Assembly (NCBI RefSeq): GCF_001484685.1
Contig: NZ_CP012200.1
Span: 56,321 to 120,320 of the forward strand
Origin: Thermococcus sp. 2319x1
GTDB lineage: Archaea > Methanobacteriota_B > Thermococci > Thermococcales > Thermococcaceae
DNA: 64,000 nucleotides
Reading direction: 5' to 3'
The notes under the pieces: model-generated
Database searches by the model: none
What the model saw: the letters and a program-made list of their open reading frames with translations, nothing else
What the model was told of the DNA's origin: nothing
Position numbers and translations under genes: made by a program
Shown here: in pieces, positions 1 to 64,000 of the stretch
Numbering within the stretch: the first letter of the stretch is position 1
How the letters are laid out: the number at the start of each line of letters is the position of its first letter

Positions 1-1
1 A

Positions 2-481
2 AGTGCCAGAATTTTGCTTGATAAGTATTACAGGATGGATGACGTTGTTAAGGTAGCAAAAGAAAGACTTGGAGATGAAGCAGAGGTAATTTTGAGGGGA
101 ATTTATGGAGAGAAAGCAATGGGATCAAAAGAAAAGCAGAAGGAGGAGAGGGAGATGGGTTATGTGAAGTTTGATGAATTTGCCAAGCTCGACATAAGAA
201 TCGGGAAGATAATCAGCGTTGAGAATCATCCGAATGCTGACAAGCTCTACGTTGTCAAGGTTGATCTGGGAGACGAGGTTAGGCAACTTGTGGCAGGTTT
301 GAAGGCATACTACAAAAAGGAGGAGCTCCTCAACAAGTACGTTGCAGTTATCACGAATTTGGAGCCAAAGAAGCTTAGGGGAATTGAGAGCCAGGGAATG
401 CTTTTGGCAGCGGATGATGGAGAAACCGTTGCCCTATTAACACCAGAAAAAGAGGTAAAGTTAGGAGCGAAGGTTCGTTAA
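2..481 (+). CDS. metG: Methionyl-tRNA synthetase, C-terminal part (5' end outside window)
   Basis: The frame is open from base 2 and ends with TAA at 479-481. The last ~110 residues are an EMAP/Trbp111-type tRNA-binding OB fold, starting near FDEFAKLDIRIGKI and including PNADKLYVVKVDLG, NLEPKKLRGI and SQGML. In Thermococcales this domain is the C-terminal appendix of MetRS and helps dimerisation and tRNA binding. The preceding residues (ILLDKYYRMDDVVKVAKERL) look like MetRS helical linker, and the frame stays open to the window edge, so I read this as the tail of full MetG and not a free-standing beta subunit starting at the in-frame TTG (14). It converges with the next gene, overlapping it by 4 bases. 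The catalytic domain cannot be seen here. Confidence 0.85.
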   Translation, partial: SARILLDKYYRMDDVVKVAKERLGDEAEVILRGIYGEKAMGSKEKQKEEREMGYVKFDEFAKLDIRIGKIISVENHPNADKLYVVKVDLGDEVRQLVAGLKAYYKKEELLNKYVAVITNLEPKKLRGIESQGMLLAADDGETVALLTPEKEVKLGAKVR

Positions 482-1317
482 GGTTTCAGTTCTACCCAGT
501 TTTCTTTCCTCCCTTTGATTATTCTAACGAGACCTTGTCTTTCGAGGCGCTTGAACATTCTCCATGCCGTGGTCTTTGGTATCCCCAAGGCGGTTCTCAC
601 CTCTGCCTGGCTGGCTCTTCCTCCCTTCTCTAATATGTAGAGTAAAGCCCTCTTTTCGTCTTCATTTAGGTTAAACCTCTCGAGTTTTTTCAAAAACTCT
701 TCCCTGTCTATGTGAAGCTCTTCCTTTGGAGTTTCTTTTTTTCTCCTTTTTATTGCCACAAAGCCGGAAATGGCTGTTATCAAGACCGCTAAAAATGCCA
801 AAACTGGAAAGTAAAAGTCCTTCCTGCCCTCTTCAGCTGCAAATTCAAGGGTATAGGAGATACTCTGGTTTCCCGGGGGCATCGTGATTACATTGGAGGC
901 TATTTTAAGGGGAAGTTCGGATAAATCGACCACAACGGCATTTTCAGGAAGGATGACGTCAAAGGGATATTCCATTGAGACGTTAATAGTCCACACCAAG
1001 CCTTCTTTATACGTCAGATCTGGAGTGTAGTAGGACACATCCACGACTTGAGCATTTTCCACATAAATGATGAGCGATTCATTGTAGACTTCAAAATTAA
1101 GAGGATTGCCGTTTTCATCAACGACCTCCACACCCTCGTAGTTTTTCCCTAAAAGCGGTAGGCCGATTTGGGAGGTGTATTCATCTGGAATCAGCTGGTA
1201 GTGAACTTTAACGTAACCATCCGTGTAGATTGTTAACTCTACCTCTGAAACCGTAAACTGGGCACCGACAACGGGCAGGAGAATGAGAATGCTTATTAGA
1301 GCAAAGGCACGTTTCAC
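478..1317 (-). CDS. Membrane-anchored winged-helix regulator with extracytoplasmic sensor domain
   Basis: 279 residues with a GTG start behind GGGGGGTG. Residues 1-19 form a signal peptide or N-terminal anchor ending VVGA. Residues 20-168 are a beta-rich extracytoplasmic domain with VDENGNPL, YYTPDL and EGLVWTINVS. One membrane helix lies at about 170-189, followed by KRRKK at 190-194 as the cytoplasmic side. Residues 205-279 are a winged helix; the HTH lies near 235-264 (ASQAEVRTALGI, then KTTAWRMFKRLERQGLV). The layout predicts an outside signal passed directly to DNA. Families of this kind are annotated as helix-turn-helix membrane proteins (DUF7343/7345-like), but the ligand is unknown. 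It follows a secreted helical protein by 12 bases, clearly in one operon. A paralogous pair lies at 59.1-60.9 kb, where the sensor lacks the winged helix. Confidence 0.75.
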   Translation of the reverse strand: MKRAFALISILILLPVVGAQFTVSEVELTIYTDGYVKVHYQLIPDEYTSQIGLPLLGKNYEGVEVVDENGNPLNFEVYNESLIIYVENAQVVDVSYYTPDLTYKEGLVWTINVSMEYPFDVILPENAVVVDLSELPLKIASNVITMPPGNQSISYTLEFAAEEGRKDFYFPVLAFLAVLITAISGFVAIKRRKKETPKEELHIDREEFLKKLERFNLNEDEKRALLYILEKGGRASQAEVRTALGIPKTTAWRMFKRLERQGLVRIIKGRKENWVELKP

Positions 1318-1329
1318 TTCTGCACCCCC

Positions 1330-2475
1330 CTAAGAGTTGGCCTTTATAAATTCCTCCACCTCTGCGAGAAGCTTTTCAGCCCTCTGGATATGGACGACGG
1401 CATTGCTGATATCGTTGCGTTTTAATGAAATAATCGCTACAGAAAGCTCATTGACGGCTCCTTTGAGCTGCGCCTCAGCTCTTGCTGTATTTATTCCTTT
1501 CTTCTTTAAAATTGCAATTGCGGTTGTATCCTTTTTTATCCTCTCTCTCAGCTCTTCTAGGGTTTCTTTTATGTTCATGCTCTCTCTTCTAACTCTTTCT
1601 ATCATTCCAAGGAACTTCTGTATTTGGTGGGAATTCTCTCTGATTATCCCTAATGCCTCAATCCATTTTCCTTCTTTTGCTAAGCTTTCGACCTTTATGT
1701 AGATGTTTTTTATCCTCTCTATGCTCTGCTCGGCCTCTTCCACGTTCATACCTCTTGTTTTTGCGTTTTTTACCATTACCTCAGCAACTGCAATACTCTG
1801 GTTGGTCTTTACCAAGAAAGAATTAACGATCCTTTCAGCATTCCTCGAAGCGAGTTCTCTGAGCACTTTTTCTAGTTCTCTATTGAGTTCGGCCCTTTTC
1901 ATTCTGGCAATTTCCATGTTTCTTTTCGCATCTTCTATCTTCTTTGCTTTTAAAGCTTCGAAGACAGTTCTATAAGCATCTTTGGTCTCCTTGTAAGCTT
2001 TTATCAGCTTGTCCGTGTTAACTCCTTCCTTTTCAGCCACTTTTATTACCTTTTCTACGTAGGAGAAATACGCAATGACCCTTTCAGCTTCCTCATTCAA
2101 CTGCTCTCTCAACATTTCTGTACTTTCTGTTTCTTTCAATTCCCTGAGAACTTCTCTATAGTATTTCATAGCCAATAGGGCATCCTGGATTGCATTTTGA
2201 TACTCTCCATTCTGATATTCCAGAGAAGCTTTTTCTTTGAGGTTTTCGGCTTTTTTATAGTTCTCTAAGGTATTCTGGGGCAGTTCGTTCTTTATGGGTC
2301 TTATCCTTGATTCTACAAATTCGCCGAGTTTGGTTAGCTGTGCTATTAGCTCTCCTGCCATACTCTCGTTGCTCTGCTCCTCCAGATATTGGCCGTTGCT
2401 TTGGTTTTGGGCAATGCTAATAGGGATTAGTCCGCCTATTAAAACAAGGATAACCCCAAGGGCACTAAACTTCAT
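1330..2475 (-). CDS. Secreted alpha-helical (coiled-coil) protein, partner of the membrane regulator
   Basis: 381 residues. I chose the ATG at 2475 because GGTGAGAGTG lies just upstream; an in-frame GTG four codons earlier is possible. A signal peptide (hydrophobic GVILVLIGGLIPISIAQ) is followed by about 350 residues of charged, heptad-like helix rich in Glu, Lys, Ala and Arg, with no enzyme motif. Internal repeats are suggested by recurring helical hairpins around EKVIKVAEKEGVNTDKL, EVMVKNAKTRGMNVEE and TAIAILKKKGINTARAE, each ending in a G(V/M/I)(N/D) turn. It is the first gene of a two-gene operon with the winged-helix sensor and has a clear paralogue at 59740-60942. An extracytoplasmic adaptor or sensing partner is an inference. 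I do not recognise a characterised family. Confidence 0.7.
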   Translation of the reverse strand: MKFSALGVILVLIGGLIPISIAQNQSNGQYLEEQSNESMAGELIAQLTKLGEFVESRIRPIKNELPQNTLENYKKAENLKEKASLEYQNGEYQNAIQDALLAMKYYREVLRELKETESTEMLREQLNEEAERVIAYFSYVEKVIKVAEKEGVNTDKLIKAYKETKDAYRTVFEALKAKKIEDAKRNMEIARMKRAELNRELEKVLRELASRNAERIVNSFLVKTNQSIAVAEVMVKNAKTRGMNVEEAEQSIERIKNIYIKVESLAKEGKWIEALGIIRENSHQIQKFLGMIERVRRESMNIKETLEELRERIKKDTTAIAILKKKGINTARAEAQLKGAVNELSVAIISLKRNDISNAVVHIQRAEKLLAEVEEFIKANS

Positions 2476-2643
2476 CACTCTCACCATCGTTAATATGATC
2501 TTGACCTAAAACGAAGGTTTCGAGTGTTCCAAAGCTCTTTTTAATTATGGGGGAGATGAAATCGACGGGATAACCAATCATGAAAAAAGTTCGCAAAATC
2601 ACTTTAAATCTCTTTTTCCCCTAAAAAAGTTAATAACAAAGAC

Positions 2644-3408
2644 TCAAGGAACCGGATAGCCAAGTCCTTTGAGGATCATTCTGAGGGCTAAAAATGCCAT
2701 CACAACAGCAAAAGCTTTTGTTAGATTGCTTGCCTTGGTTCTTTTCGCTATCTTTGCTCCTAACTGAGCCCCAACTATCAATCCCGGCACAAGTAGTATT
2801 AGCCACTCAACCTCAACGTTCCCGAGCATATAGTGTTTAAAAGCCCCACTTGTGGCGGTAAATACTATGGCAAAGCTTGAAGTTGCCACGGCATAGTGTA
2901 TCGGCAGTCCCATGTAAGTTAGGAACGGAACGTTTATCGCTCCTCCCCCTATTCCAAGTAGCCCGCTTGCTATTCCTGCTATGAATCCTCCAATAGGCAC
3001 TATTTTATAATCCAGCTTTATCTGGCTCAAATCTACTTCATGTGGCTCTTTGCTCTTTTTGCGGTAAAGCCTTATTGCCACAAGGAATAGGACCACACCA
3101 AAAATGACCTTTAACTGGCTTGCGCTTATATAACTCGTCATCCATGCCCCTATGTATGCCCCTATCACTGCAGTGCTTGCCAAAAGGAGACCTGCTTTGT
3201 AGTGTATTCTTCTCTGTCTGTGGTAGGCTATGGCAGAGCTTAGGGAAGTGAAAACAACGGCAGCACTTGAGGTTCCAACTGCGTGATGGATTTCCACTCC
3301 TAAGAGGTTTAGAGTTGGTACGATCAAAAACCCTCCCCCTAAGCCGAAGAGAGCTGCCAATATGCCTATGAAAACTCCAACACCAAAATATCCAACATAT
3401 TTAAGCAA
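2644..3408 (-). CDS. TSUP family (TauE/SafE, DUF81) membrane transporter
   Basis: 254 residues with a TTG start at 3408 placed exactly behind a perfect GGAGGTGAT. Extending to 3435 would leave that site inside the gene. The protein is almost entirely membrane helices with an internal repeat: FGLGGGFLIVPTLNLLGVEIHHAVGTSSAAVV in the first half matches GIGGGAINVPFLTYMGLPIHYAVATSSFAIV in the second (quoted only as the paired GLGGG/GIGGG and AVGTSS/AVATSS motifs). This is the signature of TauE/SafE-type exporters of sulfonates, sulfite or related organic anions. The substrate cannot be told. It lies directly downstream of the M42 peptidase gene on the same strand, 13 bases away, so cotranscription is likely. 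Confidence 0.85.
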   Translation of the reverse strand: MLKYVGYFGVGVFIGILAALFGLGGGFLIVPTLNLLGVEIHHAVGTSSAAVVFTSLSSAIAYHRQRRIHYKAGLLLASTAVIGAYIGAWMTSYISASQLKVIFGVVLFLVAIRLYRKKSKEPHEVDLSQIKLDYKIVPIGGFIAGIASGLLGIGGGAINVPFLTYMGLPIHYAVATSSFAIVFTATSGAFKHYMLGNVEVEWLILLVPGLIVGAQLGAKIAKRTKASNLTKAFAVVMAFLALRMILKGLGYPVP

Positions 3409-3421
3409 AGAATCACCTCCG

Positions 3422-4420
3422 TTATTCGAGTTCAAACACGAGGGCTTCTATTAGCTTTATCAGGGCTTTGAGATCATCTAAGTGGAGCGTTTCTGTTTCG
3501 CTGTGGAGGTATTTTATGGGGACGCTTAAAGCTAAAGTCTGGCTTTTGGCTTCAAAAACCGATGCGTCAGTTCCTCCCCCGGTAACTCCGATCTGTATTG
3601 GAATGTTGTTCTTTTTTGCTATTTCAAGGGCTTTCCTTGACAGAGATGGGGTGTATATTGCAGAATTATCCACGGCCCTTATTACAGCACCTTTTCCAAG
3701 TTTCACGTCCCCTGTAAGGAAGGAGCAGCATGCAAACGAATCCACCGCTACAGCATACTTTGGAGAATAGCTGCTCGCCAGAAACTTGGCTCCCTTGAGC
3801 CCTATCTCTTCTTGAACCGTAAAGGCAAAGATGTATTTTCCGTCCAGATCATGGTCAACAAGGTCTTTTATGGCTTCAACCAGAGCAACAACACCAAACC
3901 TGTCGTCTAAGGAGCGTGTAGCTATGTATTTGTTGTTTAAGATGCTGAAGTGCTTTTTAAATACTGCAAAGTCCAAAACCTTTACTCCCATTTCTTCGGC
4001 TTCTTCCTTTGATTCCGCTCCAATGTCTATTTCGAGGCTGTGCCAAGGAATGGTGTCGAACTTCCTTTCAAGGTTGAGGTGTACTGGTGTTACACCTATA
4101 ACCCCGTCCAGCTCCCCCTTCTCGGTTATTACCGTTACATGCCTTCCCAGAAGAAGCCTATCATCTATTCCTCCAATTTTTCTGAACTTTAGCTTTCCAT
4201 CATTGGTTATTCCTGTTATCAGGAGTCCAATTTCGTCCATGTGTGCCATGAAAATGGCCTTTTCTTCCCCTTCTCCAAGCTCTACAATAAGGTTTCCAAT
4301 TGTATCAACCTTGTAGTCAGCGTAATCCTTTATCCATTCGATAACCTTCTCCCTTATCCTGCCCTCATATCCCGAAATGCCGGGAAGTTGAGTTATCTCT
4401 TTAAGCTCTTCCACAATCAT
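3422..4420 (-). CDS. M42 family aminopeptidase (TET/deblocking aminopeptidase type)
   Basis: 332 residues, start at ATG 4420 behind GGTGAAGG. The predicted dinuclear metal site is complete: H60 in AHMDEIG, D172 in SLDD, E204-E205 in VQEEIGLKG (catalytic base and ligand), D227 in AVDSF and H306 in YLHSETE. This is the M42 pattern of large dodecameric TET aminopeptidases, which trim peptides released by the proteasome or taken up during peptide fermentation. Insertion GGIDDRLLLGRHV matches the PDZ-like dimerisation region. Cytoplasmic; no signal peptide. Heads a likely operon with the TSUP transporter. Substrate preference among Thermococcales TET paralogues cannot be assigned from sequence alone. 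Confidence 0.88.
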   Translation of the reverse strand: MIVEELKEITQLPGISGYEGRIREKVIEWIKDYADYKVDTIGNLIVELGEGEEKAIFMAHMDEIGLLITGITNDGKLKFRKIGGIDDRLLLGRHVTVITEKGELDGVIGVTPVHLNLERKFDTIPWHSLEIDIGAESKEEAEEMGVKVLDFAVFKKHFSILNNKYIATRSLDDRFGVVALVEAIKDLVDHDLDGKYIFAFTVQEEIGLKGAKFLASSYSPKYAVAVDSFACCSFLTGDVKLGKGAVIRAVDNSAIYTPSLSRKALEIAKKNNIPIQIGVTGGGTDASVFEAKSQTLALSVPIKYLHSETETLHLDDLKALIKLIEALVFELE

Positions 4421-4756
4421 TTCCTTCACCGAAAAATAAATGGAGGTAAACTACTTAAAGTTTTTTAATAGCGTTAAGATTTGCGTTTTAATGATTAAAG
4501 AGTCCTGATAATATCTGTGTGTAAAATACAAAAGTACAAAAAATGATTATGGCAGTTTCCGGTACTCATACAAGAGCAGCAACATCCTTTTGTTTAACTG
4601 TGGTTGTTAAATGGAGAATTGGTAAAAAACATAGGCATCTTCTCTTATTTGACCTTCCTTTTTCACAATTCTGTTAATTCCTCGTATTGTCGTTCAGAGT
4701 TAATGTTGAAAATTATTAAAAACAAATATGACAAATCAAATATGGGGGAGTGCATA
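4421..4756. other. AT-rich intergenic region between divergent genes
   Basis: About 335 bases without a convincing gene. It should hold the minus-strand promoter of the M42 gene (TTTAA-rich stretch near 4450-4470) and the plus-strand promoter of the HExxH gene (ATTATTAAAAAC near 4712). A 44-codon frame beginning at ATG 4542 lacks a ribosome site and looks random. Upstream extension of the HExxH gene to TTG 4604 is open but has no ribosome site or signal-like residues. No repeat or RNA gene was seen. Confidence 0.5.
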
Positions 4757-6427
4757 GTGAAGTTGTCTAAGGCGGGATTGATAATGATTATTCTGATTGT
4801 AGTTGGAACATTTCCTGAAGGATACTCACAAACTGAGAATAAAGCTAGTATTATAGTTGAAGTCAACCCAAATCTTGAACTGTTTGCAGTAGTTTACATT
4901 TTAGCCTTTAATGGGAGTGATCCGTTTATAATAGCACCCGAAGATTACATTAACGATGTCTTGACATACTTTGCCCCTTACAAAGAGCATGAGGCGGTCG
5001 AATACATTAGGAAAATTCTTGATAAGTCTTACCCGTATTACCACCGTGATAGTGTGATAATGGATCTAAGCACTAGACTAGTGGCTTTAGATTACCTGCC
5101 AAATGAGACTAATCTCGGCGATTTAAAGCCCCTGGCAGAGTTTGCCAAAGAGAGCAACTTCATGGAGTTTTACAAAGCTCACGAGAAAGAATACGCTGAA
5201 TACACCTCAAGCATAAAGCCTTACTTACTGGGCGTCCCAAAGCTGCACAGGGAATTCTTTGGATATGCTGCTAAAGAATACCGAGTCGAATACTCGTACT
5301 CATTGAGAATACGTGCTCATGCAGAATTCCAAGGAGGGACAGTCTACTGCATAGACTACATCTACCCATCCAAATATGAAGAAGAAAAGATTCAGGACGT
5401 TGTTGCAATATTCCATGAGTTTACACATCCTTTTGTTAATAATTTTCTGGGGAAAACCTACAAGCTTTTCGAGAACAAAAGTTATTACCTGGATGAAATC
5501 AAAAACCAACTACCCATGACTACAATGTATGATTCAGCGCATTTTGGATCATTCATTCAGTATCTTAACGAGGTTTTAACAGAAAGCCTCGCAGAGTACT
5601 TCGCCTTAGAGAGTGGTGTTCCCCAAGAGTCAGTTAAGTATAGAACACTTAAACTCTCCTCTGGGTTGTATCCTCTCGAAGATTTTTTGAAAGAATATAA
5701 GTATTTTGAAAAAATCAGGAAAGATAATGAAACTCTGCTTGATTACGCTCCCACTATGGCCGAACACATGGGGGAGTGGGCAACTCCAGAGAACATCAGT
5801 AGATACTTTAATAAGAGAGCTCCTGTCATGGGACTCCCACTTATAAACAGAGGCACATACCTTGGCAAGATTGTAATTGTTTACGGTACCCAAAACCCCG
5901 ATAAAAGTGGTGTGGAGTACGATAAAAAAACTGCGGAGGAGTTGAGGGAGTTTCTTGAGAACTCATTTATCATAGGCTACAGCAACGCCCCCAAAATAAT
6001 TGTCAAAGAGGATGTTAATTTGACAGATGAAGACCTAAGGGGGAATTTAATTCTTATTGGCGGTCCTGTAGCGAATGAAATTACGAGGAAGCTAAATGAC
6101 CAACTTCCAGTAGCTTTTGTGCATTATGAGGATGGTTGGAGTTTAAAGCGGAATCCGAGTGCTGTTGAGGATTTCGGTGCGTTTCTGCTAACACCTGATA
6201 ACCTCATAGAACTCCCATTGAACAGCACGATTCCCTATGATGAGTCCATGGGTGTGCTGCAGACTATTAGGAATCCCTGGAATGAGAAAAACTACATTAT
6301 GGTGCTTGCTGGTTTAACACGATATGGAACAAAAAATATTTCAAAGAACTTAAACTTTATAGTTAGTTATAAAATCTTTGGAGGAAACTACACAGAATTA
6401 GGATTTTACAAGCAATATAAAGGGTGA
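4757..6427 (+). CDS. Secreted HExxH metalloprotease-like protein with S-layer-like C-terminus (DUF4932-like)
   Basis: I prefer GTG 4757, 6 bases after GGGGGAG; ATG 4742 is the alternative. Signal peptide KLSKAGLIMIILIVVGTF. The middle carries HEFTHPFVNNF (a HExxH zinc site) and, about 60 residues on, TESLAEYFALESG, a plausible third zinc ligand Glu as in gluzincins. The last ~200 residues (VYGTQNPDKSGVEYD, then LILIGGPVANEIT, IRNPWNEKNYIMVLAG) resemble the C-terminal domain of archaeal S-layer proteins. A paralogue with the same order lies at 45849-47621. Predicted to act at the cell surface; substrate unknown. The stop overlaps the start of the next gene (a radical-SAM remnant) by 4 bases, implying translational coupling. 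Confidence 0.7.
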   Translation: MKLSKAGLIMIILIVVGTFPEGYSQTENKASIIVEVNPNLELFAVVYILAFNGSDPFIIAPEDYINDVLTYFAPYKEHEAVEYIRKILDKSYPYYHRDSVIMDLSTRLVALDYLPNETNLGDLKPLAEFAKESNFMEFYKAHEKEYAEYTSSIKPYLLGVPKLHREFFGYAAKEYRVEYSYSLRIRAHAEFQGGTVYCIDYIYPSKYEEEKIQDVVAIFHEFTHPFVNNFLGKTYKLFENKSYYLDEIKNQLPMTTMYDSAHFGSFIQYLNEVLTESLAEYFALESGVPQESVKYRTLKLSSGLYPLEDFLKEYKYFEKIRKDNETLLDYAPTMAEHMGEWATPENISRYFNKRAPVMGLPLINRGTYLGKIVIVYGTQNPDKSGVEYDKKTAEELREFLENSFIIGYSNAPKIIVKEDVNLTDEDLRGNLILIGGPVANEITRKLNDQLPVAFVHYEDGWSLKRNPSAVEDFGAFLLTPDNLIELPLNSTIPYDESMGVLQTIRNPWNEKNYIMVLAGLTRYGTKNISKNLNFIVSYKIFGGNYTELGFYKQYKG

Positions 6428-6786
6428 AAGCCATGCACCTCTCTTATTTTACAAACATCATCCCACTAACCGGAAATGAATATCTCTTGCTGAAGCCTGG
6501 TTCAAAACCCTTGACAGTGGATGGAGAAGTTGTTGAAACGATTAAAACTCCAAGCTGTGCTCCAAAAGAAGTTATAAACGCTCTGATAAAAGAAGGATTT
6601 ATTACAAACTTAAAGCCGGAAGAAGAAGTTGCATTATTTTACAGTTTTTTAGAACAAAACGAATCCCAAATAAAAGGTAAATATAGCATTGCAATAACAT
6701 ACAACTGCAACTATTCTGCGGCTAGTAATGTTACTAATGATCCTACCAGTATCTGCCAATTTTCACTAAACTTTAAAAACCCCTAG
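6424..6786 (+). pseudogene. Truncated radical SAM/SPASM peptide maturase, N-terminal remnant
   Basis: 120 residues from GTG 6424 (or ATG 6433). The opening (HLSYFTNIIPLTGNEYLLL, then a PEVVNALIKEGFI-like helix) and YSIAITYNCNYS match the N-terminal leader of archaeal radical SAM/SPASM proteins, in which this strand runs straight into the CxxxCxxC iron-sulfur motif. Here only the first Cys (CNYS) is left; the next residues are unrelated and a stop follows. The rest of the enzyme is missing, since tbp begins 45 bases later. The GTG overlaps the stop of the HExxH gene, so the two were probably an operon. I infer a deletion of about 1 kb. The short product would have no catalytic site. Confidence 0.65.
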
Positions 6787-6790
6787 GGAA

Positions 6791-6800
6791 TTATTTATAA
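6791..6800 (+). promoter_or_regulatory. TATA box of the TATA-binding-protein gene
   Basis: TTATTTATAA lies 32-41 bases before the TTG start of tbp, the expected distance for an archaeal TATA box with a very short leader. The strong ribosome site GGAGGTG at 6820-6826 sits between it and the start. Confidence 0.6.
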
Positions 6801-6831
6801 AGGGTTTTTAAACCCAGTGGAGGTGTAGGCC

Positions 6832-7398
6832 TTGGTTGATATGAGCAATGTTGAACTTAGGATAGAAAACATAGTAGCCTCTGTGGATCTTTTTGCTTCT
6901 CTTGATCTTGAAAAAGTGATAGAAATCTGCCCGCACTCAAAGTATAACCCGGAGGAGTTCCCAGGGATAATATGTCGCCTCGATGAGCCAAAAGTTGCCC
7001 TTCTTGTGTTTAGCTCCGGTAAGCTTGTGGTAACTGGGGCAAAGAGTGTTGAAGACATTCAGGCAGCGGTTTCAAAGCTTGTTGAAATGCTCTCGAGAAT
7101 CGGGACCAAGTTCACCAGAGCGCCGGAGATAGATATCCAAAATATGGTGTTTAGTGGAGATCTTAAGATGGAGTTTAATCTCGATGCCGTCGCTCTTGTG
7201 TTGCCGAATTGCGAGTATGAACCTGAGCAGTTCCCCGGTGTTATCTATCGTGTTAAAGACCCTAAGGCGGTTATACTTCTCTTCAGCTCTGGGAAAATCG
7301 TGTGCAGTGGGGCAAAGAGTGAACACGATGCCTGGGAAGCCGTTAAAAAGCTCCTCCATGAGCTTGAAAAATACGGCCTCATTGAAGAGGAGGCTTAA
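6832..7398 (+). CDS. tbp: TATA-box-binding protein
   Basis: 188 residues. General transcription factor that binds the promoter TATA box and recruits TFB and RNA polymerase. Two direct repeats of ~90 residues form the saddle: first [40 protein letters not shown]; second [40 protein letters not shown] (motifs given in pieces of the well-known family pattern FPG..R, FSSGK and GAKS). A short acidic tail (EEEA) follows. TTG 6832 is chosen because GGAGGTG ends 5 bases before it and the resulting VDMSNVEL start matches Pyrococcus TBP; ATG 6841 is the fallback. The HDAC-like gene follows on the same strand. Confidence 0.95.
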
Positions 7399-7426
7399 TT
7401 TCTTTTAACTTTTCTGGGGGAGCTTC

Positions 7427-8431
7427 ATGGAGATTCTCTATTCCGAGGTCTTTAAAGAGCACAAACCTCTAAGATATCACCCTGAAAATCCGGAAAGGCT
7501 TGAACTTGCTATAGAAGGGCTTAGGAACTCTGGTTTGTGGATGAACATAAGGGAGCCTCCAGAGGCGAAAGTAGAGAAGCTTTTAAGGGTTCACTCTGAG
7601 AAATACGTTGAAATGATAAGGGAGCTCTCAAAAACGGGCTTCTCTTTTGTTGACCCCGACACCTATGTATCTCAAGCCACTTGGAAAGCTGCCCTTAAGG
7701 CCTTTGGAGCAGCTGTTGAGGCGGCAAGGCTTGCACTTAAAAAGAAAGACATTTATCTGGCTTTGGTTCGACCACCGGGTCATCATGCCGGTAAAAATGG
7801 AAGGGCATTTAAAGCTCCCACACTCGGCTTCTGCATCTTTAACAACTCCGCTGGAGCTGCTCTTGAGATTAAAGATGCTCTCGGGGATGCAGTGGTGATA
7901 GATTTTGACGTTCATCATGGCAACGGTACGCAAGAGATATTCTGGGATGATAATGAGGTTGTGCATATAGACATCCACGAGAAGGCCATCTATCCGGGAA
8001 GCGGAGAGATTTACGATGTCGGGGGAAAAGGGGCAGAGGGGAGCAAAGTAAACATCCCAATGCCTCATTATTCAAAGGATGACGACTACATCTTAGCATG
8101 GAGAGAAATAGTTCTTCCAATTCTGGAAGAGATAGCGCCAAGGGTTATCGTGGTCTCAGCAGGCTTTGATGCTTTTAAAGACGATGGCCTCGCTACAGTG
8201 GAGTTAACTGAGAAGTTTTATCAATTTGCCGGAGCTTCCCTTTCAAAGTTTAGCTTGGCCGTTGTTTTAGAAGGGGGCTATAGTGTGGGACTAAAGAGAG
8301 GGTTACCTGCATTTATTCGGGGATACATTTCGGGAAAAGCACACAGAGAAGGGATTTACCCGAGTTATGAAGCGGTAAAAGTTGTTGAAGCTGCTAAAGA
8401 AATATATGGGAAATGGTGGGAAATTGGATAA
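7427..8431 (+). CDS. Histone-deacetylase-family amidohydrolase
   Basis: 334 residues, ATG start behind GGGGGAG. Contains the class I/II deacetylase core: RPPGHHAG with tandem His at 119-120, DFDVHHGNGTQEIFW with predicted zinc ligands D161 and H163, SAGFDAF with ligand D248, and LEGGYS near the end. These enzymes remove acyl groups from lysine or acetylpolyamines. In Thermococcales the physiological substrate (Alba, histones, polyamines or a biosynthetic intermediate) is unsettled. Full length, cytoplasmic. It sits 28 bases after tbp, so it may share its transcript. Confidence 0.9.
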   Translation: MEILYSEVFKEHKPLRYHPENPERLELAIEGLRNSGLWMNIREPPEAKVEKLLRVHSEKYVEMIRELSKTGFSFVDPDTYVSQATWKAALKAFGAAVEAARLALKKKDIYLALVRPPGHHAGKNGRAFKAPTLGFCIFNNSAGAALEIKDALGDAVVIDFDVHHGNGTQEIFWDDNEVVHIDIHEKAIYPGSGEIYDVGGKGAEGSKVNIPMPHYSKDDDYILAWREIVLPILEEIAPRVIVVSAGFDAFKDDGLATVELTEKFYQFAGASLSKFSLAVVLEGGYSVGLKRGLPAFIRGYISGKAHREGIYPSYEAVKVVEAAKEIYGKWWEIG

Positions 8432-8439
8432 AAGAGGTC

Positions 8440-9048
8440 TTAGAGCCCCAAAATTTCTTTTGCAGCCTTTATTCCAAGGTCAAAGGCTTTCATGTTCATT
8501 TCCACGGCTTTTGGAGGGACGCTTAGCTTTATGACTTCTCTGACGTGCTCGGCATCGAGCGGGAACTCCGGAATCTGTGTTAAAGCTCCAATTAGAACTG
8601 TGTTTGTTGTGACAACGTGACCTGCTTGTTCGGCAAGCTCTTCAGCATTAAAGCCAATCCATTTCGCCTTGAAGTCCTCTTCGAAGACTTTTCTTATCTC
8701 TTCCAAGCTTGGATACTTTGCCATTCCCATTGAAACCTGCACTGGAACTATTGGCTTTGTGTTAACAACTACCACTCCACCCTCCTTGAGGTAGTTGATG
8801 TATCTTAAGGCCTCTACGGGCTCGAAGGAAAGCATAACATCCGCTTTTCCCTCTGGCACCATTGAGCCGTAAACGTCCTCTCCAAAGCGTACGTAACTTA
8901 TGACGGAACCAAAGCGCTGGCTCATTCCGTGGACTTCTCCTATCCTCACCTTGTATCCCGCTCTCAAGGCAGCCCAGCCAAGAACGTTTGCGGCCGTTAA
9001 AACTCCCTGACCGCCTACCCCGGTGATGACTATGTTATACTCCCTCAT
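8440..9048 (-). CDS. iorB: Indolepyruvate ferredoxin oxidoreductase, beta subunit
   Basis: 202 residues, ATG behind GGAGGGATC. Corresponds to the gamma-type domain of 2-oxoacid:ferredoxin oxidoreductases: [22 protein letters not shown] near the start (seen as GVGGQG), then [19 protein letters not shown]. With IorA it oxidatively decarboxylates aryl pyruvates made from Trp, Phe and Tyr to aryl-acetyl-CoA and reduced ferredoxin. Its start overlaps the iorA stop by 4 bases, so the two are coupled. Last gene of the acd-iorA-iorB operon. Confidence 0.93.
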
Positions 9049-10985
9049 TGTGATCCCTCCTTTACGGGTTCAAAGGCCCCAAATGGACACACCTGGGCAC
9101 AACCTCCGCATCCCCAGCACATTGTTGGCTCAACTCTTGCCTGCCTCTTCTCCTCGTCCCAGTAAATCGCTGGACAGCCATAGGCGTTTATACATACCCT
9201 ACATCCTGTGCACTTCTCCTCATTGACTTGGTAGATTGGCCATTTCATTCCCCTTCTTCTCATTTGTCCCACTTTGTAGAGGGCACACACTTGTCTCGAT
9301 ACCACAACGCTAACTCCTTCAACCTCTAAGGCCTTCTTTATGGTCTCATAGGTTGTCTTTATGTCATATGGGTCAACTACTGCCACAAAATCAGCTCCCA
9401 TGGCTTTTGCAACGTCCTCTATGGGTATTCTCTTGCCCATACCATGCGGGGTCTGTCCGGTGCTTGGATTTGGCTGATCGCCGGTCATTGCAGTGACGAG
9501 GTTATCCAAAACCACTATGAGAACGTTTGAGCGGTTGTAGATTGCGTTTGCCAAAGCTGGCAAACCAGTGTGGTAGAATGTTGAGTCACCAATTGTGGCA
9601 ACTATCACTTGCTTCTCGGGGTTTCTCTGTTCTTCACTTAGACTTCCGTTCTGGGCTATGCTCAACCCATGGGCAATTCCGATTGAAGCTCCCATAGCCA
9701 CGGTTGTATCAACGGTTTGAAGCGGCGGAAGCAATCCAAGGGTGTAGCAGCCTATGTCACTTGGATAGATCGCCCTTGCCCTTGTGGCCTTCTTTATGGC
9801 GTAGAAGCTGTTTCTGTGTGGACACGCTGGACACAGTGAAGGAGGTCTTGGGGGTAAGAGGGGCTTAACCTTTTCGTACTTTGCGTCAAGCTCTTCAAAG
9901 TTTATTGGCGTCTCAAGCCCAAGGAACTTTGCTATGGCAGTTACAGCCCTCCTTGTCGTCATCTCGTAAACTCTGGGCACGAGGTCTTTTCCATGAATTG
10001 GGATTGTGAAGCCTCTGTCATAGGCCCACGTTTTTACCTGCTCCTCAACCACCGGCTCAAGCTCCTCAACGATGAGAACCATCTCAAGTCCCTGGAAGAA
10101 CTTCTCTAACAATCCATAGGGAACTGGGAACGGTGTTCCAAGCTTGAGGATCTTCACATCGTCAACGCCAAGCCAGGCGAGAGCTTCTTTAACATAGGCG
10201 TAGCTTAAGCCAGGAGCGATTATACCAACCTTGGCGTTCTCGTCGCCTTCTATCCAGTTGAATGGACAGTTGTTGAGTTCCTCTCTTATTTTTTCAATTT
10301 TCTCAAGGATTACCGGGTGGAACTTTCTTGCGTTAGCTGGGACATCGACAAACCTGTTTGGGTCTTTTTTAAACTTGCCAAACTTTCTCTTTCCCTGCTT
10401 TATCTCCTCTGGCAGTTCCCCTAATACTACATCCCCTCTTGCGTGTGAAGTCCTCGTCGTTGTCCTTAAAATCACAAAGTGCTTAAACTTCTCGCTGAGC
10501 TCGAAAGCGTATTTTGTCATTTCCTTTGCCTCTTGGGGATCGCTCGGCTCGAGAACCGGAACGTTTGCAAACTTTGCGTAAATCCTTGTGTCTTGCTCAT
10601 TCTGTGAAGACCACATGCTTGGGTCGTCTGCCACCATTATGACGAATCCACCCTCAACACCCATTCCAACTGCACTCAGGAAGGTATCGGCAGCAACGTT
10701 TAAACCAACGTGCTTCATTGCCGTCATTGCCCTGAGGCCACTCCAAGCTGCGGCTAAAGCGGTCTCAAAGGCAACTTTTTCGTTTGTGGAGTACTCCATG
10801 TAGACTCCAGCTTTTTTGCTTACAACGGCCATTGTATCGGTGAGCTCCGAGCTTGGAGTTCCAGGATAAGCGGCATAAACCGCTATGTTTGCCTCAAGTG
10901 CTCCTCTGGCTATTGCTTGATTCCCTAAAAGCAAAACCCTTTCCCCGGGTTTGTCCCATAAAACAATATCGCTAACTTTAGCCAT
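9045..10985 (-). CDS. iorA: Indolepyruvate ferredoxin oxidoreductase, alpha subunit
   Basis: 646 residues from ATG 10985, which has GAGGTGGT upstream and gives [15 protein letters not shown], the usual Pyrococcus start; frames open further upstream to 11042 inside the previous gene. N-terminal pyrimidine-binding domain ([25 protein letters not shown]), a central region, a TPP-binding domain with [32 protein letters not shown] and then two C-terminal [4Fe-4S] ferredoxin motifs, [14 protein letters not shown] and [16 protein letters not shown]. Together with IorB it makes aryl-acetyl-CoA in amino-acid fermentation, passing electrons to ferredoxin. Cytoplasmic, oxygen sensitive. Confidence 0.95.
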
Positions 10986-10995
10986 CCACACCACC

Positions 10996-12363
10996 TCATT
11001 CTTTAACAACACCCTTTGACTTGGCGAACTCAGCCAGAGCATAAGCGGCTACCCCAACGTCTTCGGGCCTTTCATAAGTTGGAATGCCTTCTCTTTCAAG
11101 AAGTTCCTTGGCTTTCTCGCTAACGTGTCCGGCCATGAACAATGCCAAAACCGGTTTTCCATTATTGACTTCCTTAACGGCTTTTATGACCCCTTCCGCG
11201 TGCTCCGTCGGAGTCATCCCCGCAAAAGTTGGCACAACACAAATAGCGATGAGCATATCAACGTTTTCATCCTCTAAGAGGAGCTTTGCTGTCTTGTAGT
11301 ACTCCTCCCCCCTTGCTGAGGCTATCATATCAACTGGGTTCTTAACTGCCGCCATTGGAGGCAAGAATGATCGGAGCTTTTGCATTGTTTCCTCTTCCAA
11401 GTTGGCTAACTTTAGTCCCCTCTTGTCTATCTCGTCTGCCGTTAAAACCCCGGGACCACCTGCGTTGGTCATTATTGCGACTCTCTTTCCTTTTGGCAGT
11501 GGTTGGGTAAAAGCCCTTGCCATACTCAACATTTCATCTATGGTGTTTGCAACTAAAATTCCGCTTTGCTTGAATGCGGCTTCATAAATGGCGTAACTTC
11601 CGGCCAAAGAACCCGTATGGGATGAAGCAGCCCTTGCGCCGCTTTCGCTCTTTCCGGCTTTTAAGGCTATTATTGGCTTCTTCTTGCTGACTCTTTTCGC
11701 AACTTCCATGAATCTCCTTCCGTCTTTTATACCCTCTATATAAAGGGCGATGGCTTTGCTGTTTTCATCCTCGGCCAAATACTCCATAAGGTCTGCAAAG
11801 TCCACGTCACTCATATTTCCGACGCTTATGAACTTAGAAAATCCAATGTCCTCTTTGATAGTCTTGTAAACTATTCCAGCTCCTAAGGCTCCGCTTTGGG
11901 ATACGAAGGCAACACTGCCTTTCTTGGCGTTCATTATAAACGTTGCATTGAGATTGCTGTGGGTGTCCATTACTCCTACACAGTTAGGCCCTATAATCCT
12001 CATTCCATATTTATGGGCTATTTCAACGAGTTCTCTCTCTTCTTTCTTTCCCTCTTCACCCATTTCGCCGAATCCCGCTGTTATTATTATGACACCTTTC
12101 ACGCCTTTTTCTCCGCAATCGATGAGTGATTGTTTGACGAATCCTTTGGGTACAACTATGACAGCTAGGTCAACCTCGTCTGGAATATCCTTGACGTTCT
12201 TGTATGCTTTAATCCCTTGAACGACTTCGTCTTTTACATTTACTGGATACACCTTTCCTTTGTACTCTTTTAGGTTCTTGAAGACCTCATAACCGAGTTT
12301 CAGAGGATCATTGGATGCCCCCAGCACCGCAACGCTCCTTGGGGTGAAGAAATAATCGAGCAT
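10996..12363 (-). CDS. acdA: ADP-forming acyl-CoA synthetase alpha subunit (ACD II-like)
   Basis: 455 residues from ATG 12363, with GGTGATT 7 bases upstream (GTG 12375 is possible). CoA-binding Rossmann domain at the N-terminus (PRSVAVLGASNDP), GPNCVGVMD, succinyl-CoA ligase-like region with the active-site loop and GSLAGSYAIYEAAF (HTG in SSHTGSLAG), and MTNAGGPGVLTADE. ADP-forming synthetases turn acyl-CoA plus ADP and phosphate into acid plus ATP. The gene directly precedes iorAB, as in Pyrococcus, where this isoform accepts aryl-acetyl-CoA. So the operon couples aromatic amino-acid oxidation to ATP formation. The beta subunit is not in this window. Confidence 0.9.
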   Translation of the reverse strand: MLDYFFTPRSVAVLGASNDPLKLGYEVFKNLKEYKGKVYPVNVKDEVVQGIKAYKNVKDIPDEVDLAVIVVPKGFVKQSLIDCGEKGVKGVIIITAGFGEMGEEGKKEERELVEIAHKYGMRIIGPNCVGVMDTHSNLNATFIMNAKKGSVAFVSQSGALGAGIVYKTIKEDIGFSKFISVGNMSDVDFADLMEYLAEDENSKAIALYIEGIKDGRRFMEVAKRVSKKKPIIALKAGKSESGARAASSHTGSLAGSYAIYEAAFKQSGILVANTIDEMLSMARAFTQPLPKGKRVAIMTNAGGPGVLTADEIDKRGLKLANLEEETMQKLRSFLPPMAAVKNPVDMIASARGEEYYKTAKLLLEDENVDMLIAICVVPTFAGMTPTEHAEGVIKAVKEVNNGKPVLALFMAGHVSEKAKELLEREGIPTYERPEDVGVAAYALAEFAKSKGVVKE

Positions 12364-12397
12364 TTTTACAATCACCGAGTTTCATATCGGTAAAAGT

Positions 12398-12407
12398 CTA
12401 TATAAGC
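12398..12407 (-). promoter_or_regulatory. TATA box of the acd-iorAB operon
   Basis: On the minus strand GCTTATATAG lies 35-44 bases upstream of the acdA ATG and is preceded by an A/G-rich stretch (AAA) that can serve as the BRE. The spacing predicts a transcript starting near 12372 with a very short leader holding only GGTGATT. Confidence 0.65.
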
Positions 12408-12521
12408 TTTCCGAGAAAGCGCAGTTAGGCAATCTTGGCCATAAAAAAGCACAAATTGGTCTTTGATGAGCATAAAACGACACGGATGAATTATCACTCG
12501 GAGTAATATGTTCTCAAAAGG

Positions 12522-12585
12522 CAAAGCCTCAGCTAACCCTCTTGTCATCACTCATCAGAGTGGCTAACGCTCGTCATCGGCTAAC
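12522..12585 (-). ncRNA. C/D box small RNA (rRNA 2'-O-methylation guide)
   Basis: Read on the minus strand: a C-box-like CCGATGA (12574-12580), a ~15-base guide, D' box CTGA (12555-12558), a 3-base spacer, a perfect C' box GTGATGA (12545-12551), a 12-base guide (12533-12544) and D box CTGA (12529-12532). Order, spacing and total length match archaeal C/D box sRNAs, which guide fibrillarin methylation of rRNA or tRNA five bases upstream of D or D'. The C box is imperfect. Targets were not determined. It lies in an otherwise gene-free 300-base gap. Confidence 0.65.
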
Positions 12586-12616
12586 ACTTTTTAAAGAAGA
12601 GGGAGTTAAAAGGTTT

Positions 12617-12671
12617 GGGATGATGTGCGTTTACCGGTCTGAGTGGTGATGAGATCGGCACTGTCTGACCT
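12617..12671 (+). ncRNA. C/D box small RNA, second copy on the opposite strand
   Basis: On the plus strand: C box ATGATGT (12622-12628), a ~12-base guide, D' box CTGA (12641-12644), a 3-base spacer, perfect C' box GTGATGA (12648-12654), a 10-12 base guide and D box CTGA ending about 12668. Short GG/CC flanks could close the terminal stem. The RNA ends against the stop codon of tmk, which is transcribed towards it. Guide targets were not determined. Confidence 0.65.
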
Positions 12672-13301
12672 TTATTCTCTTTTTTCAAGGAGTTCATGCT
12701 CAACTAAAGCCACTATATCATTGTGAATGTCCTCGACTGGGGCCAGGGCGTTTATAATCCTTATCTCCTCAAACTTCTCGGCAAGCTTCAAGTAGTTTTC
12801 TCTCACCTTTTTTTGTAGCTCTACAATTTTATCAAACTCTGACCTGATGCTCCTTCCGTTTATGCGTTTTATGCTCTCCTTAACTGGCAAGTCGAGGAGG
12901 ATTACGAGGTCAGCCCTTGGGGCGAAGGCATTTAGGTTGATGAGCCACTCCAGATCAAGCCCCCTTGCCCACTGGTAAGCCAGGGAGGAGTAGAAATACC
13001 TGTCTGAAATAACCACCTTTCCAGCTTTTAGAGAAGGCTCTATGAGCTTTTTAACGTGCTCTGCTCTGTCCGCGGCAAAAAGCAATGCCTCCGCTTCTTT
13101 GCTTATCCGTGCACCATCGATTATTCCCTCTTTTCCTCCCGTCAGTACGAGTCTCCTTATTAGCTTTCCAAAAGCGGTATCTGTAGGTTCTTTGGTGAGA
13201 ACGACTTCGTATCCCTTGTTTTCAAACCACTTCGCAAGCATTTTAGCCTGGGTTGATTTTCCTGCCCCGTCGATTCCTTCTAAGACGATGAACATGCCCA
13301 T
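12672..13301 (-). CDS. tmk: Thymidylate kinase
   Basis: 209 residues, ATG 13301 five bases after GGAGGTG. Phosphorylates dTMP to dTDP with ATP. P-loop GIDGAGKST near residues 9-17, the DR(Y) motif in [22 protein letters not shown] for dTMP binding, and a LID region around [11 protein letters not shown]. Normal length for archaeal TMPK. It stands alone between the C/D RNAs and the sugar-nucleotide genes. Confidence 0.92.
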
Positions 13302-13368
13302 AAATACACCTCCAGAGTTGTGACTTACTTGATTTTTTGCTTTTTGTATTTCTTCTTGGAGTTGGAAT

Positions 13369-14076
13369 TCAGAGGGCTTTCTTCATATGATTTAAGAGCT
13401 CCCACATGCTTCCAAACTCTTTTTCTTCCTCTCCTTTGTGGAATTCCACATATCCATTTGGTTTGAAGCGGAGTCCAAAGGTGTAATCTCCTTTTTTGAG
13501 CTTTTGAAGGTAAACCTCCTTGGGTTTTGGAGGTAGGTAGCTGGTCATCATATCGTTGAGAAGCTCCACTTCAAACCCGAAGTGTTCATTTAATCTGGGA
13601 AAGAAGAGCACTGCTGGAGTATTCATGCAATCCACCAGTGCAGTCCCCTCTATCTTGAAGTTATAGTGCCTGAAGATATCCTGCAGAAAGTCATCCAGGG
13701 CGTTGGGATAGTAAACAGTCGCTCCTATATCGTTGGGATGTGCCTCTATAAACTTCTTGCTCTCCAGTATGGCCTCTATTTCATCGGGATCAAAGCCGCT
13801 AATCTCTACCCTTACCCCGTTGTGGTAGTAAACATATACCAGAGGAAGGCCCCTCTTATGGGCAAAGTCTTTGAGTGCTATCAGAGGAATAAGTCTAACA
13901 TCCATGGTCGCTGCCCCGGTGCTTACGATTCCCACGACGAGTGCTCTCTTTCCATACCTTGAAATTGCCCTTCCGTCTCGTCCTACCACTATAGTCCCCT
14001 GTCCTGCGGTTCCTATTGCTCTACCAAGCAGAGCGAGCTCCTCTGGGTTGAATTCCTCGGATTTATAAATCTCCAT
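13369..14076 (-). CDS. Short phosphohexomutase-like protein lacking the catalytic serine
   Basis: 235 residues; ATG 14076 is best spaced to GAGGTGATT, though ATG 14079 and GTG 14085 are in frame. The start ([33 protein letters not shown]) copies the first domain of phosphomannomutase/phosphoglucomutase, and the end ([18 protein letters not shown]) resembles later substrate-binding segments. The usual TASHNP phosphoserine loop and DGDADR metal loop are both absent, and it is half the usual length (~450). So mutase activity is unlikely. It begins 11 bases after the stop of a nucleotidyltransferase gene and is probably cotranslated with it, suggesting a regulatory or binding role in sugar-nucleotide synthesis. 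Confidence 0.65.
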
Positions 14077-14086
14077 CATAATCACC

Positions 14087-15172
14087 TCAATCGGGAAGTA
14101 TTATACTTTCTTTTCCAATTCTTGACTCGGTCCAGATTTTTACATTTGCGCCAATTTTTGTGAACTCCTCAATCACGGAGTTATCTCCGATAACGCTACC
14201 GCTTTCAATAATTACACCCTTTCCGATGTAAACGTTCTCTCCAATTATCGCTTCGTAGATCTCTGCTCCTTCCTCGATAGTCACATTAGAGAATATTACC
14301 GAACGTTCTATTTTAACGTTTCTGCCTATTTTAACGTTATCTCCAAGTACGGCAAATCCCCTTATGCTGGGATTTCTGATTTGGCATCTCCTCCCGCTGT
14401 AAAGGGAGCCTCCATATTCCAGATTTCCTTTTAGGGATTCCGTTCTTAACTGTGGAAGCTGTAATCTTCCCAAGAACACATCTTCAGTTGCCTGAAGGTA
14501 GCTTGATGGCCTCCCCACATCGTTCCAGTATTCTTTAAACGGAAAACCATAAAGGGGCAAATTCTCTTCGAGCATTTTGGGAAACAGATTGAGTGAGAAA
14601 TCAAAGTTTTCCCCTTTGGGCACTAAGTCAAAGGCTTCTGGCTCGAACACGTAGATGCCTGCGTTTACAAGGTTGCTAAACGCCTCTTCCGGCTTTGGTT
14701 TTTCCTTGAACCTTATTATCCTGTTCTCTGAATCTACAATCGCTATTCCATACTGGGTTGGATCTTCAACCTGAGAGAGGGCTATTGTTGCGAGGGCTTT
14801 CTTTTTCCTGTGGTACTCGTAGAGGGCTTTAATGTCCAAATTCGTGAGAACATCGCTTGAGGCAACTATAAACGTGTCCTCTATTTTGTCCACAACCTTT
14901 TTTGTTGCTCCTGCAGTTCCTAGCTTTATGTTCTCTCCATTTGAATAGTGAATCTCAACCCCAAAATCACTTCCGTCTCCAAAATACTCCATGATTCTCT
15001 CTTTTAGGTATCCAACGAGTACGAATATCTCTTCCACTCCAGCGTTTATTAGGGCTTTGACTATGTACTCCATCATGGGTTTGTTGAAAAATGGTATCAT
15101 CGGTTTGGGGCGGTAGACGGTTAGAGGAAGCAATCTTGTGCCTTTTCCGCCCGCTAGAACTACTGCCTGCAT
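14087..15172 (-). CDS. Sugar-1-phosphate nucleotidyltransferase with left-handed beta-helix
   Basis: 361 residues, ATG behind GGTGGC. N-terminal nucleotidyltransferase domain: LAGGKGTRLLPLT (nucleotide loop), RPKPMIPFFNKPMMEYI, VASSDVLTNLD and FKEKPKPEE. From about residue 245 come hexapeptide repeats (IGRNVKIERSVIFSNV, IGENVYIGKGVIIES, IGDNSVI) forming a left-handed beta helix. This is the layout of archaeal GDP-mannose, glucose-1-phosphate or GlmU-like pyrophosphorylases. The exact sugar and base cannot be decided. Paired with the short mutase-like protein downstream. Confidence 0.85.
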   Translation of the reverse strand: MQAVVLAGGKGTRLLPLTVYRPKPMIPFFNKPMMEYIVKALINAGVEEIFVLVGYLKERIMEYFGDGSDFGVEIHYSNGENIKLGTAGATKKVVDKIEDTFIVASSDVLTNLDIKALYEYHRKKKALATIALSQVEDPTQYGIAIVDSENRIIRFKEKPKPEEAFSNLVNAGIYVFEPEAFDLVPKGENFDFSLNLFPKMLEENLPLYGFPFKEYWNDVGRPSSYLQATEDVFLGRLQLPQLRTESLKGNLEYGGSLYSGRRCQIRNPSIRGFAVLGDNVKIGRNVKIERSVIFSNVTIEEGAEIYEAIIGENVYIGKGVIIESGSVIGDNSVIEEFTKIGANVKIWTESRIGKESIILPD

Positions 15173-15247
15173 ACAACTGCCACCATAAAGTTTAGGGATT
15201 TCCCAGTTAATATAATTTATGGTGGTTTTATTGGAAATCTTTTTAAT

Positions 15248-15262
15248 TTGTCATAATGACAA
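15248..15262 (+). promoter_or_regulatory. 15-bp inverted repeat in the PEPCK promoter
   Basis: TTGTCATAATGACAA is a perfect inverted repeat (7-base arms, 1-base centre) ending 17 bases before the pck ATG, immediately downstream of the TTTTTAATT stretch that is the likely TATA box. This position suits a repressor acting on transcription start. It is not the TATCAC-N5-GTGATA glycolytic motif of Thermococcales. Confidence 0.5.
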
Positions 15263-15279
15263 TTTTTACGGTGATGTAA

Positions 15280-17154
15280 ATGGAGCCTTTGGAATACCTC
15301 CAAAATAGACTTGATCCGGAACAGTTTGAGAAAATTAGGGTAATTGACAATCCTGAGCTCCATGAATTTTTGGCAAAGTACATTGATCTTTTGAATCCTG
15401 CAAAAGTTTTTGTTTGCACAGACTCGAAGGAAGACGAGGACTATGTAAGGAGAAAGGCCATTGAATACGGAGAAGAGAAGCCCCTCGCAATGAGCGGACA
15501 TACCGTCCACTACGACGGCTATTATGATCAAGCTAGAGACAAGGCTAGGACTAAAATCTTGGTTCCTAAGGGGGTGGAGATTCCGTTCATAAACACTATG
15601 GACAGGGAAGAAGGGCTTAAGGAGATTCATGAAATCATGAGAGATATTGCAAAAGGTAAGGAGCTGTTTGTGTGTTTCTTTGTTCTCGGCCCTAAGAACT
15701 CAATCTTCACTATTCCAGCGGTTCAGCTCACCGATTCCGCTTATGTTGCCCACAGTGAGTTTATCCTTTACAGAAAAGGTTATGAGGAGTTTAAACGTCT
15801 TGGAAGAGATGCAAAGTTTTTGAAGTTTGTCCATTCCGCGGGGGAACTTGATGAAAGAAAGACCAGCAAGAACATAGATAGGAGAAGGGTTTACATTGAC
15901 CTTGAAGGGGAGACCGTTTATTCGGCAAACACGCAGTACGGTGGCAATGCAATAGGGCTCAAAAAGCTCGCCTTCAGGCTTACGATTAGGAGAGCTGTTC
16001 AAGAAGGCTGGTTGAGTGAGCACATGTTTCTTATGCGCGTGAACGGACCTAATGGGAGAAAAACCTATTTCACGGGGGCCTATCCATCTATGTGCGGCAA
16101 AACCTCAACAGCAATGCTTCCATGGGAAAACATCGTGGGGGATGACCTCACGTTCATAGTTGACATGAAAGGTGAAGCCAGAGGGGCTAACGTCGAGAAG
16201 GGTGTCTTTGGAATAATCCAGGGGGTCAACCACGAGGATGACCCAATAATATGGCAGGTTCTTCACTCACCGAATGAGATAATCTTCTCGAACGTTCTCG
16301 TTAAAGATGGAAAGACCTACTGGAATGACATGGGCATTCCGATTCCAGACGAGGGAGAAAATCACAGCGGGAAGTGGTGGAGAGGAAAGAAAGATGCCGA
16401 GGGTAACGAGATACCACCGAGCCACAAAAATGCCCGCTTCACAGTCAGCCTTGAGGCATTTCCAAACGTTGATTTAGAGGCCCTTGAAGCCCCTTGTGGC
16501 GTTAGAATCGGTGGCATAATATTTGGTGGCAGAGATGCGGATACCTGGCCCCCGGTGAGGGAAGCCTTTGACTGGGCCCATGGGGTCATTACTATGGGAG
16601 CGGCACTGGAAAGTGAAACAACCGCGGCCACCCTTGGAAAGGAAGGAGTGAGGGCATTCAATCCAATGGCTATTTTGGATTTCATGAGCGTTCATATTGG
16701 GGACTACCTTAGGAACTACCTTGAATTTGAAAAGAAGCTAAGGATAAAGCCGAAAATATTTGCCGTTAACTACTTCCTTAGGGATAAAGACGGCAGATGG
16801 CTGAATCATAAGCTCGACAAGGCAGTGTGGCTCAAATGGATGGAGCTTAGGGTTCATGGAGATGTTGATGCGATAGAAACTCCCGTTGGATACATTCCAA
16901 AATACGAAGACCTGAAGAGACTCTTTAAAGAAGTCCTCAACAAGGATTACAGCAGAGAAGACTATGAAAAGCAGTTCACCATCAGGGTTCCCGAGTTCCT
17001 TGCCAAAATAGAGAGGATTGAAAAGATTTACAAGGATGTTGGCAACATCCCAGAAGAGCTCTTTAAGATTTTAGAGGAAGAGAGACAAAGACTCCTAAAG
17101 GCGAAAGAGAAGTATGGAGATTACATATCCCCATTCCAGCTAGAAAAGAGCTAA
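15280..17154 (+). CDS. pckG: Phosphoenolpyruvate carboxykinase (GTP)
   Basis: 624 residues, ATG behind GGTGAT. Interconverts oxaloacetate and PEP with GTP/GDP. Family landmarks in order: SGHTVHYDGYYDQARDKAR, GGNAIGLKKLAFRL (substrate loop), YPSMCGKTSTAML (kinase-1 P-loop with the reactive Cys of GTP-type enzymes), then DDLTFI (metal-binding kinase-2) and GVRIGGIIFGGRD with NPMAILDF. Length matches the Thermococcus kodakarensis enzyme (~620). Serves gluconeogenesis or anaplerosis during growth on peptides. Transcribed alone; an inverted repeat lies in its promoter and a T-rich tract follows. Confidence 0.96.
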   Translation: MEPLEYLQNRLDPEQFEKIRVIDNPELHEFLAKYIDLLNPAKVFVCTDSKEDEDYVRRKAIEYGEEKPLAMSGHTVHYDGYYDQARDKARTKILVPKGVEIPFINTMDREEGLKEIHEIMRDIAKGKELFVCFFVLGPKNSIFTIPAVQLTDSAYVAHSEFILYRKGYEEFKRLGRDAKFLKFVHSAGELDERKTSKNIDRRRVYIDLEGETVYSANTQYGGNAIGLKKLAFRLTIRRAVQEGWLSEHMFLMRVNGPNGRKTYFTGAYPSMCGKTSTAMLPWENIVGDDLTFIVDMKGEARGANVEKGVFGIIQGVNHEDDPIIWQVLHSPNEIIFSNVLVKDGKTYWNDMGIPIPDEGENHSGKWWRGKKDAEGNEIPPSHKNARFTVSLEAFPNVDLEALEAPCGVRIGGIIFGGRDADTWPPVREAFDWAHGVITMGAALESETTAATLGKEGVRAFNPMAILDFMSVHIGDYLRNYLEFEKKLRIKPKIFAVNYFLRDKDGRWLNHKLDKAVWLKWMELRVHGDVDAIETPVGYIPKYEDLKRLFKEVLNKDYSREDYEKQFTIRVPEFLAKIERIEKIYKDVGNIPEELFKILEEERQRLLKAKEKYGDYISPFQLEKS

Positions 17155-17180
17155 CATATAAGAAAATCCGTCTCTTACTT

Positions 17181-17190
17181 CTTTTTTCTT
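17181..17190 (+). terminator. T-rich terminator after pckG
   Basis: CTTTTTTCTT within a longer pyrimidine tract (17171-17190) begins about 20 bases after the pck stop. Oligo-T tracts without hairpins are the usual intrinsic termination signal of archaeal RNA polymerase. Confidence 0.4.
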
Positions 17191-17212
17191 CGGTTAGGGT
17201 CACCAAAACCTT

Positions 17213-17222
17213 TTTATATAAC
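17213..17222 (+). promoter_or_regulatory. TATA box of the SLC41/PhoU-RCK operon
   Basis: TTTATATAAC preceded by AAAACCTT, a good BRE-TATA pair. It lies 70 bases before the ATG at 17292, so the transcript has a leader of roughly 45 bases, longer than most in this window; the leader is purine-rich and ends with GGGGGGAGGAAT. Confidence 0.6.
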
Positions 17223-17291
17223 TTTTCGGAGAGTTACTCGGTAAGGTAAAAGAGGGTGGCAAGGAGGGAGCGGAAATGAGGGGGGAGGAAT

Positions 17292-18476
17292 ATGAAAAGC
17301 CTCCAAGTAGTTCTTGGAAGGGAGCTTTCAGAGAAATTCAGGGAAGCATTGATAGCAGTTCCACCGCTAATAGTTTGTCTTCTTATGGACTTCTTTGCCG
17401 GAGCCTTCTTGGGTAGATTTTTTGAAAAGATTATGCTGAGTTACCCGGTCATATTCGTGATTCTCCCGGGACTTATGGGGTTGAGAGGCAACATTTTTGG
17501 CGCAATGGCTTCCCGCTTTACTACAATGCTCCATCTAGGTGAGATGGAGCCAAAGCTGGGAGATAAAAATGTTTTGAAAAACATCTTCTTGAGCATTCTC
17601 CTGTCTCTCCTCCCTGTTATTGTACTGTGGATTATAGGAGTTCTTAAAGTGGGAAACGCCATATCCGGGATGATTGTGCTTTTAATAGTGCTAACTTCGA
17701 CTATTTTCGTAAGCTTGATAATGGGTTATGCAACAGCACTTGTTACTGTACTGCCCTTCAAGAAGGGCATTGATCCAGACACCGTGGCGGCACCTTTGGT
17801 AACTTCCGCTGGAGATCTCGTCACGATGCCTTTTCTGGTCTTCTTTATTCTCCTTTATGAAGACATCCCCCCTCTCTTCTATAGCTTAGTGGTTTTGGCG
17901 TTTGTGCTTTTGTTAGCTATGTTCATTAAAACAAAATTTGAAAGCGAAGAGAAACGCGTGATTAGAGAAATTTTAGGAATTATTGGGGCTTTAGCATTGC
18001 TGTCAAGCATTTCGGGTGGACTGCTCGAATCTTACAGCGAAGTTATTTATGCTTCTGTTGTGTTCAGCGTCATGTACCCTGCAATACTTGACACCGCTGG
18101 AAACTATGGATCAATTATTGGGGCAAAAACCTCAACGAAGCTTCATCTTGGGGAAATCGAGGGCTTCCTTAACCGGGATTCTATACTGGAAATTTTTGTG
18201 TACTTTGTGACGAGCTTTTTCATGGCAGTTCTAATGAACTTAGTGGCAATAGGTGTGGTAAAACTAAGCTTGGGGAAGAGCATTGGACTTGTTCTCCCGT
18301 TTATTTTTCTTTATCCTCTCTTGGTCTTGTTTAACATGTTCATTGGATACTTCCTCGCAATATTCTTTGATAGACTCGGCTTGGATCCCGATAATGCCAC
18401 CGTTCCAACGATAACAACTTTAGCAGATATCTTCTCAACACTCTTCACCGTAGGGGTTGCTCGTCTGATTGTTTAG
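17292..18476 (+). CDS. SLC41/MgtE-type divalent cation transporter, membrane domain only
   Basis: 394 residues, ATG behind GGGGGGAGG. Two homologous halves of about five helices each: LPGLMGLRGNIFGAMASRFTT with LHLGE in the first half, and DTAGNYGSIIGAKTSTKLHLGE in the second (motifs PGLMGLRGN / AGNYGS and LHLGE). DPDTVAAPLVTSAGD and DPDNATVPTITTLAD are the matching pore-lining repeats. This is the MgtE integral domain as in eukaryotic SLC41, without the N and CBS gating domains of bacterial MgtE. Two cytoplasmic PhoU-RCK_C proteins follow at once and probably supply regulation. Mg2+ is the most likely ion, by family. Confidence 0.85.
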   Translation: MKSLQVVLGRELSEKFREALIAVPPLIVCLLMDFFAGAFLGRFFEKIMLSYPVIFVILPGLMGLRGNIFGAMASRFTTMLHLGEMEPKLGDKNVLKNIFLSILLSLLPVIVLWIIGVLKVGNAISGMIVLLIVLTSTIFVSLIMGYATALVTVLPFKKGIDPDTVAAPLVTSAGDLVTMPFLVFFILLYEDIPPLFYSLVVLAFVLLLAMFIKTKFESEEKRVIREILGIIGALALLSSISGGLLESYSEVIYASVVFSVMYPAILDTAGNYGSIIGAKTSTKLHLGEIEGFLNRDSILEIFVYFVTSFFMAVLMNLVAIGVVKLSLGKSIGLVLPFIFLYPLLVLFNMFIGYFLAIFFDRLGLDPDNATVPTITTLADIFSTLFTVGVARLIV

Positions 18477-18533
18477 GTTAAGAAAACCTTAAAAGAAAAT
18501 GAGATATGAGATAAAAACGGGGAGGACGAAGGG

Positions 18534-19151
18534 ATGGAAGAGCTTGAGGAATTTGAGTATCAGCCTAAGAGCGTTAAAGAAATTTTCATAGAGATGAAAA
18601 ACATCGTTGAGCTTATGGTTGATCTTGCCTATACGGCAATCCTCTTCGGGGACAAGGAGATAGCCGAGGAAGTGCTCGATCTCGAGGAGAGAATGGATTT
18701 GCTTAACTACCACCTTATGACACACGCTGTTTTGGCAGCAAGAAATCCAAAGGAGGCGGAGCAAATAACTTCTGTTCTGCAGATGGCGAATTCAATAGAG
18801 GACATCTCAAACGCCGCTGGAGACCTTGCGAAGATGGTTCTTGAAGGAGTTGAACTTCATCCAGTTATTACAGAGGCGATTATGGAAAGCGAGGAAGTAA
18901 TAGCCAAAATACCCGTAACGGCCGATTCTGTCATCGTAGGAAAAACACTTGGGGAACTTGACCTTGCCACAAACACTGGGGTTTGGATAATAGCGGTGAA
19001 AAGGGGTAAGAGGTGGATTTTTGCTCCGGATAAGGACTTCAAGATAAAGCCGGGAGATATTTTGATAGGAAGGGGAACTCACACCTCTGTTGAACACCTT
19101 AAGGAGATTGCGAGAGGGGCTATCAGGGTGGTTGGTAATGAAAGAGCTTGA
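18534..19151 (+). CDS. PhoU-RCK_C (TrkA-C) regulatory protein 1
   Basis: 205 residues, ATG preceded by GGGGAGGACGAAGG. Residues ~15-115 are a PhoU-like four-helix bundle (EVLDLEERMDLLNYHLMTHAVLAA, including EERMD). Residues ~125-205 are a TrkA-C/RCK_C domain (SVIVGKTLGELDLATNTG, KPGDILIGRGTHTSVEHLKE). RCK_C domains bind ions or nucleotides and control cation channels and carriers. It follows the SLC41-type transporter by 57 bases and overlaps the next gene, a close relative. I infer that it gates or senses for the transporter; direct evidence is lacking. Confidence 0.8.
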   Translation: MEELEEFEYQPKSVKEIFIEMKNIVELMVDLAYTAILFGDKEIAEEVLDLEERMDLLNYHLMTHAVLAARNPKEAEQITSVLQMANSIEDISNAAGDLAKMVLEGVELHPVITEAIMESEEVIAKIPVTADSVIVGKTLGELDLATNTGVWIIAVKRGKRWIFAPDKDFKIKPGDILIGRGTHTSVEHLKEIARGAIRVVGNERA

Positions 19152-19737
19152 AGAGATAAAAGATTATCTTATAGAGATGAAAAATCTCTCTTCCCTTATG
19201 GTTGACCTTGCATTTTCCTCTGTTATGTACAACAGTGAGGACATAGCCGATGAGGTTTATATCCTGGAAGAAAAGATGGACGAGCTTACATTAAAGGTTA
19301 AAAAGCTTGCATTACGAGCAGCTAAATATGAGGAAAACCCCGAAAAACTCCTCAGTATAATTGAGATGGCCACGATAAACGAGCAGATAAGCGATTCCGC
19401 CTATGAGATAGCAGACCTCGTTCTCAGGGACGTTGAGCCTCACCCCATAATAAGGAAAATAATGCACGATGTTGATGAAGAAATAGGACGCATAAAGGTT
19501 AACAAGGGGTCAATACTAATAGGGCAATCCCTCAAACAGCTTAAGCTTCCGACTAAAGTTGGTGTAAGGTTAATAGCGATAAAGAGGGGAGGAAGGTATA
19601 TTTACAACCCCCCCAAGGACGAGAAAATTGAAGAGGGGGACATACTAATAGCTGTAGGCTCTGGAATTGATCGCCTGAGAGAGCTTTCCAACGAAAAAGA
19701 GGGGGAAGGAGAATTCATAGAAGAGGAGGAGGAATGA
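19138..19737 (+). CDS. PhoU-RCK_C (TrkA-C) regulatory protein 2
   Basis: 199 residues from ATG 19138, inside the end of the preceding gene (14-base overlap) with GGGTGG upstream. Same order as its neighbour: PhoU helices (residues 1-100; VYILEEKMDELTLKVKKLAL) and RCK_C (about 115-190; SILIGQSLKQLKLPTKVG, EEGDILIAVGSGIDRLREL). A glutamate-rich tail closes the protein. The two proteins could form a heterodimer; both share RGGRYI/RGKRWI strands. Belongs to the transporter operon. Confidence 0.8.
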   Translation: MKELEEIKDYLIEMKNLSSLMVDLAFSSVMYNSEDIADEVYILEEKMDELTLKVKKLALRAAKYEENPEKLLSIIEMATINEQISDSAYEIADLVLRDVEPHPIIRKIMHDVDEEIGRIKVNKGSILIGQSLKQLKLPTKVGVRLIAIKRGGRYIYNPPKDEKIEEGDILIAVGSGIDRLRELSNEKEGEGEFIEEEEE

Positions 19738-19788
19738 TTATAAACCCTTCAGGTTACTTGTTTTTGAAAAAGAAATGGAGGACTTGGA

Positions 19789-20259
19789 ATGAAGGTGGAA
19801 GGATTTGTTGCAAGTCTAAAAAATGCCGAAACAATTGAGGAGCTCTTTGACATTCTCGAAGAAAATGGTGCCCCCGTTATAGAGTTTGACGGACAGAAGA
19901 CCCTCATAGTTGTAGAAGGAGACTTTGAGGGAAAGCCCTTTTGGACGGAGATAAACGGTAAGAAAGCCAACTTTGCCCTTGGAGATGCGATGTTAAGCTC
20001 AGCAAGCTTTCCCTTTAAATGTAAAAAGCCCTATACGGGTGGAAACGTTATCTTTGTGAACTTCGAAAATATAGAAAGCGAGGAATTTCTGGTTGCATAC
20101 AGGTCGGAGGATACTTTGAGGGCATTTCATGTGAAGGGCACAGGGGTTGAGAAAATAGATGAGAAGAGATACGAGGAGCTTATTGCTAAGATGCCCGAGT
20201 TCAAAGTTAAGGGCTTTTCGGAAGAGCAGATGGACATGATGGGCGCCTTCTTTGGCTAA
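19789..20259 (+). CDS. Conserved hypothetical protein, ~17 kDa
   Basis: 156 residues, ATG behind GGAGGACTTGGA. No family recognised. Soluble, mixed alpha/beta, acidic. Notable pieces are VEGFVASLKNAETIEELFDI, PVIEFDGQKTLIVVEGDFEG and an aromatic, Met-rich C-terminus (EEQMDMMGAFFG). Two Cys-free halves; no signal peptide or membrane helix. It may ride on the SLC41 operon transcript (51 bases downstream). Its stop overlaps the convergent phosphoesterase gene by 4 bases. Confidence 0.6.
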   Translation: MKVEGFVASLKNAETIEELFDILEENGAPVIEFDGQKTLIVVEGDFEGKPFWTEINGKKANFALGDAMLSSASFPFKCKKPYTGGNVIFVNFENIESEEFLVAYRSEDTLRAFHVKGTGVEKIDEKRYEELIAKMPEFKVKGFSEEQMDMMGAFFG

Positions 20260-21767
20260 GCCCACGGCACTTTTGTTTTTATCTTCCATATTCCAAGGAG
20301 TTTTCTTGATCCCCAGGTTGCCTGTATCTCAAACGCTGCTATCATATCTTCATAGATGTCTATTAAGTTGAAGGAGTTTCCAAAGGGATTTCTGTGGAGC
20401 TCCCAGCTTATTGATCCTGCGTTTATTATCGGTGTTTCTTCGACTTTTATTCCCAATGTGTTGCCACCGTGACCGGTTAAAACCAAATTTGCTTTTTCCT
20501 CGGTCAGTATTTTTAAAACATTCCCTCCATCTTCCAAAAATCCTATCTCCCTGCTCTTGGGTATTGGAATTATGTTGTGGTGCATTATCACGGCTCTGAA
20601 CTTTTCTTCATGTTCCTGTAGATGCTTTCTCAAAATCTTCTGGCCTATCCTCCCAACCACTCCTATAGGAGTCTCGTACTGGGCCGAAATTATCGGAATG
20701 AAGGCAAAATTTTCCATTTCAACTATCTTTGGCTCCCCAAAATACTCTTTGAAGAGGTCGTAGCCGAGGTAGGTAATGTCGTTGTGACCCGGCACTATGA
20801 TCTTTTCTGGCTTGATCTTTTCCCAGAATTCGTAAGCTTTTGCATAATATCTCTCGGTTCCTACATCAACAAGATCTCCACAGTGTATGACTAAATCTGG
20901 CTTGTATTTCTCGTTGATAGCTTTAATCGCGTTTTTCAAAACTCTCTCTCTGAAATAAACCCTATCTGAAACATTGCTCTCGCTCATCTGGACGATTCTT
21001 AACAATCTTCTCTTCTTTGGAACAAAAATCCTTTGCTTTTTGATTTTAAACTCTCTTCTTGTGATATCTCCGGTCACCCGCTTTATACTTACCGAGATTT
21101 TTCCATCCCCTTTGATTTTGATTATGTTGTAGCTGTTTACGTCGCCTTTTCTGGTCTTTCTGCATGAGGTGCAGCCGGCATTTGCCACAACAAGCCCCTC
21201 AACTTTGTAGATATTCGGCACGTGCTTGTGTCCGCAGATGTAAAGGTTAACATCGTGCTTTAAGAGTAAGTCCAACACATCGCCGGCATTGAATAAAACG
21301 TTCCTTTCTCTTCCAGTATCTGGTAAGGGAACTAAATGGTGGTGGGAAGCAACGATCTTGAATTTTTTGTGGGAATACTCCTCAAGCTTTTCTTTGAGCC
21401 AGTGGAACTTGTATCCTCCTATTCTTCCATCGCTTAGGTCTGGGATCGTTGAATCGACCCATATGATGACAAGGTCTCCTTTTTCGTAAACCCCATTTAG
21501 TGGCCCTATGTACTTCTCAAAGAGTTCGTAACCGACGTTTCTTGCATCGTGATTTCCGGGAACGACGATTAAAGGCTTCTGAATCTTTTTTAGTTCATAA
21601 CTTGCCCTCTCGTATTCTTCCCTCAACCCCTCGTTTGTCACATCTCCCGTGTGAATAACTATGTCATAGTCCAGTGTGTTGACCTCGTTGGCTATTAAAT
21701 CGTAGGCGTAGCCCTTGTAGGCTTCTTCGCTGGTTATGTGGGTGTCACTTATGTGGGCTATTTTCAT
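20256..21767 (-). CDS. Tandem metallophosphoesterase; second domain degenerate
   Basis: 503 residues from ATG 21767 behind GTGAGGGAT. Two calcineurin-like domains. The first (to ~245) is complete: HISDTH, HTGDVTNE, PGNHD, SHHH and CGHKH, the full dinuclear metal site. The second (from ~255) keeps HCGDLVD, MHHN and GHGGN but has MSESN where DTH is expected and GHND where GNHD is expected, so its metal site should be defective. It may dimerise with, or bind substrate for, the first. Substrate unknown (phosphodiester or nucleotide). Last gene of a run with the CBS protein upstream, overlap or gap of a few bases. Confidence 0.82.
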   Translation of the reverse strand: MKIAHISDTHITSEEAYKGYAYDLIANEVNTLDYDIVIHTGDVTNEGLREEYERASYELKKIQKPLIVVPGNHDARNVGYELFEKYIGPLNGVYEKGDLVIIWVDSTIPDLSDGRIGGYKFHWLKEKLEEYSHKKFKIVASHHHLVPLPDTGRERNVLFNAGDVLDLLLKHDVNLYICGHKHVPNIYKVEGLVVANAGCTSCRKTRKGDVNSYNIIKIKGDGKISVSIKRVTGDITRREFKIKKQRIFVPKKRRLLRIVQMSESNVSDRVYFRERVLKNAIKAINEKYKPDLVIHCGDLVDVGTERYYAKAYEFWEKIKPEKIIVPGHNDITYLGYDLFKEYFGEPKIVEMENFAFIPIISAQYETPIGVVGRIGQKILRKHLQEHEEKFRAVIMHHNIIPIPKSREIGFLEDGGNVLKILTEEKANLVLTGHGGNTLGIKVEETPIINAGSISWELHRNPFGNSFNLIDIYEDMIAAFEIQATWGSRKLLGIWKIKTKVPWA

Positions 21768-21772
21768 ATCCC

Positions 21773-22183
21773 TCACTCCGTTGCTATTGAAGTTTCGAGC
21801 TTTCTCCTGCTTGCCTCGAGCAAATCACTCAGTGTGAAAATCCCGACGACTTTTCCTTCTTCCCTCACCAACATGTGCTTTATTCTCTTTGCAGCCATTA
21901 TCTTCAGCACTTCCTTTAGAGGTGTATTCGTGTCCACGGTAATGAGGTCTTTTGTCATTATCTCCTTTACTGGCGTTGTATAGGGCAAACCTGGGACGAT
22001 TACCCTCCTGATAACATCGCTTTTTGTAAAGAAACCCACAACGTTGTCTTTTTCGTCAATAACCACCAGAGAACCAATGTCAAAATCCACCATCAATTTG
22101 CATGCCTCTTGGACGGTGTCTTCTGGCCTTACCCCTATGAGCTTCTTCGTCATATACACCTTGATAGGAGCGTTTTCATCCAT
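21773..22183 (-). CDS. Two-CBS-domain protein
   Basis: 136 residues from ATG 22183, behind GGTGATT. Two CBS repeats: VYMTKKLIGVRPEDTVQEA with VIDEKDNVVGFFTKSDVIRR, and EIMTKDLITVDTNTPLKEV with EGKVVGIFTLSDLLEASR. Such stand-alone pairs bind adenine nucleotides or SAM and act as energy sensors. The partner is unknown; the metallophosphoesterase gene begins 6 bases downstream, and a functional pair is plausible. Confidence 0.85.
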   Translation of the reverse strand: MDENAPIKVYMTKKLIGVRPEDTVQEACKLMVDFDIGSLVVIDEKDNVVGFFTKSDVIRRVIVPGLPYTTPVKEIMTKDLITVDTNTPLKEVLKIMAAKRIKHMLVREEGKVVGIFTLSDLLEASRRKLETSIATE

Positions 22184-22245
22184 TGGAATCACCACAAAAG
22201 CTCTCAAAAATTAATTGGTCTCAGAAAGATAAAAGGGTTTTGCCT

Positions 22246-23145
22246 TTAAATTGGAAGTTCTATACCTTTTTTCTTAAGCCGTTTTGGTATTTCCTCCATG
22301 AGGTTATTCATTATGGAGTTTATTGACTGCTCAAGCTCGATGTTCTCTATAATTGGAATTCCATACTCTTTTGCTTTTTCGATTAGATACTCTTGGATGC
22401 GCATTATGTTGTCGATGTTTTTCACGTAGTATTCGGCTGGCCTGAGGCTATAGCGAGCCCTTTCGTAAAACCTCGCTTCAAGTGCCTCGCTGTTCCTTAC
22501 TGTTATCAAATACATAAAGCTTCTGTCGTTTAGAGTTATATAGCCCGGGACTAAGTGAATTCCCTCTATTATCGTGTTGAAACCCTCCTTGTATGAACGC
22601 TCCACAACGGCGTTGATTCCCACGGTTACATAGCGTACTTGACTCTCGAAGCCATATATTAGGGGATCAACATCTTTTGGCAGGTTTCTAAGTTCTCTCC
22701 ATGCCAAAAATGAGGAGGTGTGTAGAGATGGTAGGAGCTCTTTGCTTATTATTTTCCTCATTACCTCTCTAACGGTGTCTGTTCCTATGACAGTCCTTAT
22801 CCCGAGTCTAAAAGCCAACTCCGTCGCTAGTGTGGACTTTCCAACCCCGGTTGCCCCTCCGAGGAGGATTATCATCGGATACTTCAGCCTTCTAAGCTCA
22901 TGCCAGAAAAGATACTTCCTAGCGGCATCTTTCAGTCCATGATCCAAGAGCTTCTTATAGGTCATTTTCCGGATTTCATCCTTGGTGATTACCTTTACCT
23001 TTTTTCTCTCAAGTTCCTTTACTATCTCTGCCGCTATTGAATAGGCTATCCCAACGTCAACGCCGGTAGAAGTTATTGATCTAGTTAAGATTCCCCGTGA
23101 AAAGGGTATTTTGGTTTTCTCTTTGGAATCAACGACGATTATCAT
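22246..23145 (-). CDS. 2-phosphoglycerate kinase
   Basis: 299 residues, ATG 23145 behind AGGTGAGG. An N-terminal ATP-cone-like region (residues ~1-85; SRGILTRSITSTGVDVGIAY) is followed by a kinase domain with P-loop GGATGVGKST at 96-105, TDTVREVMR and EGIHLVPGY. In methanogens this kinase makes 2,3-bisphosphoglycerate from 2-phosphoglycerate, the first step to cyclic 2,3-diphosphoglycerate. The neighbouring cDPG synthetase gene overlaps its start by 17 bases, so the whole pathway is encoded here. Full length. Confidence 0.87.
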   Translation of the reverse strand: MIIVVDSKEKTKIPFSRGILTRSITSTGVDVGIAYSIAAEIVKELERKKVKVITKDEIRKMTYKKLLDHGLKDAARKYLFWHELRRLKYPMIILLGGATGVGKSTLATELAFRLGIRTVIGTDTVREVMRKIISKELLPSLHTSSFLAWRELRNLPKDVDPLIYGFESQVRYVTVGINAVVERSYKEGFNTIIEGIHLVPGYITLNDRSFMYLITVRNSEALEARFYERARYSLRPAEYYVKNIDNIMRIQEYLIEKAKEYGIPIIENIELEQSINSIMNNLMEEIPKRLKKKGIELPI

Positions 23146-24445
23146 TTGCCTCACCTTTGAGCTCCCTTCCGATTTTCAAAACAGCTTCCTTCAAGTCCTT
23201 TCCGTCTATGTTAACCGGCTCATTGTCTAGGTATATTATTTCCTTTCCATGCTTGAGGGCTTCCCTTGTAACCACGTCTACGGCAGCTGCTTTTAGTTCC
23301 ACTATGACCGTATCGTAGTTATCAAAGCGTTTCAAGTCCTCCCTGAGTTTTTCTCTGTTTGCCAAGTTTGAGCTTTTTCCAACTATCTCAACCCCGTAAT
23401 GATCTTCCAAATATTTTGCGGCTTTGTTAAGTCCTTCCGGAGGTGCGGTCATAACGAGGAGAGCTTTTTTGCCCCTTACTTCTCCCAAAGGTCTTGGCCT
23501 AAAGGCCGTTAAATGAACTTCCGCTTTTGGGTTTATTTCTCTCAAAACCCTTTGGAGCTCTTCAAGCTTCTCTTTGCTTACCATATCGGCAAGTGTGACC
23601 ACGATTAAGTCCGCGAGTCCCACTCTAAAGGGTCCGAAATAGCTCCTTACGAACTCAATCCTCTGAGTTGCACCGACGACGGTTATGTATTTATCTGCTT
23701 TAACAGCTGGAAAGGTGGCACCGCTTCCCTCAAGTATCACTATATCCCCTTCAAGCTTCTCCGCGAGTTTTATTCCTTTGTCAACGATATCGAAAAAGCT
23801 AAAACCTGCCATTCCACCTCCGCATCTTCTGCATCCGATGGTTAAAACCCTGGCCGTTAAAGCGTCTTCAAAATGGTCAGATGCAGCGTGCTTCCCTGAC
23901 TCCGCGATTTTTACTAAGAACTCGGGAGTTATTTCTATCTTATCCCCCTCAATTATTTCCGGTTCCTCCGGTCCTCCCCTGCCCATTGTTACTATTATTG
24001 GATTTGCAATTTGTTTCAGAGTCCTTGCAACAAAGCCACTTACCGCCGTTTTTCCAACTCTTTTCCCAGTACCCAATATTGTGAGACTTGGCTTGTTAAT
24101 TTGAATCATCTCTTTTGGGGAGAATTCGAAATCAGCACCCCTGTATTTTATTCCATGCTTTAGGAGCACTGCCGCTATTCTAAATCTGTCCTCATAGTTT
24201 AGCACGGGCTCGTCGCTCAGGTCGATGACTTCCTCAATCTTGTTCTCCCTAATGGCTTTCTCGATTTCAAGGAGATAGTTCTCTCCATAGTACAGCTTGA
24301 CCCCTATTTTTTTCTCCAAGGACTTCACATCGCCTATTTTCTCCGTACCCCCCAAAAACACTGCACAGCATACATCTCCGAGCTGTTTTATGGCCCATGC
24401 AGTTACATCTGGATAGTGCTCCCCATCAATAAGCACCATTCTCAT
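23129..24445 (-). CDS. cpgS: Cyclic 2,3-diphosphoglycerate synthetase
   Basis: 438 residues, ATG 24445 behind GGTGGGAGA. ATP-dependent ring closure of 2,3-diphosphoglycerate to cDPG, a thermoprotective osmolyte known from Methanothermus and relatives. Features: N-terminal MVLIDGEHYPDVT, P-loop GTGKRVGKT at 125-133, TMGRGGPEEPE, a CRRCGGGMAG cysteine cluster, EGSGATFPAVKAD, and a C-terminal ligase domain. Length matches the family. Coupled to the 2-phosphoglycerate kinase. Divergent from wtpA. Confidence 0.85.
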   Translation of the reverse strand: MRMVLIDGEHYPDVTAWAIKQLGDVCCAVFLGGTEKIGDVKSLEKKIGVKLYYGENYLLEIEKAIRENKIEEVIDLSDEPVLNYEDRFRIAAVLLKHGIKYRGADFEFSPKEMIQINKPSLTILGTGKRVGKTAVSGFVARTLKQIANPIIVTMGRGGPEEPEIIEGDKIEITPEFLVKIAESGKHAASDHFEDALTARVLTIGCRRCGGGMAGFSFFDIVDKGIKLAEKLEGDIVILEGSGATFPAVKADKYITVVGATQRIEFVRSYFGPFRVGLADLIVVTLADMVSKEKLEELQRVLREINPKAEVHLTAFRPRPLGEVRGKKALLVMTAPPEGLNKAAKYLEDHYGVEIVGKSSNLANREKLREDLKRFDNYDTVIVELKAAAVDVVTREALKHGKEIIYLDNEPVNIDGKDLKEAVLKIGRELKGEANDNRR

Positions 24446-24541
24446 TCTCCCACCTTTAGAGGTTTAAGTTAGTTTAGGTATAAAATCCTTCTGGAGTTAA
24501 GTGAGCTAGTTTAACTTCTACGCGTCTATTTATTCAAAATG

Positions 24542-25647
<1,106 letters not shown>

Positions 25648-25678
25648 ACTTTGTGTCTTTTTCTTCAGGGGTGAGGAG

Positions 25679-26422
25679 ATGAGAGATTACGTGACATGGT
25701 TCTTCGCTCTGCTCGGCACGTTCCTTGTTCTGTACATCCTCCTTCCGTTAGCCGTTATCATAGGGAAGCAGCTTTTGGACTGGGAGATGGTAGTAAATGT
25801 TCTCCACGATGAGCTCGTCTTAGAAGCCCTCAGGAATTCCCTCCTAACCTCTACGGCTACAATGCTTATTTCTCTCTTTTTTGGGGTTCCCCTTGGCTAC
25901 ATACTCGCAAGGAAGGATTTTAAAGGTAAAAGCTTTGTTCAGGCAGTTGTTGATGTCCCAATAGTTATTCCACACTCCGTTGTTGGCATAATGCTTCTTG
26001 TAACGTTTTCAAACAAAATTTTGGACAGCTATCTCGGAATAATAATGGCAATGCTTTTTGTCTCCGCACCTTTCACAATCAATGCTGCCAGAGACGGGTT
26101 TTTGGCTGTAGATGAGAAGCTTGAGCATGTGGCAAGAACCTTAGGAGCCAGCAGGCTTAGAGCATTCTTTACGATTTCGCTTCCCCTTGCGATGCCCTCT
26201 ATCCTGAGCGGTGCCATAATGACGTGGGCAAGGGCTATAAGTGAGGTCGGTGCAATCCTAATTATCGCCTATTACCCAAAGACGGCCCAGATTCTGGTCA
26301 TGGAGTATTTTAACAACTACGGTTTGAGGGCTTCAAGGCCGATTTCCGTTATCCTTGTGCTGCTGAGCTTAAGCATTTTCGTTGTTCTGAGATGGCTTGT
26401 CGGGAGGTCGAGAAATGCTTAG
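25679..26422 (+). CDS. wtpB: Tungstate/molybdate ABC transporter, permease
   Basis: 247 residues, ATG behind GGGGTGAGG. Six membrane helices predicted; permease (ModB-type) signature around [20 protein letters not shown], and the EAA loop [20 protein letters not shown] ([10 protein letters not shown]...P). Forms the channel of WtpABC. Overlaps wtpC by 8 bases. Confidence 0.93.
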
Positions 26423-27449
26423 GGTCGAAAACGTCAGCAAAGAGTGGAGGGAGTTCAATCTTAAAGATATCAGCTTTGAGGTTAGAGCGAATGAATACTT
26501 CATAATTTTGGGTCCCAGCGGTGCTGGAAAGACTCTCCTCCTTGAGCTCATCGCTGGCATCTTCACACCAGATTCTGGAAAAATCTTTATGGATGGGAAG
26601 GAGATAACTTTTCTTCCACCGGAGAAGAGGAACTTGGCTTATATCCCCCAAAACTACGCCCTCTTTCCCCATATGAAAGTCTACGACAACATAGCCTACG
26701 GATTGAAGCTCAGGAAAATCCAAAAAAATGAAATCGATAGGAGGGTTAAGGAGATTGCGGAGATTCTTGAAATCTCACATCTCTTGCACAGAAAACCAAA
26801 GACGCTGAGCGGCGGTGAAGCTCAAAGGGTTGCCATTGCAAGGGCTTTGATACTGGAGCCAAAGCTCATACTTCTTGATGAGCCCTTTGCGAATCTGGAC
26901 GTTCAAACGAGGGCTAAGCTCATTCAGGAGATGAAGCGCTGGCGGAAGGAGCTTAATTTCACGGCTTTACACGTAACGCACTCATTTGAAGAGGCCGTCA
27001 GCTTGGGGGATAGAGTGGGGGTAATGTTAAACGGAAAATTGATTCAAACAGGAGAAGTCAGGGAGGTCTTTTCCAAGCCTAAAAATGAAGAAGTCGCAAG
27101 GTTTCTTGGGTTTGAAAACATAATAGAGGGGATTGCGGAAGGGAGAATATTAAGGGCGAATGGAATCTCAATAGAGCTGCCGGTGGAAGTTAAGGGAAAG
27201 GTAAGGGTCGGGATAAGGCCAGAAGACGTTGTAATATCCAATGAACCCATAAAGAGCTCTGCAAGAAACGAATTCAAAGCTAAGGTGTTGGCGGTTGAAG
27301 ACCTTGGCTCTCTGGTAAGATTAACCCTCGATATTGATGGAGTTGAGCTTAGAGCCTTTATCACCCGCTCTTCTCTTGTGGAGATGGGGATTGAAGAGGG
27401 AAAGGAGGTTTACCTGAGCTTTAAAGCAACGGCGATCCATGTCTTTTAA
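26415..27449 (+). CDS. wtpC: Tungstate/molybdate ABC transporter, ATPase
   Basis: 344 residues, ATG 26415 inside the end of wtpB, with GGGAGG upstream. Walker [10 protein letters not shown]-loop [11 protein letters not shown], signature [15 protein letters not shown], Walker B LILLDEPF and H-loop [10 protein letters not shown]-terminal ~110 residues form a regulatory TOBE-type domain ([26 protein letters not shown]), where ModC proteins bind oxyanion for trans-inhibition. Completes the operon. Confidence 0.93.
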
Positions 27450-27510
27450 TGTGTACAAGTATACCTGGGTGCATCCATTTGTCTTTTAGAGTCCTTTTCT
27501 TTACATATAG

Positions 27511-27541
27511 CAAGCCTTTTATATTCATGAAATTTCTTTCA
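27511..27541 (+). promoter_or_regulatory. Promoter and inverted repeat before the amino-acid permease
   Basis: CCTTTTATATTC (27511-27522) is the likely TATA box. ATGAAA-TTTC-TTTCAT (27526-27541) is an inverted repeat with 6-base arms between that box and the GGTGGGAGC ribosome site. It could be an operator. Spacing from the box to the start at 27556 fits a short leader. Confidence 0.45.
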
Positions 27542-27555
27542 TAATCGGTGGGAGC

Positions 27556-28665
27556 ATGGGGAGGCTGAGGCTGGCTGAGGCAAGCGCAATACTTATAGGT
27601 ACCCAAATTGGTGCGGGTGTTTTGGGTTTACCGTATGCACTGAGGGAGGCAGGAGTTCTTGGGATTTTTATTGTAATTTTGGCTGGATTGATGACACTCC
27701 TCACTGCCCTGTTCGTGCTTGAGGTCTCATCCAAAAATCCCGGAAAAAGCCTTTCAAAACTCACTGAGGAGCATTTGGGAAAGATAGGTGGAATTTTAAT
27801 GTTTCTCAGCATCTCTGTTTTGGCTTATGGGGCTCTCATAGCATACATTGCAGGGGGTGCTGGTATTTTATCTTCCTTAACCGGGGTTAAGCCTGAGTTC
27901 GCTGCTTTAGCCTTCTGGAGTTTAATGAGCCTGATAGTCTTTATGGGGCTTAAAGTCTCTGGGGAGGCGGAGTTGGCTCTTACGGGGCTTCTTCTTTTAG
28001 TCCTTGCGGTCTCGATAGGTCTTGTTTTGGGAAGGATTGACATAAATAACTTGTCCACTTTTAACGCCTCTGCAGCTTTAGATGGATTGGGAGTTGTGAT
28101 TTTTGCTTATGTCAGCCACATGGTAATCCCCGAGCTCCTCAAAGGACTCGAAGACATAAAAACAACCACAAAAGCGGTCTTTATAGGCTACCTTGTTCCA
28201 ATGGTGTTTTATGCTTTCTTTGTCCTATCATTTGTGGGGGCCTTTGGTTCAGATACGCCCGAACTTGCAACAAGCGCACTTGAAAGGCTATACGGAAATC
28301 TGGGAAGGATTCTAGGTCTTGTTCTGCCCCTTGCAGCAATATGTACAAGTTACATAGGTATAGCCCTTTCGGAAATGGATAATATGAAAGATGTTTTGGG
28401 AGTGGATAGGCTCTATGCGTGGCTGCTGACAGTGCTTCCGCCTTTGCTAATATACCTTGCCGGTCTCAAGAGCTTTGTAAATGCCCTATGGCTGGCTGGA
28501 AGTTTTGGCGGAATACTCTATGCAGGAATACTACCGACGGCAATGTATCTAAAGGCAAAGAGAAGGCAGGAGAGCTTTCATTTTGATCTACCACATTCGA
28601 TCGCTTACTTCTCCGGACTGGTTTTCCTTGTGCTTTTCCTCTATTCAATTGTCTCCTTGGGATAA
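27556..28665 (+). CDS. Amino-acid permease (AAAP/aromatic transporter type)
   Basis: 369 residues, ATG behind GGTGGGAGC. About eleven membrane helices. GTQIGAGVLGLPYALREAG is the classic first-helix G-x-G motif of amino acid/auxin permeases, followed by VVIFAYVSHMVIPELLKGL in helix 6. Imports amino acids with sodium or protons; the specific substrate cannot be inferred, though the family includes aromatic amino acid carriers. Monocistronic; its end overlaps the convergent CxxC protein by 25 bases. Confidence 0.82.
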   Translation: MGRLRLAEASAILIGTQIGAGVLGLPYALREAGVLGIFIVILAGLMTLLTALFVLEVSSKNPGKSLSKLTEEHLGKIGGILMFLSISVLAYGALIAYIAGGAGILSSLTGVKPEFAALAFWSLMSLIVFMGLKVSGEAELALTGLLLLVLAVSIGLVLGRIDINNLSTFNASAALDGLGVVIFAYVSHMVIPELLKGLEDIKTTTKAVFIGYLVPMVFYAFFVLSFVGAFGSDTPELATSALERLYGNLGRILGLVLPLAAICTSYIGIALSEMDNMKDVLGVDRLYAWLLTVLPPLLIYLAGLKSFVNALWLAGSFGGILYAGILPTAMYLKAKRRQESFHFDLPHSIAYFSGLVFLVLFLYSIVSLG

Positions 28666-28922
28666 ATTTTGTATTTTACCACGTACCTTCCTTTTTCAAA
28701 ATCCTCTTCCTTTTCAACGACCTCAACCGGCTCCACTTTTAGTCCGAATTCAATAGCTTCCCATGTGATGTCTTCAAAATAGTCAAATAACCCGCAGGTC
28801 TTGCAGAAGGAGCCCTTAAATTCGATTATTGCCTCATCCTCTTTTACTTCTATTATCTCAGCCTGAGCCTCGCTTCCGTGAAGTCTGTTAAACTCTTCAA
28901 CGGCCTTCTTAAGTATCTCCAT
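28641..28922 (-). CDS. Small conserved protein with a CxxC motif
   Basis: 93 residues, ATG start. Acidic, alpha/beta, with one CKTC in FKGSFCKTCGLFDYFED. Similar small archaeal proteins exist without known function. The CxxC could bind a metal or act in thiol exchange. Its frame is strongly coding-like (alternating strand/helix with conserved-looking hydrophobic pattern) and it converges with, and overlaps, the permease. No signal peptide. Confidence 0.6.
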   Translation of the reverse strand: MEILKKAVEEFNRLHGSEAQAEIIEVKEDEAIIEFKGSFCKTCGLFDYFEDITWEAIEFGLKVEPVEVVEKEEDFEKGRYVVKYKIYPKETIE

Positions 28923-29022
28923 GCTTCTCCCCGCCGAGGTTTGGTTTTGGGTCTTTAAATGATTTTGTTCGAAATTCGTATCAAAATTTTTAAAGTCCGG
29001 CTATGTAGGATGATTGAGAGCT

Positions 29023-31614
29023 ATGATAAGGTTTGCAAACAGGGAATACAGCGATGAGGAAATCTACGCCTTACTCGATAAGCCCATTGCAGAGTGGTTT
29101 AGGCGTAAGTTCGGTACTTTTACTCCTCCCCAGAGATACGCCGTGGTAGAAATCCACAAGGGAGAAAACGTCCTAATATCCTCTCCAACGGGTAGTGGAA
29201 AAACTTTGTCGGCTTTTTTAGCTGCTATAAACGAGCTTGTTCTTCTTGGAAAGGAGGGCAAGCTTGAAGACCAGATTTACGTTCTCTACGTTTCCCCGCT
29301 GAGAGCCTTGAACAATGACATAAGAAGAAACCTTGAGGAGCCGTTAAATGAGATAAGAGAAGTTTACAAAGAGTTAGGCTATGAATTGCCTGAGATAAGG
29401 GTGGCTGTTAGAACAAGCGATACCTCAAGCTATGAAAAGCAGAAGATGGCAAAAAAGCCACCCCATATTTTGATAACCACTCCTGAAAGTCTGGCAATAG
29501 CGTTAAATGCCCCAAAATTTAGAGAGAGGCTGAAAACAGTTAAATACGTGATCGTTGATGAGGTCCATGCCTTGGCTGAGAACAAAAGGGGCACTCATTT
29601 GACCTTAAGCCTTGAGAGACTTCAAAATCTTGCTGGAGACTTCGTAAGAATTGGCCTAAGTGCGACGATACATCCCCTTGAAGAGGTTGCCAAGTTTGTC
29701 TTTGGCTACAACGATGATGGAACCCCACGTTCTGGTTTAATAGTTGATGTTAGCTTTGCAAAGCAGACTGAAATTAGGGTTGAGAGCGTAGTTGAGGATC
29801 TCATCTATGCCCCAGCCAGTGAACTCAGCGAGGCCTTGTATAAACGGTTGGATGAGCTTATAGAGCAGCATCGGACAACTTTAATATTCACAAACACACG
29901 AAGCGGTGCCGAGAGGGTAGCTTATCACCTAAAGAAGAAGTTCCCGAAATATGCGGAATTAATTGAGACTCATCATTCAAGCCTTTCCCGGGATGTCAGG
30001 CTTGAAGTTGAGGAGAAACTGAAGAGAGGGGAGCTCAAGGCGGTAGTTTCAAGCACCTCTCTGGAGCTGGGCATTGATATCGGAAGCATTGATCTTGTTG
30101 TTTTAATAGGCTCCCCCAAGAGCGTCAACAGGGCACTTCAAAGAATTGGGAGGGCCGGGCACAGGTTGCATGAGGTCAGCAAAGGTGTGATCCTTGTTTT
30201 GGATAGGGATGATTTAGTGGAATGCACAGTTTTGGCCCATAACGCGAGAAATAGAAGGCTTGACAGAATTAAAATTCCCCAGAATCCACTGGATGTTCTT
30301 GTGCAGCACCTCCTTGGAATGGCTCTGGAGAGGGTTTGGGATATAAAAGAAGCTTATGCTCTTGTTAGGAGAGCTTATCCATACCGCAACTTGGACTTTG
30401 AGGACTTCATGAGCGTTTTGCACTATCTCGCTGGAGAATACGCAGGTTTGGAGGAAAAGAAGGTTTATGCAAAAATCTGGCTCGATGAAGAGGAAGGCAA
30501 ATTCGGTAAGAGAGGGAAAATGACGAGGGCAATCTACTACATGAACACCGGGACGATCCCAGATGAAGCAAAAATTGAAGTTTACACTCTCGATAAGCGC
30601 TTCATAGGAACTGTCGAGGAGGAATTCGCCGAAAGATTAATGCCCGGGGATATCTTCGTTTTAGCAGGCAGAACCTATGAGTTTAAAAAATCTAGGGGCA
30701 ACAGAATATATGTTGTGCCAAAGGAAGGGGCGAAGCCCACAATCCCGGCGTGGTTTTCTGAGATGCTGCCGCTGAGCTTTGATTTGGCCTTGGATGTGCA
30801 GCGATTTAGAAGGGAGATTAAGGGACTGCTGGGCAACAAAAGGGCTAAAAGACTCCTTATGAAAAAGTATCAAATTGATGAAAAAGCTGCAAAGGCCATT
30901 CTGGGATATTTCAGGGAGCAGGGGAGGTATTCCACAATTCCAGATGACGAGATTCTTTTGGTTGAGGAGGTCTTTGACGAGAGAAGGGCTAAGTATTTCT
31001 TCCATACCCTAATTGGAAGAAGGGCAAACGAAGCCCTAAGCAGGGCCTTTGCATACCTTATCAGCAAGAAGAAGAGAACAAACGTGGGAATAGCAATAAG
31101 CGATAACGGCTTCATGCTTATCCTCCCTAAGGAGAAGCCCCTAAGCGAAGAGGAAATTAAGGAGCTGTTTCAGGTTGAGGACTTAAGAGGGACTTTAAAG
31201 AGAGCATTAGACAACACGGAGCTCTTAAAGAGACGCTTTAGGCATGTGGCAAACAGGGGGTTGCTCATCCTTAGGAGATACATGGGGAGAAAGAAAAGCT
31301 TAAGCAGGCAACAGCTGAATGCACAAACCCTTTTGAGGCTCTTGAAGAAGAACTATCCTGATTTTCCGCTTTTAAAGGAGGTTTACAGGGAAATAATGGA
31401 GGACAAGATGGATATAGAAAACGCGGAGCTCTTTTTGAGCTGGGTGAAAGAGGGGAAGATAAAGGTTGTTATAGAGCACAACGAGCTTCCGAGTCCATTT
31501 GCCTTCAACCTTGAGGTAATCGGAGCGAGCGACGTTGTTCTCATGGAGGATAGAAGGGAACTAATTAAGCAGTTGCACAGCAAGATTATGAAGCTGATAG
31601 AGGAAAAGGCTTAA
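29023..31614 (+). CDS. Lhr-type DEAD/DEAH helicase (aLhr2-like)
   Basis: 863 residues, ATG 29023. RecA domain 1: Q-motif TPPQRYAV, Walker A SSPTGSGKT at about 53-61, PLRALNNDIRRN, TPESLAI and DEVHALAENKRG. RecA domain 2: IFTNTRSGAER, THHSSLSRDVRL, SSTSLELGIDIGSIDLV and QRIGRAGHR. Then the winged-helix and Lhr core domains. Length and motif order match Pyrococcus aLhr2, an ATP-dependent helicase that unwinds and anneals RNA/DNA hybrids and is linked to repair. No partner genes adjacent. Confidence 0.9.
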   Translation: MIRFANREYSDEEIYALLDKPIAEWFRRKFGTFTPPQRYAVVEIHKGENVLISSPTGSGKTLSAFLAAINELVLLGKEGKLEDQIYVLYVSPLRALNNDIRRNLEEPLNEIREVYKELGYELPEIRVAVRTSDTSSYEKQKMAKKPPHILITTPESLAIALNAPKFRERLKTVKYVIVDEVHALAENKRGTHLTLSLERLQNLAGDFVRIGLSATIHPLEEVAKFVFGYNDDGTPRSGLIVDVSFAKQTEIRVESVVEDLIYAPASELSEALYKRLDELIEQHRTTLIFTNTRSGAERVAYHLKKKFPKYAELIETHHSSLSRDVRLEVEEKLKRGELKAVVSSTSLELGIDIGSIDLVVLIGSPKSVNRALQRIGRAGHRLHEVSKGVILVLDRDDLVECTVLAHNARNRRLDRIKIPQNPLDVLVQHLLGMALERVWDIKEAYALVRRAYPYRNLDFEDFMSVLHYLAGEYAGLEEKKVYAKIWLDEEEGKFGKRGKMTRAIYYMNTGTIPDEAKIEVYTLDKRFIGTVEEEFAERLMPGDIFVLAGRTYEFKKSRGNRIYVVPKEGAKPTIPAWFSEMLPLSFDLALDVQRFRREIKGLLGNKRAKRLLMKKYQIDEKAAKAILGYFREQGRYSTIPDDEILLVEEVFDERRAKYFFHTLIGRRANEALSRAFAYLISKKKRTNVGIAISDNGFMLILPKEKPLSEEEIKELFQVEDLRGTLKRALDNTELLKRRFRHVANRGLLILRRYMGRKKSLSRQQLNAQTLLRLLKKNYPDFPLLKEVYREIMEDKMDIENAELFLSWVKEGKIKVVIEHNELPSPFAFNLEVIGASDVVLMEDRRELIKQLHSKIMKLIEEKA

Positions 31615-31641
31615 ATACTATAGAAGTAATTACTGATTGGA

Positions 31642-32268
31642 ATGAACAGAAGGATATCGAGTCTGTTGCTCATCTTGTTTGGTCTTCTACTACTTTAGTC
31701 GCTGGACTATTTTGAGGAAGTTTCCAACAAAGATCCTCTTTTCACCTTCGTATCTTGTGGCTTACTCTTCTGAAGGTTCTGAGCTATGGAGGAAGGAGTT
31801 TAACACAACATCAGTAAGCGCGGCTAGTGATTTGATCGCAGCGGGGGGCTATTTGAAGAATGGCAGCGTGGTTAAGGTTTTTGACATAAAGGGCGAAGAG
31901 CTCTGGAGCTTAAACTTCGGTGAGGAAGTAGCAACAAACGGAAAAATCGTTGCCTCTGGAGTAATGAGCGTTATCATCCGAGCTTGATGTTGGGAAGAAT
32001 CGCAATTTCTAAAGACGAAAAGTACATAGTTTATGGGATTTCTGGGGTGGATCTGGTCTTAAATCCTCTCTTTGACTGTGATAAAGACGGAATCATAGAC
32101 GAAAGCGACCCTCTTCCTATAAACAATGATCTCTTCTACAGAATTCTTCTGACTGTCATTGTGGGTATTTCCGCGTTCTGGATAAAAAGAGAAGAACTGC
32201 AAAAGGAAAGGGAAGAATTTAGAAAAAGATATGAAGAAATTAAAAGCGTCTTAGATTCTAAACTCTGA
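31642..32268 (+). pseudogene. Broken secreted beta-propeller/membrane protein gene
   Basis: Three frames together read as one protein. ATG 31642 gives a signal segment (MNRRISSLLLILFGLLLL) ending in TAG at about 31696. The next frame continues as YLVAYSSEGSELWRKEFNT, DIKGEELWSLNF: repeats of the PQQ/WD-like propeller type, stopping at 31985-31987. The first frame resumes with ISKDEKYIVYGISG, DCDKDGIIDESDPLP (a calcium-binding DxDxDG loop), a membrane helix (ILLTVIVGISAFWI) and a charged helix. So at least two frame breaks and an internal deletion have occurred. Similar surface proteins with N-terminal signal and C-terminal anchor are common in Thermococcales. Confidence 0.65.
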
Positions 32269-34117
32269 TCTCCAAGGTCTTAGCCACGAAAGCGAGCAGG
32301 TCTGTCAGTTCCTTAATCCTCGTCTCTGGCGAGGCCCCCATGTGTCCGCTCTTTGTTTCTACCCTCAGATAAACTGGGGCTCCGAGGTCTTTGAGCTTCT
32401 TTGCGAACTTAAGTGCATGTGCAGGGTGAACTCTGTCATCGTACAAGCCGGTATAGATTAGTGTCGGGGGATACTTTTGGGGCTTTACGTTGTGATATGG
32501 GGAATACTTGAGGAGGAACTCCCTGTCCTTTGGGTCATCCGGGTTGCCGTATTCGGGTATCCATACGCTTCCAATGTAAAGTTTATGGAACCTCAGCATG
32601 TCTATAACCGGATACCCTATTAAAGCGGCATCCATGACGTCCGGCCTCTGGACTAAAACAGCTGAAACCAAAAGACCGCCGTTGCTTCTTCCCCAGGCAG
32701 CAACCTTGTAGCCCTCTTTTTTGAGCTTCTCGAGAACTGCAATAAAGTCATCAAAGACGTTCTGTTTGTTCTCCCTCATCCCAGCTCTGTGCCATTCCTC
32801 GCCGTATTCGCTTCCTCCTCTAAGGTTTGCCATCACAAAGGTTCCACCGCGCTTTATAAAAGGTATTGCATGCGGGAAGAACCTGGGATTCAGGGCAATG
32901 TTGAAGCCGCCGTATCCGAAAACCCACGCCTTCTTTTCGTCCTTTTCTCCTTTCACAATGAAGTAGTGCACCTTAGTTCCATCCTTTGAAATCGCGAAAT
33001 CTTCGCCAACCTTAAAGATACCCTCCACTTTTACCTCATCGATTAGCTCAAGCTTTTCCTTGAAGAAATATAGGCGATATGGGATTGTAAAGCTTTCGTA
33101 CCTCAAAATAGCCTTTTTCCCATCATTATCGAGGGGTTGAACCTGTCCGGGCACGTCGAATTTTATCTCCTCAAGAAGCTTCCCGTCAAGGGTGAAGACC
33201 TTCAGCAGTGATGAAGCATGCACGAGATAGCCGGCAAGGATTTTACCCCCGGCTATTATAGCCCACTCCAGCGGGAACTCGTCTTCTGGGATGACTTCTC
33301 TTACTTTTCCATTTTCAATGGCAATGACCTTACCGAGTCCCTTTCCTTCCCTTGTGTAGATGTAAAGCTTTCCGTCTATGTAGTCTATTGGATAAGCCGG
33401 AACCTCGCTTGAATACACCTTTTCCCATTTTTCCGGCTCTTCAAGGGGACCAAAATAAATCTCACTCTTGTTCCATCCTAAGGAGAGGGTTAGCAGTGCA
33501 TAATTACCGTAGTTGCTTCTGTGGAGGGTCATAAAGTATCCTGAGCCCAATCCTTCTCCAAAGACCATCCTCTCTTCTCCGCCCTTTTTGAGGAAGATTC
33601 TCTCCGCAGGAGCATCAACTCCGTCTGGTGTTTTTCCCTTTCTGTAGAAGCGTGCAAAATAGTAGCCGTCATCAAGGAAAACGATGTTCCAGAGTGATGG
33701 TTTTATCTCCTCAACTACCTCACCATTTTCGAGGTCAATTATCCTTGTAATGCCCTCATCTGCTCCTCCTATTGAAAAGCTGTACGCTAACCTTTTCCCC
33801 TCTCTGTCTACGGTGAAGCTTTGCAGAAGAATTTCGTCCTTAAGTTCCTCTTCAAGCTGCTTTGAATCGACTATGACTTCGTTTGTTTCGAGAATCTTTA
33901 TTGCCTGCCTCCCCTTCTCGTTTATCCTTACAAACGTCCCTCTCTTTGTTATGTGAGCTTCAACGACGTTGGGGAGGTAATAGTGCTCTCTGACCTCTTC
34001 GATGAGCCTATCGGGCAAATCGCCCAGAAACTCTCTAAAGCGGGTGTTTCCCTCTTCTATGAATTTTAAAACCCTCTCGTCACTTAGGTTTTCCATCCAG
34101 ATATAGGGGTCTTCCAC
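32258..34117 (-). CDS. Prolyl oligopeptidase
   Basis: 619 residues. GTG 34117 is chosen: GGTGGT lies upstream and the product starts EDPYIWMENLSDERVL, like the Pyrococcus enzyme; earlier in-frame GTG 34126 is possible. N-terminal seven-bladed propeller, then alpha/beta hydrolase. Predicted triad S478 in GRSNGGLL, D560 or D561 in LYDDRVHP and H592 in SGHMG, which agree with known Pyrococcus positions. Cleaves short peptides after proline, intracellular, useful in peptide fermentation. Converges with the broken propeller gene by 11 bases. Confidence 0.94.
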   Translation of the reverse strand: MEDPYIWMENLSDERVLKFIEEGNTRFREFLGDLPDRLIEEVREHYYLPNVVEAHITKRGTFVRINEKGRQAIKILETNEVIVDSKQLEEELKDEILLQSFTVDREGKRLAYSFSIGGADEGITRIIDLENGEVVEEIKPSLWNIVFLDDGYYFARFYRKGKTPDGVDAPAERIFLKKGGEERMVFGEGLGSGYFMTLHRSNYGNYALLTLSLGWNKSEIYFGPLEEPEKWEKVYSSEVPAYPIDYIDGKLYIYTREGKGLGKVIAIENGKVREVIPEDEFPLEWAIIAGGKILAGYLVHASSLLKVFTLDGKLLEEIKFDVPGQVQPLDNDGKKAILRYESFTIPYRLYFFKEKLELIDEVKVEGIFKVGEDFAISKDGTKVHYFIVKGEKDEKKAWVFGYGGFNIALNPRFFPHAIPFIKRGGTFVMANLRGGSEYGEEWHRAGMRENKQNVFDDFIAVLEKLKKEGYKVAAWGRSNGGLLVSAVLVQRPDVMDAALIGYPVIDMLRFHKLYIGSVWIPEYGNPDDPKDREFLLKYSPYHNVKPQKYPPTLIYTGLYDDRVHPAHALKFAKKLKDLGAPVYLRVETKSGHMGASPETRIKELTDLLAFVAKTLEIRV

Positions 34118-34214
34118 GCTTACCACCGTTTAGATATATACCTTAGCGTTATTAAACCTATTGCCCCGCTCAACACTTAAATATCCCTTTGTCAAAATCT
34201 CTCAGGTGGTTTGT

Positions 34215-36098
34215 ATGATACTCCGAGGGAAAGTTGTTGGAAGTGAAATTCCCCGGTTTAAGCACAGATGGTTTGGGGTTCTTGAGGTCGATGCCGGGGG
34301 GAGATACAAGCTTTACATGAGCGGTATTGCTCAATGGTTTGTAACGGGGGATGAAGTGGAAATACACATTAAGAACAGACCCAAAAAAGGCAACGTGCTT
34401 GACTTTGACGATTATGAGCTCTACAAGTTTTACGGAGGAGATAAAATAAAGGTCTGGCCGGTATGGGAGAAGAGATATGAGGCAGAGCGCTTTTCTCCCC
34501 TAACGGGAGAGCTCCTATACACCTATAGGATAAAAGCCAGAGAGGCAACCTATGAAAGCGACTTTGAGGCAATAGCGGAGCTTGAGCAGTATCACTATGC
34601 ATCTCAGAAGGAGAAGGTTGCGCTTTGGAGGTGTGAGAACAACCACATCTTCGAGGCAAACACGAAGCAGAGATGCCCGGTTTGTGGGAATGAAAAAGTC
34701 CACATTCTTGAGATTAAGGGTTCCACTCCAGCATCGAGGTTTTTGATTCTTGAGCTTGAGAACAGGGAGGAATACGAGCCGAAGATTTTGGCATACGTAA
34801 GGGTTGACCCGCCTATTCCGCTGATGCACCGCCGTTTGCCCAATGGTGAAATAGAGAAGAACATAAGGGAGAAGGTTTTTCCGGAGGAGTGGTTTAAGCC
34901 CTCTTTCTGGCCAGAGAAAATCATGAAAGAGCTTTATGAAGAGCTGAAGAAAAAGCACACAAAAAAGATCGCACGCCATCTGCTGTGGGAGGAGGCTAAG
35001 TTGGGGGCTTTAAGGGAGAGCAACACGGCTGGAGCTAGAATAGCTAGAGTTGTTGTGCATCCGGATTATAGAAGCGATGGACTCGGACAGCTCAGCGTTA
35101 AAGCCGCCCTCGAGTGGATAAACGAGAGAAGAGTCCCGGAGATGAGAAAGAGAAAGCACATAGTAGAGACAATAGCCCAGATGGCTCGTTTCAATCCGTT
35201 TTTTGAGAAAGTTGGGTTTAAGTTTCTATGGGAGACAGCAAGCGGAAGACCAGTGCTTTTCTATCCCCTAACTGATGAAGCGAAGAAATACATCGAAAGG
35301 TTTCTCAGAGAAGACCCATATGCTCCCAAGGATGGAAGATTGTGGAGGCCAAGCTACGGGAAGGTTGAACCCTTGAAGGGGCCAATAGTTTTTAAGAATG
35401 TCAGCAAGGTGTTTGAAAGTGAACTGGACATAAAGGGTCTCCCGGAGGAGATAAGGTTCCTTCTGGAAGCTTTTGGGGTTAGACACAGGGTGATACAGAG
35501 GCCGATTTTAAGGAACCTGAACTTTGAAATTAAGCCCGGTGAAATAGTTGCGGTTGTTGGGGCAAGTGGAGCTGGGAAGACGACTCTCATTAGGCTTCTC
35601 CTTGGTGCAGCACTTGGCTATTGGGAAGAGAAATACAGACCTACGAGTGGAGAGATTAAGGTGCCGGAGAACGTTAAAGTTTCGGCACTGCTACCGGGGG
35701 AGCAGGAACCTGTTTTTGGAAGTGAAAGCATTTTGGAGCATGTTTACAGAAAGATAGGGGATTTAAACGCAGCCGTTGAGGTTCTAAACCGCTCCGGTCT
35801 TAGTGATGCCGTTCTTTATAGGGCGAAGTTCGGCGAGCTTTCGACGGGCCAAAAGGAGAGGGCAAAGATAGCATCTTTACTTGCAGAGAAGCCAAATCTT
35901 CTGCTTATGGACGAATTCGCTGCCCATCTTGACACCCTTACCGCCATGAGGGTCGCCAAAAAGGTAAGTGAAATTCTAAGGGAAGCTGGCATAACAGCCT
36001 TGATAATAACCCACAGACCTGAGGTCGTCAAGGCCTTGGATCCGGATAAGGTTCTCTTTGTGGGCTATGGAACCGCAAGGCTGAGTGATCAATTTTGA
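34215..36098 (+). CDS. GNAT acetyltransferase-zinc ribbon-ABC ATPase fusion (COG2401 type)
   Basis: 627 residues, ATG 34215 behind AGGTGGT. N-terminal beta domain (1-100); a zinc ribbon C140-x13-C154-x2-C157 with H143 nearby (CENNH, CPVC); a GNAT domain with motif A VVVHPDYRSDGLGQ near 279-293; and an ABC ATPase from ~395 to the end with Walker A GASGAGKTT, an unusual signature LSTGQKERAKIA, Walker B LLLMDEFAA and H-loop IITHRP. No membrane partner. The family is conserved in Thermococcales with unknown role; the ABC part resembles soluble ABC ATPases of DNA repair or translation more than transporters. Single gene, divergent from POP. Confidence 0.85.
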   Translation: MILRGKVVGSEIPRFKHRWFGVLEVDAGGRYKLYMSGIAQWFVTGDEVEIHIKNRPKKGNVLDFDDYELYKFYGGDKIKVWPVWEKRYEAERFSPLTGELLYTYRIKAREATYESDFEAIAELEQYHYASQKEKVALWRCENNHIFEANTKQRCPVCGNEKVHILEIKGSTPASRFLILELENREEYEPKILAYVRVDPPIPLMHRRLPNGEIEKNIREKVFPEEWFKPSFWPEKIMKELYEELKKKHTKKIARHLLWEEAKLGALRESNTAGARIARVVVHPDYRSDGLGQLSVKAALEWINERRVPEMRKRKHIVETIAQMARFNPFFEKVGFKFLWETASGRPVLFYPLTDEAKKYIERFLREDPYAPKDGRLWRPSYGKVEPLKGPIVFKNVSKVFESELDIKGLPEEIRFLLEAFGVRHRVIQRPILRNLNFEIKPGEIVAVVGASGAGKTTLIRLLLGAALGYWEEKYRPTSGEIKVPENVKVSALLPGEQEPVFGSESILEHVYRKIGDLNAAVEVLNRSGLSDAVLYRAKFGELSTGQKERAKIASLLAEKPNLLLMDEFAAHLDTLTAMRVAKKVSEILREAGITALIITHRPEVVKALDPDKVLFVGYGTARLSDQF

Positions 36099-36150
36099 CC
36101 ACACTTTTCTTTTCCTTTGACCACACCATATTTAATTGGAGGTGGGAGAT

Positions 36151-36816
36151 ATGATAGAGGTTGTTGAGAGAGAATATAAGGTTGGAGAAGGAACAAAGCT
36201 GAAGATTGGAAACGTAAACGGCACCATAAAGATCGAGGGTTATGAGGGTGAAACTATAAAACTGAAAGCCGAAAAAAAGTGGGGGCTTTTAGGTGCAGAG
36301 CCAAAGATAAAGGTCAAAAAAGAGGGAAACGTGCTTGAGATTAAAGCAGAGCAGAAAAGGAACTTTGGGATAGGTATTGGTGGTAGTGCGGTTAATTTTG
36401 AGATTTTACTCCCCAAGGGGATTGAGATTGAAAAGGTTGGAAATGTTAACGGCTCAATAGGCATTAAAGGGGTCAGAAGAGTTGGGAAGGTATCCACTGT
36501 AAACGGAAGCATAGTCCTTGAAAACTGCTTCTTTGAAAAAGCCTCAACTGTAAACGGAAGCATAAAAGCAGTGTTTTCGACTATGAAGGGAGATAGTGTG
36601 ATTTCAACCATAAACGGGAGCATTGAAGTATATATCCCAAGAAAAGCGGACGTTGAAATAGAGGCAAGTGGCGTCAATGGAAAGATAACTTCTGAGCTTC
36701 CCGGGGAGTTGAAGTCTGCTTATGGTTCAAAATCCTTTGAGACGGTTCTTGGAGAAGGAACCCACAAGCTCAAGATTTCAACCGTAAACGGGAGCATAGT
36801 AATTAAAGCACTATAA
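36151..36816 (+). CDS. DUF4097-like beta-repeat protein
   Basis: 221 residues, ATG 36151 behind GGAGGTGGGAGAT. Built from short beta repeats, seven of them centred on (V/I)NG(S/T/K)I: NVNGTI, NVNGSI, TVNGSI twice, TINGSI, GVNGKI and TVNGSI. This is the right-handed beta-helix pattern of DUF4097/adhesin-like proteins. Unlike most members it has no signal peptide or membrane anchor. Function unknown. Its end overlaps the convergent CPBP protease gene by 14 bases. Confidence 0.75.
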   Translation: MIEVVEREYKVGEGTKLKIGNVNGTIKIEGYEGETIKLKAEKKWGLLGAEPKIKVKKEGNVLEIKAEQKRNFGIGIGGSAVNFEILLPKGIEIEKVGNVNGSIGIKGVRRVGKVSTVNGSIVLENCFFEKASTVNGSIKAVFSTMKGDSVISTINGSIEVYIPRKADVEIEASGVNGKITSELPGELKSAYGSKSFETVLGEGTHKLKISTVNGSIVIKAL

Positions 36817-37402
36817 GTAGGTCAAAAGCCACCGCACCGACCCAGTGGAGAAGAAAACTCGGCAGAAAGCTTTCACTCTTTAAATCAATTTTTGCAAAGA
36901 TTATTCCCGCTATGAACGAGTAGGGAACTTCCAGTGGCGGCTTGCCTATGTGGACGAGAGTGTAGGGAACGTTCTGGACGATTATCCCTAACCACTTGTT
37001 TTTCCTTGCAAGGGGAAAGAGGAGAATCCCTCTGTAAAATGCCTCGTGGGCAAACATGATAACGCCAATCAAAAGCTCCTTAAGGAGAAAATCCTCCCAA
37101 GAAGAGTAGGCAAATATCGGATAATACGCCTTGAAGCTTTCCAGCTGGGAGGCATAAACACTTATAGGAAAAGAGAGGAGAAAGAGGGCAAAAGCCCAAA
37201 CATAGCCATCTCTTTTCCCTGTTTTAAAGCCGAGCTCCCGGGGCTTGAAGCCAAGAAAATAAGCAACTGTGAGGGGTATGAGCACATAGAAAAGGCCATC
37301 ATAAAAAGCCCATTCGTAGATGTTTTTCCCTAATCGATAGTTGAGAGCAATGAGAATTCCGGCAAGAGCGTAGAGGGCAATTATCTCTTTCAAAGTCTTC
37401 AC
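36803..37402 (-). CDS. CPBP-family intramembrane protease
   Basis: 199 residues, GTG 37402 (TTG 37405 also open). Six membrane helices. AHEAFYRGILL, VPYTLVHIGKPP and LLHWVGAVAFD are the three conserved motifs of CAAX/Abi-type glutamic intramembrane proteases; the first motif has HE in place of the usual EE. Could process prenylated or other membrane substrates. No clear ribosome site, so leaderless start is possible. Confidence 0.75.
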   Translation of the reverse strand: MKTLKEIIALYALAGILIALNYRLGKNIYEWAFYDGLFYVLIPLTVAYFLGFKPRELGFKTGKRDGYVWAFALFLLSFPISVYASQLESFKAYYPIFAYSSWEDFLLKELLIGVIMFAHEAFYRGILLFPLARKNKWLGIIVQNVPYTLVHIGKPPLEVPYSFIAGIIFAKIDLKSESFLPSFLLHWVGAVAFDLLIVL

Positions 37403-37423
37403 CAAATAAAAAAGATAAAGGAA

Positions 37424-38287
37424 TCACCCTTTATTTTCTTCGCTTTCTTCTGGTTTTTCCTCTTGTTCTTGGATCTTTTCTTCTTTTGTTGTCTCTTCTT
37501 TCACTGTTTCCGTTGTCCCCTCGGCTTCCTCTTTTGTTTCTTCCTTTACCTCTTCTTCAACTTCTTCCTCTATCCTGGCCTCTGGTGGCTTCAAAAGCTC
37601 TTCTACACTTGGTTTGAACTCGATCTTCTCATACCCAAGGAACCTGAGGTCGCTCTCAAGAAGAATTTCGCCTAAAACAAGGGTTCTCGGATCTATTGTC
37701 TGTTCTCCGAAGTCTATTTTAACGTCGTTTTCGCCCACTTCGATCTGCACTTTTTCAAAGTCTATTCTTGGAATTCTGAGCTCGATTAAGGCCTTCACTT
37801 TCTCTATTGGGTCGTCTATTTTTTCAAGTATCTCAACCTCATAAACAACGGTTTTTCCCGCGTATGGATGGTTGAAGTCAACTCTAACCCTGCCGCTGGA
37901 CACGCTCATTACTCTGCCCTTGAGCTTCTTTCCGCTCTCCGTTTCGATCTCCACATCAAGACCCGGAAAAGGGTATATGCCCTGCCTTCTAAACTGGCCG
38001 ATTGTGAATGTTTTTATGAGCTTTGGGTCCCTCTTTCCAAATGCCTTCTCTGGCGGGAGCTTGATGACATGCTTCTTTCCAACCTCTAAGCCCTCAAGGG
38101 CTTCATCAAGGCCTTTTATAACGTGTCCAGCACCAACCGCTATCGAAACTGGCCCGTAAATTCCCTTTTCGCTGTAGATTCCGGCTTCCTTTGCAACATC
38201 CTCGTAAGTCGTGTCAAATATCTCTCCCGTTTCTTCTATTTTTCCGGTGTAGTGGAGCCTTATTACGTCTTTCTTTGCAACTTTCAT
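37424..38287 (-). CDS. FKBP-type peptidyl-prolyl isomerase with chaperone insert and acidic tail
   Basis: 287 residues, ATG 38287 eight bases after AGGAGGT. FKBP core (HYTGKIEETGEIFDTTYEDV, GPVSIAVGAGHVIKGLDEAL, KLPPEKAFGKRDPKLI), SlyD/IF-type insert (FRRQGIYPFPGLDVEIE), FNHPYAGKTVVYEV, then an added C-terminal domain (residues ~150-225) of the long archaeal FKBP type. The last ~55 residues are nearly all Glu, Lys and Thr, a low-complexity tail. Protein folding helper in the cytoplasm. Confidence 0.9.
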   Translation of the reverse strand: MKVAKKDVIRLHYTGKIEETGEIFDTTYEDVAKEAGIYSEKGIYGPVSIAVGAGHVIKGLDEALEGLEVGKKHVIKLPPEKAFGKRDPKLIKTFTIGQFRRQGIYPFPGLDVEIETESGKKLKGRVMSVSSGRVRVDFNHPYAGKTVVYEVEILEKIDDPIEKVKALIELRIPRIDFEKVQIEVGENDVKIDFGEQTIDPRTLVLGEILLESDLRFLGYEKIEFKPSVEELLKPPEARIEEEVEEEVKEETKEEAEGTTETVKEETTKEEKIQEQEEKPEESEENKG

Positions 38288-38413
38288 AATCATAACCTCC
38301 TCTTTCCTTTTTCAAAAACTGGTTTAGATTATGGGAGGGGGTTTTTAAGCTTTGCACTTGCCGGAAGCGATAATCTAATAAAAACTTCGGAGAACTCTTT
38401 CTGGGTGATTGGG

Positions 38414-39838
38414 GTGAAGGTTTATAACACGATGTCCAAGCAGAAGGAGGAGTTTAATCCTTTGAGGGATGGCGAGGTCAGAATGTACGTGTGCGGGCCA
38501 ACGGTTTACGATTACACTCATCTCGGCCATGCAAGGACTTATATCGCCTTTGACGTTATTAGAAGGTATCTGGAGCATAAGGGGTACACGGTTTTAATGG
38601 TCATGAACTTCACCGATATAGACGACAAGATCATCAGAAGGGCAAATGAAACCGGTGAAGATCCAAAGGAACTGGCTGAAAAGTTCTTGAAGTATTTCCT
38701 TGAGGATATGAAGGCTTTGAAGGTAAAGCCTGCCGACATTTACCCAAGGGTAACGGAGCACATTCAGGATATAATTGAATTTGTTAAGAAGCTTGAGGAA
38801 AAAGGCTATGCATACGAAGGAAGCGATGGCGTTTACTTTGAAGTCAGGAAGTACCGAGAATACGGGAAGCTGAGCAAGATAAACCTTGAGGAGCTTAGAA
38901 AAGGGGCGAGAGTAGAGCCCGGAGAAGGGAAGAGAAATCCAGAGGACTTTGCCCTGTGGAAGAAAGCAAAACCTGGGGAGCCCAAATGGGAAAGTCCGTG
39001 GGGTGAGGGAAGGCCTGGATGGCACATAGAGTGTTCCACCATGAGCACCAAATACCTCGGCGAGAGCTTTGATATCCACGGGGGAGGAAACGATTTAATT
39101 TTCCCGCACCACGAAAACGAGATAGCTCAAACAGAGGCATGCACCGGCAAAGAATGGGTGAAATACTGGCTTCACACGGGCTTTGTAATGGTCAAAGGAG
39201 AGAAAATGAGCAAAAGCCTTGGAAACTTCGTTACCATCCGGGAGCTCCTTCAAAGATACTCGGCAGAGGTCATCAGGTTCTTTGTCCTTCAAAAGCACTA
39301 TCGCTCTCCTTTGGACTACACGGAAGAGGGGATTCAACATGCAAAGAACAACCTTGAGAGGCTTTATCATACACTCGAAAACATAAGAATAGCCCTTGAA
39401 AAGGCAGAAACGCCGTTTAAATGGGATAAAGAAGAGTTCGAGCTTTATGAAGTGGTAAGGGATGCGAAGAAGAAGTTTTACGAAGCGATGGACGATGACT
39501 TCAACACGGCTGAGGCTATGAAGCCAATATTTGAAGTGGCAAATGCCGTAAACAGGTATCTTGAGAAGGTTGAGAAGCCAAAGGAAAGCGTTCTTAGAAA
39601 AGCCCTTGAGTTCTTCAAAATGATAAGCGAAGTCTTTGGAATATTCGAGGACTATTTCAAAGAGACCAAAGAGACAAAGGAAGAGGAACTAATAGAGCTA
39701 CTAATTGAAGTTAGAAGTGCACTCAGAAAACAGAAAAACTTTGAGCTGGCAGACAAAATAAGGAGCGAGCTCGGAGAGCTTGGTATTCAACTTGAAGACA
39801 CACCCCAGGGAACAATATGGAAAAGGATAAACGTTTGA
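38414..39838 (+). CDS. cysS: Cysteinyl-tRNA synthetase
   Basis: 474 residues. GTG 38414 is preferred, with GGGTGATT upstream, giving MKVYNTMSKQKEEF at the expected place; the frame is open for ~290 bases more upstream but that stretch is the antisense of the FKBP gene. HIGH-like THLGHA, CGPTVYDY, zinc site HIECS with HHENE, and KMSKS in GEKMSKSLGNF. C-terminal helix bundle complete. Charges tRNA-Cys. Divergent from FKBP. Confidence 0.95.
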   Translation: MKVYNTMSKQKEEFNPLRDGEVRMYVCGPTVYDYTHLGHARTYIAFDVIRRYLEHKGYTVLMVMNFTDIDDKIIRRANETGEDPKELAEKFLKYFLEDMKALKVKPADIYPRVTEHIQDIIEFVKKLEEKGYAYEGSDGVYFEVRKYREYGKLSKINLEELRKGARVEPGEGKRNPEDFALWKKAKPGEPKWESPWGEGRPGWHIECSTMSTKYLGESFDIHGGGNDLIFPHHENEIAQTEACTGKEWVKYWLHTGFVMVKGEKMSKSLGNFVTIRELLQRYSAEVIRFFVLQKHYRSPLDYTEEGIQHAKNNLERLYHTLENIRIALEKAETPFKWDKEEFELYEVVRDAKKKFYEAMDDDFNTAEAMKPIFEVANAVNRYLEKVEKPKESVLRKALEFFKMISEVFGIFEDYFKETKETKEEELIELLIEVRSALRKQKNFELADKIRSELGELGIQLEDTPQGTIWKRINV

Positions 39839-40093
39839 TCATTCCTTTTTCTTCTTAAACTCCGCCAGGAGCTCTTTTGCCGCCTTTACCATTTCCTCTA
39901 AGCTTGCTTTGTCGTGTGTTATGCCTATAGTTATCTTTGCGTTTGTCGTTGCGTAGGAGAAATACAGCGTGTTGCCCTTGCTCTCGGCAAAAAACTGCTC
40001 CACAGTTGTTTCATCTTCCACCCCTTCGTCTCCCTCTTCAGCCGCTATGACCTCTTTTGGTACCTCCTCAAAGAGCATGGGCTTTGGCTTCAT
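39839..40093 (-). CDS. Small hypothetical protein with acidic linker
   Basis: 84 residues, ATG behind GGGGAGGTG. Acidic N-terminal half (EEVPKEVIAAEEGDEGVED), then TLYFSYATTNAKITIGIT and a lysine-rich end. Not recognised; soluble. Its stop abuts the cysS stop. The good ribosome site and the strand-strand-helix pattern support a real gene. Confidence 0.55.
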   Translation of the reverse strand: MKPKPMLFEEVPKEVIAAEEGDEGVEDETTVEQFFAESKGNTLYFSYATTNAKITIGITHDKASLEEMVKAAKELLAEFKKKKE

Positions 40094-40138
40094 TTTTTCA
40101 CCTCCCCATAAATTTTGAGAGTCTTCAAGATAGATTTA

Positions 40139-40528
40139 TTAAATGAGCTTTACTCTCACGTATTTTTTCGCTGCCTCAAACTGCTTAACGTCAGGGGTAT
40201 AAAACTCAGCTTTTAGTTCTTCCGCAAGGGCTATGTAGAGAGCATCGTAAACGGTAATTTTTTCCTTCAGCGCTATCTCCAAAGCACGCTCAAAGTAATT
40301 CTTGGCTTCGAAGAGCAACAGGCTTTTGGCGAGATACTTCAGTGCTTCAGTTCTGTCTTTTGCGTCTTCTTCATCTAGCCGTTTTTGGATAACAGCCTTC
40401 CAAATAGCGTTTAATGCTTCAACGAGAGCGTAATCCAGCGTTGCAGTTTTTTCCGTTAGTGGGATACTTTCCCAGTTCTCTTCTTGAAGGATAACTTTAG
40501 CGAGAGCAGATGCATCAATTACTATCAC
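40139..40528 (-). CDS. vapC: VapC-like PIN-domain toxin ribonuclease
   Basis: 129 residues, GTG 40528 behind GGGAGGATC. PIN fold: VIDASALAKVI (first Asp), VEALNAIWKA (Glu), KITVYDALYIALAEE (third Asp, DALY) and FYTPDVKQFE (last Asp). The acidic quartet is complete, so nuclease activity is likely. Overlaps the antitoxin gene by 14 bases; type II toxin-antitoxin module. Confidence 0.87.
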   Translation of the reverse strand: MIVIDASALAKVILQEENWESIPLTEKTATLDYALVEALNAIWKAVIQKRLDEEDAKDRTEALKYLAKSLLLFEAKNYFERALEIALKEKITVYDALYIALAEELKAEFYTPDVKQFEAAKKYVRVKLI

Positions 40529-40736
40529 GATCCTCCCTCACAGATTTCGCTGAAAAACCCCTCTCAACGCTCTTTTTCCCCTTGAGAATTTCAAGGGCTT
40601 TTTGGAGGTTTTTCCTCCTTTCTTCCTCTTCTATGCGCTGGATTATGAACCTCCTTATTTCTTCACTCCAGTTTATACTTATTCCCTTCATCTTTGCTTT
40701 TATCTCATCTGGAATCCTAACTGTAATGACAGCCAT
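40515..40736 (-). CDS. vapB: VapB-like antitoxin
   Basis: 73 residues, ATG 40736 behind AGGTGG. N-terminal ribbon-helix-helix-like strand (AVITVRIPDEIKAKM), SEEIRRFIIQRI, then a charged helical tail that should wrap the toxin. First gene of vapBC. A TATA box (TTTTATATAC on the minus strand, near 40770-40782) lies upstream, flanked by an ATAC/GTAT inverted pair that could be its own operator. Confidence 0.83.
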   Translation of the reverse strand: MAVITVRIPDEIKAKMKGISINWSEEIRRFIIQRIEEEERRKNLQKALEILKGKKSVERGFSAKSVREDRDSN

Positions 40737-40917
40737 GCAATACCACCTGAAATACATTATGCAATACGAAGTATATAAAATTTGCGTTTATCTCGTGAGA
40801 GCCTCGCCCTTTTAGAGGGATGACTTAGGGGGTCGTAAACCTTTCTCTTTAACCACTGTTGAACGGGGGTGAAAACCCTTAAATATCATTTCGATGAAGA
40901 TTTTAATGGTGTCACCT

Positions 40918-42237
40918 ATGGATGTTGTTGAGCTTCTTTCCGAACTGGTGAGATTTGACACAACAAACGACCCGGCAAAAGGCGTAAAACCCTCAAAGGA
41001 GTGCCCGGGGTTTATAGTGGATACACTGTCTTCCTGGGGCATCGAAGCTGAGCTGGTAGAAAAAGATGGCTATTATGCAGTTTATGGTGAAATCGGCAAA
41101 GGGAAGCCAAAGCTCCTCTTTATGGCGCATTTTGATGTAGTCCCAGTGAACAGAGAAGAGTGGGAGACTGAACCGTTTGAGCTTACCATTAAAGGTAGCA
41201 GAGCATACGGAAGGGGAAGTGCCGATGACAAGGGAAACGTAGCTTCAGTGATGTTAGCGTTGAAAGAGCTCTCAAAAATGGAGCTTGAGGGGAAGATTCT
41301 GTTCGCATTTACCGGCGATGAAGAAATCGGTGGAAAAATGGCAATGCACATTGCTGAAAAGCTGAAGGGCGAAAATAACCTTCCTGAATACATGATCAAC
41401 GCAGATGGCATTGGCATGAAACCCATAATACGCAGGAGAAAGGGGTTTGGAGTTACCATAGCCGTTCCTTCTGAAAGAATCAAGCTCAGAGGAGTCCTAA
41501 AAGAAAGGAAGTTTAAGGTGAGCACCCCTATTCTCGAAACAAGGCATGCGGCATATTTCCTTCCCGGAGTTGATACCCATCCGATGATAGCACTCTCGCA
41601 CTTTTTGAGGAATTCAAACGCTTTGGCGGTCTCCCTTGAAGGAAAGTTCCTCAAGGGAAACGTCGTGCCGAGTGAGGTAACGCTCAGGTATCTTGAGCCG
41701 GGAGAGGGAGAGGAAGTTGAAGCAGATATGTGCTTGACAAAACTTTTAAAGGCGATAGTGCCTCTGGTGAGAGCTCCAATAAAGCCTGAAAAGTACAGCG
41801 ATTATGGAGTATCGATAACTCCCAACATCTATTCCTTTAAGGATGGCAAGCATGTTCTGAGGCTAGACATAAGGGCGATGAGCCATTCCCATAAAGACAT
41901 CGAGAGCACCATAAAAGAGGTTGTTGCCTTTAACGTCCCGGAGGCAGAGGTTATCGTAAGCAGCAACGAAAAAGCCGGTTACCTCTTTACCCATCCGGAG
42001 GAAAAGATAGTCAAAACAACTTTAAAAGTCCTTGAAGAACTCGGCGAGAAGGTGGAGCCCGTTGAAGGACCCGGAGCTTCTGACTCAAGGTTCTTCACGC
42101 CTTATGGGGTTAAGGCAATAGACTTTGGACCGAAAGGAGGGAACATTCACGGCCCGAACGAGTATGTTGAGATAGACTCGCTCCGCAAGATGCCAGTGAT
42201 TTATGCTGAGGTTGCGAGGAGGCTGGTAAGGGAGTAG
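40918..42237 (+). CDS. M20-family metallopeptidase (ArgE/DapE/carboxypeptidase type)
   Basis: 439 residues, ATG 40918. Dizinc site: AHFDVVPV (H, D), GRGSADDKGN (D bridging), GDEEIGG (catalytic Glu pair), NADGIG (Asp) and the C-terminal GGNIHGPNEYV His. A dimerisation domain lies between. Members deacylate N-acyl amino acids or trim peptides; the substrate here is not assignable. TATA-like CTTAAATATC near 40879 precedes the start with a short leader. Confidence 0.87.
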   Translation: MDVVELLSELVRFDTTNDPAKGVKPSKECPGFIVDTLSSWGIEAELVEKDGYYAVYGEIGKGKPKLLFMAHFDVVPVNREEWETEPFELTIKGSRAYGRGSADDKGNVASVMLALKELSKMELEGKILFAFTGDEEIGGKMAMHIAEKLKGENNLPEYMINADGIGMKPIIRRRKGFGVTIAVPSERIKLRGVLKERKFKVSTPILETRHAAYFLPGVDTHPMIALSHFLRNSNALAVSLEGKFLKGNVVPSEVTLRYLEPGEGEEVEADMCLTKLLKAIVPLVRAPIKPEKYSDYGVSITPNIYSFKDGKHVLRLDIRAMSHSHKDIESTIKEVVAFNVPEAEVIVSSNEKAGYLFTHPEEKIVKTTLKVLEELGEKVEPVEGPGASDSRFFTPYGVKAIDFGPKGGNIHGPNEYVEIDSLRKMPVIYAEVARRLVRE

Positions 42238-42490
42238 TTAGCTCCCTTCCTCTCTAACTTCGTCGAAATCCTGAAGGTCGAAGACGAGGTAGCCCCCCTC
42301 CTTCGGGTTTCCCTTTTATCCTATTCCCCATCAATCCGAAGTGGTTTCCCTTATCCCAGTGAGCTCCGCTTTCTTTTGAGGTCTTTGGGGCTCTCCACGC
42401 TTCCATTTTGTTCAAGTTTGGGTAGTGGTCGAAGCCGCTCTCTTTTATCCTATGGATTATTTTTCCAGAGAAGTTGAAATTGCAAGAGTA
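42238..42490 (-). pseudogene. C-terminal gene remnant with a frameshift
   Basis: On the minus strand a frame (about 42306-42490) encodes SGKIIHRIKESGFDHYPNL, then KMEAWRAPKTSKESG, AHWDKGNHFGLMGNRIKG; at a six-C run (42292-42297) the sense moves to another frame that ends GGYLVFDLQDFDEVREEGS and a stop at 42238. The two parts read as one protein end, broken by a slip in the G/C run. An in-frame stop lies upstream, so only about 80 codons remain. The parent family is not recognised. Confidence 0.5.
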
Positions 42491-42521
42491 TTAATAAAAT
42501 TATCAGTTGGGGGAATAAATA

Positions 42522-42707
42522 ATGAGAATTCCCTGCTATCCGGTTTTTTGGTATAACCTCCTCAAAGGAATAACCGTTGGAAACTTTCTTATTGTACTTT
42601 TTGGAACCGTTAATCCTCGGTTCGGATTCAGGTTTGCCCTTTTATACTGGCTCGTTATGAGTCCTACCTCATATATCTCCACGGGAAGGAAAAAGATGTT
42701 CTCATAA
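42522..42707 (+). CDS. Small hydrophobic protein, unknown
   Basis: 61 residues, ATG after GGGGGAATAAATA. One or two membrane segments (GNFLIVLFGTV, FALLYWLVM). Not recognised. It lies in a field of broken genes, and with the next small membrane protein may be the remains of one longer gene; the spacing and charge pattern also allow two real small proteins. Confidence 0.35.
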   Translation: MRIPCYPVFWYNLLKGITVGNFLIVLFGTVNPRFGFRFALLYWLVMSPTSYISTGRKKMFS

Positions 42708-42742
42708 GGACACATGGGCTAATGAGGGGGAAGGAAATAGCG

Positions 42743-42928
42743 ATGAGGCTGCTCTTCGTTAGGTACTTTATTGCCTTCCTCGCCCTGCTTGGGGCTCTAA
42801 TTGAGACTTATTTCGGGGAGAACATTTTACTCTTCATAATGGCCGGCATCTTGTGGTCAGTAGTGTATTCCATAGTCATGACCGACGTAGAGTGCCTAAA
42901 GAAACCCGACATAATGGAAGAAAAATAA
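42743..42928 (+). CDS. Small two-helix membrane protein, unknown
   Basis: 61 residues from ATG 42743 (ATG 42722 upstream is possible). GGGGGAAGG lies before the chosen start. Two hydrophobic helices (FVRYFIAFLALLGALIE, ILLFIMAGILWSVVYSIV) and a short charged tail. Not recognised. The stop lies 7 bases before a 16-bp direct repeat that also occurs at 44525. Confidence 0.45.
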   Translation: MRLLFVRYFIAFLALLGALIETYFGENILLFIMAGILWSVVYSIVMTDVECLKKPDIMEEK

Positions 42929-43138
42929 AAACGGCTCACTCCACATAAACTGTCGCTTTAACGGTTTGCTCCTGTGTAGGTGCTTTATGGGGCTCCGAAG
43001 TGTTCCTCTGTTTTCTCTGGTTATCGTGTCCGTGTCAGTAGTAATTTTCCATAATTGTTTTGAATTTACTTTAAAAAATAAAAGTTTATAAACACGTAAG
43101 CTTGTAATCATTTTTGAAACATTATCGGAGGTTTAGCT

Positions 43139-43943
43139 TTGAAGTGGAAGCCGTTGTTTGCAGTCATCATTGGACTGCTGATGGTCGGAACTACTGCAGG
43201 GAGTGCAAGTGCAATAGAATTCCCTATCAATGACACGAGTCTGTCTTTTGGAATCCTTAGAGGATTTTATGATCCTGATCCTAATATCGTGACCAAAACT
43301 CCGGAGAAGATAACAAAAAACGTGGTAGGAATGTTCAAACTGGATCTTTATACGATGGACATCCCAATATAGACGATTATGGTGACTACAAAGTGGCAAT
43401 CAAAATCGTGGATGAGGGGAAGTACATTAACAGAGGAACTTCCTTTGCACTTGTTAGTATGGGAACTCCGCTCACACTTGGGAACCACAATGACCCGATA
43501 GAAATTGGTATTACTGCACCATGGAATTCTACAGTGCATGACAGGGTGTATCGGATCGCTGGACCGATAGATATACCTTCTCAGCCAAGTTCCCCTAATT
43601 TGCTAAAGTGGGGATTTGACTTATTGGTTGGTACATAGGGGTTCCTAATCCTTTGTCACTAATTATCCCGGATTCTAAGGCACCTCTTCCTTTACAGTTC
43701 CATATATTCCCCGGAGAGGAGTCTAATTCATTCAGATTTATATTTGACAATGTTGAATTGTCGGATACGGGCAATAGGATAAACGTTGAGGGTGTCATAA
43801 TAGAATACCAAGAAGGGGACGACGGCATAGCGCCAGTTTATGCATTTTATAAGGTTCCAGTTTACTGGGAATACATTTATGCCACAAAGGTAAGGACTAT
43901 AAACACTAATATACCAATACCAATATACGTAACACATGGGTGA
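43139..43943 (+). pseudogene. Frameshifted secreted protein gene
   Basis: TTG 43139 behind GGAGGTTTAGC starts a signal peptide (WKPLFAVIIGLLMVGTTAG) and a mature part that runs out of frame near 43370; the continuation is DGHPNIDDYGDYKVAIKIVD in the next frame. A second slip near 43621 moves to the third frame (DLIGWYIGVPNPLSLIIPDS), which runs to the stop at 43941-43943. Joined, the protein would be about 267 residues, beta-rich, with no recognised family. Two independent slips argue for decay or sequence errors. TTTATAAAC near 43083 is a fitting TATA box. The end overlaps the start region of the next gene. Confidence 0.65.
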
Positions 43944-43947
43944 TACT

Positions 43948-44505
43948 ATGAGGCTTGGGATAAGGGATGCATTGTACCTTTTCATTATTTTTCTTTTGAT
44001 TGCCCAGCTTTGGTCGGTCTCACGCGAAAACGAGCGTTTGAGAGAAGAACAGAAGAGTATAAAGGAAACTCTTGTGACTTCTCAGCTTATACATGAAATT
44101 TTCGAGTTAAGGCGTCATGCAAAACTAACGAATGTCCTTATGGACACTCCTCCCGGTACTGAATCCAAACTTGCCTTGCTCATTGAATTGAACAATACAA
44201 AATATTCGCTTTCGAGGCTGGAAAGGGATGTCGATCACTTGGGTGCCTGGTTGGGGTATGAAAATGACAGCCTTTCTCCATCTGGTGGGGGCTGTGTGGA
44301 GCTTCTCGAAGTGGTGTACTACACAGTCCAAAGCGAGAACATGACTCACGAGGACGTTCTTCTTGCCTTTAACGGCCTCGATACAATAATAAACTTCACC
44401 CGTGTGTACCCTCCGACCTATGGGAACATCATCCAAGGATTGAGTGATATGAATAAAGAATGCTGGAGGTTACTTCAGGAGGCAAACAGAACGCAGAAAA
44501 AATAG
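43948..44505 (+). CDS. N-terminally anchored helical protein, unknown
   Basis: 185 residues, ATG 43948 behind GGGTGAT. One N-terminal membrane helix (ALYLFIIFLLIAQLWSV), a charged coiled coil (ENERLREEQKSIKETL), then a helical domain presumably outside the cell, with several N-x-S/T sites. Not recognised. Coupled to the broken secreted-protein gene upstream, so the two were an operon; one intact and one decayed partner. Confidence 0.55.
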   Translation: MRLGIRDALYLFIIFLLIAQLWSVSRENERLREEQKSIKETLVTSQLIHEIFELRRHAKLTNVLMDTPPGTESKLALLIELNNTKYSLSRLERDVDHLGAWLGYENDSLSPSGGGCVELLEVVYYTVQSENMTHEDVLLAFNGLDTIINFTRVYPPTYGNIIQGLSDMNKECWRLLQEANRTQKK

Positions 44506-44525
44506 AGGAGAAAATAACCTCGAAC

Positions 44526-44845
44526 TCACTCCACATAAACCGCCGGCTTCAGCGGCCTCGCCGCCTTCTTCTTTCCTCCTTTGTCCTCCTCTGGATTAAT
44601 GACTATCTCTATGCCGAGCTCCTTCTCGATGAAGTCCTTTGCCTCCCTCAGGGCTTTCTCCTCGTCTATGCGCTTCACCTCGAAGGCCCTCTCCTTGATG
44701 AGTCTCTGTATGAGCCTGCTCACCTCTTTGCCGTGCTTCCTCATCTCTGGATCCTTCATCAGCTCGGCAATAGCTGCCTTAAAGTCCTTCTTCTCGGGGA
44801 CCACTTCGACGACCTTCCACTTCCACTTGGAGATAGTATAGATGT
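44526..44845 (-). pseudogene. leuS: Leucyl-tRNA synthetase C-terminal fragment
   Basis: About 107 codons on the minus strand match the tail of archaeal LeuRS: KTYIYTISKWKWKVVEVV, DFKAAIAELMKDPEMRKHG, RLIQRLIKERAFEVKRID, IEKELGIEIVINPEEDKGG and a PLKPAVYVE end. The frame is open further to 44945 but that part is only the antisense of the phosphoribosyltransferase start. No start codon or promoter suits a 107-residue protein, and the remaining ~850 codons of leuS are absent, so this is a displaced 3' fragment. Related bases recur at 42935. Confidence 0.75.
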
Positions 44846-44904
44846 ATGTCTTCTTCGGGAAAAGCTTAAATATTTCTTGTTTATTAACGTCAGTAAGGGA
44901 AATC

Positions 44905-45552
44905 ATGAAGAAGTTTCCAGCGTACTTGGCTTCTTGGGACGACATAGAGAAGTGGGCTAAAGAAGGAGCAATTAAAGTTCTTGAAGAAGGCTGGAGGCCA
45001 GATGTTGTAGTGGGCCTTGCAAGAGGCGGCTGGGTTGCAGCGAGGCTTTACTGCGACTATTTGGGAGTTAAAGATCTCGTGAGCGTTAAAGTGGAGCATT
45101 GGGGAGTTACGGCAACTCCAGACGGAAAAGCCAGACTTAAGTACGGCACGCAATACAATTTTGAGGGCAAGAAAGTCCTGATAGTTGATGACATAGCGGA
45201 CACTGGAGAAAGCTTAACCTTGGCAAAGAACTACGTCGAAAGCAAAAATCCAGCCGAAATAAAAGTTGCAACTCTTTTGACTATAAAAACCTCAAAGTTT
45301 AGACCAGATTACTTCGGAGAAGAGATCGATTGGGCGTGGATAGTCTTTCCGTGGAACTTTGTTGAGGACATGATAAACCTTGTAAACAACTTGTTTGAGG
45401 AAAAGGAAACCCTTACCTCGGACGAAATAATTGAGCTGTTTAAAGAGCTCCATGGTATGGAGGTTCCGAAGGAGAAGCTTGAGGAGGCCTTAAAATTTGC
45501 CCAGATGAGAAAAATATTTAAATGGGATGGGCAATCTTGGCGCAAAGCTTAA
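44905..45552 (+). CDS. Purine (xanthine/guanine-type) phosphoribosyltransferase
   Basis: 215 residues, ATG 44905; TATA-like CTTAAATATT at 44865. Type I PRTase fold with VVVGLARGGWVAARLYCDYLG and the PRPP loop VLIVDDIADTGESL. The C-terminal third (FPWNFVEDMINLVNNL, DEIIELFKELHG) is a helical extension typical of archaeal XGPRT-like proteins. Salvages a purine base with PRPP; guanine, xanthine or hypoxanthine cannot be separated by sequence. Fits with the nucleoside importer nearby. Confidence 0.82.
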   Translation: MKKFPAYLASWDDIEKWAKEGAIKVLEEGWRPDVVVGLARGGWVAARLYCDYLGVKDLVSVKVEHWGVTATPDGKARLKYGTQYNFEGKKVLIVDDIADTGESLTLAKNYVESKNPAEIKVATLLTIKTSKFRPDYFGEEIDWAWIVFPWNFVEDMINLVNNLFEEKETLTSDEIIELFKELHGMEVPKEKLEEALKFAQMRKIFKWDGQSWRKA

Positions 45553-45564
45553 GGTTGTGATATC

Positions 45565-45858
45565 TTGGATAAGGAGGATATGATAAAATCAATAAGGGAG
45601 CACAGCAACTACTCCAGAGAAATCTACGATATGCACGAAGATGTGATAAACGAGGCCCTAGACCGTTATGACCAGCTGAAAGAAGAATATTTAAATGACC
45701 ATTCGCGTGCTAGAATCGTTAGAATCGTGATAAACGAGGACAATAATTTGCCTTTGGCCATGGAGTTCCATCGGAAGGATGATTCCTTTAAAGGCTTCAG
45801 CATAGCGATAGGCAAGCCCTACATAAAGAACGGGAAGGGCAACGGGCATCAGGAGTAA
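45565..45858 (+). CDS. Small conserved hypothetical protein
   Basis: 97 residues, TTG 45565 preceded by GTGAT. N-terminal helix rich in acidic residues (EHSNYSREIYDMHEDVINEAL), then strands (ARIVRIVINEDN, GFSIAIGKPYI). Not recognised. Twelve bases after the phosphoribosyltransferase, so probably its operon partner. End overlaps the HExxH gene on the other strand by 10 bases. Confidence 0.55.
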   Translation: MDKEDMIKSIREHSNYSREIYDMHEDVINEALDRYDQLKEEYLNDHSRARIVRIVINEDNNLPLAMEFHRKDDSFKGFSIAIGKPYIKNGKGNGHQE

Positions 45859-47621
45859 AATCCATCTTCAATGACTCTTCCGTCGTATACTTGATAGCTT
45901 GCTAGATAGTATGTTGGATTTTTGTATTTTCTTGTTCCATATCTATCCGCTCCGGCGATCCATATTATGTAGTTGTCTTCCCGATATGGGTTTCTTATTG
46001 CCATTATTACGGATGTAAAGGGCGAGCTGTAGGTTTTTTCGGTGAATTCAATCTCTTTTATGTATTGATCCGTTATTAAGAACGTTCTGACGTTTTCGAA
46101 TTCGGCATTTTTCTCCAAAATCCATGTTCCATTTGAGGGCACAAATCTTAAGGGGAAGCCCTCGTCCAGTTGATCCACAACTTTATTACTCAAAGGGCCG
46201 CCTATGAGGATCATATCCTTCTCTAAATCTTCCTTAGTTATCTCCATATCGCTCTTTATTTCAACTTTTACCTCCCCCATCCACTGAGAGTAGAACCTCT
46301 GGAGATAATCTTTAACGATTTCGGCCGTTTCTCTATCGTAATCCACACCATTTTTGTCAGGATTCTGTGTGCCATAGACTATGATTATTTCTCCCTCCTT
46401 CACTCCATCGTCCAGTGCCCTCAATGGGGTTACCGGTACCTTTTCTTCATAAAGGGTTTTTGCTTCGCTTTCGGGCACCTTATGAGCCAACTCTGTTAGC
46501 ATGTTGAAGATGTACTCCTCCAAGGGCCTGTTATTCTCAATGGCAATCTTGGCATATTTTTCGTATAGCCCTATAACATCCTTGATCCAAAATTCTCCCC
46601 ATGCTTTCTTCATCTGAAGGGAAAGCTCGGCATAGTCCTTGTTTATTCCGCTTAGGGCAAAGTACGCCCAGGCATCTGCAAAGCTTTCGTATATCATGGT
46701 TGTATCGCTCCAAAAGTGTATGTCATAGGTTGCCAAGTAAGGCATGTCCTCCTCTATGGTGTCTTCGAGGTATTTGAGGGGCTTTACTTTGTATTCGTAA
46801 TACTCGTTGAGCTTGGCTGTAGTTAGGTCGTGTCCAAGCTCATGGTAGATAAACTCCAGAATCCACAATCTGTCAAATTCTGAATTGTCCACATAGACGC
46901 TGTTCAGCGGAAGCCCGAATATAGTATCCTTTGCTCTAAGAAAGCCCCAGTATGTTTTGGGAGGGTTTCTTCTGACCAATGGAAGCATTCCTCCGGAGCC
47001 GTAGATTACAGTTTCATTCACTTTTTCCCTAAAGCTGTGTCCGTGAATGCAGACTAAATGGGGAAAATGAAACTCGAAGCGGACTTTGCTCAGGTCCATA
47101 TATGCTTCCATAAACTCATCTGGTGGGAGTAGAGTTATGGCAGAAGCATAAACTTCCAGATCTTGCTTGTAATAGTTTTCATGCTTCCTGAAGAACTCCA
47201 TAAAATTCGTATCATGGGAGAATTCCCTCAGGGCGTCCACTATTTCGTCAAGCTCTTGCTCCTGCCATTCGGTGTAGATCCTCTCCATCTCCGGTGGCTC
47301 CGAGAACTGCAGAAGGTACGCGTCAATGATGAATAGCCTGTAGTCCCTCTCCGGAATAGTCTTTGCATTCTTGAAATATTCCCTAAGTATCTCTACCGCT
47401 CTGTGGTTTCTGTATTTCCAAAACCAGCGTTTCACATCGTCGATGTATTCCCCCCTGTTGATTACGAACTCGTCGTGACCAAATGCAAGGTAGTAAACAA
47501 TGGATAGGAGCTCTTCATTTGGGTTTATCTTTATTAGAACACTGTTCCGCTGGAACTGGTACGCACTAACGTTTGGAGCCAGGAGAAAGATAAGCAGGAG
47601 TGCCAAGAGCCTGCGCTTCAT
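45849..47621 (-). CDS. Secreted HExxH metalloprotease-like protein, paralogue 2 (DUF4932-like)
   Basis: 590 residues from ATG 47621, with GTGATGGAT before it. Signal peptide KRRLLALLLIFLLAPNVSA. Zinc motif HELGHDLTT in FIYHELGHDL, a later ESFADAWAYFALSG as possible third ligand, then the S-layer-like C-terminal part VYGTQNPDKNGVDYD, MILIGGPLSNKV and IAGADRYGT. Paralogue of 4757-6427 with identical domain order (INPNEELLSIVYYLAF here, VNPNLELFAVVYILAF there). No radical SAM gene follows this copy. Predicted surface peptidase or S-layer-associated protein. Confidence 0.75.
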   Translation of the reverse strand: MKRRLLALLLIFLLAPNVSAYQFQRNSVLIKINPNEELLSIVYYLAFGHDEFVINRGEYIDDVKRWFWKYRNHRAVEILREYFKNAKTIPERDYRLFIIDAYLLQFSEPPEMERIYTEWQEQELDEIVDALREFSHDTNFMEFFRKHENYYKQDLEVYASAITLLPPDEFMEAYMDLSKVRFEFHFPHLVCIHGHSFREKVNETVIYGSGGMLPLVRRNPPKTYWGFLRAKDTIFGLPLNSVYVDNSEFDRLWILEFIYHELGHDLTTAKLNEYYEYKVKPLKYLEDTIEEDMPYLATYDIHFWSDTTMIYESFADAWAYFALSGINKDYAELSLQMKKAWGEFWIKDVIGLYEKYAKIAIENNRPLEEYIFNMLTELAHKVPESEAKTLYEEKVPVTPLRALDDGVKEGEIIIVYGTQNPDKNGVDYDRETAEIVKDYLQRFYSQWMGEVKVEIKSDMEITKEDLEKDMILIGGPLSNKVVDQLDEGFPLRFVPSNGTWILEKNAEFENVRTFLITDQYIKEIEFTEKTYSSPFTSVIMAIRNPYREDNYIIWIAGADRYGTRKYKNPTYYLASYQVYDGRVIEDGFYS

Positions 47622-47645
47622 ATCCATCACACTAATTTTTCATTG

Positions 47646-47681
47646 CGGTATATTTAAACTCTCTGCGAAACTTTAAAATAC
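47646..47681. promoter_or_regulatory. Symmetric divergent promoter
   Basis: GGTATATTTAAA and TTTAAAATACC form an imperfect inverted repeat around GCGAAAC. Each arm can serve as a TATA box, one for the HExxH gene (minus) and one for the metal-binding protein gene (plus). Confidence 0.45.
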
Positions 47682-47696
47682 CATGCTCCAATTCTG

Positions 47697-47710
47697 TTAG
47701 GGTGACCTAA
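47697..47710 (+). promoter_or_regulatory. TTAGG-N4-CCTAA operator overlapping a ribosome site
   Basis: TTAGG-GTGA-CCTAA is a perfect inverted repeat ending one base before the ATG of the metal-binding protein and including the GGGTGA ribosome site. The half site resembles that of DtxR/IdeR/MntR-type metal repressors. Confidence 0.5.
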
Positions 47711-47711
47711 A

Positions 47712-48683
47712 ATGAAGAGGATGGTGATACTTTTTGTGCTTACCCTTCTTCTGGCTCCATTAACTACCGCCCAGGAAAAACCTCTAATAATAACAAGCAT
47801 AGCCCCAATAGCGGAGATACTTAGGGAAGCTTTTGGAGATATCTTTCAGGTGGAATACCTTGTTCCCCTCGGCGTTGATCCCCATCAATACCAGCTTACA
47901 CCGGAGCAGATTGAAGAGATTCAAAGGGCAGATGTTATAGTTACAATTGGTCACTTGCCAGCTGAAGAAAAAATAGAGGAACTTGAGCGAGAAGGCATCT
48001 TGAAAGGTAAGGTTCTTGGGATAAAGGATTATCAGAGATACGGCTTTCGCTATTTACCGGAGAGGTGGTACAGCAACAAGTACAATCCCCACGGTATTTG
48101 GCTTGACCCCTACAATGCCCTTGCCATAGCTGAAGCCGTAAAGGATGCTTTAGCTAACTCCCCTGCATACGCCTCCATAGGTTCTCGGTTTTCAGAGTTT
48201 GAGGCAAAACTCAGAGGGATTATCCTGGCATATCAAAAATTGGGCTTGGAAGGGAAGAAGGCATTGATAGAGCTCCCCTCTCAACAGTACACTTTGGAGT
48301 GGATGGGGATTGAGGCGATTGGGTCTATAAAACCTGAAGAAGAAGTTCCAGCTAAGAGTGTGGATGAGCTCCTTACTGTTGCAAAAACAGTTGATGTGAT
48401 AGTTTACTCGGAGGAATCCCCAGAACCTTTGAAAAGTGCTGCCCTTGAGCTTTCAAAAAGAACAGGAGTTCCGGCGGTCAAAGTTTCGGTTATGTGGAGT
48501 GGGAGGAATTATACCGAAGTTTTAGCCCAAAATTCTGCCAACATAGCATCAGCATTTGGAATCTATGCTCCGCAACAAGGGCAAACTTTCAAGCAAACAA
48601 ACCTCAACATGACGTATATCCTTCTTGCCTTCGTGTTAGGAATCACCCTCGGAACAGCTCTCGGTGTGATAATAAAAAAGTAG
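47712..48683 (+). CDS. Metal ABC transporter substrate-binding protein (ZnuA/TroA type) with C-terminal anchor
   Basis: 323 residues, ATG. Signal peptide ends LAPLTTA; there is no lipobox. Cluster A-I metal-binding fold: GVDPHQYQLTPEQI, TIGHLPAEE and NPHGIWLDP supply His ligands. A C-terminal membrane helix (ILLAFVLGITLGTALGVII, then KK) replaces the lipid anchor. Neither permease nor ATPase lies next to it. Zinc or manganese are family ligands. A DtxR-like inverted repeat covers its ribosome site. Confidence 0.8.
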   Translation: MKRMVILFVLTLLLAPLTTAQEKPLIITSIAPIAEILREAFGDIFQVEYLVPLGVDPHQYQLTPEQIEEIQRADVIVTIGHLPAEEKIEELEREGILKGKVLGIKDYQRYGFRYLPERWYSNKYNPHGIWLDPYNALAIAEAVKDALANSPAYASIGSRFSEFEAKLRGIILAYQKLGLEGKKALIELPSQQYTLEWMGIEAIGSIKPEEEVPAKSVDELLTVAKTVDVIVYSEESPEPLKSAALELSKRTGVPAVKVSVMWSGRNYTEVLAQNSANIASAFGIYAPQQGQTFKQTNLNMTYILLAFVLGITLGTALGVIIKK

Positions 48684-48689
48684 GGGAGT

Positions 48690-49595
48690 TCACTCTCTCT
48701 TGTAGGGCTTTCCATCGGCCTTTGGAGGTCTTACTTTTCCTATTATTCCTGCCACAATGATCAATGTCACTAGGTATGGAAGTGTAGCAACAAACTGCCA
48801 TGGAATGATTCTCTGAACCTCTGGATTCGTTCTTACCCACACTGAGAGGTTGTCGAAGAATCCGAAAATGAATCCTCCAAGGAGAGCCCTTAAGGGGTTC
48901 CATCCGCTGAACACCATATTTGCCAGGGCGATAAATCCTCTACCTGCTGAAAGCTGTTTTGTAACCGTTCCAAGCCAGTCTACACTCATGAATGCCCCGC
49001 CAAGTCCTGCAAGCGTTGCTCCATACACGGTGGCTAAAAATCTATAGCGCTCAACGTTTATACCTAAAGCATCCGCTGCTTCCGGATTTTCACCTACCGC
49101 TCTTATTCTAAGTCCTAATGGGGTTCTGAAGAGAACCCAGTGGGTCAAGAGTGCTATGGCAATCGTCACAAGGACCATTGGGCTTAAACTTCCATAGGGG
49201 GTGTTTATTATCGGTGTAACCCTGAAGTTCGTCGGGACTTGATGCTGACCTGCGGTTCCCCAGTATGCTGGAATTCCAAAGGCCACAACACCCAATGCGA
49301 GAAGGTTAACTCCTATACCCGGAATCACGTGGTCTCCCTTTAGATAGACGGTGATAAACCCGTGGAGCATCCCGAGGAGTATCCCTATAAAAGCCCCACC
49401 AAGAAGACCTATCCATGGACTTCCGGTGATTTCTGCGAATATTGCTCCGAAGAAGGCACTCATGAGGAGTATTCCCTCATATCCTATGTTTACCACACCT
49501 GCCCTCTCGCTCACCACAGCGCCCACGCTTGTGAGCACCAGTGGAACCATTGCCGTTAGTGCTCCTATAAGCGTTGAAATGACTGCCTCAATCAT
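48690..49595 (-). CDS. Nucleoside ABC transporter permease 2 (YufQ/NupQ-like)
   Basis: 301 residues. Branched-chain/ribose-type permease with EraGVVNIGYEGILLMSAFFG (GxxNIGxEG motif), GENPEAADALGINVERYR and LLGGFIFGFFD. About eight helices. Overlaps the other permease gene by 4 bases. With the BMP protein and ATPase it forms a nucleoside/purine importer. Confidence 0.88.
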   Translation of the reverse strand: MIEAVISTLIGALTAMVPLVLTSVGAVVSERAGVVNIGYEGILLMSAFFGAIFAEITGSPWIGLLGGAFIGILLGMLHGFITVYLKGDHVIPGIGVNLLALGVVAFGIPAYWGTAGQHQVPTNFRVTPIINTPYGSLSPMVLVTIAIALLTHWVLFRTPLGLRIRAVGENPEAADALGINVERYRFLATVYGATLAGLGGAFMSVDWLGTVTKQLSAGRGFIALANMVFSGWNPLRALLGGFIFGFFDNLSVWVRTNPEVQRIIPWQFVATLPYLVTLIIVAGIIGKVRPPKADGKPYKRE

Positions 49596-50623
49596 CTTCT
49601 CACCACCCTCCTTAGAAGGTCTAAAAGTCCCGGTACTGCAACGGCAACAACTATCACACCCTGAACCATTCTCACCATCTCTAACGGCACTCCTGCTTCA
49701 ATCTGCATAGCCGTGGCTCCAGCTTTAAGCATTCCAAAGAATATGCCACTGAATATTATTCCAAGAGGATGGTTCCTTCCAACCAGTGAAACACCTATCC
49801 CATCAAATCCGTAGCCGTAGATGTTCGCCATTCCCTGGCTTATTGCATAGCTTGGAGGCCTCCCCATGACTTCCGTTGCACCAGCAAGGCCGCTCATGAT
49901 GCCTCCAAGTAGGAAAGACCATATAACCGCTTTCTTTGGGTTTATTCCACCATAGCGGGCTGCCCTTTCGTTGTATCCGCTCACCCTAAGTTCATACCCC
50001 AACTCGGTGTGCCAGAGAATGTAGTATGTGATGAGAGCTGCTATTATTGAAATTGCAAAGGCCCATGAAAGCTCACTCCCTTTCATTATTATCGGAAGCC
50101 TTGCACTAACTGGAACCGCTATTGTCTTGTTCGGATCCTCTGGATTGGGTATTTTTTGCAGGACTATGTAGAGGGCTATGAAGTAGGCTATCCAGTTGAG
50201 CATGATCGTTGATACGACCTCATTTACCCCTCTTAGAACCTTTAAAAATGCCGGGATTGCCATCCACGCGATTCCCGCTATTATCCCACCAAGAAGGCCC
50301 ATTAAAATGTTTCCCCAGAGGTTTGTTAGCAGGATCGCCACTATAGCTCCAAAATACACTGTTCCTTCTCCGCCGATGTTGAAAAGTCCCGTTCTGGCCC
50401 CTATTCCAAAGGTCAAGGCGGTTAATATTATGGGGGTTGCTGCACTCAGTGTCATGGCCCATCCGTACTTTGAGCCTATTGCTCCGTCGAAAAGTGCCAC
50501 GTAAGCCTTAATTGGGCTGTAGCCTGAGAAGGCCAATACGATTCCCCCAACTACAATCCCAATTACTATTGCTATCATGCTTTCTACAAACGGCTTCGCG
50601 AATCCTTTGATGTCAACTCTCAT
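49592..50623 (-). CDS. Nucleoside ABC transporter permease 1 (YufP/NupP-like)
   Basis: 343 residues. GIGARTGLFNIGGEGTVYFG and SGYNERAARYGGINPKKAV are family motifs; VEGGLLGGIM-like loops contact the ATPase. About nine helices. Overlaps the ATPase gene by 11 bases and the second permease by 4, so the operon is tightly coupled. Confidence 0.88.
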   Translation of the reverse strand: MRVDIKGFAKPFVESMIAIVIGIVVGGIVLAFSGYSPIKAYVALFDGAIGSKYGWAMTLSAATPIILTALTFGIGARTGLFNIGGEGTVYFGAIVAILLTNLWGNILMGLLGGIIAGIAWMAIPAFLKVLRGVNEVVSTIMLNWIAYFIALYIVLQKIPNPEDPNKTIAVPVSARLPIIMKGSELSWAFAISIIAALITYYILWHTELGYELRVSGYNERAARYGGINPKKAVIWSFLLGGIMSGLAGATEVMGRPPSYAISQGMANIYGYGFDGIGVSLVGRNHPLGIIFSGIFFGMLKAGATAMQIEAGVPLEMVRMVQGVIVVAVAVPGLLDLLRRVVRR

Positions 50624-52142
50624 GCTTGATACCTCCCATCATCAGTCCTATCTGCTCTTCGGTAACCTCTTCGGGCTTTGCTATACCTACGAATTGACCC
50701 TCGTAGATTATTGCCATCCTGTCACTGAGCTGTAGCACCTCATCCAAGTCCGCAGAGACCAGAAGAACAGCTTTGTTCTCGTTTCTAAGCTTTATCAGGT
50801 AGTTTCTTATGTACTCGGTTGATGCTACATCCACTCCCCTCGTTGGCTGAGATGCGATTATAAATTCGGGCTCTTTGCTGACTTCCCTTGCAACTATGAG
50901 CTTTTGCTGGTTTCCTCCGCTCAGGCTCTTTACGGGGGCATCTATGCTGGGGACAACAACTTCAAAATCCTTAACAAGTTTTGTCGCATGTTCTTTAACC
51001 CTATCCCATCTTATAAGTCCCAATGGGCCCCGGAAATTTTCTCTCCAGTGGAGTCCGAGGATTGAATTTTCGGCTACACTCATCTCTGTGACCAGCCCCA
51101 TATGTATCCTGTCCTCCGGAATATGTGCCACTCCGAGATCATAGAGCTCCCTTGGTGGTCTACCGGTTATATCTTTGCCGTTAAGGAGTATTTTGCCTTT
51201 CTCTACCTTTCTTAACCCGCTTATCGCCTCTATAAGCTCGGTTTGCCCGTTGCCCTCTACACCAGCTATCCCGAATATCTCTCCTGCCCTCACCTCAAAT
51301 GTGAGTCCCCTTACGGCATCTTCCCCTCTATCCCCTTTTACCCATAGGTCTTTTACTTCAAGCACGGGGCTTCCAGCCTCTTTGGGTGGTTTCTCTATCC
51401 TGAGGACAACCTCTCTCCCGACCATCATTTTGGCGAGTTCTTTTGGAGATGTTTCGCTTGTGTTGACGGTTCCTATCACTTCCCCCTTTCTCAGAACGGT
51501 TACCCTGTCGGTTATCTCCATGACCTCCCTGAGCTTGTGGCTTATGAATATTATCGTTGTCCCCTGTGCCTTTAGCTTTCTGAGAACATTAAAGAGTTCC
51601 TTGACCTCTATCGGTGTTAACACTGCAGTTGGCTCATCCAGGATGAGAACATCAACATCTCTATACAAGGTTTTTAATATCTCGATTCTCTGCTGAACTC
51701 CCACCGGAAGGTTTTCAACGGGTACATCGAGGGGGACTTGGAAGTTTAACTCATCCATAAGTTTTTGCAGCTTTCCCTTTGCTTTCTCAACATCTATCTT
51801 TGAGAAAAGCCCGTGACCTTCCATTCCAAGTATGATATTATGAAGACCATCAAAAACGTCAACAAGGGTAAAATGCTGATGAACCATCCCAATTCCATTC
51901 GCAAGGGCATCGGCGGGGCTCTTAAACCTCACTTCTTTACCATTAACAAAGATTTTACCCTCTGTTGGATGGAGCATTCCAGAGAGGATTTTCATTAAGG
52001 TTGTTTTTCCGGCTCCATTCTCACCCAATAAACCGTGAATCTCACCTTTTTTTACGGAAAAATCAACGCCTTTCAGGGCCTTTGTTCCATCTGGATATAT
52101 CTTGACGATTCCTTTCATCTCGATAATTGGAACTTCCTTCAT
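50613..52142 (-). CDS. Nucleoside ABC transporter, double ATPase
   Basis: 509 residues, ATG. Two ABC domains in tandem: first with Walker A GLLGENGAGKTT, signature-type VGVQQRIEILKTL, Walker B VLILDEPTAV; second with GVEGNGQTEL (degenerate Walker A, as in ribose/RbsA-type proteins), LSGGNQQKLIVAREV and FIIASQPTRG. Energises import of nucleosides together with the two permeases. Confidence 0.92.
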   Translation of the reverse strand: MKEVPIIEMKGIVKIYPDGTKALKGVDFSVKKGEIHGLLGENGAGKTTLMKILSGMLHPTEGKIFVNGKEVRFKSPADALANGIGMVHQHFTLVDVFDGLHNIILGMEGHGLFSKIDVEKAKGKLQKLMDELNFQVPLDVPVENLPVGVQQRIEILKTLYRDVDVLILDEPTAVLTPIEVKELFNVLRKLKAQGTTIIFISHKLREVMEITDRVTVLRKGEVIGTVNTSETSPKELAKMMVGREVVLRIEKPPKEAGSPVLEVKDLWVKGDRGEDAVRGLTFEVRAGEIFGIAGVEGNGQTELIEAISGLRKVEKGKILLNGKDITGRPPRELYDLGVAHIPEDRIHMGLVTEMSVAENSILGLHWRENFRGPLGLIRWDRVKEHATKLVKDFEVVVPSIDAPVKSLSGGNQQKLIVAREVSKEPEFIIASQPTRGVDVASTEYIRNYLIKLRNENKAVLLVSADLDEVLQLSDRMAIIYEGQFVGIAKPEEVTEEQIGLMMGGIKHES

Positions 52143-52187
52143 AAATGCACCCCCAAGAAGCTGTAAAAGTTAAAATAGAAAGGGAAA

Positions 52188-53456
52188 TCAGCTGCTTTCC
52201 CACTGCTTTGCAAGTTCTTCCATTTCTTGCCATGTTTGGGCGTTTCTTAGGGCTTCTATCTGGTCTTTTGTGGTTGCCATTGGGATCTTTATCTCTCCGC
52301 TCTTGATTTTCTCTTCGAGCTCACTCACCGCTTGCCAAATCCAGTCTGGAACTTGCTTTCTTGTCTCCTCGAGCTTGGCAAATAGCTCATCTTCGCTGGT
52401 AAAGCGGAGCTCCTTGAGCTTCTGCTTCTTGGTTTCCTCTGGCAGTGAGTTGAACATCTCCTTGACATCGTCGATAGTGCTTACCCCAACACCGCCCTCT
52501 TTGAGTCCGAGCTCCATTATTCCTCCTTGCCAGTTGCCCTTGACGGCCATCTCCACAGCCTTGTATACACCCACATCGACCCTCTTCATCATTGAAGCTA
52601 TTATAACCCCCGGCTTAATCCAGTCTTGAGCTGAGTCAACACCTACTGCAAACGGTGGTCCCATGTCTTTTCCTTGGCTCTGGAGGTACTCATAGACGGC
52701 ATCGAAGACACCCAATCCTACTGCACCGGCTATTTGGTAAATTACCCACGCTCCTTGCCCGAGCTGGGCTTGAGCGGCTGTTTTACCCTTTGCGGGGTCC
52801 GTGAATGAGCCGGTGTAAGTGTATAAGATGTCAATGTTAACATCTTTTCCGGTCTTTTGCTTGTAGTAATCCTCTGCCCAGGCCACGCCAAATCTGTAGC
52901 CGCCCTCAAACTTGTAAAGCACTGGGATTTCAATACCAAGAACGGCTCCAACTTTGTCTTTGCCGTCGTTAGCAGCAATTAAACCGGCCAAAGCTCCTAT
53001 TAGGGCTGAACCTTCATTCTCTTTAAAGAGAATGCTCACGACATTTGGCTTGTCTGGGACAAACCCATCAACTATGGCGAACTTCTGGTTGGGGAACTCA
53101 TCTGCTACTTGCTTTATTGCATCGGTCATCATAAATCCAACTGCTATAATGATGTTGTATTCCCCCTTTTGGGCTAAGCTTCTGAGGTTTGGCAAGTAAT
53201 CAGACTCACTGTTGCTTTGTACTTCCTTAAGCTCGAGGTTGAAGTCCTTTGCAGCCCTTGAGGCACCTAGGTATGCCATATCGTTGAAGCTAAGATCACC
53301 TCTTCCACCGACATCATAAACCACTGCAATTTTTCCCGCGTATTGGGGAGTGCTTGTTTGGGTTTCTGTCTTTCCTCCCCCGCCAATACAGCCACTTACA
53401 GCAACGCTAAATAGTAAAATCCCTACTAAAAACACTACTAATCCTCTATTCTTCAT
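52188..53456 (-). CDS. BMP-family substrate-binding lipoprotein (nucleoside)
   Basis: 422 residues, ATG behind GGAGGTCGATC. Lipobox VSGC at C23, Thr/Ser/Gln-rich linker, then the BMP fold: VYDVGGRGDLSFNDMAYLG, AVGFMMTDAIKQVADEFP, FAIVDGF and PPFAVGVDSAQDW. PnrA-like proteins bind purine nucleosides. First gene of the four-gene operon; TATA box at 53511-53525. Confidence 0.92.
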   Translation of the reverse strand: MKNRGLVVFLVGILLFSVAVSGCIGGGGKTETQTSTPQYAGKIAVVYDVGGRGDLSFNDMAYLGASRAAKDFNLELKEVQSNSESDYLPNLRSLAQKGEYNIIIAVGFMMTDAIKQVADEFPNQKFAIVDGFVPDKPNVVSILFKENEGSALIGALAGLIAANDGKDKVGAVLGIEIPVLYKFEGGYRFGVAWAEDYYKQKTGKDVNIDILYTYTGSFTDPAKGKTAAQAQLGQGAWVIYQIAGAVGLGVFDAVYEYLQSQGKDMGPPFAVGVDSAQDWIKPGVIIASMMKRVDVGVYKAVEMAVKGNWQGGIMELGLKEGGVGVSTIDDVKEMFNSLPEETKKQKLKELRFTSEDELFAKLEETRKQVPDWIWQAVSELEEKIKSGEIKIPMATTKDQIEALRNAQTWQEMEELAKQWESS

Positions 53457-53510
53457 TAGATCGACCTCCAGAGGGAGTTATCGTATGAGGGTGAGAACAA
53501 AAAGATATAT

Positions 53511-53525
53511 ACTTTATGGTTATTT
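53511..53525. promoter_or_regulatory. TATA box of the nucleoside transporter operon
   Basis: AAAGATATATACTTT is nearly symmetric. On the minus strand it reads AAAGTATATATCTTT, 55-69 bases from the start of the BMP gene. A separate TTTTTAAAGG at about 53542-53552 probably serves the gene on the plus strand. Confidence 0.5.
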
Positions 53526-53580
53526 TTGGCAACTGCCTCAGGTTTTTAAAGGGTCTAATTCTACTGAGTGGGGGAGTGAT

Positions 53581-54036
53581 ATGCTTGAAGAGATAGCGAG
53601 CCTTGAAAGGGGTGTGGTTTTACTTACAGGGGATGCCAAGAGGCTTGCAAGGATATTCCTCAACCTGTGGCTTTCTAAAGGTAAAGTTTTCCTTGTGGAA
53701 TACCTTCCTTTTGAGGTTGATTATCCAGAGAAGGTCTTCATAGGGAGCATTGAAGAAGGATTTGAGTTTGATGGCTATGTGATTTATTCACTTCTTTCCA
53801 GACCAAAACCGGAGAGAGCCAAGTATTACTCGTTCATAGCAGAACATAGGGATAAACTTATCCTTATATACGAGCCCAAGTACCTCAGAGACTCCCTATT
53901 TAGATATGCTCTCAAGGATTTGGTGGATTATCTGGTCGCCTATAAGCGCGAGACCATGGGAATGGATAGAGTTGACGTTTACAAGCTTGAAGGGGGCAGA
54001 GTGGCTAAAAAGAAAACCTACGTGAGGAGATTTTGA
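53581..54036 (+). CDS. Conserved hypothetical protein
   Basis: 151 residues, ATG 53581 behind GGGGGAGTGAT. Alternating strand/helix pattern (GVVLLTGDAKRLARIFLNLW, GKVFLVEYLPF, DKLILIYEPKYLRDSLFR) suggests a Rossmann-like or degenerate RecA-like fold but there is no P-loop. C-terminus basic (AKKKTYVRRF). Not recognised. Monocistronic, divergent from the nucleoside transporter. Confidence 0.6.
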   Translation: MLEEIASLERGVVLLTGDAKRLARIFLNLWLSKGKVFLVEYLPFEVDYPEKVFIGSIEEGFEFDGYVIYSLLSRPKPERAKYYSFIAEHRDKLILIYEPKYLRDSLFRYALKDLVDYLVAYKRETMGMDRVDVYKLEGGRVAKKKTYVRRF

Positions 54037-54108
54037 GAGAGATGAAATAAAAAATCTTTTAAGTTGGCTGCGTACTTTTTAGTGTTTAGCGTTCATAGGG
54101 TGATTCTC

Positions 54109-55458
54109 ATGGGGAAGTACTTCGGGACGAGCGGTATAAGGGAAGTCGTTAATGAGAAATTGACTCCGGATCTCGCCCTGAAGGTCGGAAAGGCATTGGG
54201 GACTTTCCTTGGCGAGGGGAGGGTAGTTGTCGGCATGGATACTAGAACTAGCGGCGAGATGCTTAAAAATGCCCTAATCTCAGGTCTTTTGAGCACTGGA
54301 GTTGATGTTATTGACATAGGTCTTTCTCCCACTCCATTAACGGGCTTTGCAATAAGGCTCTATGAGGCAAATGCGGGAGTAACCATCACCGCTTCCCACA
54401 ATCCCCCCCAGTACAACGGCATAAAGGTATGGCAGGCGAGCGGAATGGCCTATACAAGCGAGATGGAGAGTGAGCTGGAGAGAATTCTTGAAGAGGAGAA
54501 GTTCCAGCAGGCATCTTGGGATAGAATAGGAAAGCTAACAAAGGCTGATCCAAAAGAGGAGTACATAAAAAAAGCCCTCGAAATGGTGGAACTTTCAAAA
54601 AGCTACAAGGTTGTTGTTGACTGTGGAAACGGCGCCGGGAGCATAGTTTCGCCCTACCTTCAGAGGGAGCTTGGAAATAAAGTTATCTCGCTCAACTCCC
54701 ACCCGAGCGGCTTCTTTGTGAGGGAGCTCGAGCCAAACGCTAAAAGCCTTTCAGCCCTTTCGAGGGCTGTTAAGTCCCTTGGGGCTGATGTTGGCATAGC
54801 ACACGATGGAGATGCAGATAGGATTGGCGTCGTTGACGATCGGGGGAACTTTGTGGAGTATGAAGTTATGCTCTCCCTCATAAGCGGCTACATGCTGAGA
54901 AAGTTTGGGAAAGGAAAGATTATCACCACAGTTGATGCCGGTTTTGCCTTGGATGATTACGTTAGACCTTTGGGTGGGGAGGTTGTGAGGGTAAGGGTCG
55001 GAGACGTTGCGGTTGCGGAAGGAATAATGAGGGAAGAAGCAATCTTCGGCGGCGAGCCCTCTGGAACCTGGATAATCCCGCAGTGGAACCTCACTCCTGA
55101 CGGAATCTTTGCCGGGGCTTTGGTTCTTGAGATGATCGACAGACTCGGCCCGATAAGCGAGCTTGCCAAAGAAGTCCCGCGCTACGTAACCTTAAGGGCA
55201 AAGATACCCTGTCCCAACGGGAAGAAGGCGAAGGCGATGGAGATAATAGCCCGCGAGGCCCTAAAGACGTTCGACTACAACAGGCTCATCGACATCGACG
55301 GAATCAGGATAGAGAACTCCGACTGGTGGATTCTCTTCAGGCCCAGCGGCACGGAGCCGATAATGAGGATAACCCTTGAGGCCCACACGGAGGAGAAGGC
55401 GAGGGAACTGATGGAGAGGGCGGAGAGGCTCGTGAGGAGGGCCATCGAGGAGGCCTGA
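54109..55458 (+). CDS. glmM: Phosphoglucosamine/phosphohexose mutase
   Basis: 449 residues, ATG 54109 behind GGGTGAT. Four-domain phosphohexomutase: YFGTSGIRE at the start, phosphoserine S96 in [12 protein letters not shown], metal loop [10 protein letters not shown], sugar loop GGEPSGTWI and phosphate loop [12 protein letters not shown]. All catalytic elements are present. Named phosphoglucosamine or phosphomannomutase in related archaea; substrate cannot be fixed. The base composition changes within the gene: the last ~250 bases are clearly GC-richer than the first two thirds and match the decayed DNA that follows. Confidence 0.9.
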
Positions 55459-55459
55459 A

Positions 55460-55613
55460 GGTGAGGATCCCCTCTACATCATCTACGCCCTTTTTGCCGC
55501 TTTTTTCGCCGCCCTGGTTCCCATCTTCTCCTCATTGTTGCCCTCGCCACTGGAAAGACGAACACATCCGGCTTTGACCACCGCGCTCTGCTCTTCGTAA
55601 CCCTTTCCAGAGT
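55460..55613 (+). pseudogene. EamA-type (COG2510-like) transporter remnant
   Basis: DPLYIIYALFAAFFAALVPIF at 55466 onward is the first helix of a small drug/metabolite transporter. Upstream bases read GGTGAGGATCC where GGTGATGGATCC would give ribosome site and ATG, so one T of the start codon seems lost. After the helix a deletion changes frame to LLIVALATGKTNTSGF, then DHRALLFVTLS, matching the second half of the first EamA repeat, and then all similarity ends near 55613. GC-rich. Confidence 0.5.
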
Positions 55614-55635
55614 GATTATTAGAGAGGGTAGCAAA

Positions 55636-55912
55636 ATGAGCGGGATGTTCCTCTTCTGGGGGAAGAAGAAAGAGGTTGGCAAAGGCGGAGCACATGAAGG
55701 CTTACCTCAAGAGCGTGGGGCACGCGGTTGGAGACGCGCTGGACAGGATATACAGGGACGGGATATACCTTGAGTTGAAAAAGGACCCTGCACCCCTAAT
55801 AGACGCTATTTATGAAGAACTGGTCGGCCGGGGCATCCCCGTCCCAAACAAAGGAAAGTTCCACGAGGACATGCGCAAAGCATTCAGGGTTAGGACCCCG
55901 GCAAGCACATGA
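55636..55912 (+). pseudogene. Frameshifted small gene, unknown
   Basis: The coding part is the frame from TTG 55676: AKAEHMKAYLKSVGHAVGDA, DRIYRDGIYLELKKDPAPL, IDAIYEELVGRGIPVPN. ATG 55636 or 55645 in another frame gives MFLFWGKKKEV, which would join smoothly if one G of GGTTGGC (55674-55680) were removed. I read this as a gene broken by one inserted base, though a start at TTG 55676 would give an intact 78-residue protein. Not recognised. Confidence 0.45.
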
Positions 55913-56331
55913 CCACAATGGACCGCCTGAAGGAGTACAAGGAAACGGTAAAGATGGAAAAGACACGCCCGATACTGGTGAAGCAACCTGAGAAGTCCCC
56001 CGGAGTGAGGAAAGGGAAGGGGAAACCGAAGAAGAAAGCCCGGCCCACCGAAAGCGCCGACTTCTCAAGGGCGAGGCTCGAAGTCCTCTAGATACTCCAG
56101 GCCCTTGAGTTCTCTGACTACTCCGGGAAGGCCGTGGAAAAGGCCGTGGAGAAGCTCTCCTCGCGCATGGCCGAGCTCTCGAAGGAGAAGCCAACGCCGG
56201 ATCTCCTCTCGATAATGGGCCTCTACTCCTACGCCCTTGAGCTCGTGAAGAACGAAAGGTGGGACGAGGCGAAGGCGTTCCTGGAGCTCGCCATCTTTAG
56301 AACCCACGAAGCTCAGCCCCGGCCGTTTTGA
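55909..56331 (+). pseudogene. Helical protein gene with an in-frame TAG
   Basis: One frame runs from ATG 55909 (overlapping the previous stop) to TGA at 56329-56331, with a single in-frame TAG at 56089-56091. Before: DRLKEYKETVKMEKTRPI, basic KGKGKPKKKARP, SADFSRARLEVL. After: ALEFSDYSGKAVEKAVEKL, SSRMAELSKEKPTPDLLSIM, YALELVKNERWDEAKAFLEL. Both sides are coding-like and the joined protein (~140 residues) would be helical, so the stop looks like a disabling mutation. GC-rich. Family unknown. Confidence 0.5.
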
Positions 56332-56792
56332 GGACCGCCCTCCAACTGCCTCATCTTTTCGGCGAACCTTTTAGCCCTCTCAATGTCTCCCTCATCGGGA
56401 TGCCCTTTGTTTATCCCGCCTATCTTCTCCAGCCATCCGTTCGTGTCCCATCCTTTGCAGGAGAACTCCCCGACTATCTCAAAGCCCTTCTCCCTCAGCG
56501 CCTTCCTGAGCTTCCGGTGGTTTATGAACGGAACGTTTATCCCTGCCGTTGAGAAAATAAATGCTTTCTTCCCTTTCACTTCTGGAAGGCTATTTATAAG
56601 CTTGAAGAGCGCCCTGTGGTGCTTCCAGTAGTAGATGCCCGAGCCAAAGCCGATGAGGTCATAGCTAAGAAGCTCCTCGGGCTTCACCTTCCATGGCTTG
56701 ACGAGCTTCGCATTAAGAACTTCTGCTATTGCTTTGGCTATCTTTTCCGTGTTTTTGTGATGTATGGAAACGTAAACAACAATGGCACTCAT
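56313..56792 (-). CDS. Flavodoxin-family protein
   Basis: 159 residues, ATG. FMN-binding fold: VVYVSIHHKNTEKIAKAIAE (phosphate loop), DLIGFGSGIYYWKHH (loop 2) and FIFSTAGINVPFINHRKLR, similar to HemG-like or menaquinone-linked flavodoxins. Electron carrier or flavin reductase-like role. Start overlaps the end of the DUF523-like gene by 4 bases; the two are coupled. The last 19 bases overlap the GC-rich remnant on the other strand. Confidence 0.85.
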   Translation of the reverse strand: MSAIVVYVSIHHKNTEKIAKAIAEVLNAKLVKPWKVKPEELLSYDLIGFGSGIYYWKHHRALFKLINSLPEVKGKKAFIFSTAGINVPFINHRKLRKALREKGFEIVGEFSCKGWDTNGWLEKIGGINKGHPDEGDIERAKRFAEKMRQLEGGPQNGRG

Positions 56793-57370
56793 CTTAGCCC
56801 CCCTATAGCTTTTTTCAACTTTTCAAGGCTTTCCCCAATGCTATCCTTGTCAAATTCAAGGTAGAGGGCATCCGGGAATCTCCCCTTGAGGATTTCAAAG
56901 AGCACGCCTTCCCCGGGGACTACCTCAAAGCTTTGCTCTTTCATCAGCTCTTTTGATCTCTTTATTCTCTCTTCCTTTGGCAGATAAAAGAACTCTTGGA
57001 TAGCTTTGTAAGGAAATGTCTCTGGGTTGCTGGAGGTTGTGTGGAACACTCCACACGTTGGCGAGCCCTTAACCCCGAGAAAGATTATTTTTTCGGGCTT
57101 TTCTTCCGTCAAAATCCTTCCAATGAAGTCCGCAATGCTTTCGGCTTTTTCTCTCATTCCAAGCCTCTCATAGGCTTCCCTGCCCATTGGAGGCCTTGGC
57201 CACCCTATGAGCTCGTATTCCGGGCAGGGATATGTTAAGATTTTCATCTCATCTTTGTGCTCTGCAAAAAAGCTTAGGAGCTTTTCACTTGTCTTGTACT
57301 CTTTTTCCTTTGCTCCTCGATAAACGTAGAAGGGGCTGAGAAGGCATGGTGCAAGTATTATCATTATCAT
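56789..57370 (-). CDS. DUF523/COG5418-like protein
   Basis: 193 residues, ATG 57370 behind GGTGAAGCCC. LAPCLLSPFYVYRG, YPCPEYELIGWPRPPMGRE and GVKGSPTCGVF share the C-x-x, CPE-x-PRPP and GSPTCG pattern of DUF523-type (2-thiouracil desulfurase-like) proteins, in which the three cysteines may hold an iron-sulfur cluster. Larger than the typical domain. Coupled to the flavodoxin, so a redox link is plausible. Confidence 0.7.
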   Translation of the reverse strand: MIMIILAPCLLSPFYVYRGAKEKEYKTSEKLLSFFAEHKDEMKILTYPCPEYELIGWPRPPMGREAYERLGMREKAESIADFIGRILTEEKPEKIIFLGVKGSPTCGVFHTTSSNPETFPYKAIQEFFYLPKEERIKRSKELMKEQSFEVVPGEGVLFEILKGRFPDALYLEFDKDSIGESLEKLKKAIGGLR

Positions 57371-57404
57371 GGGCTTCACCAGTAAAAAGAAGCTTTAAAA
57401 ATCT

Positions 57405-57986
57405 TTAAACTTTTTTAGACGTCAAAGAGGTTATGATTCCTTCGACCTTTGCCTTCAGCTCTTCAAGAGTTCCTTCATTTACAATCAAAAAGTCAGCCAA
57501 ATCTTTAAGCTTGCTCGTGTGATAAAGCTTTTCCTCAGCTTCATCAGCCCTTAGAAAATCTTCAAAGCTTTTTATCACCTTGTCCTTACCCGCATTTCTC
57601 TTTTTTAAACGCTCATACCTTATCTCCGGGCTTGCCTCAACGTAGATTATAACCCCACCTCGCTTTTTTATCTCCTCTGTTTCTTCTCTCGAGCGAACCC
57701 CATCGATGACAACGTTTTCGCAGTTTCTTTTCTTGTCCAGTGCAAGCCTTATCAAAATGTCCTCCCCGTAGGTTTCCTTTAGGTATCTGCCGTATTCTAT
57801 GAGTTTGTCCCTTGTTGGTTCGCTCTTTTCTGGAACTTCCGGGAGCCATGAGTATTCGCTTAGGTTATGAGTGAGGAGATCAATTAACGGATCGCTACAT
57901 GAAACCCTGCAAAAGCCCCTCTCCTCGAAGAACTTTGCAATTGTTGTTTTCCCGGCTGCGATTTTACCAACAACTCCTATTATCAT
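57405..57986 (-). CDS. P-loop nucleotide/dephospho-CoA kinase-like protein (UPF0200-type)
   Basis: 193 residues, ATG behind GGTGGTTAG. P-loop GVVGKIAAGKTT at residues 4-15, DPLIDLLTH, VIDGVRSREETEEIKKRGG and VEASPEIRYERLKKRNAG, as in dephospho-CoA kinase and the archaeal UPF0200 group. Phosphoryl acceptor unknown. Twelve bases after the hypothetical gene, so same operon. Confidence 0.75.
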   Translation of the reverse strand: MIIGVVGKIAAGKTTIAKFFEERGFCRVSCSDPLIDLLTHNLSEYSWLPEVPEKSEPTRDKLIEYGRYLKETYGEDILIRLALDKKRNCENVVIDGVRSREETEEIKKRGGVIIYVEASPEIRYERLKKRNAGKDKVIKSFEDFLRADEAEEKLYHTSKLKDLADFLIVNEGTLEELKAKVEGIITSLTSKKV

Positions 57987-57998
57987 CTAACCACCAAG

Positions 57999-58799
57999 TT
58001 ACTTTTTCCATGCCCGCCATATTAAGTTTGCCCCATCTGTGGACTCCATTAGCCCCTCGGCAACCATATCCACTATAAAGTCTATCATGGCATTCTTGTC
58101 AATCCTTGCAGGCTTTTCAAAGCCGAAAAAGTACTTTGCCTCAAAGAACCCAATGTGAAGAAACCTTAGGGGATTTAAAAGTGCCACATCCTCAGTAAAC
58201 TTCAAATCGAATGGAAAATCTGCAATGACGAGCTTAATCCCCCTTTCTTTGGCAATATCTTTCAGCTTTTCCTCATCTGGGTAAAATAACTCCCTAAGGG
58301 AGCCGTCTATTGGCTCATAGCTTATTTTCGGAAAGGTGTACTTGATGCCTACCTTTTCAGCCTTCAGCCCCAATTTTTCGGCAAAGCCTATCATGGCCTT
58401 TGCATTGAAGCTGAGAAAAACAAGGGCTCTCTCATCTATTCTTAACTCGGGCCACTTTCGGGGGGGAAATTTGAACTCTGCCTCGATTATTGGTCCCAAA
58501 AATTCCAAAAAAGTTCCTCTAATCCTTTCCAAATTTTTTTCGAGCTTTTTCTGCTTTATAAGCAGGTCAAGCTTTGAATATACTGTAACTTGCTTCACAC
58601 CGAGTTCTTCTCTAAGCTTTCCGATTACAAAGCTGTTCCCGATTATTGCACTTTTATCGCTTCTATCTCTGGCTATTATAAACAGCTTATCTTCTTCCCT
58701 GTCGTATCTGATTTCATCTATTACAAATGGCACTAAGGGAAAACCGTTTTCTTTTCTTATTCTGTTAACCTTCTCACTTATCTCTTCTTTTGTAAGCAT
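57999..58799 (-). CDS. Conserved hypothetical protein, ~30 kDa
   Basis: 266 residues, ATG 58799 behind AAGGTGAGC; the start shares bases with the upstream stop (TGATG). Contains FVIDEIRYDREEDKLFIIARD, KQVTVYSKLDLLIKQKKLEK and LVIADFPFDLKFTEDVALL. Soluble alpha/beta protein with possible nucleotide- or RNA-binding surface (basic patches) but no motif I can name. Conserved-looking operon with the following kinase-like gene. Confidence 0.6.
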   Translation of the reverse strand: MLTKEEISEKVNRIRKENGFPLVPFVIDEIRYDREEDKLFIIARDRSDKSAIIGNSFVIGKLREELGVKQVTVYSKLDLLIKQKKLEKNLERIRGTFLEFLGPIIEAEFKFPPRKWPELRIDERALVFLSFNAKAMIGFAEKLGLKAEKVGIKYTFPKISYEPIDGSLRELFYPDEEKLKDIAKERGIKLVIADFPFDLKFTEDVALLNPLRFLHIGFFEAKYFFGFEKPARIDKNAMIDFIVDMVAEGLMESTDGANLIWRAWKK

Positions 58800-59047
58800 C
58801 AGCTCACCTTGTACGCCTTGATGCACTCGTAGATTTCCTGGGCAATTTTTAAAGCTTCCTCTCTGTCGTCGGTTTCTTTTACTATAATCTTTCCACTTGG
58901 AAATATGCTTATGTCATATGTCTTTCTAACAAGGGCTAAGAACTTGGTTACCCGCTTTATCTGGTAGCCTTTCTCCGCTAGGCATTCGCAGACCTCCTCT
59001 AAGTCGATATCAAAATTTTCTCGCGGGGTTATGTTTATTGCCTTCAT
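58799..59047 (-). CDS. Small protein with TBP-like strand pattern
   Basis: 82 residues; ATG 59047 is preferred to the in-frame ATG 59074. IDLEEVCECLAEKGYQIKRV, ISIFPSGKIIVKETDDREEA and LKIAQEIYECIKAYK give the strand-turn-strand-helix of TBP repeats and Pcc1-like proteins (compare [13 protein letters not shown] in TBP), but only one repeat. Function unknown. First gene of the operon with the next two. Confidence 0.6.
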   Translation of the reverse strand: MKAINITPRENFDIDLEEVCECLAEKGYQIKRVTKFLALVRKTYDISIFPSGKIIVKETDDREEALKIAQEIYECIKAYKVS

Positions 59048-59138
59048 GCTTGTACACGGCCTTGCAACCAGCATGGAACCACCAACCAGAATTTATGAAC
59101 CGTACTTCATAAAATTTATTGGAAGAAAAGCCCGAGCA

Positions 59139-59711
59139 TCATCGCTTCCAGATGGCAAACCCCAAAATTGAGACCAGCAAAAGCGCCCCTAGTGAAAGGA
59201 TAATTTTTGTTGAGATGCCATTTTCTTTTGCGGGACTTTTAGTGTCTGTTCCCTCTTCAAGGGTGAAACTTACTTCAATTTCTCCCGCTGGAAGTGTTAT
59301 TTTATTGCCCTCAACTTCAAGGGGGACATCGCTCATATCCACCAAGCTTGCTTCCTCCGGCAGTATAACGCTCACCGGATTGTCTGAGCTCAATGAGATA
59401 GTCCAAACAAGGCCTTCCTGCTTAATCAAGTCTGGAGTAGTATAGGTTATCTCCACTATCTGGGCATCTTGAGTGTTCACTGTTATCTCGTTTCCGTTTA
59501 TGTAATATTCAAGGGGATTACCGTTTTCATCGGTAACAAAGACGTCCTCGTAATGATCACCAATCAAAGATAACGTAACCTGCGTTGCATAATCATCAAC
59601 GGGCACTTCAATTTCTACAGTTGCGTATCCGTCTCCGTAGGGGGTTATGTTTATGCTCCGTGCACTTACAAAGGGAATAAAAAGCAAGAAGGCAAGCAAA
59701 GCCTTTTTCAT
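59139..59711 (-). CDS. Membrane-anchored extracytoplasmic sensor domain, no winged helix (paralogue)
   Basis: 190 residues, ATG 59711 behind GGAGGTGG. Signal peptide KKALLAFLLFIPFVSA; ectodomain with TDENGNPL, TYTTPDL, EGLVWTISLS, VILPEEASLVDMSDVPL; one C-terminal helix (IILSLGALLLVSILGFAIW) then KR and stop. Aligns with residues 1-192 of the 478-1317 protein but stops right after the membrane helix, so the winged helix is absent. Paired with the secreted helical protein upstream (28 bases). Whether the C-terminus was lost or never present cannot be told. Confidence 0.7.
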   Translation of the reverse strand: MKKALLAFLLFIPFVSARSINITPYGDGYATVEIEVPVDDYATQVTLSLIGDHYEDVFVTDENGNPLEYYINGNEITVNTQDAQIVEITYTTPDLIKQEGLVWTISLSSDNPVSVILPEEASLVDMSDVPLEVEGNKITLPAGEIEVSFTLEEGTDTKSPAKENGISTKIILSLGALLLVSILGFAIWKR

Positions 59712-59739
59712 ACTTTCCACCTCCATAAAAAATTGGAAA

Positions 59740-60942
59740 TCAGAGGTGCCTCAAGATGAACTCATCCACTCTATGGAGCATTTCTAGGGCGATTGCAAAG
59801 TGCATCTTTGCTTCCGCTGGCTTCTTGTGTTTTAGGAGCTCGATTCCAAGTCTTATCTCTTGTATTGAAGTTTTAAGCTGTAGCTCCGCCTTTCTTGTAT
59901 CTACTCCTTTCTTCTTGAGCTCTCTCAAGGCTTTTGCATCCTTCTGAACCCTGTCGTTAATCTCTCTGAGGAATGCTCTCATGTCTCTCATCTTTTCTTG
60001 GGCTTCTCTTTCGTGGAACTTTCTTTGGATAAATGCCATTGCCCTGTGGAATTCTTTTATGGTCTCCGTGTTCTCCCTCATGACTTGAAGGGCTTCGTCG
60101 TATTTTCCTTCATCCGCTAGGGCTTTGACCTCATCGTAGACTTCTCTAAACGCTTCAAGCCTTTCTTGAAGTTCACTTGCATCGTAGCCCTTTTCTTCTG
60201 CCGTCTCAATTACCTTCTCCGCCATCTCTATTCCCCTTGCACCCTTCTCCAAGAACTCATTTACTATCTTGTCAGCGTTTGCCTCTACAAGTTCCCTTCT
60301 TATTCTCCTTAGCTCCTCGTCTAAAGCTGCTTTTTTCTCCCTCGCAACTTCGAGGTCTTCTTTGGCTTTCTCAAAATCTCTGGCTTTTATGTCCTCTAAC
60401 ACAGTCCTGTAAGCCTCTTTAGTTTCTTGTAAAAGCGCTGTTGCATTCTCTACGTCAATCCCCTGTTTTTGAGCCATCTCTATAGTTCTCTCAGCCATTC
60501 TAAAGTAGCCTTCCATCCTTCTTATCTCTTCCGGGAGCCGTTCTCTTAGCTCCTCTTTTCCTCTTTCAAAGTTCTTCAGGACTTCTCTGTAGTGGTGCAT
60601 TGCCGTTAAGCCATTGATTATGGCATTGTAATAGTCGCCGCTTTCATAGGCAGTGAGGGCATCTTCCTTATACTCTTCGGCCAGTTGGTAGTGTCTCATA
60701 ACGCTTGAGTTATCTGGCAGGTTTATGTTGTTAATTAGTCTTGTTGTTATATTGCTTAATCTTTCGAGGGCTGCAACGATATGTTCGGCTATCCTTTCCT
60801 CCTGCGTTATGTTTTGTATTTCCGGTGGCAAAGGCTCTGTTTCATTTTCTATTGTGGCGTTCTCATCTGCTAGGCTCAAGCCCGCTGGTATTATGCTCCC
60901 CACCAACAGGCCTATTAACACCCAGACCTTCAACCACTTCAT
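59740..60942 (-). CDS. Secreted alpha-helical (coiled-coil) protein, paralogue 2
   Basis: 400 residues, ATG 60942 behind GGTGAT. Signal peptide VWVLIGLLVGSIIPAGLSLA. Then helical throughout: YREVLKNFERGKEELRERL, MAEKVIETAEEKGYDASELQ, DAKALRELKKKGVDTRKAE. Same lengths of hairpin and same turns (GVD, GYD, GID) as the 1330-2475 protein, plus ALRELKKKGVDT versus AIAILKKKGINT. Also matched: LRRIRRELVEANADKIVNEFL versus LEKVLRELASRNAERIVNSFL, shown as the shared IVN(E/S)FL. First gene of the pair; a 16-bp palindrome lies upstream. Confidence 0.7.
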   Translation of the reverse strand: MKWLKVWVLIGLLVGSIIPAGLSLADENATIENETEPLPPEIQNITQEERIAEHIVAALERLSNITTRLINNINLPDNSSVMRHYQLAEEYKEDALTAYESGDYYNAIINGLTAMHHYREVLKNFERGKEELRERLPEEIRRMEGYFRMAERTIEMAQKQGIDVENATALLQETKEAYRTVLEDIKARDFEKAKEDLEVAREKKAALDEELRRIRRELVEANADKIVNEFLEKGARGIEMAEKVIETAEEKGYDASELQERLEAFREVYDEVKALADEGKYDEALQVMRENTETIKEFHRAMAFIQRKFHEREAQEKMRDMRAFLREINDRVQKDAKALRELKKKGVDTRKAELQLKTSIQEIRLGIELLKHKKPAEAKMHFAIALEMLHRVDEFILRHL

Positions 60943-60997
60943 GTTCATCACCATTCCTAACTGGGGCTTTTACCTATTTTAGGAATCCGGTGAAAAG

Positions 60998-61013
60998 AAC
61001 GTTCCGGAACGTT
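60998..61013 (-). promoter_or_regulatory. 16-bp perfect palindrome upstream of the second sensor cassette
   Basis: AACGTTCCGGAACGTT is self-complementary and lies 55 bases before the chosen start of the secreted helical protein, upstream of the expected TATA position. No identical copy was found upstream of the first cassette, which has only partly similar bases (TTTGGAACACTCG). Confidence 0.5.
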
Positions 61014-61112
61014 TCATTTTTTGTGTAAACTTCCATAAACAGCTTTCTACACATACAACCCATTAAAAATTATGGAAATCTGCATGTGAACGATGAGAAA
61101 CTGTATTTTGGA

Positions 61113-61229
61113 CTAAACTGGGCTTAGATTTTTTGGGTGAGCTTCATAAAGGCCGGCATTCTTTAAACGGTATGTCTTGAACTTTGGTGTTTTGGAGATG
61201 TGCACTTGGAGAAGTTCTTCTATTTCCAA
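61113..61229 (-). CDS. Possible 38-residue protein downstream of sufS
   Basis: TTG 61229 with GGAGGAGTT just upstream, stop at 61113. Reads EIEELLQVHISKTPKFKT, YRLKNAGLYEAHPKNLSPV. The clean ribosome site and the polar, regular composition speak for a real small gene or the stub of a longer one; length is short and no family is recognised. The remainder of the 60943-61260 gap holds the promoter of the sensor cassette and AT-rich DNA. Confidence 0.35.
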   Translation of the reverse strand: MEIEELLQVHISKTPKFKTYRLKNAGLYEAHPKNLSPV

Positions 61230-61259
61230 TCAAACTCCTCCAAAAGTTAAAAAGAAAAA

Positions 61260-62456
61260 TCACTTTAAACTTCTCACAAGTTCCTCCATAACCCCAAGGA
61301 ACGTTTCAACTTCTTCAATACTGTTGTACACATGGAAAGAAGCTCTAACAGTTCCATTTATGCCAAGCTTTTTCATTACCGGCAGTGCACAGTGGTGACC
61401 GCTCCTTACCATAATGTTGTGCTCATCCAGAACGGCGGCAACGTCATGCGGATGCAATGGTGGAACGTTAAAACTCACAACTCCAGCATGCTTTTTGAGG
61501 TCTCTTGGTCCGTACCATGGAACTTCAAGCTCTGTTAAGCCCTCAGTTGTTCTTTTCACAAGCTTGTGCTCTTGCTTTTCGATTTTGTCTATGCCTATCC
61601 TTTCAATGTACTTTATTCCAGCAGCAAGACCTATTGCCCCTCCAATGTTTGGCGTACCGGCTTCATAGCGCTCCGGTGGTTCGGTGAGTTTGTAATCATA
61701 AAGATCAACGTCTTCAATTGTTCCTCCGCCAATTAACGGGGGCTCGAACACATCGAAGAATTCCTCCCTTATGTAGAGCACCCCTATTCCGGTTGGGCCC
61801 ATTGGGCCTTTGTGTCCCGAGAATGCCAAGAAATCTGCGTGAAGTTTGTTAACGTCAACCTCCATGTGGCCAACGCTTTGGGCTGCATCGACAACAAATA
61901 TCGCCCCCTCATCTTTTGCCATTTTTCCGACTTCTTCTACCTCATGGATAACACCGAGTGCATTGGAAACGTGCTGCATGGCCACAAGCTTTGCGCCCTT
62001 TATCTTCTTTTCGGCGTCCGCTAAATCCAAGTTTCCTTCGTTGTCTCCCTCGATTATCTCAAGCTTTAGACCAAGCTTTTTAGCCAGCCTTTGCCATGGA
62101 AGTAAATCGGAATGATGCTCATAGGGGGTGGTGACTATTTTATCGCCTTTCTTAAAAATTCCTTCTAACCCGAGGGCTGTTAAATTTAGGCTTTCGCTGG
62201 TATTTTTTGTGAAAACAACCTCTTCAAAATTTGCCCCAATAAACCTGGCTGTTATCTCCCTTGCCTTCTCATATTCATGGGTCGCCTTTTGAGAGAGCCT
62301 GTGAACTCCACGGTGGACGTTTGCCCTGTATTTCAAATAATACTCATCCATGGCCTCAACAACCGGTTTAGGGGTTAGAGAGGTTGCGGTGTTGTCAAAA
62401 TATATGACCTCCTGCGTTAAAGGGATATCTTTCCGAACATCTTCGGGTATTCTCAT
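61260..62456 (-). CDS. sufS: Cysteine desulfurase, SufS type
   Basis: 398 residues, ATG 62456 behind GGTGGTTGGC. PLP enzyme: FDNTATSLTPKPV, ANVHRGVHRLSQKAT, HHSDLLPWQ, DAAQSVGHM, SGHKGPMGPTG (PLP lysine) and RSGHHCALP with the persulfide Cys. Group II (SufS/CsdA) by the short active-site loop. Supplies sulfur for Fe-S clusters and other thio-cofactors. Transcribed away from the ECF S component gene. Confidence 0.92.
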   Translation of the reverse strand: MRIPEDVRKDIPLTQEVIYFDNTATSLTPKPVVEAMDEYYLKYRANVHRGVHRLSQKATHEYEKAREITARFIGANFEEVVFTKNTSESLNLTALGLEGIFKKGDKIVTTPYEHHSDLLPWQRLAKKLGLKLEIIEGDNEGNLDLADAEKKIKGAKLVAMQHVSNALGVIHEVEEVGKMAKDEGAIFVVDAAQSVGHMEVDVNKLHADFLAFSGHKGPMGPTGIGVLYIREEFFDVFEPPLIGGGTIEDVDLYDYKLTEPPERYEAGTPNIGGAIGLAAGIKYIERIGIDKIEKQEHKLVKRTTEGLTELEVPWYGPRDLKKHAGVVSFNVPPLHPHDVAAVLDEHNIMVRSGHHCALPVMKKLGINGTVRASFHVYNSIEEVETFLGVMEELVRSLK

Positions 62457-62537
62457 GCCAACCACCGTAGAATTTATTTTCATAGAACATATAAATGCTT
62501 TGCTTCTCATTTTTGTTCTCCCAAATATTCCCAGTGC

Positions 62538-62568
62538 GGAACAAAATTTTATAAAGTTTGGAACAAAA
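62538..62568 (+). repeat. GGAACAAAA direct repeats flanking a TATA box
   Basis: GGAACAAAA at 62538-62546 and again at 62560-62568, 22 bases apart (two helical turns), bracket TTTTATAAAG, the likely TATA box of the ECF gene. A third related copy (GAGAACAAAA on the minus strand) is at 62511-62520. This arrangement suggests an operator for a vitamin or sulfur responsive regulator acting on the ECF gene, sufS or both. Confidence 0.5.
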
Positions 62569-62587
62569 AAAGCTGGCGGTGGTTCAA

Positions 62588-63175
62588 ATGAAGGCCAGAG
62601 AGATAGGGGTAATAGGACTGCTGCTGGGCTTATCTCTGGTATTGCAGAGTTCCCCTCTTAAGGTTCCGACTCAATGGGGAATGACGATTGACCTTGTGGC
62701 CGTTCCGATAGTGGTCATCTACATTTTGTTGGGCTTCTGGAGCAGTGTAACAGCTCTAATATTATTGTTTCTGGGCTTGAGTTTAATATCATCCGCTTCT
62801 TGGTTGGGAGCCAGTATGAAGTTCTTTGCAACCTTGAGTGTGTTAATAGGCCTTGAAATTGCTAAAAGGATTACAAGGTTTGACCTCAAGAACTACAAGA
62901 AGGAGAGGAACCTTGTAACATTTGTGCTTACTGCTTATCTGGTAGGAATTGCAATAAGGATCCCTCTAATGGTTGCAATGAACTACTACTACGCCCTACC
63001 GTTGTGGCTGGGCATTCCAAAAGAGCAGGTGATCCCAACTATTGAAGAGTGGTTCCACATCCCATTCTGGCTCGTGATAGGCATTCCGAATGCCATTCAA
63101 AGTGCTGTGGACGTTGTGATCGGTATTCTCGTCGCTCTGCCGGTTATTAGATCGCTACCGTACATCCTTGAGTGA
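62588..63175 (+). CDS. ECF transporter substrate-binding (S) component-like membrane protein
   Basis: 195 residues, ATG 62588 behind GGTGGT. Five to six helices; MTIDLVAVPIVVIYILLGFW and the LVGIAIRIPLMVAMNYYYA segment fit S components of energy-coupling factor transporters (RibU/ThiT-like). The substrate (a vitamin) is not assignable. No EcfAT genes nearby; they would be shared from elsewhere. Divergent from sufS. Confidence 0.75.
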   Translation: MKAREIGVIGLLLGLSLVLQSSPLKVPTQWGMTIDLVAVPIVVIYILLGFWSSVTALILLFLGLSLISSASWLGASMKFFATLSVLIGLEIAKRITRFDLKNYKKERNLVTFVLTAYLVGIAIRIPLMVAMNYYYALPLWLGIPKEQVIPTIEEWFHIPFWLVIGIPNAIQSAVDVVIGILVALPVIRSLPYILE

Positions 63176-63300
63176 TTTCTTCCATTTTTCTGCATATTGT
63201 TTGAAAATCTCCTCTTTCGTTTTTTCATAGAGCCACTCTGAGAGATCTACATGTAATTTGTGGTATTTTTCCATGGCCTTCCCGTGGATATTTGAATACA
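63155..63300 (-). pseudogene. C-terminal remnant of a tandem D-glucuronyl C5-epimerase copy
   Basis: Minus-strand frame from about 63298 to the stop at 63155 reads YSNIHGKAMEKYHKLHVDL, SEWLYEKTKEEIFKQYAEK, then WKKSLKDVR and stop. It lines up with YSNIHGDASEFYHRLHIRL, LKWLYDVTGDEYFLNYARK of the intact-looking gene beside it. Only ~47 codons remain; the rest was deleted. It overlaps the end of the ECF gene on the other strand. Confidence 0.65.
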
Positions 63301-63323
63301 AACTTCAGCCATTTTCATCAAAG

Positions 63324-64000
63324 TCACCCGAGCTTTTCAGATGGCAGACCTCTGTAAACGAGGTAATTGTTCCATTTTCTGGCATAATTCAGAAAGTACT
63401 CATCGCCGGTAACATCGTATAGCCATTTTAAGAGCCTTATATGAAGTCTGTGGTAGAACTCGCTCGCGTCCCCGTGAATGTTTGAGTATCTACTCCACGA
63501 GTTGGTGTCAAAGATTGGAAGTGCCCTCTTTGTGCTCTCGACACCGGCCTTGAATAGTTTCCAGGCTTTTTCGTCTTTTGTGACCCCCCAGTAGTAGTAG
63601 AGGCCTTGCAAGGCTATTATGTGGCCGTTTAAGACCAGCTCGTTTGGATTGTAGTTGTATTCGAGATACCATGGCCCATATTTCGTATCTGCGACAAATC
63701 CGTTCATTTCCAAAGGCAGGTCAAAGGAATTGAGGAGAAGTTTTGCTGTTTTTAGGTATGTTTTGTTTCCTGTTAGCTGGTAGGCTTTGGCATATAACCC
63801 CGCTCCCAAGCCTTGGGCATAACCAGAAACCCAGGGAACAGAAGAATTCTCAAAATGAAAATAATTCAAAAACAAAGCGTAATCTTCGCCGTTGTAATTT
63901 CCGTAATAGGGGAGCCCCTGAAGTTCGTCCAAAAGCTTAAGGGCTTTTTCGTTATCCCCCCTTTGGAAATACAGGTCAACCCAGTGAAGGGCACTCACCG
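63324..64000 (-). CDS. D-glucuronyl C5-epimerase family protein (5' part outside window)
   Basis: At least 224 residues; the frame continues past the window edge, so the start is not seen. (alpha/alpha)-barrel pattern of the C5-epimerase C-terminal domain: ALHWVDLYFQRGDNEKALKL, VPWVSGYAQGLGAGLYAKA, GPWYLEYNYNPNELVLNGH, ALQGLYYYWGVTKDEKAWKL and SRYSNIHGDASEFYHRLHI. These enzymes epimerise uronic acids in heparan-like polymers; in archaea the target is unknown, presumably a surface polysaccharide. Confidence 0.75.
   Translation of the reverse strand, partial: VSALHWVDLYFQRGDNEKALKLLDELQGLPYYGNYNGEDYALFLNYFHFENSSVPWVSGYAQGLGAGLYAKAYQLTGNKTYLKTAKLLLNSFDLPLEMNGFVADTKYGPWYLEYNYNPNELVLNGHIIALQGLYYYWGVTKDEKAWKLFKAGVESTKRALPIFDTNSWSRYSNIHGDASEFYHRLHIRLLKWLYDVTGDEYFLNYARKWNNYLVYRGLPSEKLG

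What the first reader, a model, noticed from the sequence alone, without database searches (positions are those of the whole stretch)
478..2475. Two-gene envelope sensor cassette: secreted helical protein plus membrane-anchored winged-helix regulator
The second gene joins an extracytoplasmic beta domain, one membrane helix and a cytoplasmic winged helix, a one-component transmembrane regulator. It is always preceded here by a secreted coiled-coil protein, and the pair is duplicated at 59.1-60.9 kb. Together these look like an undescribed envelope signalling system in Thermococcales.
Basis: partly seen in the sequence, partly recalled or inferred. Interest (0 to 1): 0.8.

Follow-up and report, generated by a model that had tools for sequence, protein, structure and literature searches.

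The report
Archaeal envelope-sensing gene pair with operator
Heat-loving archaea of the Thermococcus group carry a widespread two-gene unit: a secreted helical protein and a membrane-spanning gene regulator that probably senses it, with a distinctive DNA switch in front that also appears before a few other cell-surface genes; it looks like an undescribed way for archaea to monitor their cell envelope, and the switch makes the idea easy to test.

Summary
Both genes are real. The regulator at 478-1317 (minus strand) has a signal peptide, an all-beta ectodomain, one membrane helix and a cytoplasmic winged helix. The helical gene at 1330-2487 is a secreted all-alpha protein in the same apparent operon. 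The copy at 59.1-60.9 kb is only partly a duplicate: its receptor ends just after the membrane helix and has no winged helix. In 94 Thermococcaceae genomes, 125 of 144 helical genes are followed directly by an ectodomain gene on the same strand. The pair also occurs in other families of the class, and in Bathyarchaeota.

The main new result is a conserved promoter element before the helical genes: TGRAAC-N4-GTTYCA, then a GTYCC half-site in place of a good BRE, then the TATA box. Of 54 perfect operators in those 94 genomes, 50 lie upstream of helical genes; the other four lie before laminin-G-like surface proteins, an ABC transporter ATPase and a small protein. The HTH-less copy in this window has a perfect operator, so it is probably controlled in trans.

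Best reading: an autoregulated transmembrane one-component envelope sensor, probably an activator, with a secreted partner. The architecture class is known; the system, operator and regulon appear undescribed. Binding and signal are untested.

The parts
478..1317 (-). Transmembrane transcription regulator (TTR): signal peptide, beta-sandwich ectodomain, one TM helix, cytoplasmic winged helix
   Evidence: ORF; Pfam TrmB 7.8e-10, HTH_24 2.5e-8, DUF7343 9.6e-7 on residues 212-277; AF2 mean pLDDT 82.7
847..1257 (-). Ectodomain (residues 21-157), all-beta; fold resembles the N-terminal domain of M1 aminopeptidases and the Ost1/ribophorin I lumenal domain
   Evidence: AF2; Foldseek E 1e-5 to 1e-4, but TM-scores of only 0.3-0.4 over the whole query; no sequence match in the PDB
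745..813 (-). Transmembrane helix (residues 169-191), followed by a basic RRKK stretch on the cytoplasmic side
   Evidence: Hydropathy; AF2 helix; sequence
487..705 (-). Cytoplasmic winged helix (residues 205-277), recognition helix IPKTTAWRMFKRLE
   Evidence: near-invariant positions in alignment A1
1330..2487 (-). Secreted helical partner protein (385 aa), string of helical bundles
   Evidence: ORF; N-terminal signal-like segment; AF2 all-alpha; weak TPR/MIT/YfdX-like matches
2508..2530 (-). Degenerate operator upstream of pair 1; relative to close relatives a 16-bp stretch (CACCGGGTTCCTAAAG), including most of the TATA element, is missing between about 2508 and 2509
   Evidence: Alignment with G075, G078, G085
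59139..59726 (-). HTH-less paralogue of the regulator: signal peptide, ectodomain, TM helix, no winged helix (195 aa)
   Evidence: same truncated form in about eleven genomes
59740..60954 (-). Helical partner paralogue 2 (404 aa)
   Evidence: phylogeny
60975..61015 (-). Intact promoter/operator of pair 2: GAAACGTTCCGGAACGTTCTTTTCACCGGATTCCTAAAATA
   Evidence: the only perfect match in the 1.96 Mb genome

Best explanation
The pair is an autoregulated one-component envelope-sensing system. The secreted helical protein is made and exported; the regulator is a type I membrane protein whose beta ectodomain faces outwards and whose winged helix faces the DNA. In the proposed model the ectodomain binds the helical protein (or an envelope state that the helical protein reports), and this changes dimerisation or exposure of the winged helix. 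The winged helix binds an inverted repeat, TGRAAC-N4-GTTYCA, placed just upstream of an unusually poor TFB recognition element and the TATA box of its own operon, of paralogous helical genes and of a few surface or transport genes. It most likely activates them by helping TFB onto the weak BRE, as TFB-RF1 does; repression by covering the BRE/TATA region is the alternative. The HTH-less receptor of pair 2 shares the operator, so it is switched on together with the system and probably acts as a membrane anchor or a competing (decoy) receptor for the helical protein. Shown here: the anatomy, the conserved linkage, the operator, its restriction to a small gene set, and loss of the HTH in one paralogous lineage. 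Inferred: that this winged helix binds this operator, the direction of regulation, the ectodomain-helical contact, and the signal.
For: Architecture. Linkage: 125/144 helical genes with the ectodomain gene downstream on the same strand; pairs also in families f2 and f4 of the class (L118-L122, L124, L125). Operator: found upstream of helical genes across classes. 48 of 70 upstream regions match the template with at most 5 mismatches, against 0 of 1400 shuffled regions. A strict 31-mer had hits in 21 of 41 genomes and no hit for the reversed control. 50 of 54 perfect operator matches in 94 genomes lie 41-199 bp upstream of the matched start of a helical gene. The strict element is absent from the two Thermococcaceae genomes at least 90% complete that lack the pair, and from the family-f3 genomes searched, which also lack it. 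The other perfect sites precede laminin-G-like membrane-anchored proteins, a DrrA-like ABC ATPase and a ~120-aa protein; in G078 a related helical-TTR pair is directly followed by the same kind of ABC ATPase (L139). Partner contact: two Bathyarchaeota regulators carry a helical insert between ectodomain and TM that scores above all shuffles against the helical family (19.7 and 13.3 bits versus at most 6.1). Trans control: the helical clade containing window pair 2 (18 rows, SH-aLRT 100) has no HTH-bearing partner, yet several of its members keep the operator. Activator reading: the bases before the TATA (GATTC/GGTTC) depart from the BRE consensus VRAAA at three positions, the same layout as TFB-RF1 targets (PMC5937170).
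Against: No binding, expression or mutant data. The operator could belong to another regulator that controls this operon. Some TTR genes have other partners or no detectable operator: in Pyrococcus one class sits behind a DUF134 (HTH) gene, and the metG-adjacent class has a diverged helical partner and no clear operator. The half-site next to the TATA also fits a repressor. The window's own pair 1 has lost the core of its promoter, so in this organism the sensor may be weakly or differently expressed. The fusion evidence is weak and rests on a generic helical repeat. 19 of 144 helical hits have no ectodomain hit downstream (some because the hit was missed or the contig ends; others are true solo genes).
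Confidence: 0.6

Rival explanations
1. Autorepressor version: the regulator sits on the operator over the BRE/TATA region and keeps the operon off; envelope damage or loss of the helical protein from the ectodomain releases it.
For: A GTYCC half-site lies exactly where the BRE should be, so occupancy would block TFB; many winged-helix proteins of the TrmB/MarR type are repressors (general knowledge).
Against: The basal promoter would then have a very poor BRE (three departures from VRAAA) and be weak even when derepressed; the layout matches known activator-dependent promoters.
Confidence: 0.3
2. The operator belongs to a different, cytoplasmic regulator, and the transmembrane winged-helix protein acts elsewhere or only as a protein-protein module.
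For: Genome searches show only correlation; in some lineages TTR genes exist without a recognisable operator, or next to a DUF134 HTH protein.
Against: The operator is found before operons encoding this regulator in Thermococcaceae, in families f2 and f4, and operator-like repeats occur before or near Bathyarchaeota relatives; the strict element is absent where the pair is absent; the recognition helix is near-invariant.
Confidence: 0.15
3. The helical protein is mainly an abundant structural or scaffold protein of the envelope, and the regulator controls its amount without using it as a ligand (signal from something else, e.g. membrane or S-layer state).
For: Solo helical genes with the operator but no receptor persist in several Thermococcus genomes; a helical module is fused to a cell-wall-binding 2 domain in another secreted protein.
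Against: Strict adjacency to the ectodomain gene, retention of an HTH-less ectodomain next to helical 2, and a helical insert inside Bathyarchaeota regulators all suggest direct contact.
Confidence: 0.35
4. Ordinary: a lineage-specific duplicated pair of surface proteins in which the winged helix is a decayed or non-functional tail.
For: The HTH has been lost at least once, in the pair-2 lineage; the pair-1 promoter in this genome is damaged.
Against: The winged helix is the most conserved part of the protein and is kept in most TTRs from several families and Bathyarchaeota.
Confidence: 0.05

Closest known systems
Transmembrane transcription regulators (TTRs), e.g. ToxR/ToxS and TcpP/TcpH; archaeal ArnR (PMC10269533)
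   Same: Single-pass membrane protein with an extracytoplasmic sensor domain and a cytoplasmic DNA-binding domain; ToxR and TcpP work with a partner protein encoded by the adjacent gene
   Different: Here the winged helix is C-terminal of the TM helix, unlike ToxR (N-terminal DNA-binding domain; general knowledge). The partner is a large secreted helical protein encoded upstream, the fold family is TrmB/DUF7343, and the control site overlaps archaeal BRE/TATA
TFB-RF1 regulon of Pyrococcus furiosus (PMC5937170)
   Same: Autoregulated operon; palindromic site at a fixed distance just upstream of a weak BRE and TATA; few targets, including an ABC transporter
   Different: TFB-RF1's motif is TCTGAANTTCAGA, unlike TGRAAC-N4-GTTYCA; I did not compare the two proteins
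CpxP/CpxA (helical periplasmic regulator of a membrane sensor), from general knowledge
   Same: Small secreted helical protein paired with a membrane sensor whose regulon it belongs to, in envelope stress
   Different: One-component regulator instead of a histidine kinase pair; no sequence relation was tested
Pfam DUF7343 (PF24034) winged-helix domain
   Same: 22 of 23 aligned members match it at E<=0.01 (the exception is the HTH-less window copy); the window regulator scores 29.0 against a cutoff of 27.6
   Different: DUF7343 covers only the winged helix and carries no function; the ectodomain and the helical partner match no Pfam family above cutoff
M1 aminopeptidase N-terminal domain / Ost1 (ribophorin I) lumenal domain
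   Same: Ectodomain model resembles this beta sandwich (Foldseek E about 1e-5 to 1e-4)
   Different: No sequence similarity, no peptidase domain; TM-scores of 0.3-0.4 over the query, so only a fold lead

Membership tests
Transmembrane transcription regulator (TTR) as defined in PMC10269533 | A predicted DNA-binding domain in the same protein as at least one TM region | tested here: met
   wHTH Pfam hits above cutoff, TM helix by hydropathy and AF2
Transmembrane transcription regulator (TTR) as defined in PMC10269533 | Controls transcription from the membrane | not testable with these tools
   No expression or binding data; conserved operator is indirect support
Transmembrane transcription regulator (TTR), window pair-2 receptor 59139-59726 | DNA-binding domain present | tested here: not met
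   195 aa ending after the TM helix, no HTH hit
ToxR/ToxS-type regulator-partner pair | Adjacent gene encodes an extracytoplasmic partner protein | tested here: met
   125/144 helical genes adjacent to an ectodomain gene
ToxR/ToxS-type regulator-partner pair | N-terminal (cytoplasmic) DNA-binding domain and C-terminal periplasmic domain | tested here: not met
   Order is reversed: ectodomain first, winged helix last
TFB-RF1-type activator-dependent promoter | Palindromic site at conserved distance directly upstream of a weak BRE and a TATA box | tested here: met
   BRE bases depart from VRAAA at three positions; definition
TFB-RF1-type activator-dependent promoter | Regulator stimulates TFB recruitment in vitro | not testable with these tools
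   Needs cell-free transcription
DUF7343 (PF24034) | Score above the Pfam gathering threshold | tested here: met
   29.0 bits against 27.6; 22 of 23 aligned members match at E<=0.01
TrmB sugar regulators | Winged helix followed by a cytoplasmic sugar-binding domain | tested here: not met
   Only the winged helix matches PF01978; no TrmB equivalog score (20.2 against 650)
CipA/CipB cold-induced secreted proteins | Large solute-binding proteins (94.8 and 79.4 kDa) | tested here: not met
   Helical protein is 385 aa, all-alpha, no solute-binding domain

The most novel reading that the evidence does not exclude
An undescribed envelope-stress regulon spread across Thermococci and Bathyarchaeota: an outward-facing receptor with its own DNA-binding domain, a secreted helical ligand under its own control, and a stable HTH-less decoy receptor, wired together by one conserved operator built into the BRE/TATA region. 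It would be an archaeal counterpart of Cpx- or ToxRS-type envelope surveillance.
Probability: 0.4. Interest if true: 0.82.

Novelty: new variant of a known kind. Interest (0 to 1): 0.66.

Why it matters
To my knowledge little is known about how archaea sense damage or change in their S-layer envelope, and there are few worked examples of signal transduction across the archaeal membrane without kinases. This pair is near-universal in an order with genetic model species (T. kodakarensis carries a helical-TTR pair and a solo helical gene: identified by its genome size). The predicted operator turns it into a testable regulon at once: EMSA, ChIP-seq and reporter fusions can be designed directly from the sequence. 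The HTH-less receptor retained under the same operator would be a natural decoy or feedback device.

Tried and rejected
1) The pair as an intact duplicate: rejected, the second receptor has no winged helix. 2) Thermococcales-only: rejected. 3) Helical protein as CipA/CipB, the P. furiosus cold-shock proteins: rejected, those are large solute-binding proteins. 4) ESCRT link through weak MIT/VPS4 matches of the helical protein: the ESCRT survey describes no such secreted pair; the match is a generic helical hairpin. 5) Thermococcales immunoglobulin gene module (PMC8416519) and the archaeal dark-matter survey (PMC4158269): no matching pair in the passages read. 6) Recognition helix-operator covariation as proof of binding: inconclusive, because families with and without the operator share much of the helix. 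7) PDB fold search of the helical protein: no significant match, only single three-helix modules. 9) Operator-like sites with 1-2 mismatches before a CWB2-helical fusion protein (L200, L201) lie about 120 bp upstream and reversed relative to the usual layout; kept as a lead only. 10) First anchoring script for the promoter logo missed most sequences; redone with a template and shuffles. 11) Literature search for the operator sequence: no relevant paper.

Full report
Observation. The regulator (478-1317, minus) has a signal peptide, an ectodomain, one membrane helix and a winged helix that scores above cutoff for TrmB, HTH_24, MarR_2 and DUF7343. AF2 with a 23-sequence alignment gives a confident beta ectodomain (residues 21-157), a TM helix at 169-191 and a winged helix at 205-277. 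The helical gene (1330-2487, minus) starts with a signal-like segment and is predicted all-alpha. The second locus is homologous (40% and 35% identity), but its receptor is 195 aa and ends after the TM helix, so it has no winged helix. The finding's 'duplicated pair' therefore needs correcting.

Linkage. In 94 Thermococcaceae genomes, 90 have an ectodomain match and 83 a helical match. Of 144 helical matches, 125 have an ectodomain match directly downstream on the same strand, in 76 or more of them within 100 bp. Some apparent exceptions were misses: G001 C11 has an HTH-less receptor that the first search did not report. Others are real: solo helical genes in G015, G024, G028, G033, G070 and G019. 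Many genomes carry two or three pairs, sometimes in tandem (L062; L132). The pair-1 locus is next to metG and a TauE/SafE-like gene in many genomes, and in Pyrococcus a diverged helical-TTR pair occupies the metG-adjacent place.

Reach. A profile of the ectodomain finds relatives in 97 of 115 genomes of the phylum, including families f2, f4 and f5, and in three Bathyarchaeota contigs. In L118, L119, L121, L122, L124 and L125 a helical gene matching the family profile lies just upstream of the receptor. In Bathyarchaeota L117 a secreted helical gene precedes the receptor. In L115 and L116 a helical insert lies inside the receptor, between ectodomain and TM; it scores 13.3 and 19.7 bits against the helical profile while the best of 400 shuffles scores 6.1. 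This is modest, Rosetta-stone-like support for contact, since the repeat is of a generic TPR-like kind.

Operator. Of 70 upstream regions, 48 match a fixed 29-base template with at most five mismatches; none of 1400 shuffled regions does. The template was written after seeing the sequences, so independent checks matter more. A strict 31-mer with up to three mismatches hits 21 of 41 genomes, mostly before helical genes, with no hit for the reversed control. An operator pattern without the TATA part gives 54 perfect matches in 94 genomes, of which 50 are 41-199 bp upstream of the matched start of a helical gene. The four others precede two laminin-G-like membrane-anchored proteins (L194, L195; a third, L198, has one mismatch), a DrrA-like ABC ATPase (L196; L199 with one mismatch) and a ~120-aa protein that also carries the element in three other genomes (L185; L187, L189, L191). 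A PMT-like glycosyltransferase gene has a one-mismatch site (L197). Two complete Thermococcaceae genomes lacking the pair (G074, G077) lack the strict element; G074's only loose hit lies inside a gene.

In this window. The single perfect operator of the genome is at 60975-61015, before helical 2. Helical 2 belongs to a clade (18 rows, SH-aLRT 100) in which no HTH-bearing partner is seen: members have an HTH-less receptor or none (the genus-mates counted as unknown there have receptors of 191-203 aa). Because the only full-length TTR in this genome is that of pair 1, pair 2 is most simply controlled in trans by it. The pair-1 promoter itself lacks 16 bp (CACCGGGTTCCTAAAG) found in three close relatives, removing most of its TATA element; this may be a strain difference or a sequencing error.

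Mechanism. The bases just before the TATA (GATTC or GGTTC) depart from the BRE consensus VRAAA at three positions. TFB-RF1 targets show the same layout: a palindrome at a conserved distance upstream of a weak BRE, with activation by TFB recruitment (PMC5937170). I therefore favour an activator (about two to one), with repression by BRE occlusion as the main rival. The extra half-sites are spaced by about one helical turn, which suggests cooperative dimers (inference). The target set (secreted helical proteins, surface lectin-like proteins, an ABC exporter-like ATPase) points to the envelope. The ligand is unknown; the helical protein is the leading candidate because of adjacency, the retained HTH-less receptor and the Bathyarchaeota insert.

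Known or new. Transmembrane transcription regulators are a catalogued class, and Thermococci are noted as enriched in them (PMC10269533). I found no description of this pair, its operator or its regulon in the open-access library searched; subscription papers were not searchable. I recall from memory a COG for predicted membrane-associated regulators (COG2512) that may include this family; the term was not found in the papers searched, and membership was not tested. The ectodomain model resembles the N-terminal domain of M1 aminopeptidases and Ost1, a fold lead only. Verdict: a new variant of a known kind, with unusually direct tests available.

Noticed in passing
L052, L055, L056, L060, L061, L131 (Pyrococcus genomes): A sub-class of the TTR sits directly behind a 113-115 aa DUF134/UPF0251 protein with a sigma-region-4-like HTH, instead of behind a helical gene; these promoters lack the operator.
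   Followed up: partly
window 2508-2530 and G075, G078, G085 equivalents: 16-bp deletion of the most conserved promoter element (CACCGGGTTCCTAAAG) upstream of pair 1 in this genome only, of the four compared.
   Followed up: yes
L187, L189, L191 (about 1139-1482) and L185 (1549-1920): Uncharacterised ~109-123 aa cytosolic protein with the same operator-TATA element; no Pfam match.
   Followed up: partly
L194, L195, L198: Membrane-anchored Laminin_G_3 (ConA-like) proteins with the operator: likely surface lectin-like members of the regulon.
   Followed up: partly
L139 671-3435; L196; L199: A related helical-TTR pair directly followed by a DrrA-like ABC ATPase in G078; similar ABC ATPase genes in G089 and G093 carry an operator-like site upstream.
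   Followed up: partly
L200 157-1380, L201 1718-2938: Secreted protein joining a cell-wall-binding 2 domain to a module of the helical family, with an imperfect, reversed operator-like site about 120 bp upstream.
   Followed up: partly
L115, L116 (Bathyarchaeota): TTR with a helical module inserted between ectodomain and TM helix.
   Followed up: yes
L048, L049, L050, L064, L148, L149: Solo-type helical genes have the inverted repeat about 11-12 bp further upstream than usual, i.e. about one DNA turn, as judged by eye.
   Followed up: no
G074 and G077 (same genus as the window): Two high-quality genomes lack both the helical and receptor families entirely, a natural comparison for a loss-of-system phenotype.
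   Followed up: no

What the first reader, a model, noticed from the sequence alone, without database searches (positions are those of the whole stretch)
42935..44540. 16-bp direct repeat brackets a 1.57-kb cassette at a leuS 3' fragment
CTCACTCCACATAAAC occurs at 42935 and 44525. The right copy is the end of a 107-codon leuS fragment. Target-site duplication at a conserved protein-gene 3' end resembles integration of mobile or exchanged cassettes, which in archaea is best known at tRNA genes.
Basis: partly seen in the sequence, partly recalled or inferred. Interest (0 to 1): 0.7.

Follow-up and report, generated by a model that had tools for sequence, protein, structure and literature searches.

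The report
Imported leuS-flank island, not a transposon
A heat-loving archaeon carries, between two unrelated genes, a block of DNA copied from beside another species' leuS gene; such blocks carry an ever-changing set of secreted-protein genes and appear to be swapped between species by ordinary recombination through shared end sequences such as the tail of leuS.

Summary
The 16-bp repeat is real: exact at 42935 and 44525, with only these two copies in the genome. It does not mark a mobile cassette with a target-site duplication. The foreign block is 42239-44856, inserted between an M20 peptidase gene and a phosphoribosyltransferase gene; a 96-99%-identical pair of genomes shows the site filled (G005) and empty (G002). 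In many Thermococcus genomes M20 and intact leuS are convergent neighbours flanking a hypervariable stretch, so the block is a copy of a foreign M20-variable-leuS3' segment. In G082 the same cassette (97% identical) sits beside intact leuS with no left repeat. The left copy is a ~31-bp leuS 3' remnant that also precedes a leader gene in three other genomes. The switch from G082-like to resident sequence falls inside the leuS fragment (44806-44828), so the fragment acted as a homology arm. The cargo is leader-bearing secreted-protein genes plus membrane partners; 25 of 117 leader hits in the family lie within 6 kb 3' of leuS (0.35 expected). In the window the secreted gene is broken and its 189-aa partner intact. 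Closest described kind: polymorphic toxin and VARTIG-like islands; not VARTIG itself. Integrase-driven integration is unsupported.

The parts
40894..42237 (+). M20-family peptidase gene; resident up to ~42000, 3' end of donor type (left border of the import)
   Evidence: Pfam PF01546; identity to G002 falls from ~95% to ~65% from 42001 on, while the 3' end is closest to G036/G004/G005
42239..42418 (-). 3' remnant of an archaeal ATPase gene (ATPase_2/DUF234), intact in G004 and G005
   Evidence: intact ORF; tblastn match with stops in the remnant; Pfam
42440..42505 (+). remnant of a unit promoter region whose leader gene is gone
   Evidence: matches sequence upstream of leader genes in G005, G013 and G036
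42522..42928 (+). membrane-protein partner gene 'X', broken by a frameshift; adjoins leuS or a leuS fragment in G067 and G085
42935..42965 (-). left copy of the repeat: ~31-bp remnant of a leuS 3' end
   Evidence: same junction in G041, G050, G051
42966..43138 (+). upstream (promoter) region of the leader gene
   Evidence: about 80% identical to G041, G050 and G051
43139..43943 (+). leader-bearing secreted-protein pseudogene (leader MKWKPLFAVIIGLLMVGTTAGSASA); 437 bp deleted relative to G082
43936..44505 (+). intact 189-aa gene with one N-terminal hydrophobic segment, proposed antidote/partner
   Evidence: (dN/dS 0.09-0.50, mostly 0.1-0.27)
44526..44856 (-). leuS 3' fragment (~110 codons) of Thermococcus type; right-hand homology arm, crossover at 44806-44828
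44905..45552 (+). resident phosphoribosyltransferase gene bordering the insertion
   Evidence: Pfam PF00156; empty site in G002

Best explanation
The block 42239-44856 is an imported copy of the variable stretch that lies between convergent M20 and leuS genes in Thermococcus-type donors. Step 1: an ancestor acquired the donor segment [M20 3' end - ATPase - methyltransferase - secreted-protein units - leuS 3' end]; the left border lies within the resident M20 gene (homology), the right border is a short illegitimate join of the leuS fragment to the phosphoribosyltransferase promoter. The filled and empty sites and the shared right join of G000, G004 and G005 are shown; the order of events is inferred. 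Step 2: the stranded leuS 3' fragment on the right and conserved unit sequence (leader, or the leuS'-promoter segment) on the left then served as homology arms through which later donors replaced the contents. The last replacement in this genome came from a G082-like donor and ended inside the leuS fragment (the switch is shown; homologous recombination as the cause is inferred, and natural transformation as the route is inferred). Step 3: the left 16-bp copy is a leuS 3' remnant at a unit boundary, left when one unit was joined to the leuS end behind another (junction shown in four genomes; origin inferred). The cargo is a family of secreted proteins with a constant leader and variable bodies, followed by membrane proteins; they most likely act in conflict between strains, as effector and immunity protein, and here only the 189-aa immunity-like gene survives intact (inferred).
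For: Empty site M20-27 bp-phosphoribosyltransferase in G002, which is 96-99% identical to insert-bearing G005 over the flanks. Convergent M20 and leuS 0.9-5 kb apart in G013, G016, G036, G039, G040, G042, G081 and G082. Window cassette plus leuS fragment 97% identical to G082 beside intact leuS. Sharp switch from G082-like to G005-like sites at 44806-44828 inside the leuS fragment (Fisher P about 5e-26). leuS'-promoter-leader junction shared by window, G041, G050 and G051 with two different left neighbours. 25 of 117 leader hits lie within 6 kb 3' of leuS, all convergent, 0.35 expected. leuS pieces of other lengths at other places in G020, G024 and G085. 189-aa gene intact without an intact secreted partner in G000, G004, G040, G041 and G051, under purifying selection. 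Pyrococcus furiosus COM1 takes up genomic DNA and recombines with homology as short as 40 bp (PMC5099854).
Against: The step-1 donor and the exact right-hand join are not pinned down. The leuS'-leader junction seems to be one ancestral event, so its ~31-33-bp length cannot show whether it arose site-specifically. No effector domain was detected in any cargo protein tested, so the conflict role rests on gene layout, leader sharing and orphan-partner retention.
Confidence: 0.8

Rival explanations
1. Site-specific integration: small circular cassettes integrate at a ~31-bp site in the leuS 3' end, restoring leuS and leaving the displaced end as the left repeat; a recombinase acts from elsewhere.
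For: In G041, G050 and G051 the order partner gene - 33-bp leuS end - unit - intact leuS is what 3'-end integration would leave. Integration into protein-gene 3' ends is known in archaea (PMC6563490).
Against: No recombinase in the block; the two tyrosine-recombinase hits of the genome lie 0.3-0.7 Mb away. Most leuS-adjacent units have no leuS remnant. leuS pieces of other lengths and positions exist. The four junctions look like one event. In the window leuS is not restored.
Confidence: 0.1
2. The repeat is a transposon target-site duplication around a 1.57-kb element, as first proposed.
For: Exact 16-bp direct repeat 1590 bp apart.
Against: The same cassette occurs in G082 and G004 without the left repeat; sequence beyond both copies is also foreign; the empty-site comparison puts the insertion borders at 42239 and 44856; the match extends to ~31 bp of leuS. 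No transposase-like ORF was noted in the block.
Confidence: 0.02
3. The left 16-bp copy is a coincidence and only the right leuS fragment matters.
For: About half a chance 16-bp pair is expected per 64 kb; the left copy is diverged beyond 16 bp.
Against: Homology to G041, G050 and G051 starts at the first base of the repeat, and there the remnant matches the window's leuS end at 85-94% over 32-33 bp.
Confidence: 0.06

Closest known systems
VARTIG modules of Thermococcales (Makarova et al. 2021, PMC8416519)
   Same: Thermococcales-limited, hypervariable islands; secreted protein first, membrane proteins after; contents exchanged between species rather than within a genome
   Different: VARTIG centres on large Ig-domain proteins (arCOG07710, mostly >500 aa) and exchange was noted beside an RNase III homolog; here the proteins are 240-450 aa, share a leader, have no Ig/CARDB match in Pfam, and the site is the leuS 3' flank
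Polymorphic toxin systems
   Same: constant N-terminal part with variable bodies, neighbouring candidate immunity genes, orphan immunity genes
   Different: the constant part is little more than a signal peptide; no known toxin or processing domain was found
Archaeal mobile elements integrated in protein-gene 3' ends (for example thaumarchaeal elements and casposons at ef-2, PMC6563490)
   Same: short repeat of a conserved gene's 3' end beside foreign DNA
   Different: no recombinase, repeat not required, borders elsewhere, target gene not restored in the window
Exchange of flanked gene blocks by homologous recombination (as in bacterial hotspots with conserved flanks; own knowledge)
   Same: variable content between conserved flanks; crossover seen inside a flank
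   Different: the right flank here is itself a displaced foreign gene fragment far from the resident leuS

Membership tests
Integrase-borne element at a gene 3' end | recombinase gene in the element | tested here: not met
   no such ORF seen in 42239-44856; genome hits to PF00589 only at 437 kb and 809 kb
Integrase-borne element at a gene 3' end | repeat brackets the element in carriers | tested here: not met
   G082 and G004 carry the cassette without the left copy
Integrase-borne element at a gene 3' end | target gene restored | tested here: not met
   only ~110 leuS codons at this site; intact leuS at 182 kb
Transposon with target-site duplication | duplication lies exactly at the insertion borders | tested here: not met
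   empty-site borders are 42239 and 44856
VARTIG | large secreted protein with Ig domains | tested here: not met
   240-450 aa, no Pfam Ig/CARDB match
VARTIG | hypervariable island with a secreted protein followed by membrane proteins | tested here: met
   absence outside the family was not tested
Polymorphic toxin system | shared N-terminal part with variable bodies | tested here: met
   shared leader and upstream DNA with different bodies
Polymorphic toxin system | toxin domain | tested here: not met
   no match in Pfam or NCBIfam above cut-off for the proteins tested; one also searched against PDB sequences
Polymorphic toxin system | immunity gene | tested here: inconclusive
   189-aa gene kept intact where the secreted partner is lost or broken; no functional test
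Integron cassette array | IntI integrase and attC sites | tested here: inconclusive
   no integrase nearby; attC folding not examined

The most novel reading that the evidence does not exclude
Thermococcaceae carry an undescribed polymorphic secreted-protein/membrane-partner system whose constant promoter-leader segment on one side and the 3' end of a housekeeping gene (leuS) on the other serve as exchange arms, letting naturally competent cells swap weapon and immunity genes across species, even at ectopic sites once a leuS fragment has been stranded there.
Probability: 0.35. Interest if true: 0.65.

Novelty: new variant of a known kind. Interest (0 to 1): 0.42.

Why it matters
The VARTIG authors wrote that the mechanism of shuffling in such Thermococcales islands is unclear (PMC8416519). 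Here a crossover is mapped to about 20 bp inside a flanking housekeeping-gene fragment, and a constant leader and leuS end recur at exchange borders. That gives a testable route (uptake of DNA plus short flanking homology) for spread of variable secreted proteins between hyperthermophile species. It also warns that a short repeat at a gene's 3' end need not mean an integrase.

Tried and rejected
tRNA attachment site: no tRNA in the window. Plasmid origin: no match in the plasmid collection. Defence-family match of the 189-aa gene: none. Close relatives of the 189-aa protein in genome contigs: none confirmed. Domain searches of cargo proteins: nothing above cut-off. Literature on leuS-linked integration or hypervariability in Thermococcales: none held.

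Full report
WHAT IS THERE. The exact repeat CTCACTCCACATAAAC lies at 42935 and 44525 and nowhere else exactly in the genome. The right copy ends a leuS fragment on the minus strand, about 110 codons (44526-44856). The intact leuS of the same genome lies at about 182.3 kb and is only 73% identical to the fragment, so the fragment is foreign. An exact 16-bp pair alone would be weak evidence in 64 kb, but the match extends imperfectly over ~31 bp.

BORDERS. Comparison with 12 other species of the genus shows that the M20 peptidase and the phosphoribosyltransferase are neighbours, 27 bp apart by alignment in G002 and similarly close in G001, G006, G009 and G012. The foreign block is 42239-44856. 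G005, 96-99% identical to G002 over the flanks, has the block; G002 does not. G000, G004 and G005 share the same right-hand join, a leuS piece running into TTCGGGAAAAGC before the phosphoribosyltransferase. The 3' end of M20, from about 42000, is also of donor type. At the same site G008 has a different 4-kb insert coding for a type IIG restriction enzyme.

SOURCE. In at least eight other genomes of the family M20 and leuS converge 0.9-5 kb apart. The stretch between them is variable: an ATPase (ATPase_2/DUF234), a methyltransferase, and one or more units made of a secreted-protein gene with the leader [V/M]KWKPLFAVLLGLLMVGVTAGSASA followed by a membrane-protein gene. The ATPase part of G004 and G005 is 91% identical to G036, G081 and G013. 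The window keeps only the ATPase's tail, a unit promoter remnant, a frameshifted membrane-protein gene (X), a leader gene with a 437-bp deletion, and the intact 189-aa gene. The cassette and leuS fragment are 97% identical to G082, where leuS is intact and no left repeat exists.

THE CROSSOVER. Along the window identity to G082 is 98-100% in most 50-bp steps from 43201 to about 44800 and then drops, while identity to G005 rises to 94-98%. Counting informative sites, the switch falls between 44806 and 44828, within the stretch TCGACGACCTTCCACTTCCA inside the leuS fragment (54 against 4 sites on the left, 2 against 58 on the right; P about 5e-26). This is the footprint of recombination inside the stranded leuS fragment. 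The left edge lies in or near the leader: 88% identity at 43151-43200, 100% just after.

THE LEFT REPEAT. From its first base the left copy and the next 260 bp align with G050 (79%), where the remnant is clearly the leuS 3' end, and the same junction occurs in G041 and G051. To its left stands the 189-aa gene in those three genomes, but gene X in the window; X adjoins leuS or a leuS fragment in G067 and G085. So the left copy is a leuS-end remnant at a unit boundary. All four junctions look like one ancestral join, so its length is not evidence for a fixed attachment site. Other leuS pieces differ: a 67-bp internal piece in G024, a composite 150-codon ORF in G085, and a long fragment in G020.

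HOTSPOT. The promoter-leader DNA has 117 hits in 50 of 94 genomes; 25 hits in 22 genomes lie within 6 kb on the 3' side of leuS, all convergent with it, against 0.35 expected. The count of genomes is a lower bound set by the E-value cut. The own genome has two further leader genes, at 1021 kb and 1795 kb, each followed by membrane-protein-like genes.

FUNCTION. None of the tested cargo proteins has a recognised domain above cut-off. The 189-aa gene is intact in nine genomes with dN/dS of 0.09-0.50, mostly 0.1-0.27; in five of these (G000, G004, G040, G041, G051) its secreted partner is broken or absent. Retention of the partner without the secreted protein is what an immunity gene would show; this is inference. 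Most membrane partners of other units have two or three hydrophobic segments; X has one by the same crude scan.

MECHANISM. The best-supported reading is one-sided or two-sided homologous recombination of donor DNA through shared flanks, followed by decay. Natural competence and recombination with 40-bp homology are reported for Pyrococcus furiosus COM1 (PMC5099854). No recombinase is near. Site-specific integration remains possible for the ancestral leuS'-leader join but is not needed.

KNOWN OR NEW. The nearest described thing is VARTIG (PMC8416519), which shares hypervariability, secretion, membrane partners and between-species exchange, but is defined by large Ig-domain proteins not found here. 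I found no held paper describing leuS-flank islands in Thermococcales. I therefore call it a new variant of a known kind (polymorphic secreted-protein islands). The specific claim about a duplication-flanked cassette is not upheld.

Noticed in passing
L049 (G008), raw coordinates 7454-11302, minus strand: A different 4-kb insert, a type IIG restriction-modification enzyme gene, sits at the same M20-phosphoribosyltransferase site in G008; part of the insert is 71% identical to DNA in the leuS locus of G036 (L061).
   Followed up: partly
L074 (G054) 2624-7153: A 1510-aa STAND/NACHT-TPR protein gene lies next to leuS in G054, so the leuS 3' flank also hosts defence-like cargo.
   Followed up: partly
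L103 6381-7100 and L104 6625-7530: Two more leader-bearing secreted-protein genes in the window's own genome (1021 kb and 1795 kb), each followed by or near small membrane-protein genes, not near leuS.
   Followed up: partly
L036 (G004): The intact leuS of G004 is 86% identical to the Thermococcus-type fragment, unlike the other genus members (71-76%), suggesting that its leuS 3' part was itself replaced.
   Followed up: no
L033 6995-8551 (G001): A 518-aa protein gene of unknown family lies between the 189-aa gene homologue and leuS and overlaps the leuS end.
   Followed up: partly
L072 (G020) 7842-9898: A long, interrupted foreign leuS copy with a methyltransferase remnant lies near a purC-like gene, another displaced leuS-flank block.
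   Followed up: partly

Follow-up and report, generated by a model that had tools for sequence, protein, structure and literature searches.

A Conserved Headless Paralog of a Membrane-Bound Regulator Cassette in Thermococcaceae

Thermococcus sp. 2319x1 carries two paralogous cassettes within the window (the whole 64,000-nucleotide stretch of DNA that was analyzed): one encodes a complete membrane-bound regulator, and the other encodes a "headless" sensor that lacks the DNA-binding domain. Comparison with related genomes shows that the headless cassette, as judged from its sequence, belongs to a family of membrane-bound one-component regulators in the Thermococci, within which it is an old and conserved paralogous cassette, and the gene trees show a pattern of a single loss of the wHTH, in an ancestor. 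The headless copy is thus a lasting part of the pathway, kept long after one ancient loss, and not a recent accident. The role that we favor for it, to which we give an even chance, is that of an envelope output, in which a secreted helical protein and a membrane-anchored ectodomain would be under the control of the regulator.

Results

The Headless Sensor Ends Directly after Its Membrane Helix

The two cassettes comprise the following genes:

59139–59726, minus strand: headless sensor, with a signal-like N-terminal helix, an extracytoplasmic β-sandwich domain, one membrane helix, and a KR tail, and without a wHTH
59740–60954, minus strand: partner of the headless sensor, 404 aa, with an N-terminal signal-like stretch and then all helical
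478–1317, minus strand: complete paralog, with the same ectodomain as the headless sensor, a membrane helix, and a cytoplasmic wHTH
1330–2487, minus strand: partner of the complete regulator, a paralog of 59740–60954

The open reading frame at 59139–59726 encodes 195 aa and has the C terminus LVSILGFAIWKR (...GFAIWKR, then the stop). Its true start is probably M6, at position 59711, because relatives begin there and because GGAGGTG precedes M6. A membrane helix is predicted at residues 178–194, where the hydrophobic 19-mer IILSLGALLLVSILGFAIW has a mean hydropathy of 2.5. The preliminary description placed the end of the sensor three residues past this helix; the protein does end right after the helix, but just two residues (KR) follow the best 19-residue hydrophobic stretch. 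No DNA-binding domain was found in the headless sensor with Pfam or with an HMM of the family wHTH, and a search of up to 2 kb downstream of the gene found no wHTH relic, which led us to reject a broken frame or a hidden downstream wHTH at this locus.

The wHTH of the complete paralog matches both TrmB (PF01978, 7.8e-10) and DUF7343 (PF24034, 9.6e-7) above the Pfam cut-offs, so the contrast drawn earlier between a sensor without a DNA-binding domain and a full regulator at 478–1317 was borne out. The likeness to TrmB-type proteins is confined to the HTH: the full-length NCBIfam model for TrmBL1 scored 20.2 bits, below its cut-off of 650, and matched the HTH region alone, and the complete paralog is not a full-length TrmBL1-type protein, in which an HTH is combined with a sugar-binding domain.

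This genome has no sensors besides these two. They are 40% identical over 198 columns (E 1e-45), in an alignment that reaches the membrane helix, and the two partners are 36% identical and align along their entire length, in agreement with the earlier observation that the gene order recurs. The partner gene at 59740–60954 lies upstream of the headless gene in the same orientation with a 14 bp gap, and the two would form an operon. We defined the cassette class as a helical partner directly upstream of a gene for an ectodomain with a membrane helix, and 59139–60954 has this layout. Among the 83 partner genes identified, 58 are followed by a complete sensor and 14 by a headless one, while 11 have no sensor gene beside them; the partner can therefore be kept without a sensor.

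Structure models of the headless sensor and its partner were built from four-row alignments, and being of moderate quality they serve as leads only. The headless model consists of a β-sandwich ectodomain and a C-terminal membrane helix (pLDDT 67), and that of the partner is helical throughout (pLDDT 77). The best Foldseek matches of the headless ectodomain were the lumenal domain of Ost1/ribophorin I and the N-domains of M1 aminopeptidases, with 8agb_E at the top (E 5.5e-4, prob 1.00). The TM-score is 0.42, with an rmsd above 13 Å and a model pLDDT of 67, so that the match is a lead to the fold and we claim no common function.

Of 43 columns that do not vary among complete regulators, the headless ectodomain retains 26. 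The motif PPGNQSxSY is near-invariant before the membrane helix of complete regulators (N in 100%, Q in 94%, and S in 90% of 62): N-Q-S is present in 55 of 65 class-1 complete sensors, and N-x-S/T in 13 of 15 class-2 sensors, and NQS is missing from all headless forms. In 478–1317 the motif reads PPGNQSISY, and its N-x-S/T looks like a glycosylation sequon.

The Short Form Is Old and Has Been Maintained

We found headless orthologs in 14 of 94 Thermococcaceae genomes, belonging to four genera. Identity to the copy described here is 88% and about 70% within the genus, 75% in two g3 genomes, and 45–46% in the distant g2 and g4 genomes. The preliminary description would have been undone by relatives carrying a wHTH at this cassette, and every ortholog proved to be headless; the short form is conserved. 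Eleven of the 13 closed headless copies end in WKR, and the other two end no more than 4–5 residues past the hydrophobic stretch. A recent truncation was rejected, as the orthologs are headless in four genera, form one clade, and carry no wHTH relic.

Headless and solo partners form one clade in the partner tree (100*), and so do the 13 headless rows when the sensor tree is built from the ectodomain alone (98*). Because the outgroup families f2 and f4 of the class consist of a partner and a full-length sensor with a wHTH, the complete form is ancestral. The whole membrane protein was later lost at least twice in the headless lineage (once in G003 with G015, and once in nine g4 genomes), and the lone partner in G003 retains the same neighbor genes. 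Between the headless copies of two g3 genomes (L068 and L069, in G011 and G007) dS is 0.06, but it has reached saturation between their complete sensors, suggesting lateral transfer of the headless cassette into these genomes.

Pairwise dN/dS values among headless sensors range from 0.12 to 0.36, indicating purifying selection. The values for the ectodomain of complete sensors are 0.05–0.20, so that selection on the headless form is mostly weaker.

The Two Cassettes Share a Promoter Element

One further feature lies upstream of the headless cassette, outside the interval that the preliminary description had covered:

60975–61016, minus strand: 42-bp promoter element, with GRAACG half-sites, a 7-nt spacer, and then the TATA-like stretch CCTAAAATA

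The element contains a perfect 16-bp palindrome, AACGTTCCGGAACGTT, at 60998–61013, and its consensus across cassettes is TGGAACGnTnTGAAACGTTCGTTTCACCGGGTTCCTAAAATA. When matches were scored on 37 informative positions with a threshold of at least 29, the element was found before 55 of 58 complete cassettes, all 14 headless cassettes, and 2 of 11 solo partners. The copy before the headless cassette matches at 36 of 37 positions (49.4 bits) and is the best match in the genome; in a genome-wide scan with the element model it was the sole strong site, and the regulon was therefore read from relatives. A spacing of 7 nt separates the dyad from the TATA-like stretch in all 14 headless promoters and in 53 of the 58 complete ones. 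In seven of nine g4 solo promoters (G019, G020, G024, G028, G030, G068, and G070) the distance is 18–19 nt, about one helical turn more, and the genomes with this spacing mostly lack a class-1 regulator.

In relatives, the element also precedes genes for a LamG/ConA-like lectin membrane protein, a 110-aa orphan family, and DUF257 (two genomes), and in single cases a PMT_2 transferase, a GH39 protein, and an ABC transporter; these other element-bearing genes are often of envelope type (the lectin, the PMT_2 transferase, and the GH39 protein). The lectin proteins preceded by the element come from five genomes (L228, L229, L231, L233, and L237), and several adjoin MsrA; L231, L233, and L237 have a LamG/ConA-like Pfam match, and L228 and L229 were assigned by position and likeness.

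From the position of the element and its co-occurrence with the cassettes, we infer that it is bound by the regulator family's own wHTH. The element also occurs in genomes that have no class-1 complete regulator, G070 and G009 among them, and other paralogs may therefore bind it as well. TFB-RF1 is an archaeal activator that recruits TFB at weak BREs (PMC5937170); by analogy, the element, just upstream of a weak TATA region, sits where an activator like TFB-RF1 would act.

Headless and Complete Cassettes Are Kept and Lost Together

Nine same-genus genomes are more than 90% complete; both cassettes are present in seven of them and absent from the other two, G074 and G077. These two are not sisters in a tree of seven neighboring genes, which indicates that both cassettes were lost together twice, independently; in G077 the site expected for the cassette is a clean junction, about 124 bp long. 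A complete regulator accompanies the headless sensor in 13 of 14 genomes, the exception being a MAG that is 79% complete, and in the whole family no genome more than 90% complete has the headless form without it. The common 42-bp element and this pattern of co-presence and co-loss support the view that the two cassettes belong to one shared pathway, as far as genome comparison can tell. The link that the preliminary description had proposed to the regulator at 478–1317 thus stands, but it fits a headless output and a headless modulator equally, and beyond the link the titrating or dominant-negative part of that claim found no support.

In this genome the promoter of the complete cassette is damaged:

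2503–2535, minus strand: operator remnant with a 16-nt deletion, whose junction lies between 2508 and 2509

The deletion removes the TATA-like stretch that is kept in five same-genus relatives, and expression of the complete regulator may be poor in this genome. Lesions in the complete cassette are also present in G084, where the partner is frameshifted, and in G083, a fragmented MAG, where both partner and sensor are; the headless cassettes are intact in all three genomes (this one, G000, included). The 110-aa orphan gene is a fragment with stops in this genome (L260, G000:C1:281832-282011), and the copies in same-genus relatives carry the element; the fragment is perhaps another sign of the circuit eroding here.

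Discussion

We propose that the complete regulator, and perhaps also its paralogs, would recognize the GRAACG repeats that immediately precede the TATA-like stretch. It would thereby control a few envelope genes as well as both its own cassette and the headless one. On this view the headless cassette would be mainly an output of the regulator system: the partner would act on the cell surface, while the headless protein, as its anchor in the membrane or its receptor, would produce no transcriptional output. After the single wHTH loss, some descendants went on to lose the membrane protein too, leaving the partner alone. We favor the output reading because NQS has been lost, because the partner was duplicated with the sensor and outlives it, and because the headless cassette is intact where the complete one is damaged. 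It is possible that the headless protein also modulates the complete regulator as a side effect, through competition for the partner or a ligand.

Titration or dominant-negative action was among the roles proposed initially. The headless protein would pair with the complete regulator, or soak up the partner or ligand at the membrane, and with the same operator before both cassettes this would give negative feedback. The shared promoter element, the constant company of a complete regulator in genomes more than 90% complete with two joint losses, and the 26 retained invariant columns all fit such a role, which we regard as a tentative possibility. The ectodomains, however, are just 40% identical, and NQS, present in most complete sensors, is gone from every headless form; the headless sensor was duplicated with a partner gene of its own, which survives as a solo gene in sister lineages that have lost the membrane protein; and headless cassettes are intact in the three genomes with lesions in the complete one, among them the present genome with its damaged promoter. 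These points speak against a titrating pair. A related idea, in which an operator-linked, ectodomain-only paralog has been retained as a feedback modulator, so that the regulator drives its own headless antagonist and the two compete outside the cell for the secreted partner, seems to us about as tentative a possibility.

It is doubtful that the headless sensor is a decaying leftover, a duplicate being slowly retired, first by loss of the wHTH and then by loss of the membrane protein altogether, so that little besides the partner would still be functional. The stepwise pattern of loss and dN/dS values about two to four times those of the complete ectodomain in several pairs are what decay would produce, but dN/dS is well below 1 in every pair, an open frame with the same KR ending is common to 11 genomes of two genera, the promoter element is intact in 14/14, and the cassette has apparently been transferred into two g3 genomes. 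Nor do we think there is any real likelihood that a DNA-binding part is supplied in trans by the gene downstream of the cassette (58799–59074), which encodes a single TBP-half-domain protein of 91 aa with paralogs in many Thermococcaceae genomes. This gene is adjacent and on the same strand in g1 genomes and G001, and it has a weak similarity to TBP (Pfam 8.1e-5, just under the cut-off). Synteny largely refutes the idea: the gene is found at this position even in G074 and G077, where there is no cassette, it is widespread elsewhere, and it is absent beside the g3 and g4 headless cassettes.

One lineage offers a natural series (complete regulator, headless regulator, and partner alone) under one recognizable promoter element. 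What the DNA-binding part, the ectodomain, and the partner each do can therefore be tested separately in the genetically tractable Thermococcales. Searching the literature for DUF7343/DUF7345 and for GAAACG-motif regulators of the Thermococcales, we found nothing on this cassette family. Transmembrane transcription regulators (TTRs) include ToxR, TcpP, CadC, and the archaeal ArnR (PMC10269533). The complete paralog likewise has its predicted DNA-binding domain in the same protein as one membrane helix and an extracytoplasmic domain. The headless protein has a predicted membrane helix but no DNA-binding domain in the same protein, and so is not itself a TTR. Like ToxR with ToxS, the complete paralog has a second protein encoded beside it, a likeness of layout. 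Unlike in the TTRs, the wHTH of the Thermococcaceae cassette is at the C terminus and the partner gene is upstream. The cassette is a variant of membrane-bound one-component regulation with an associated protein.
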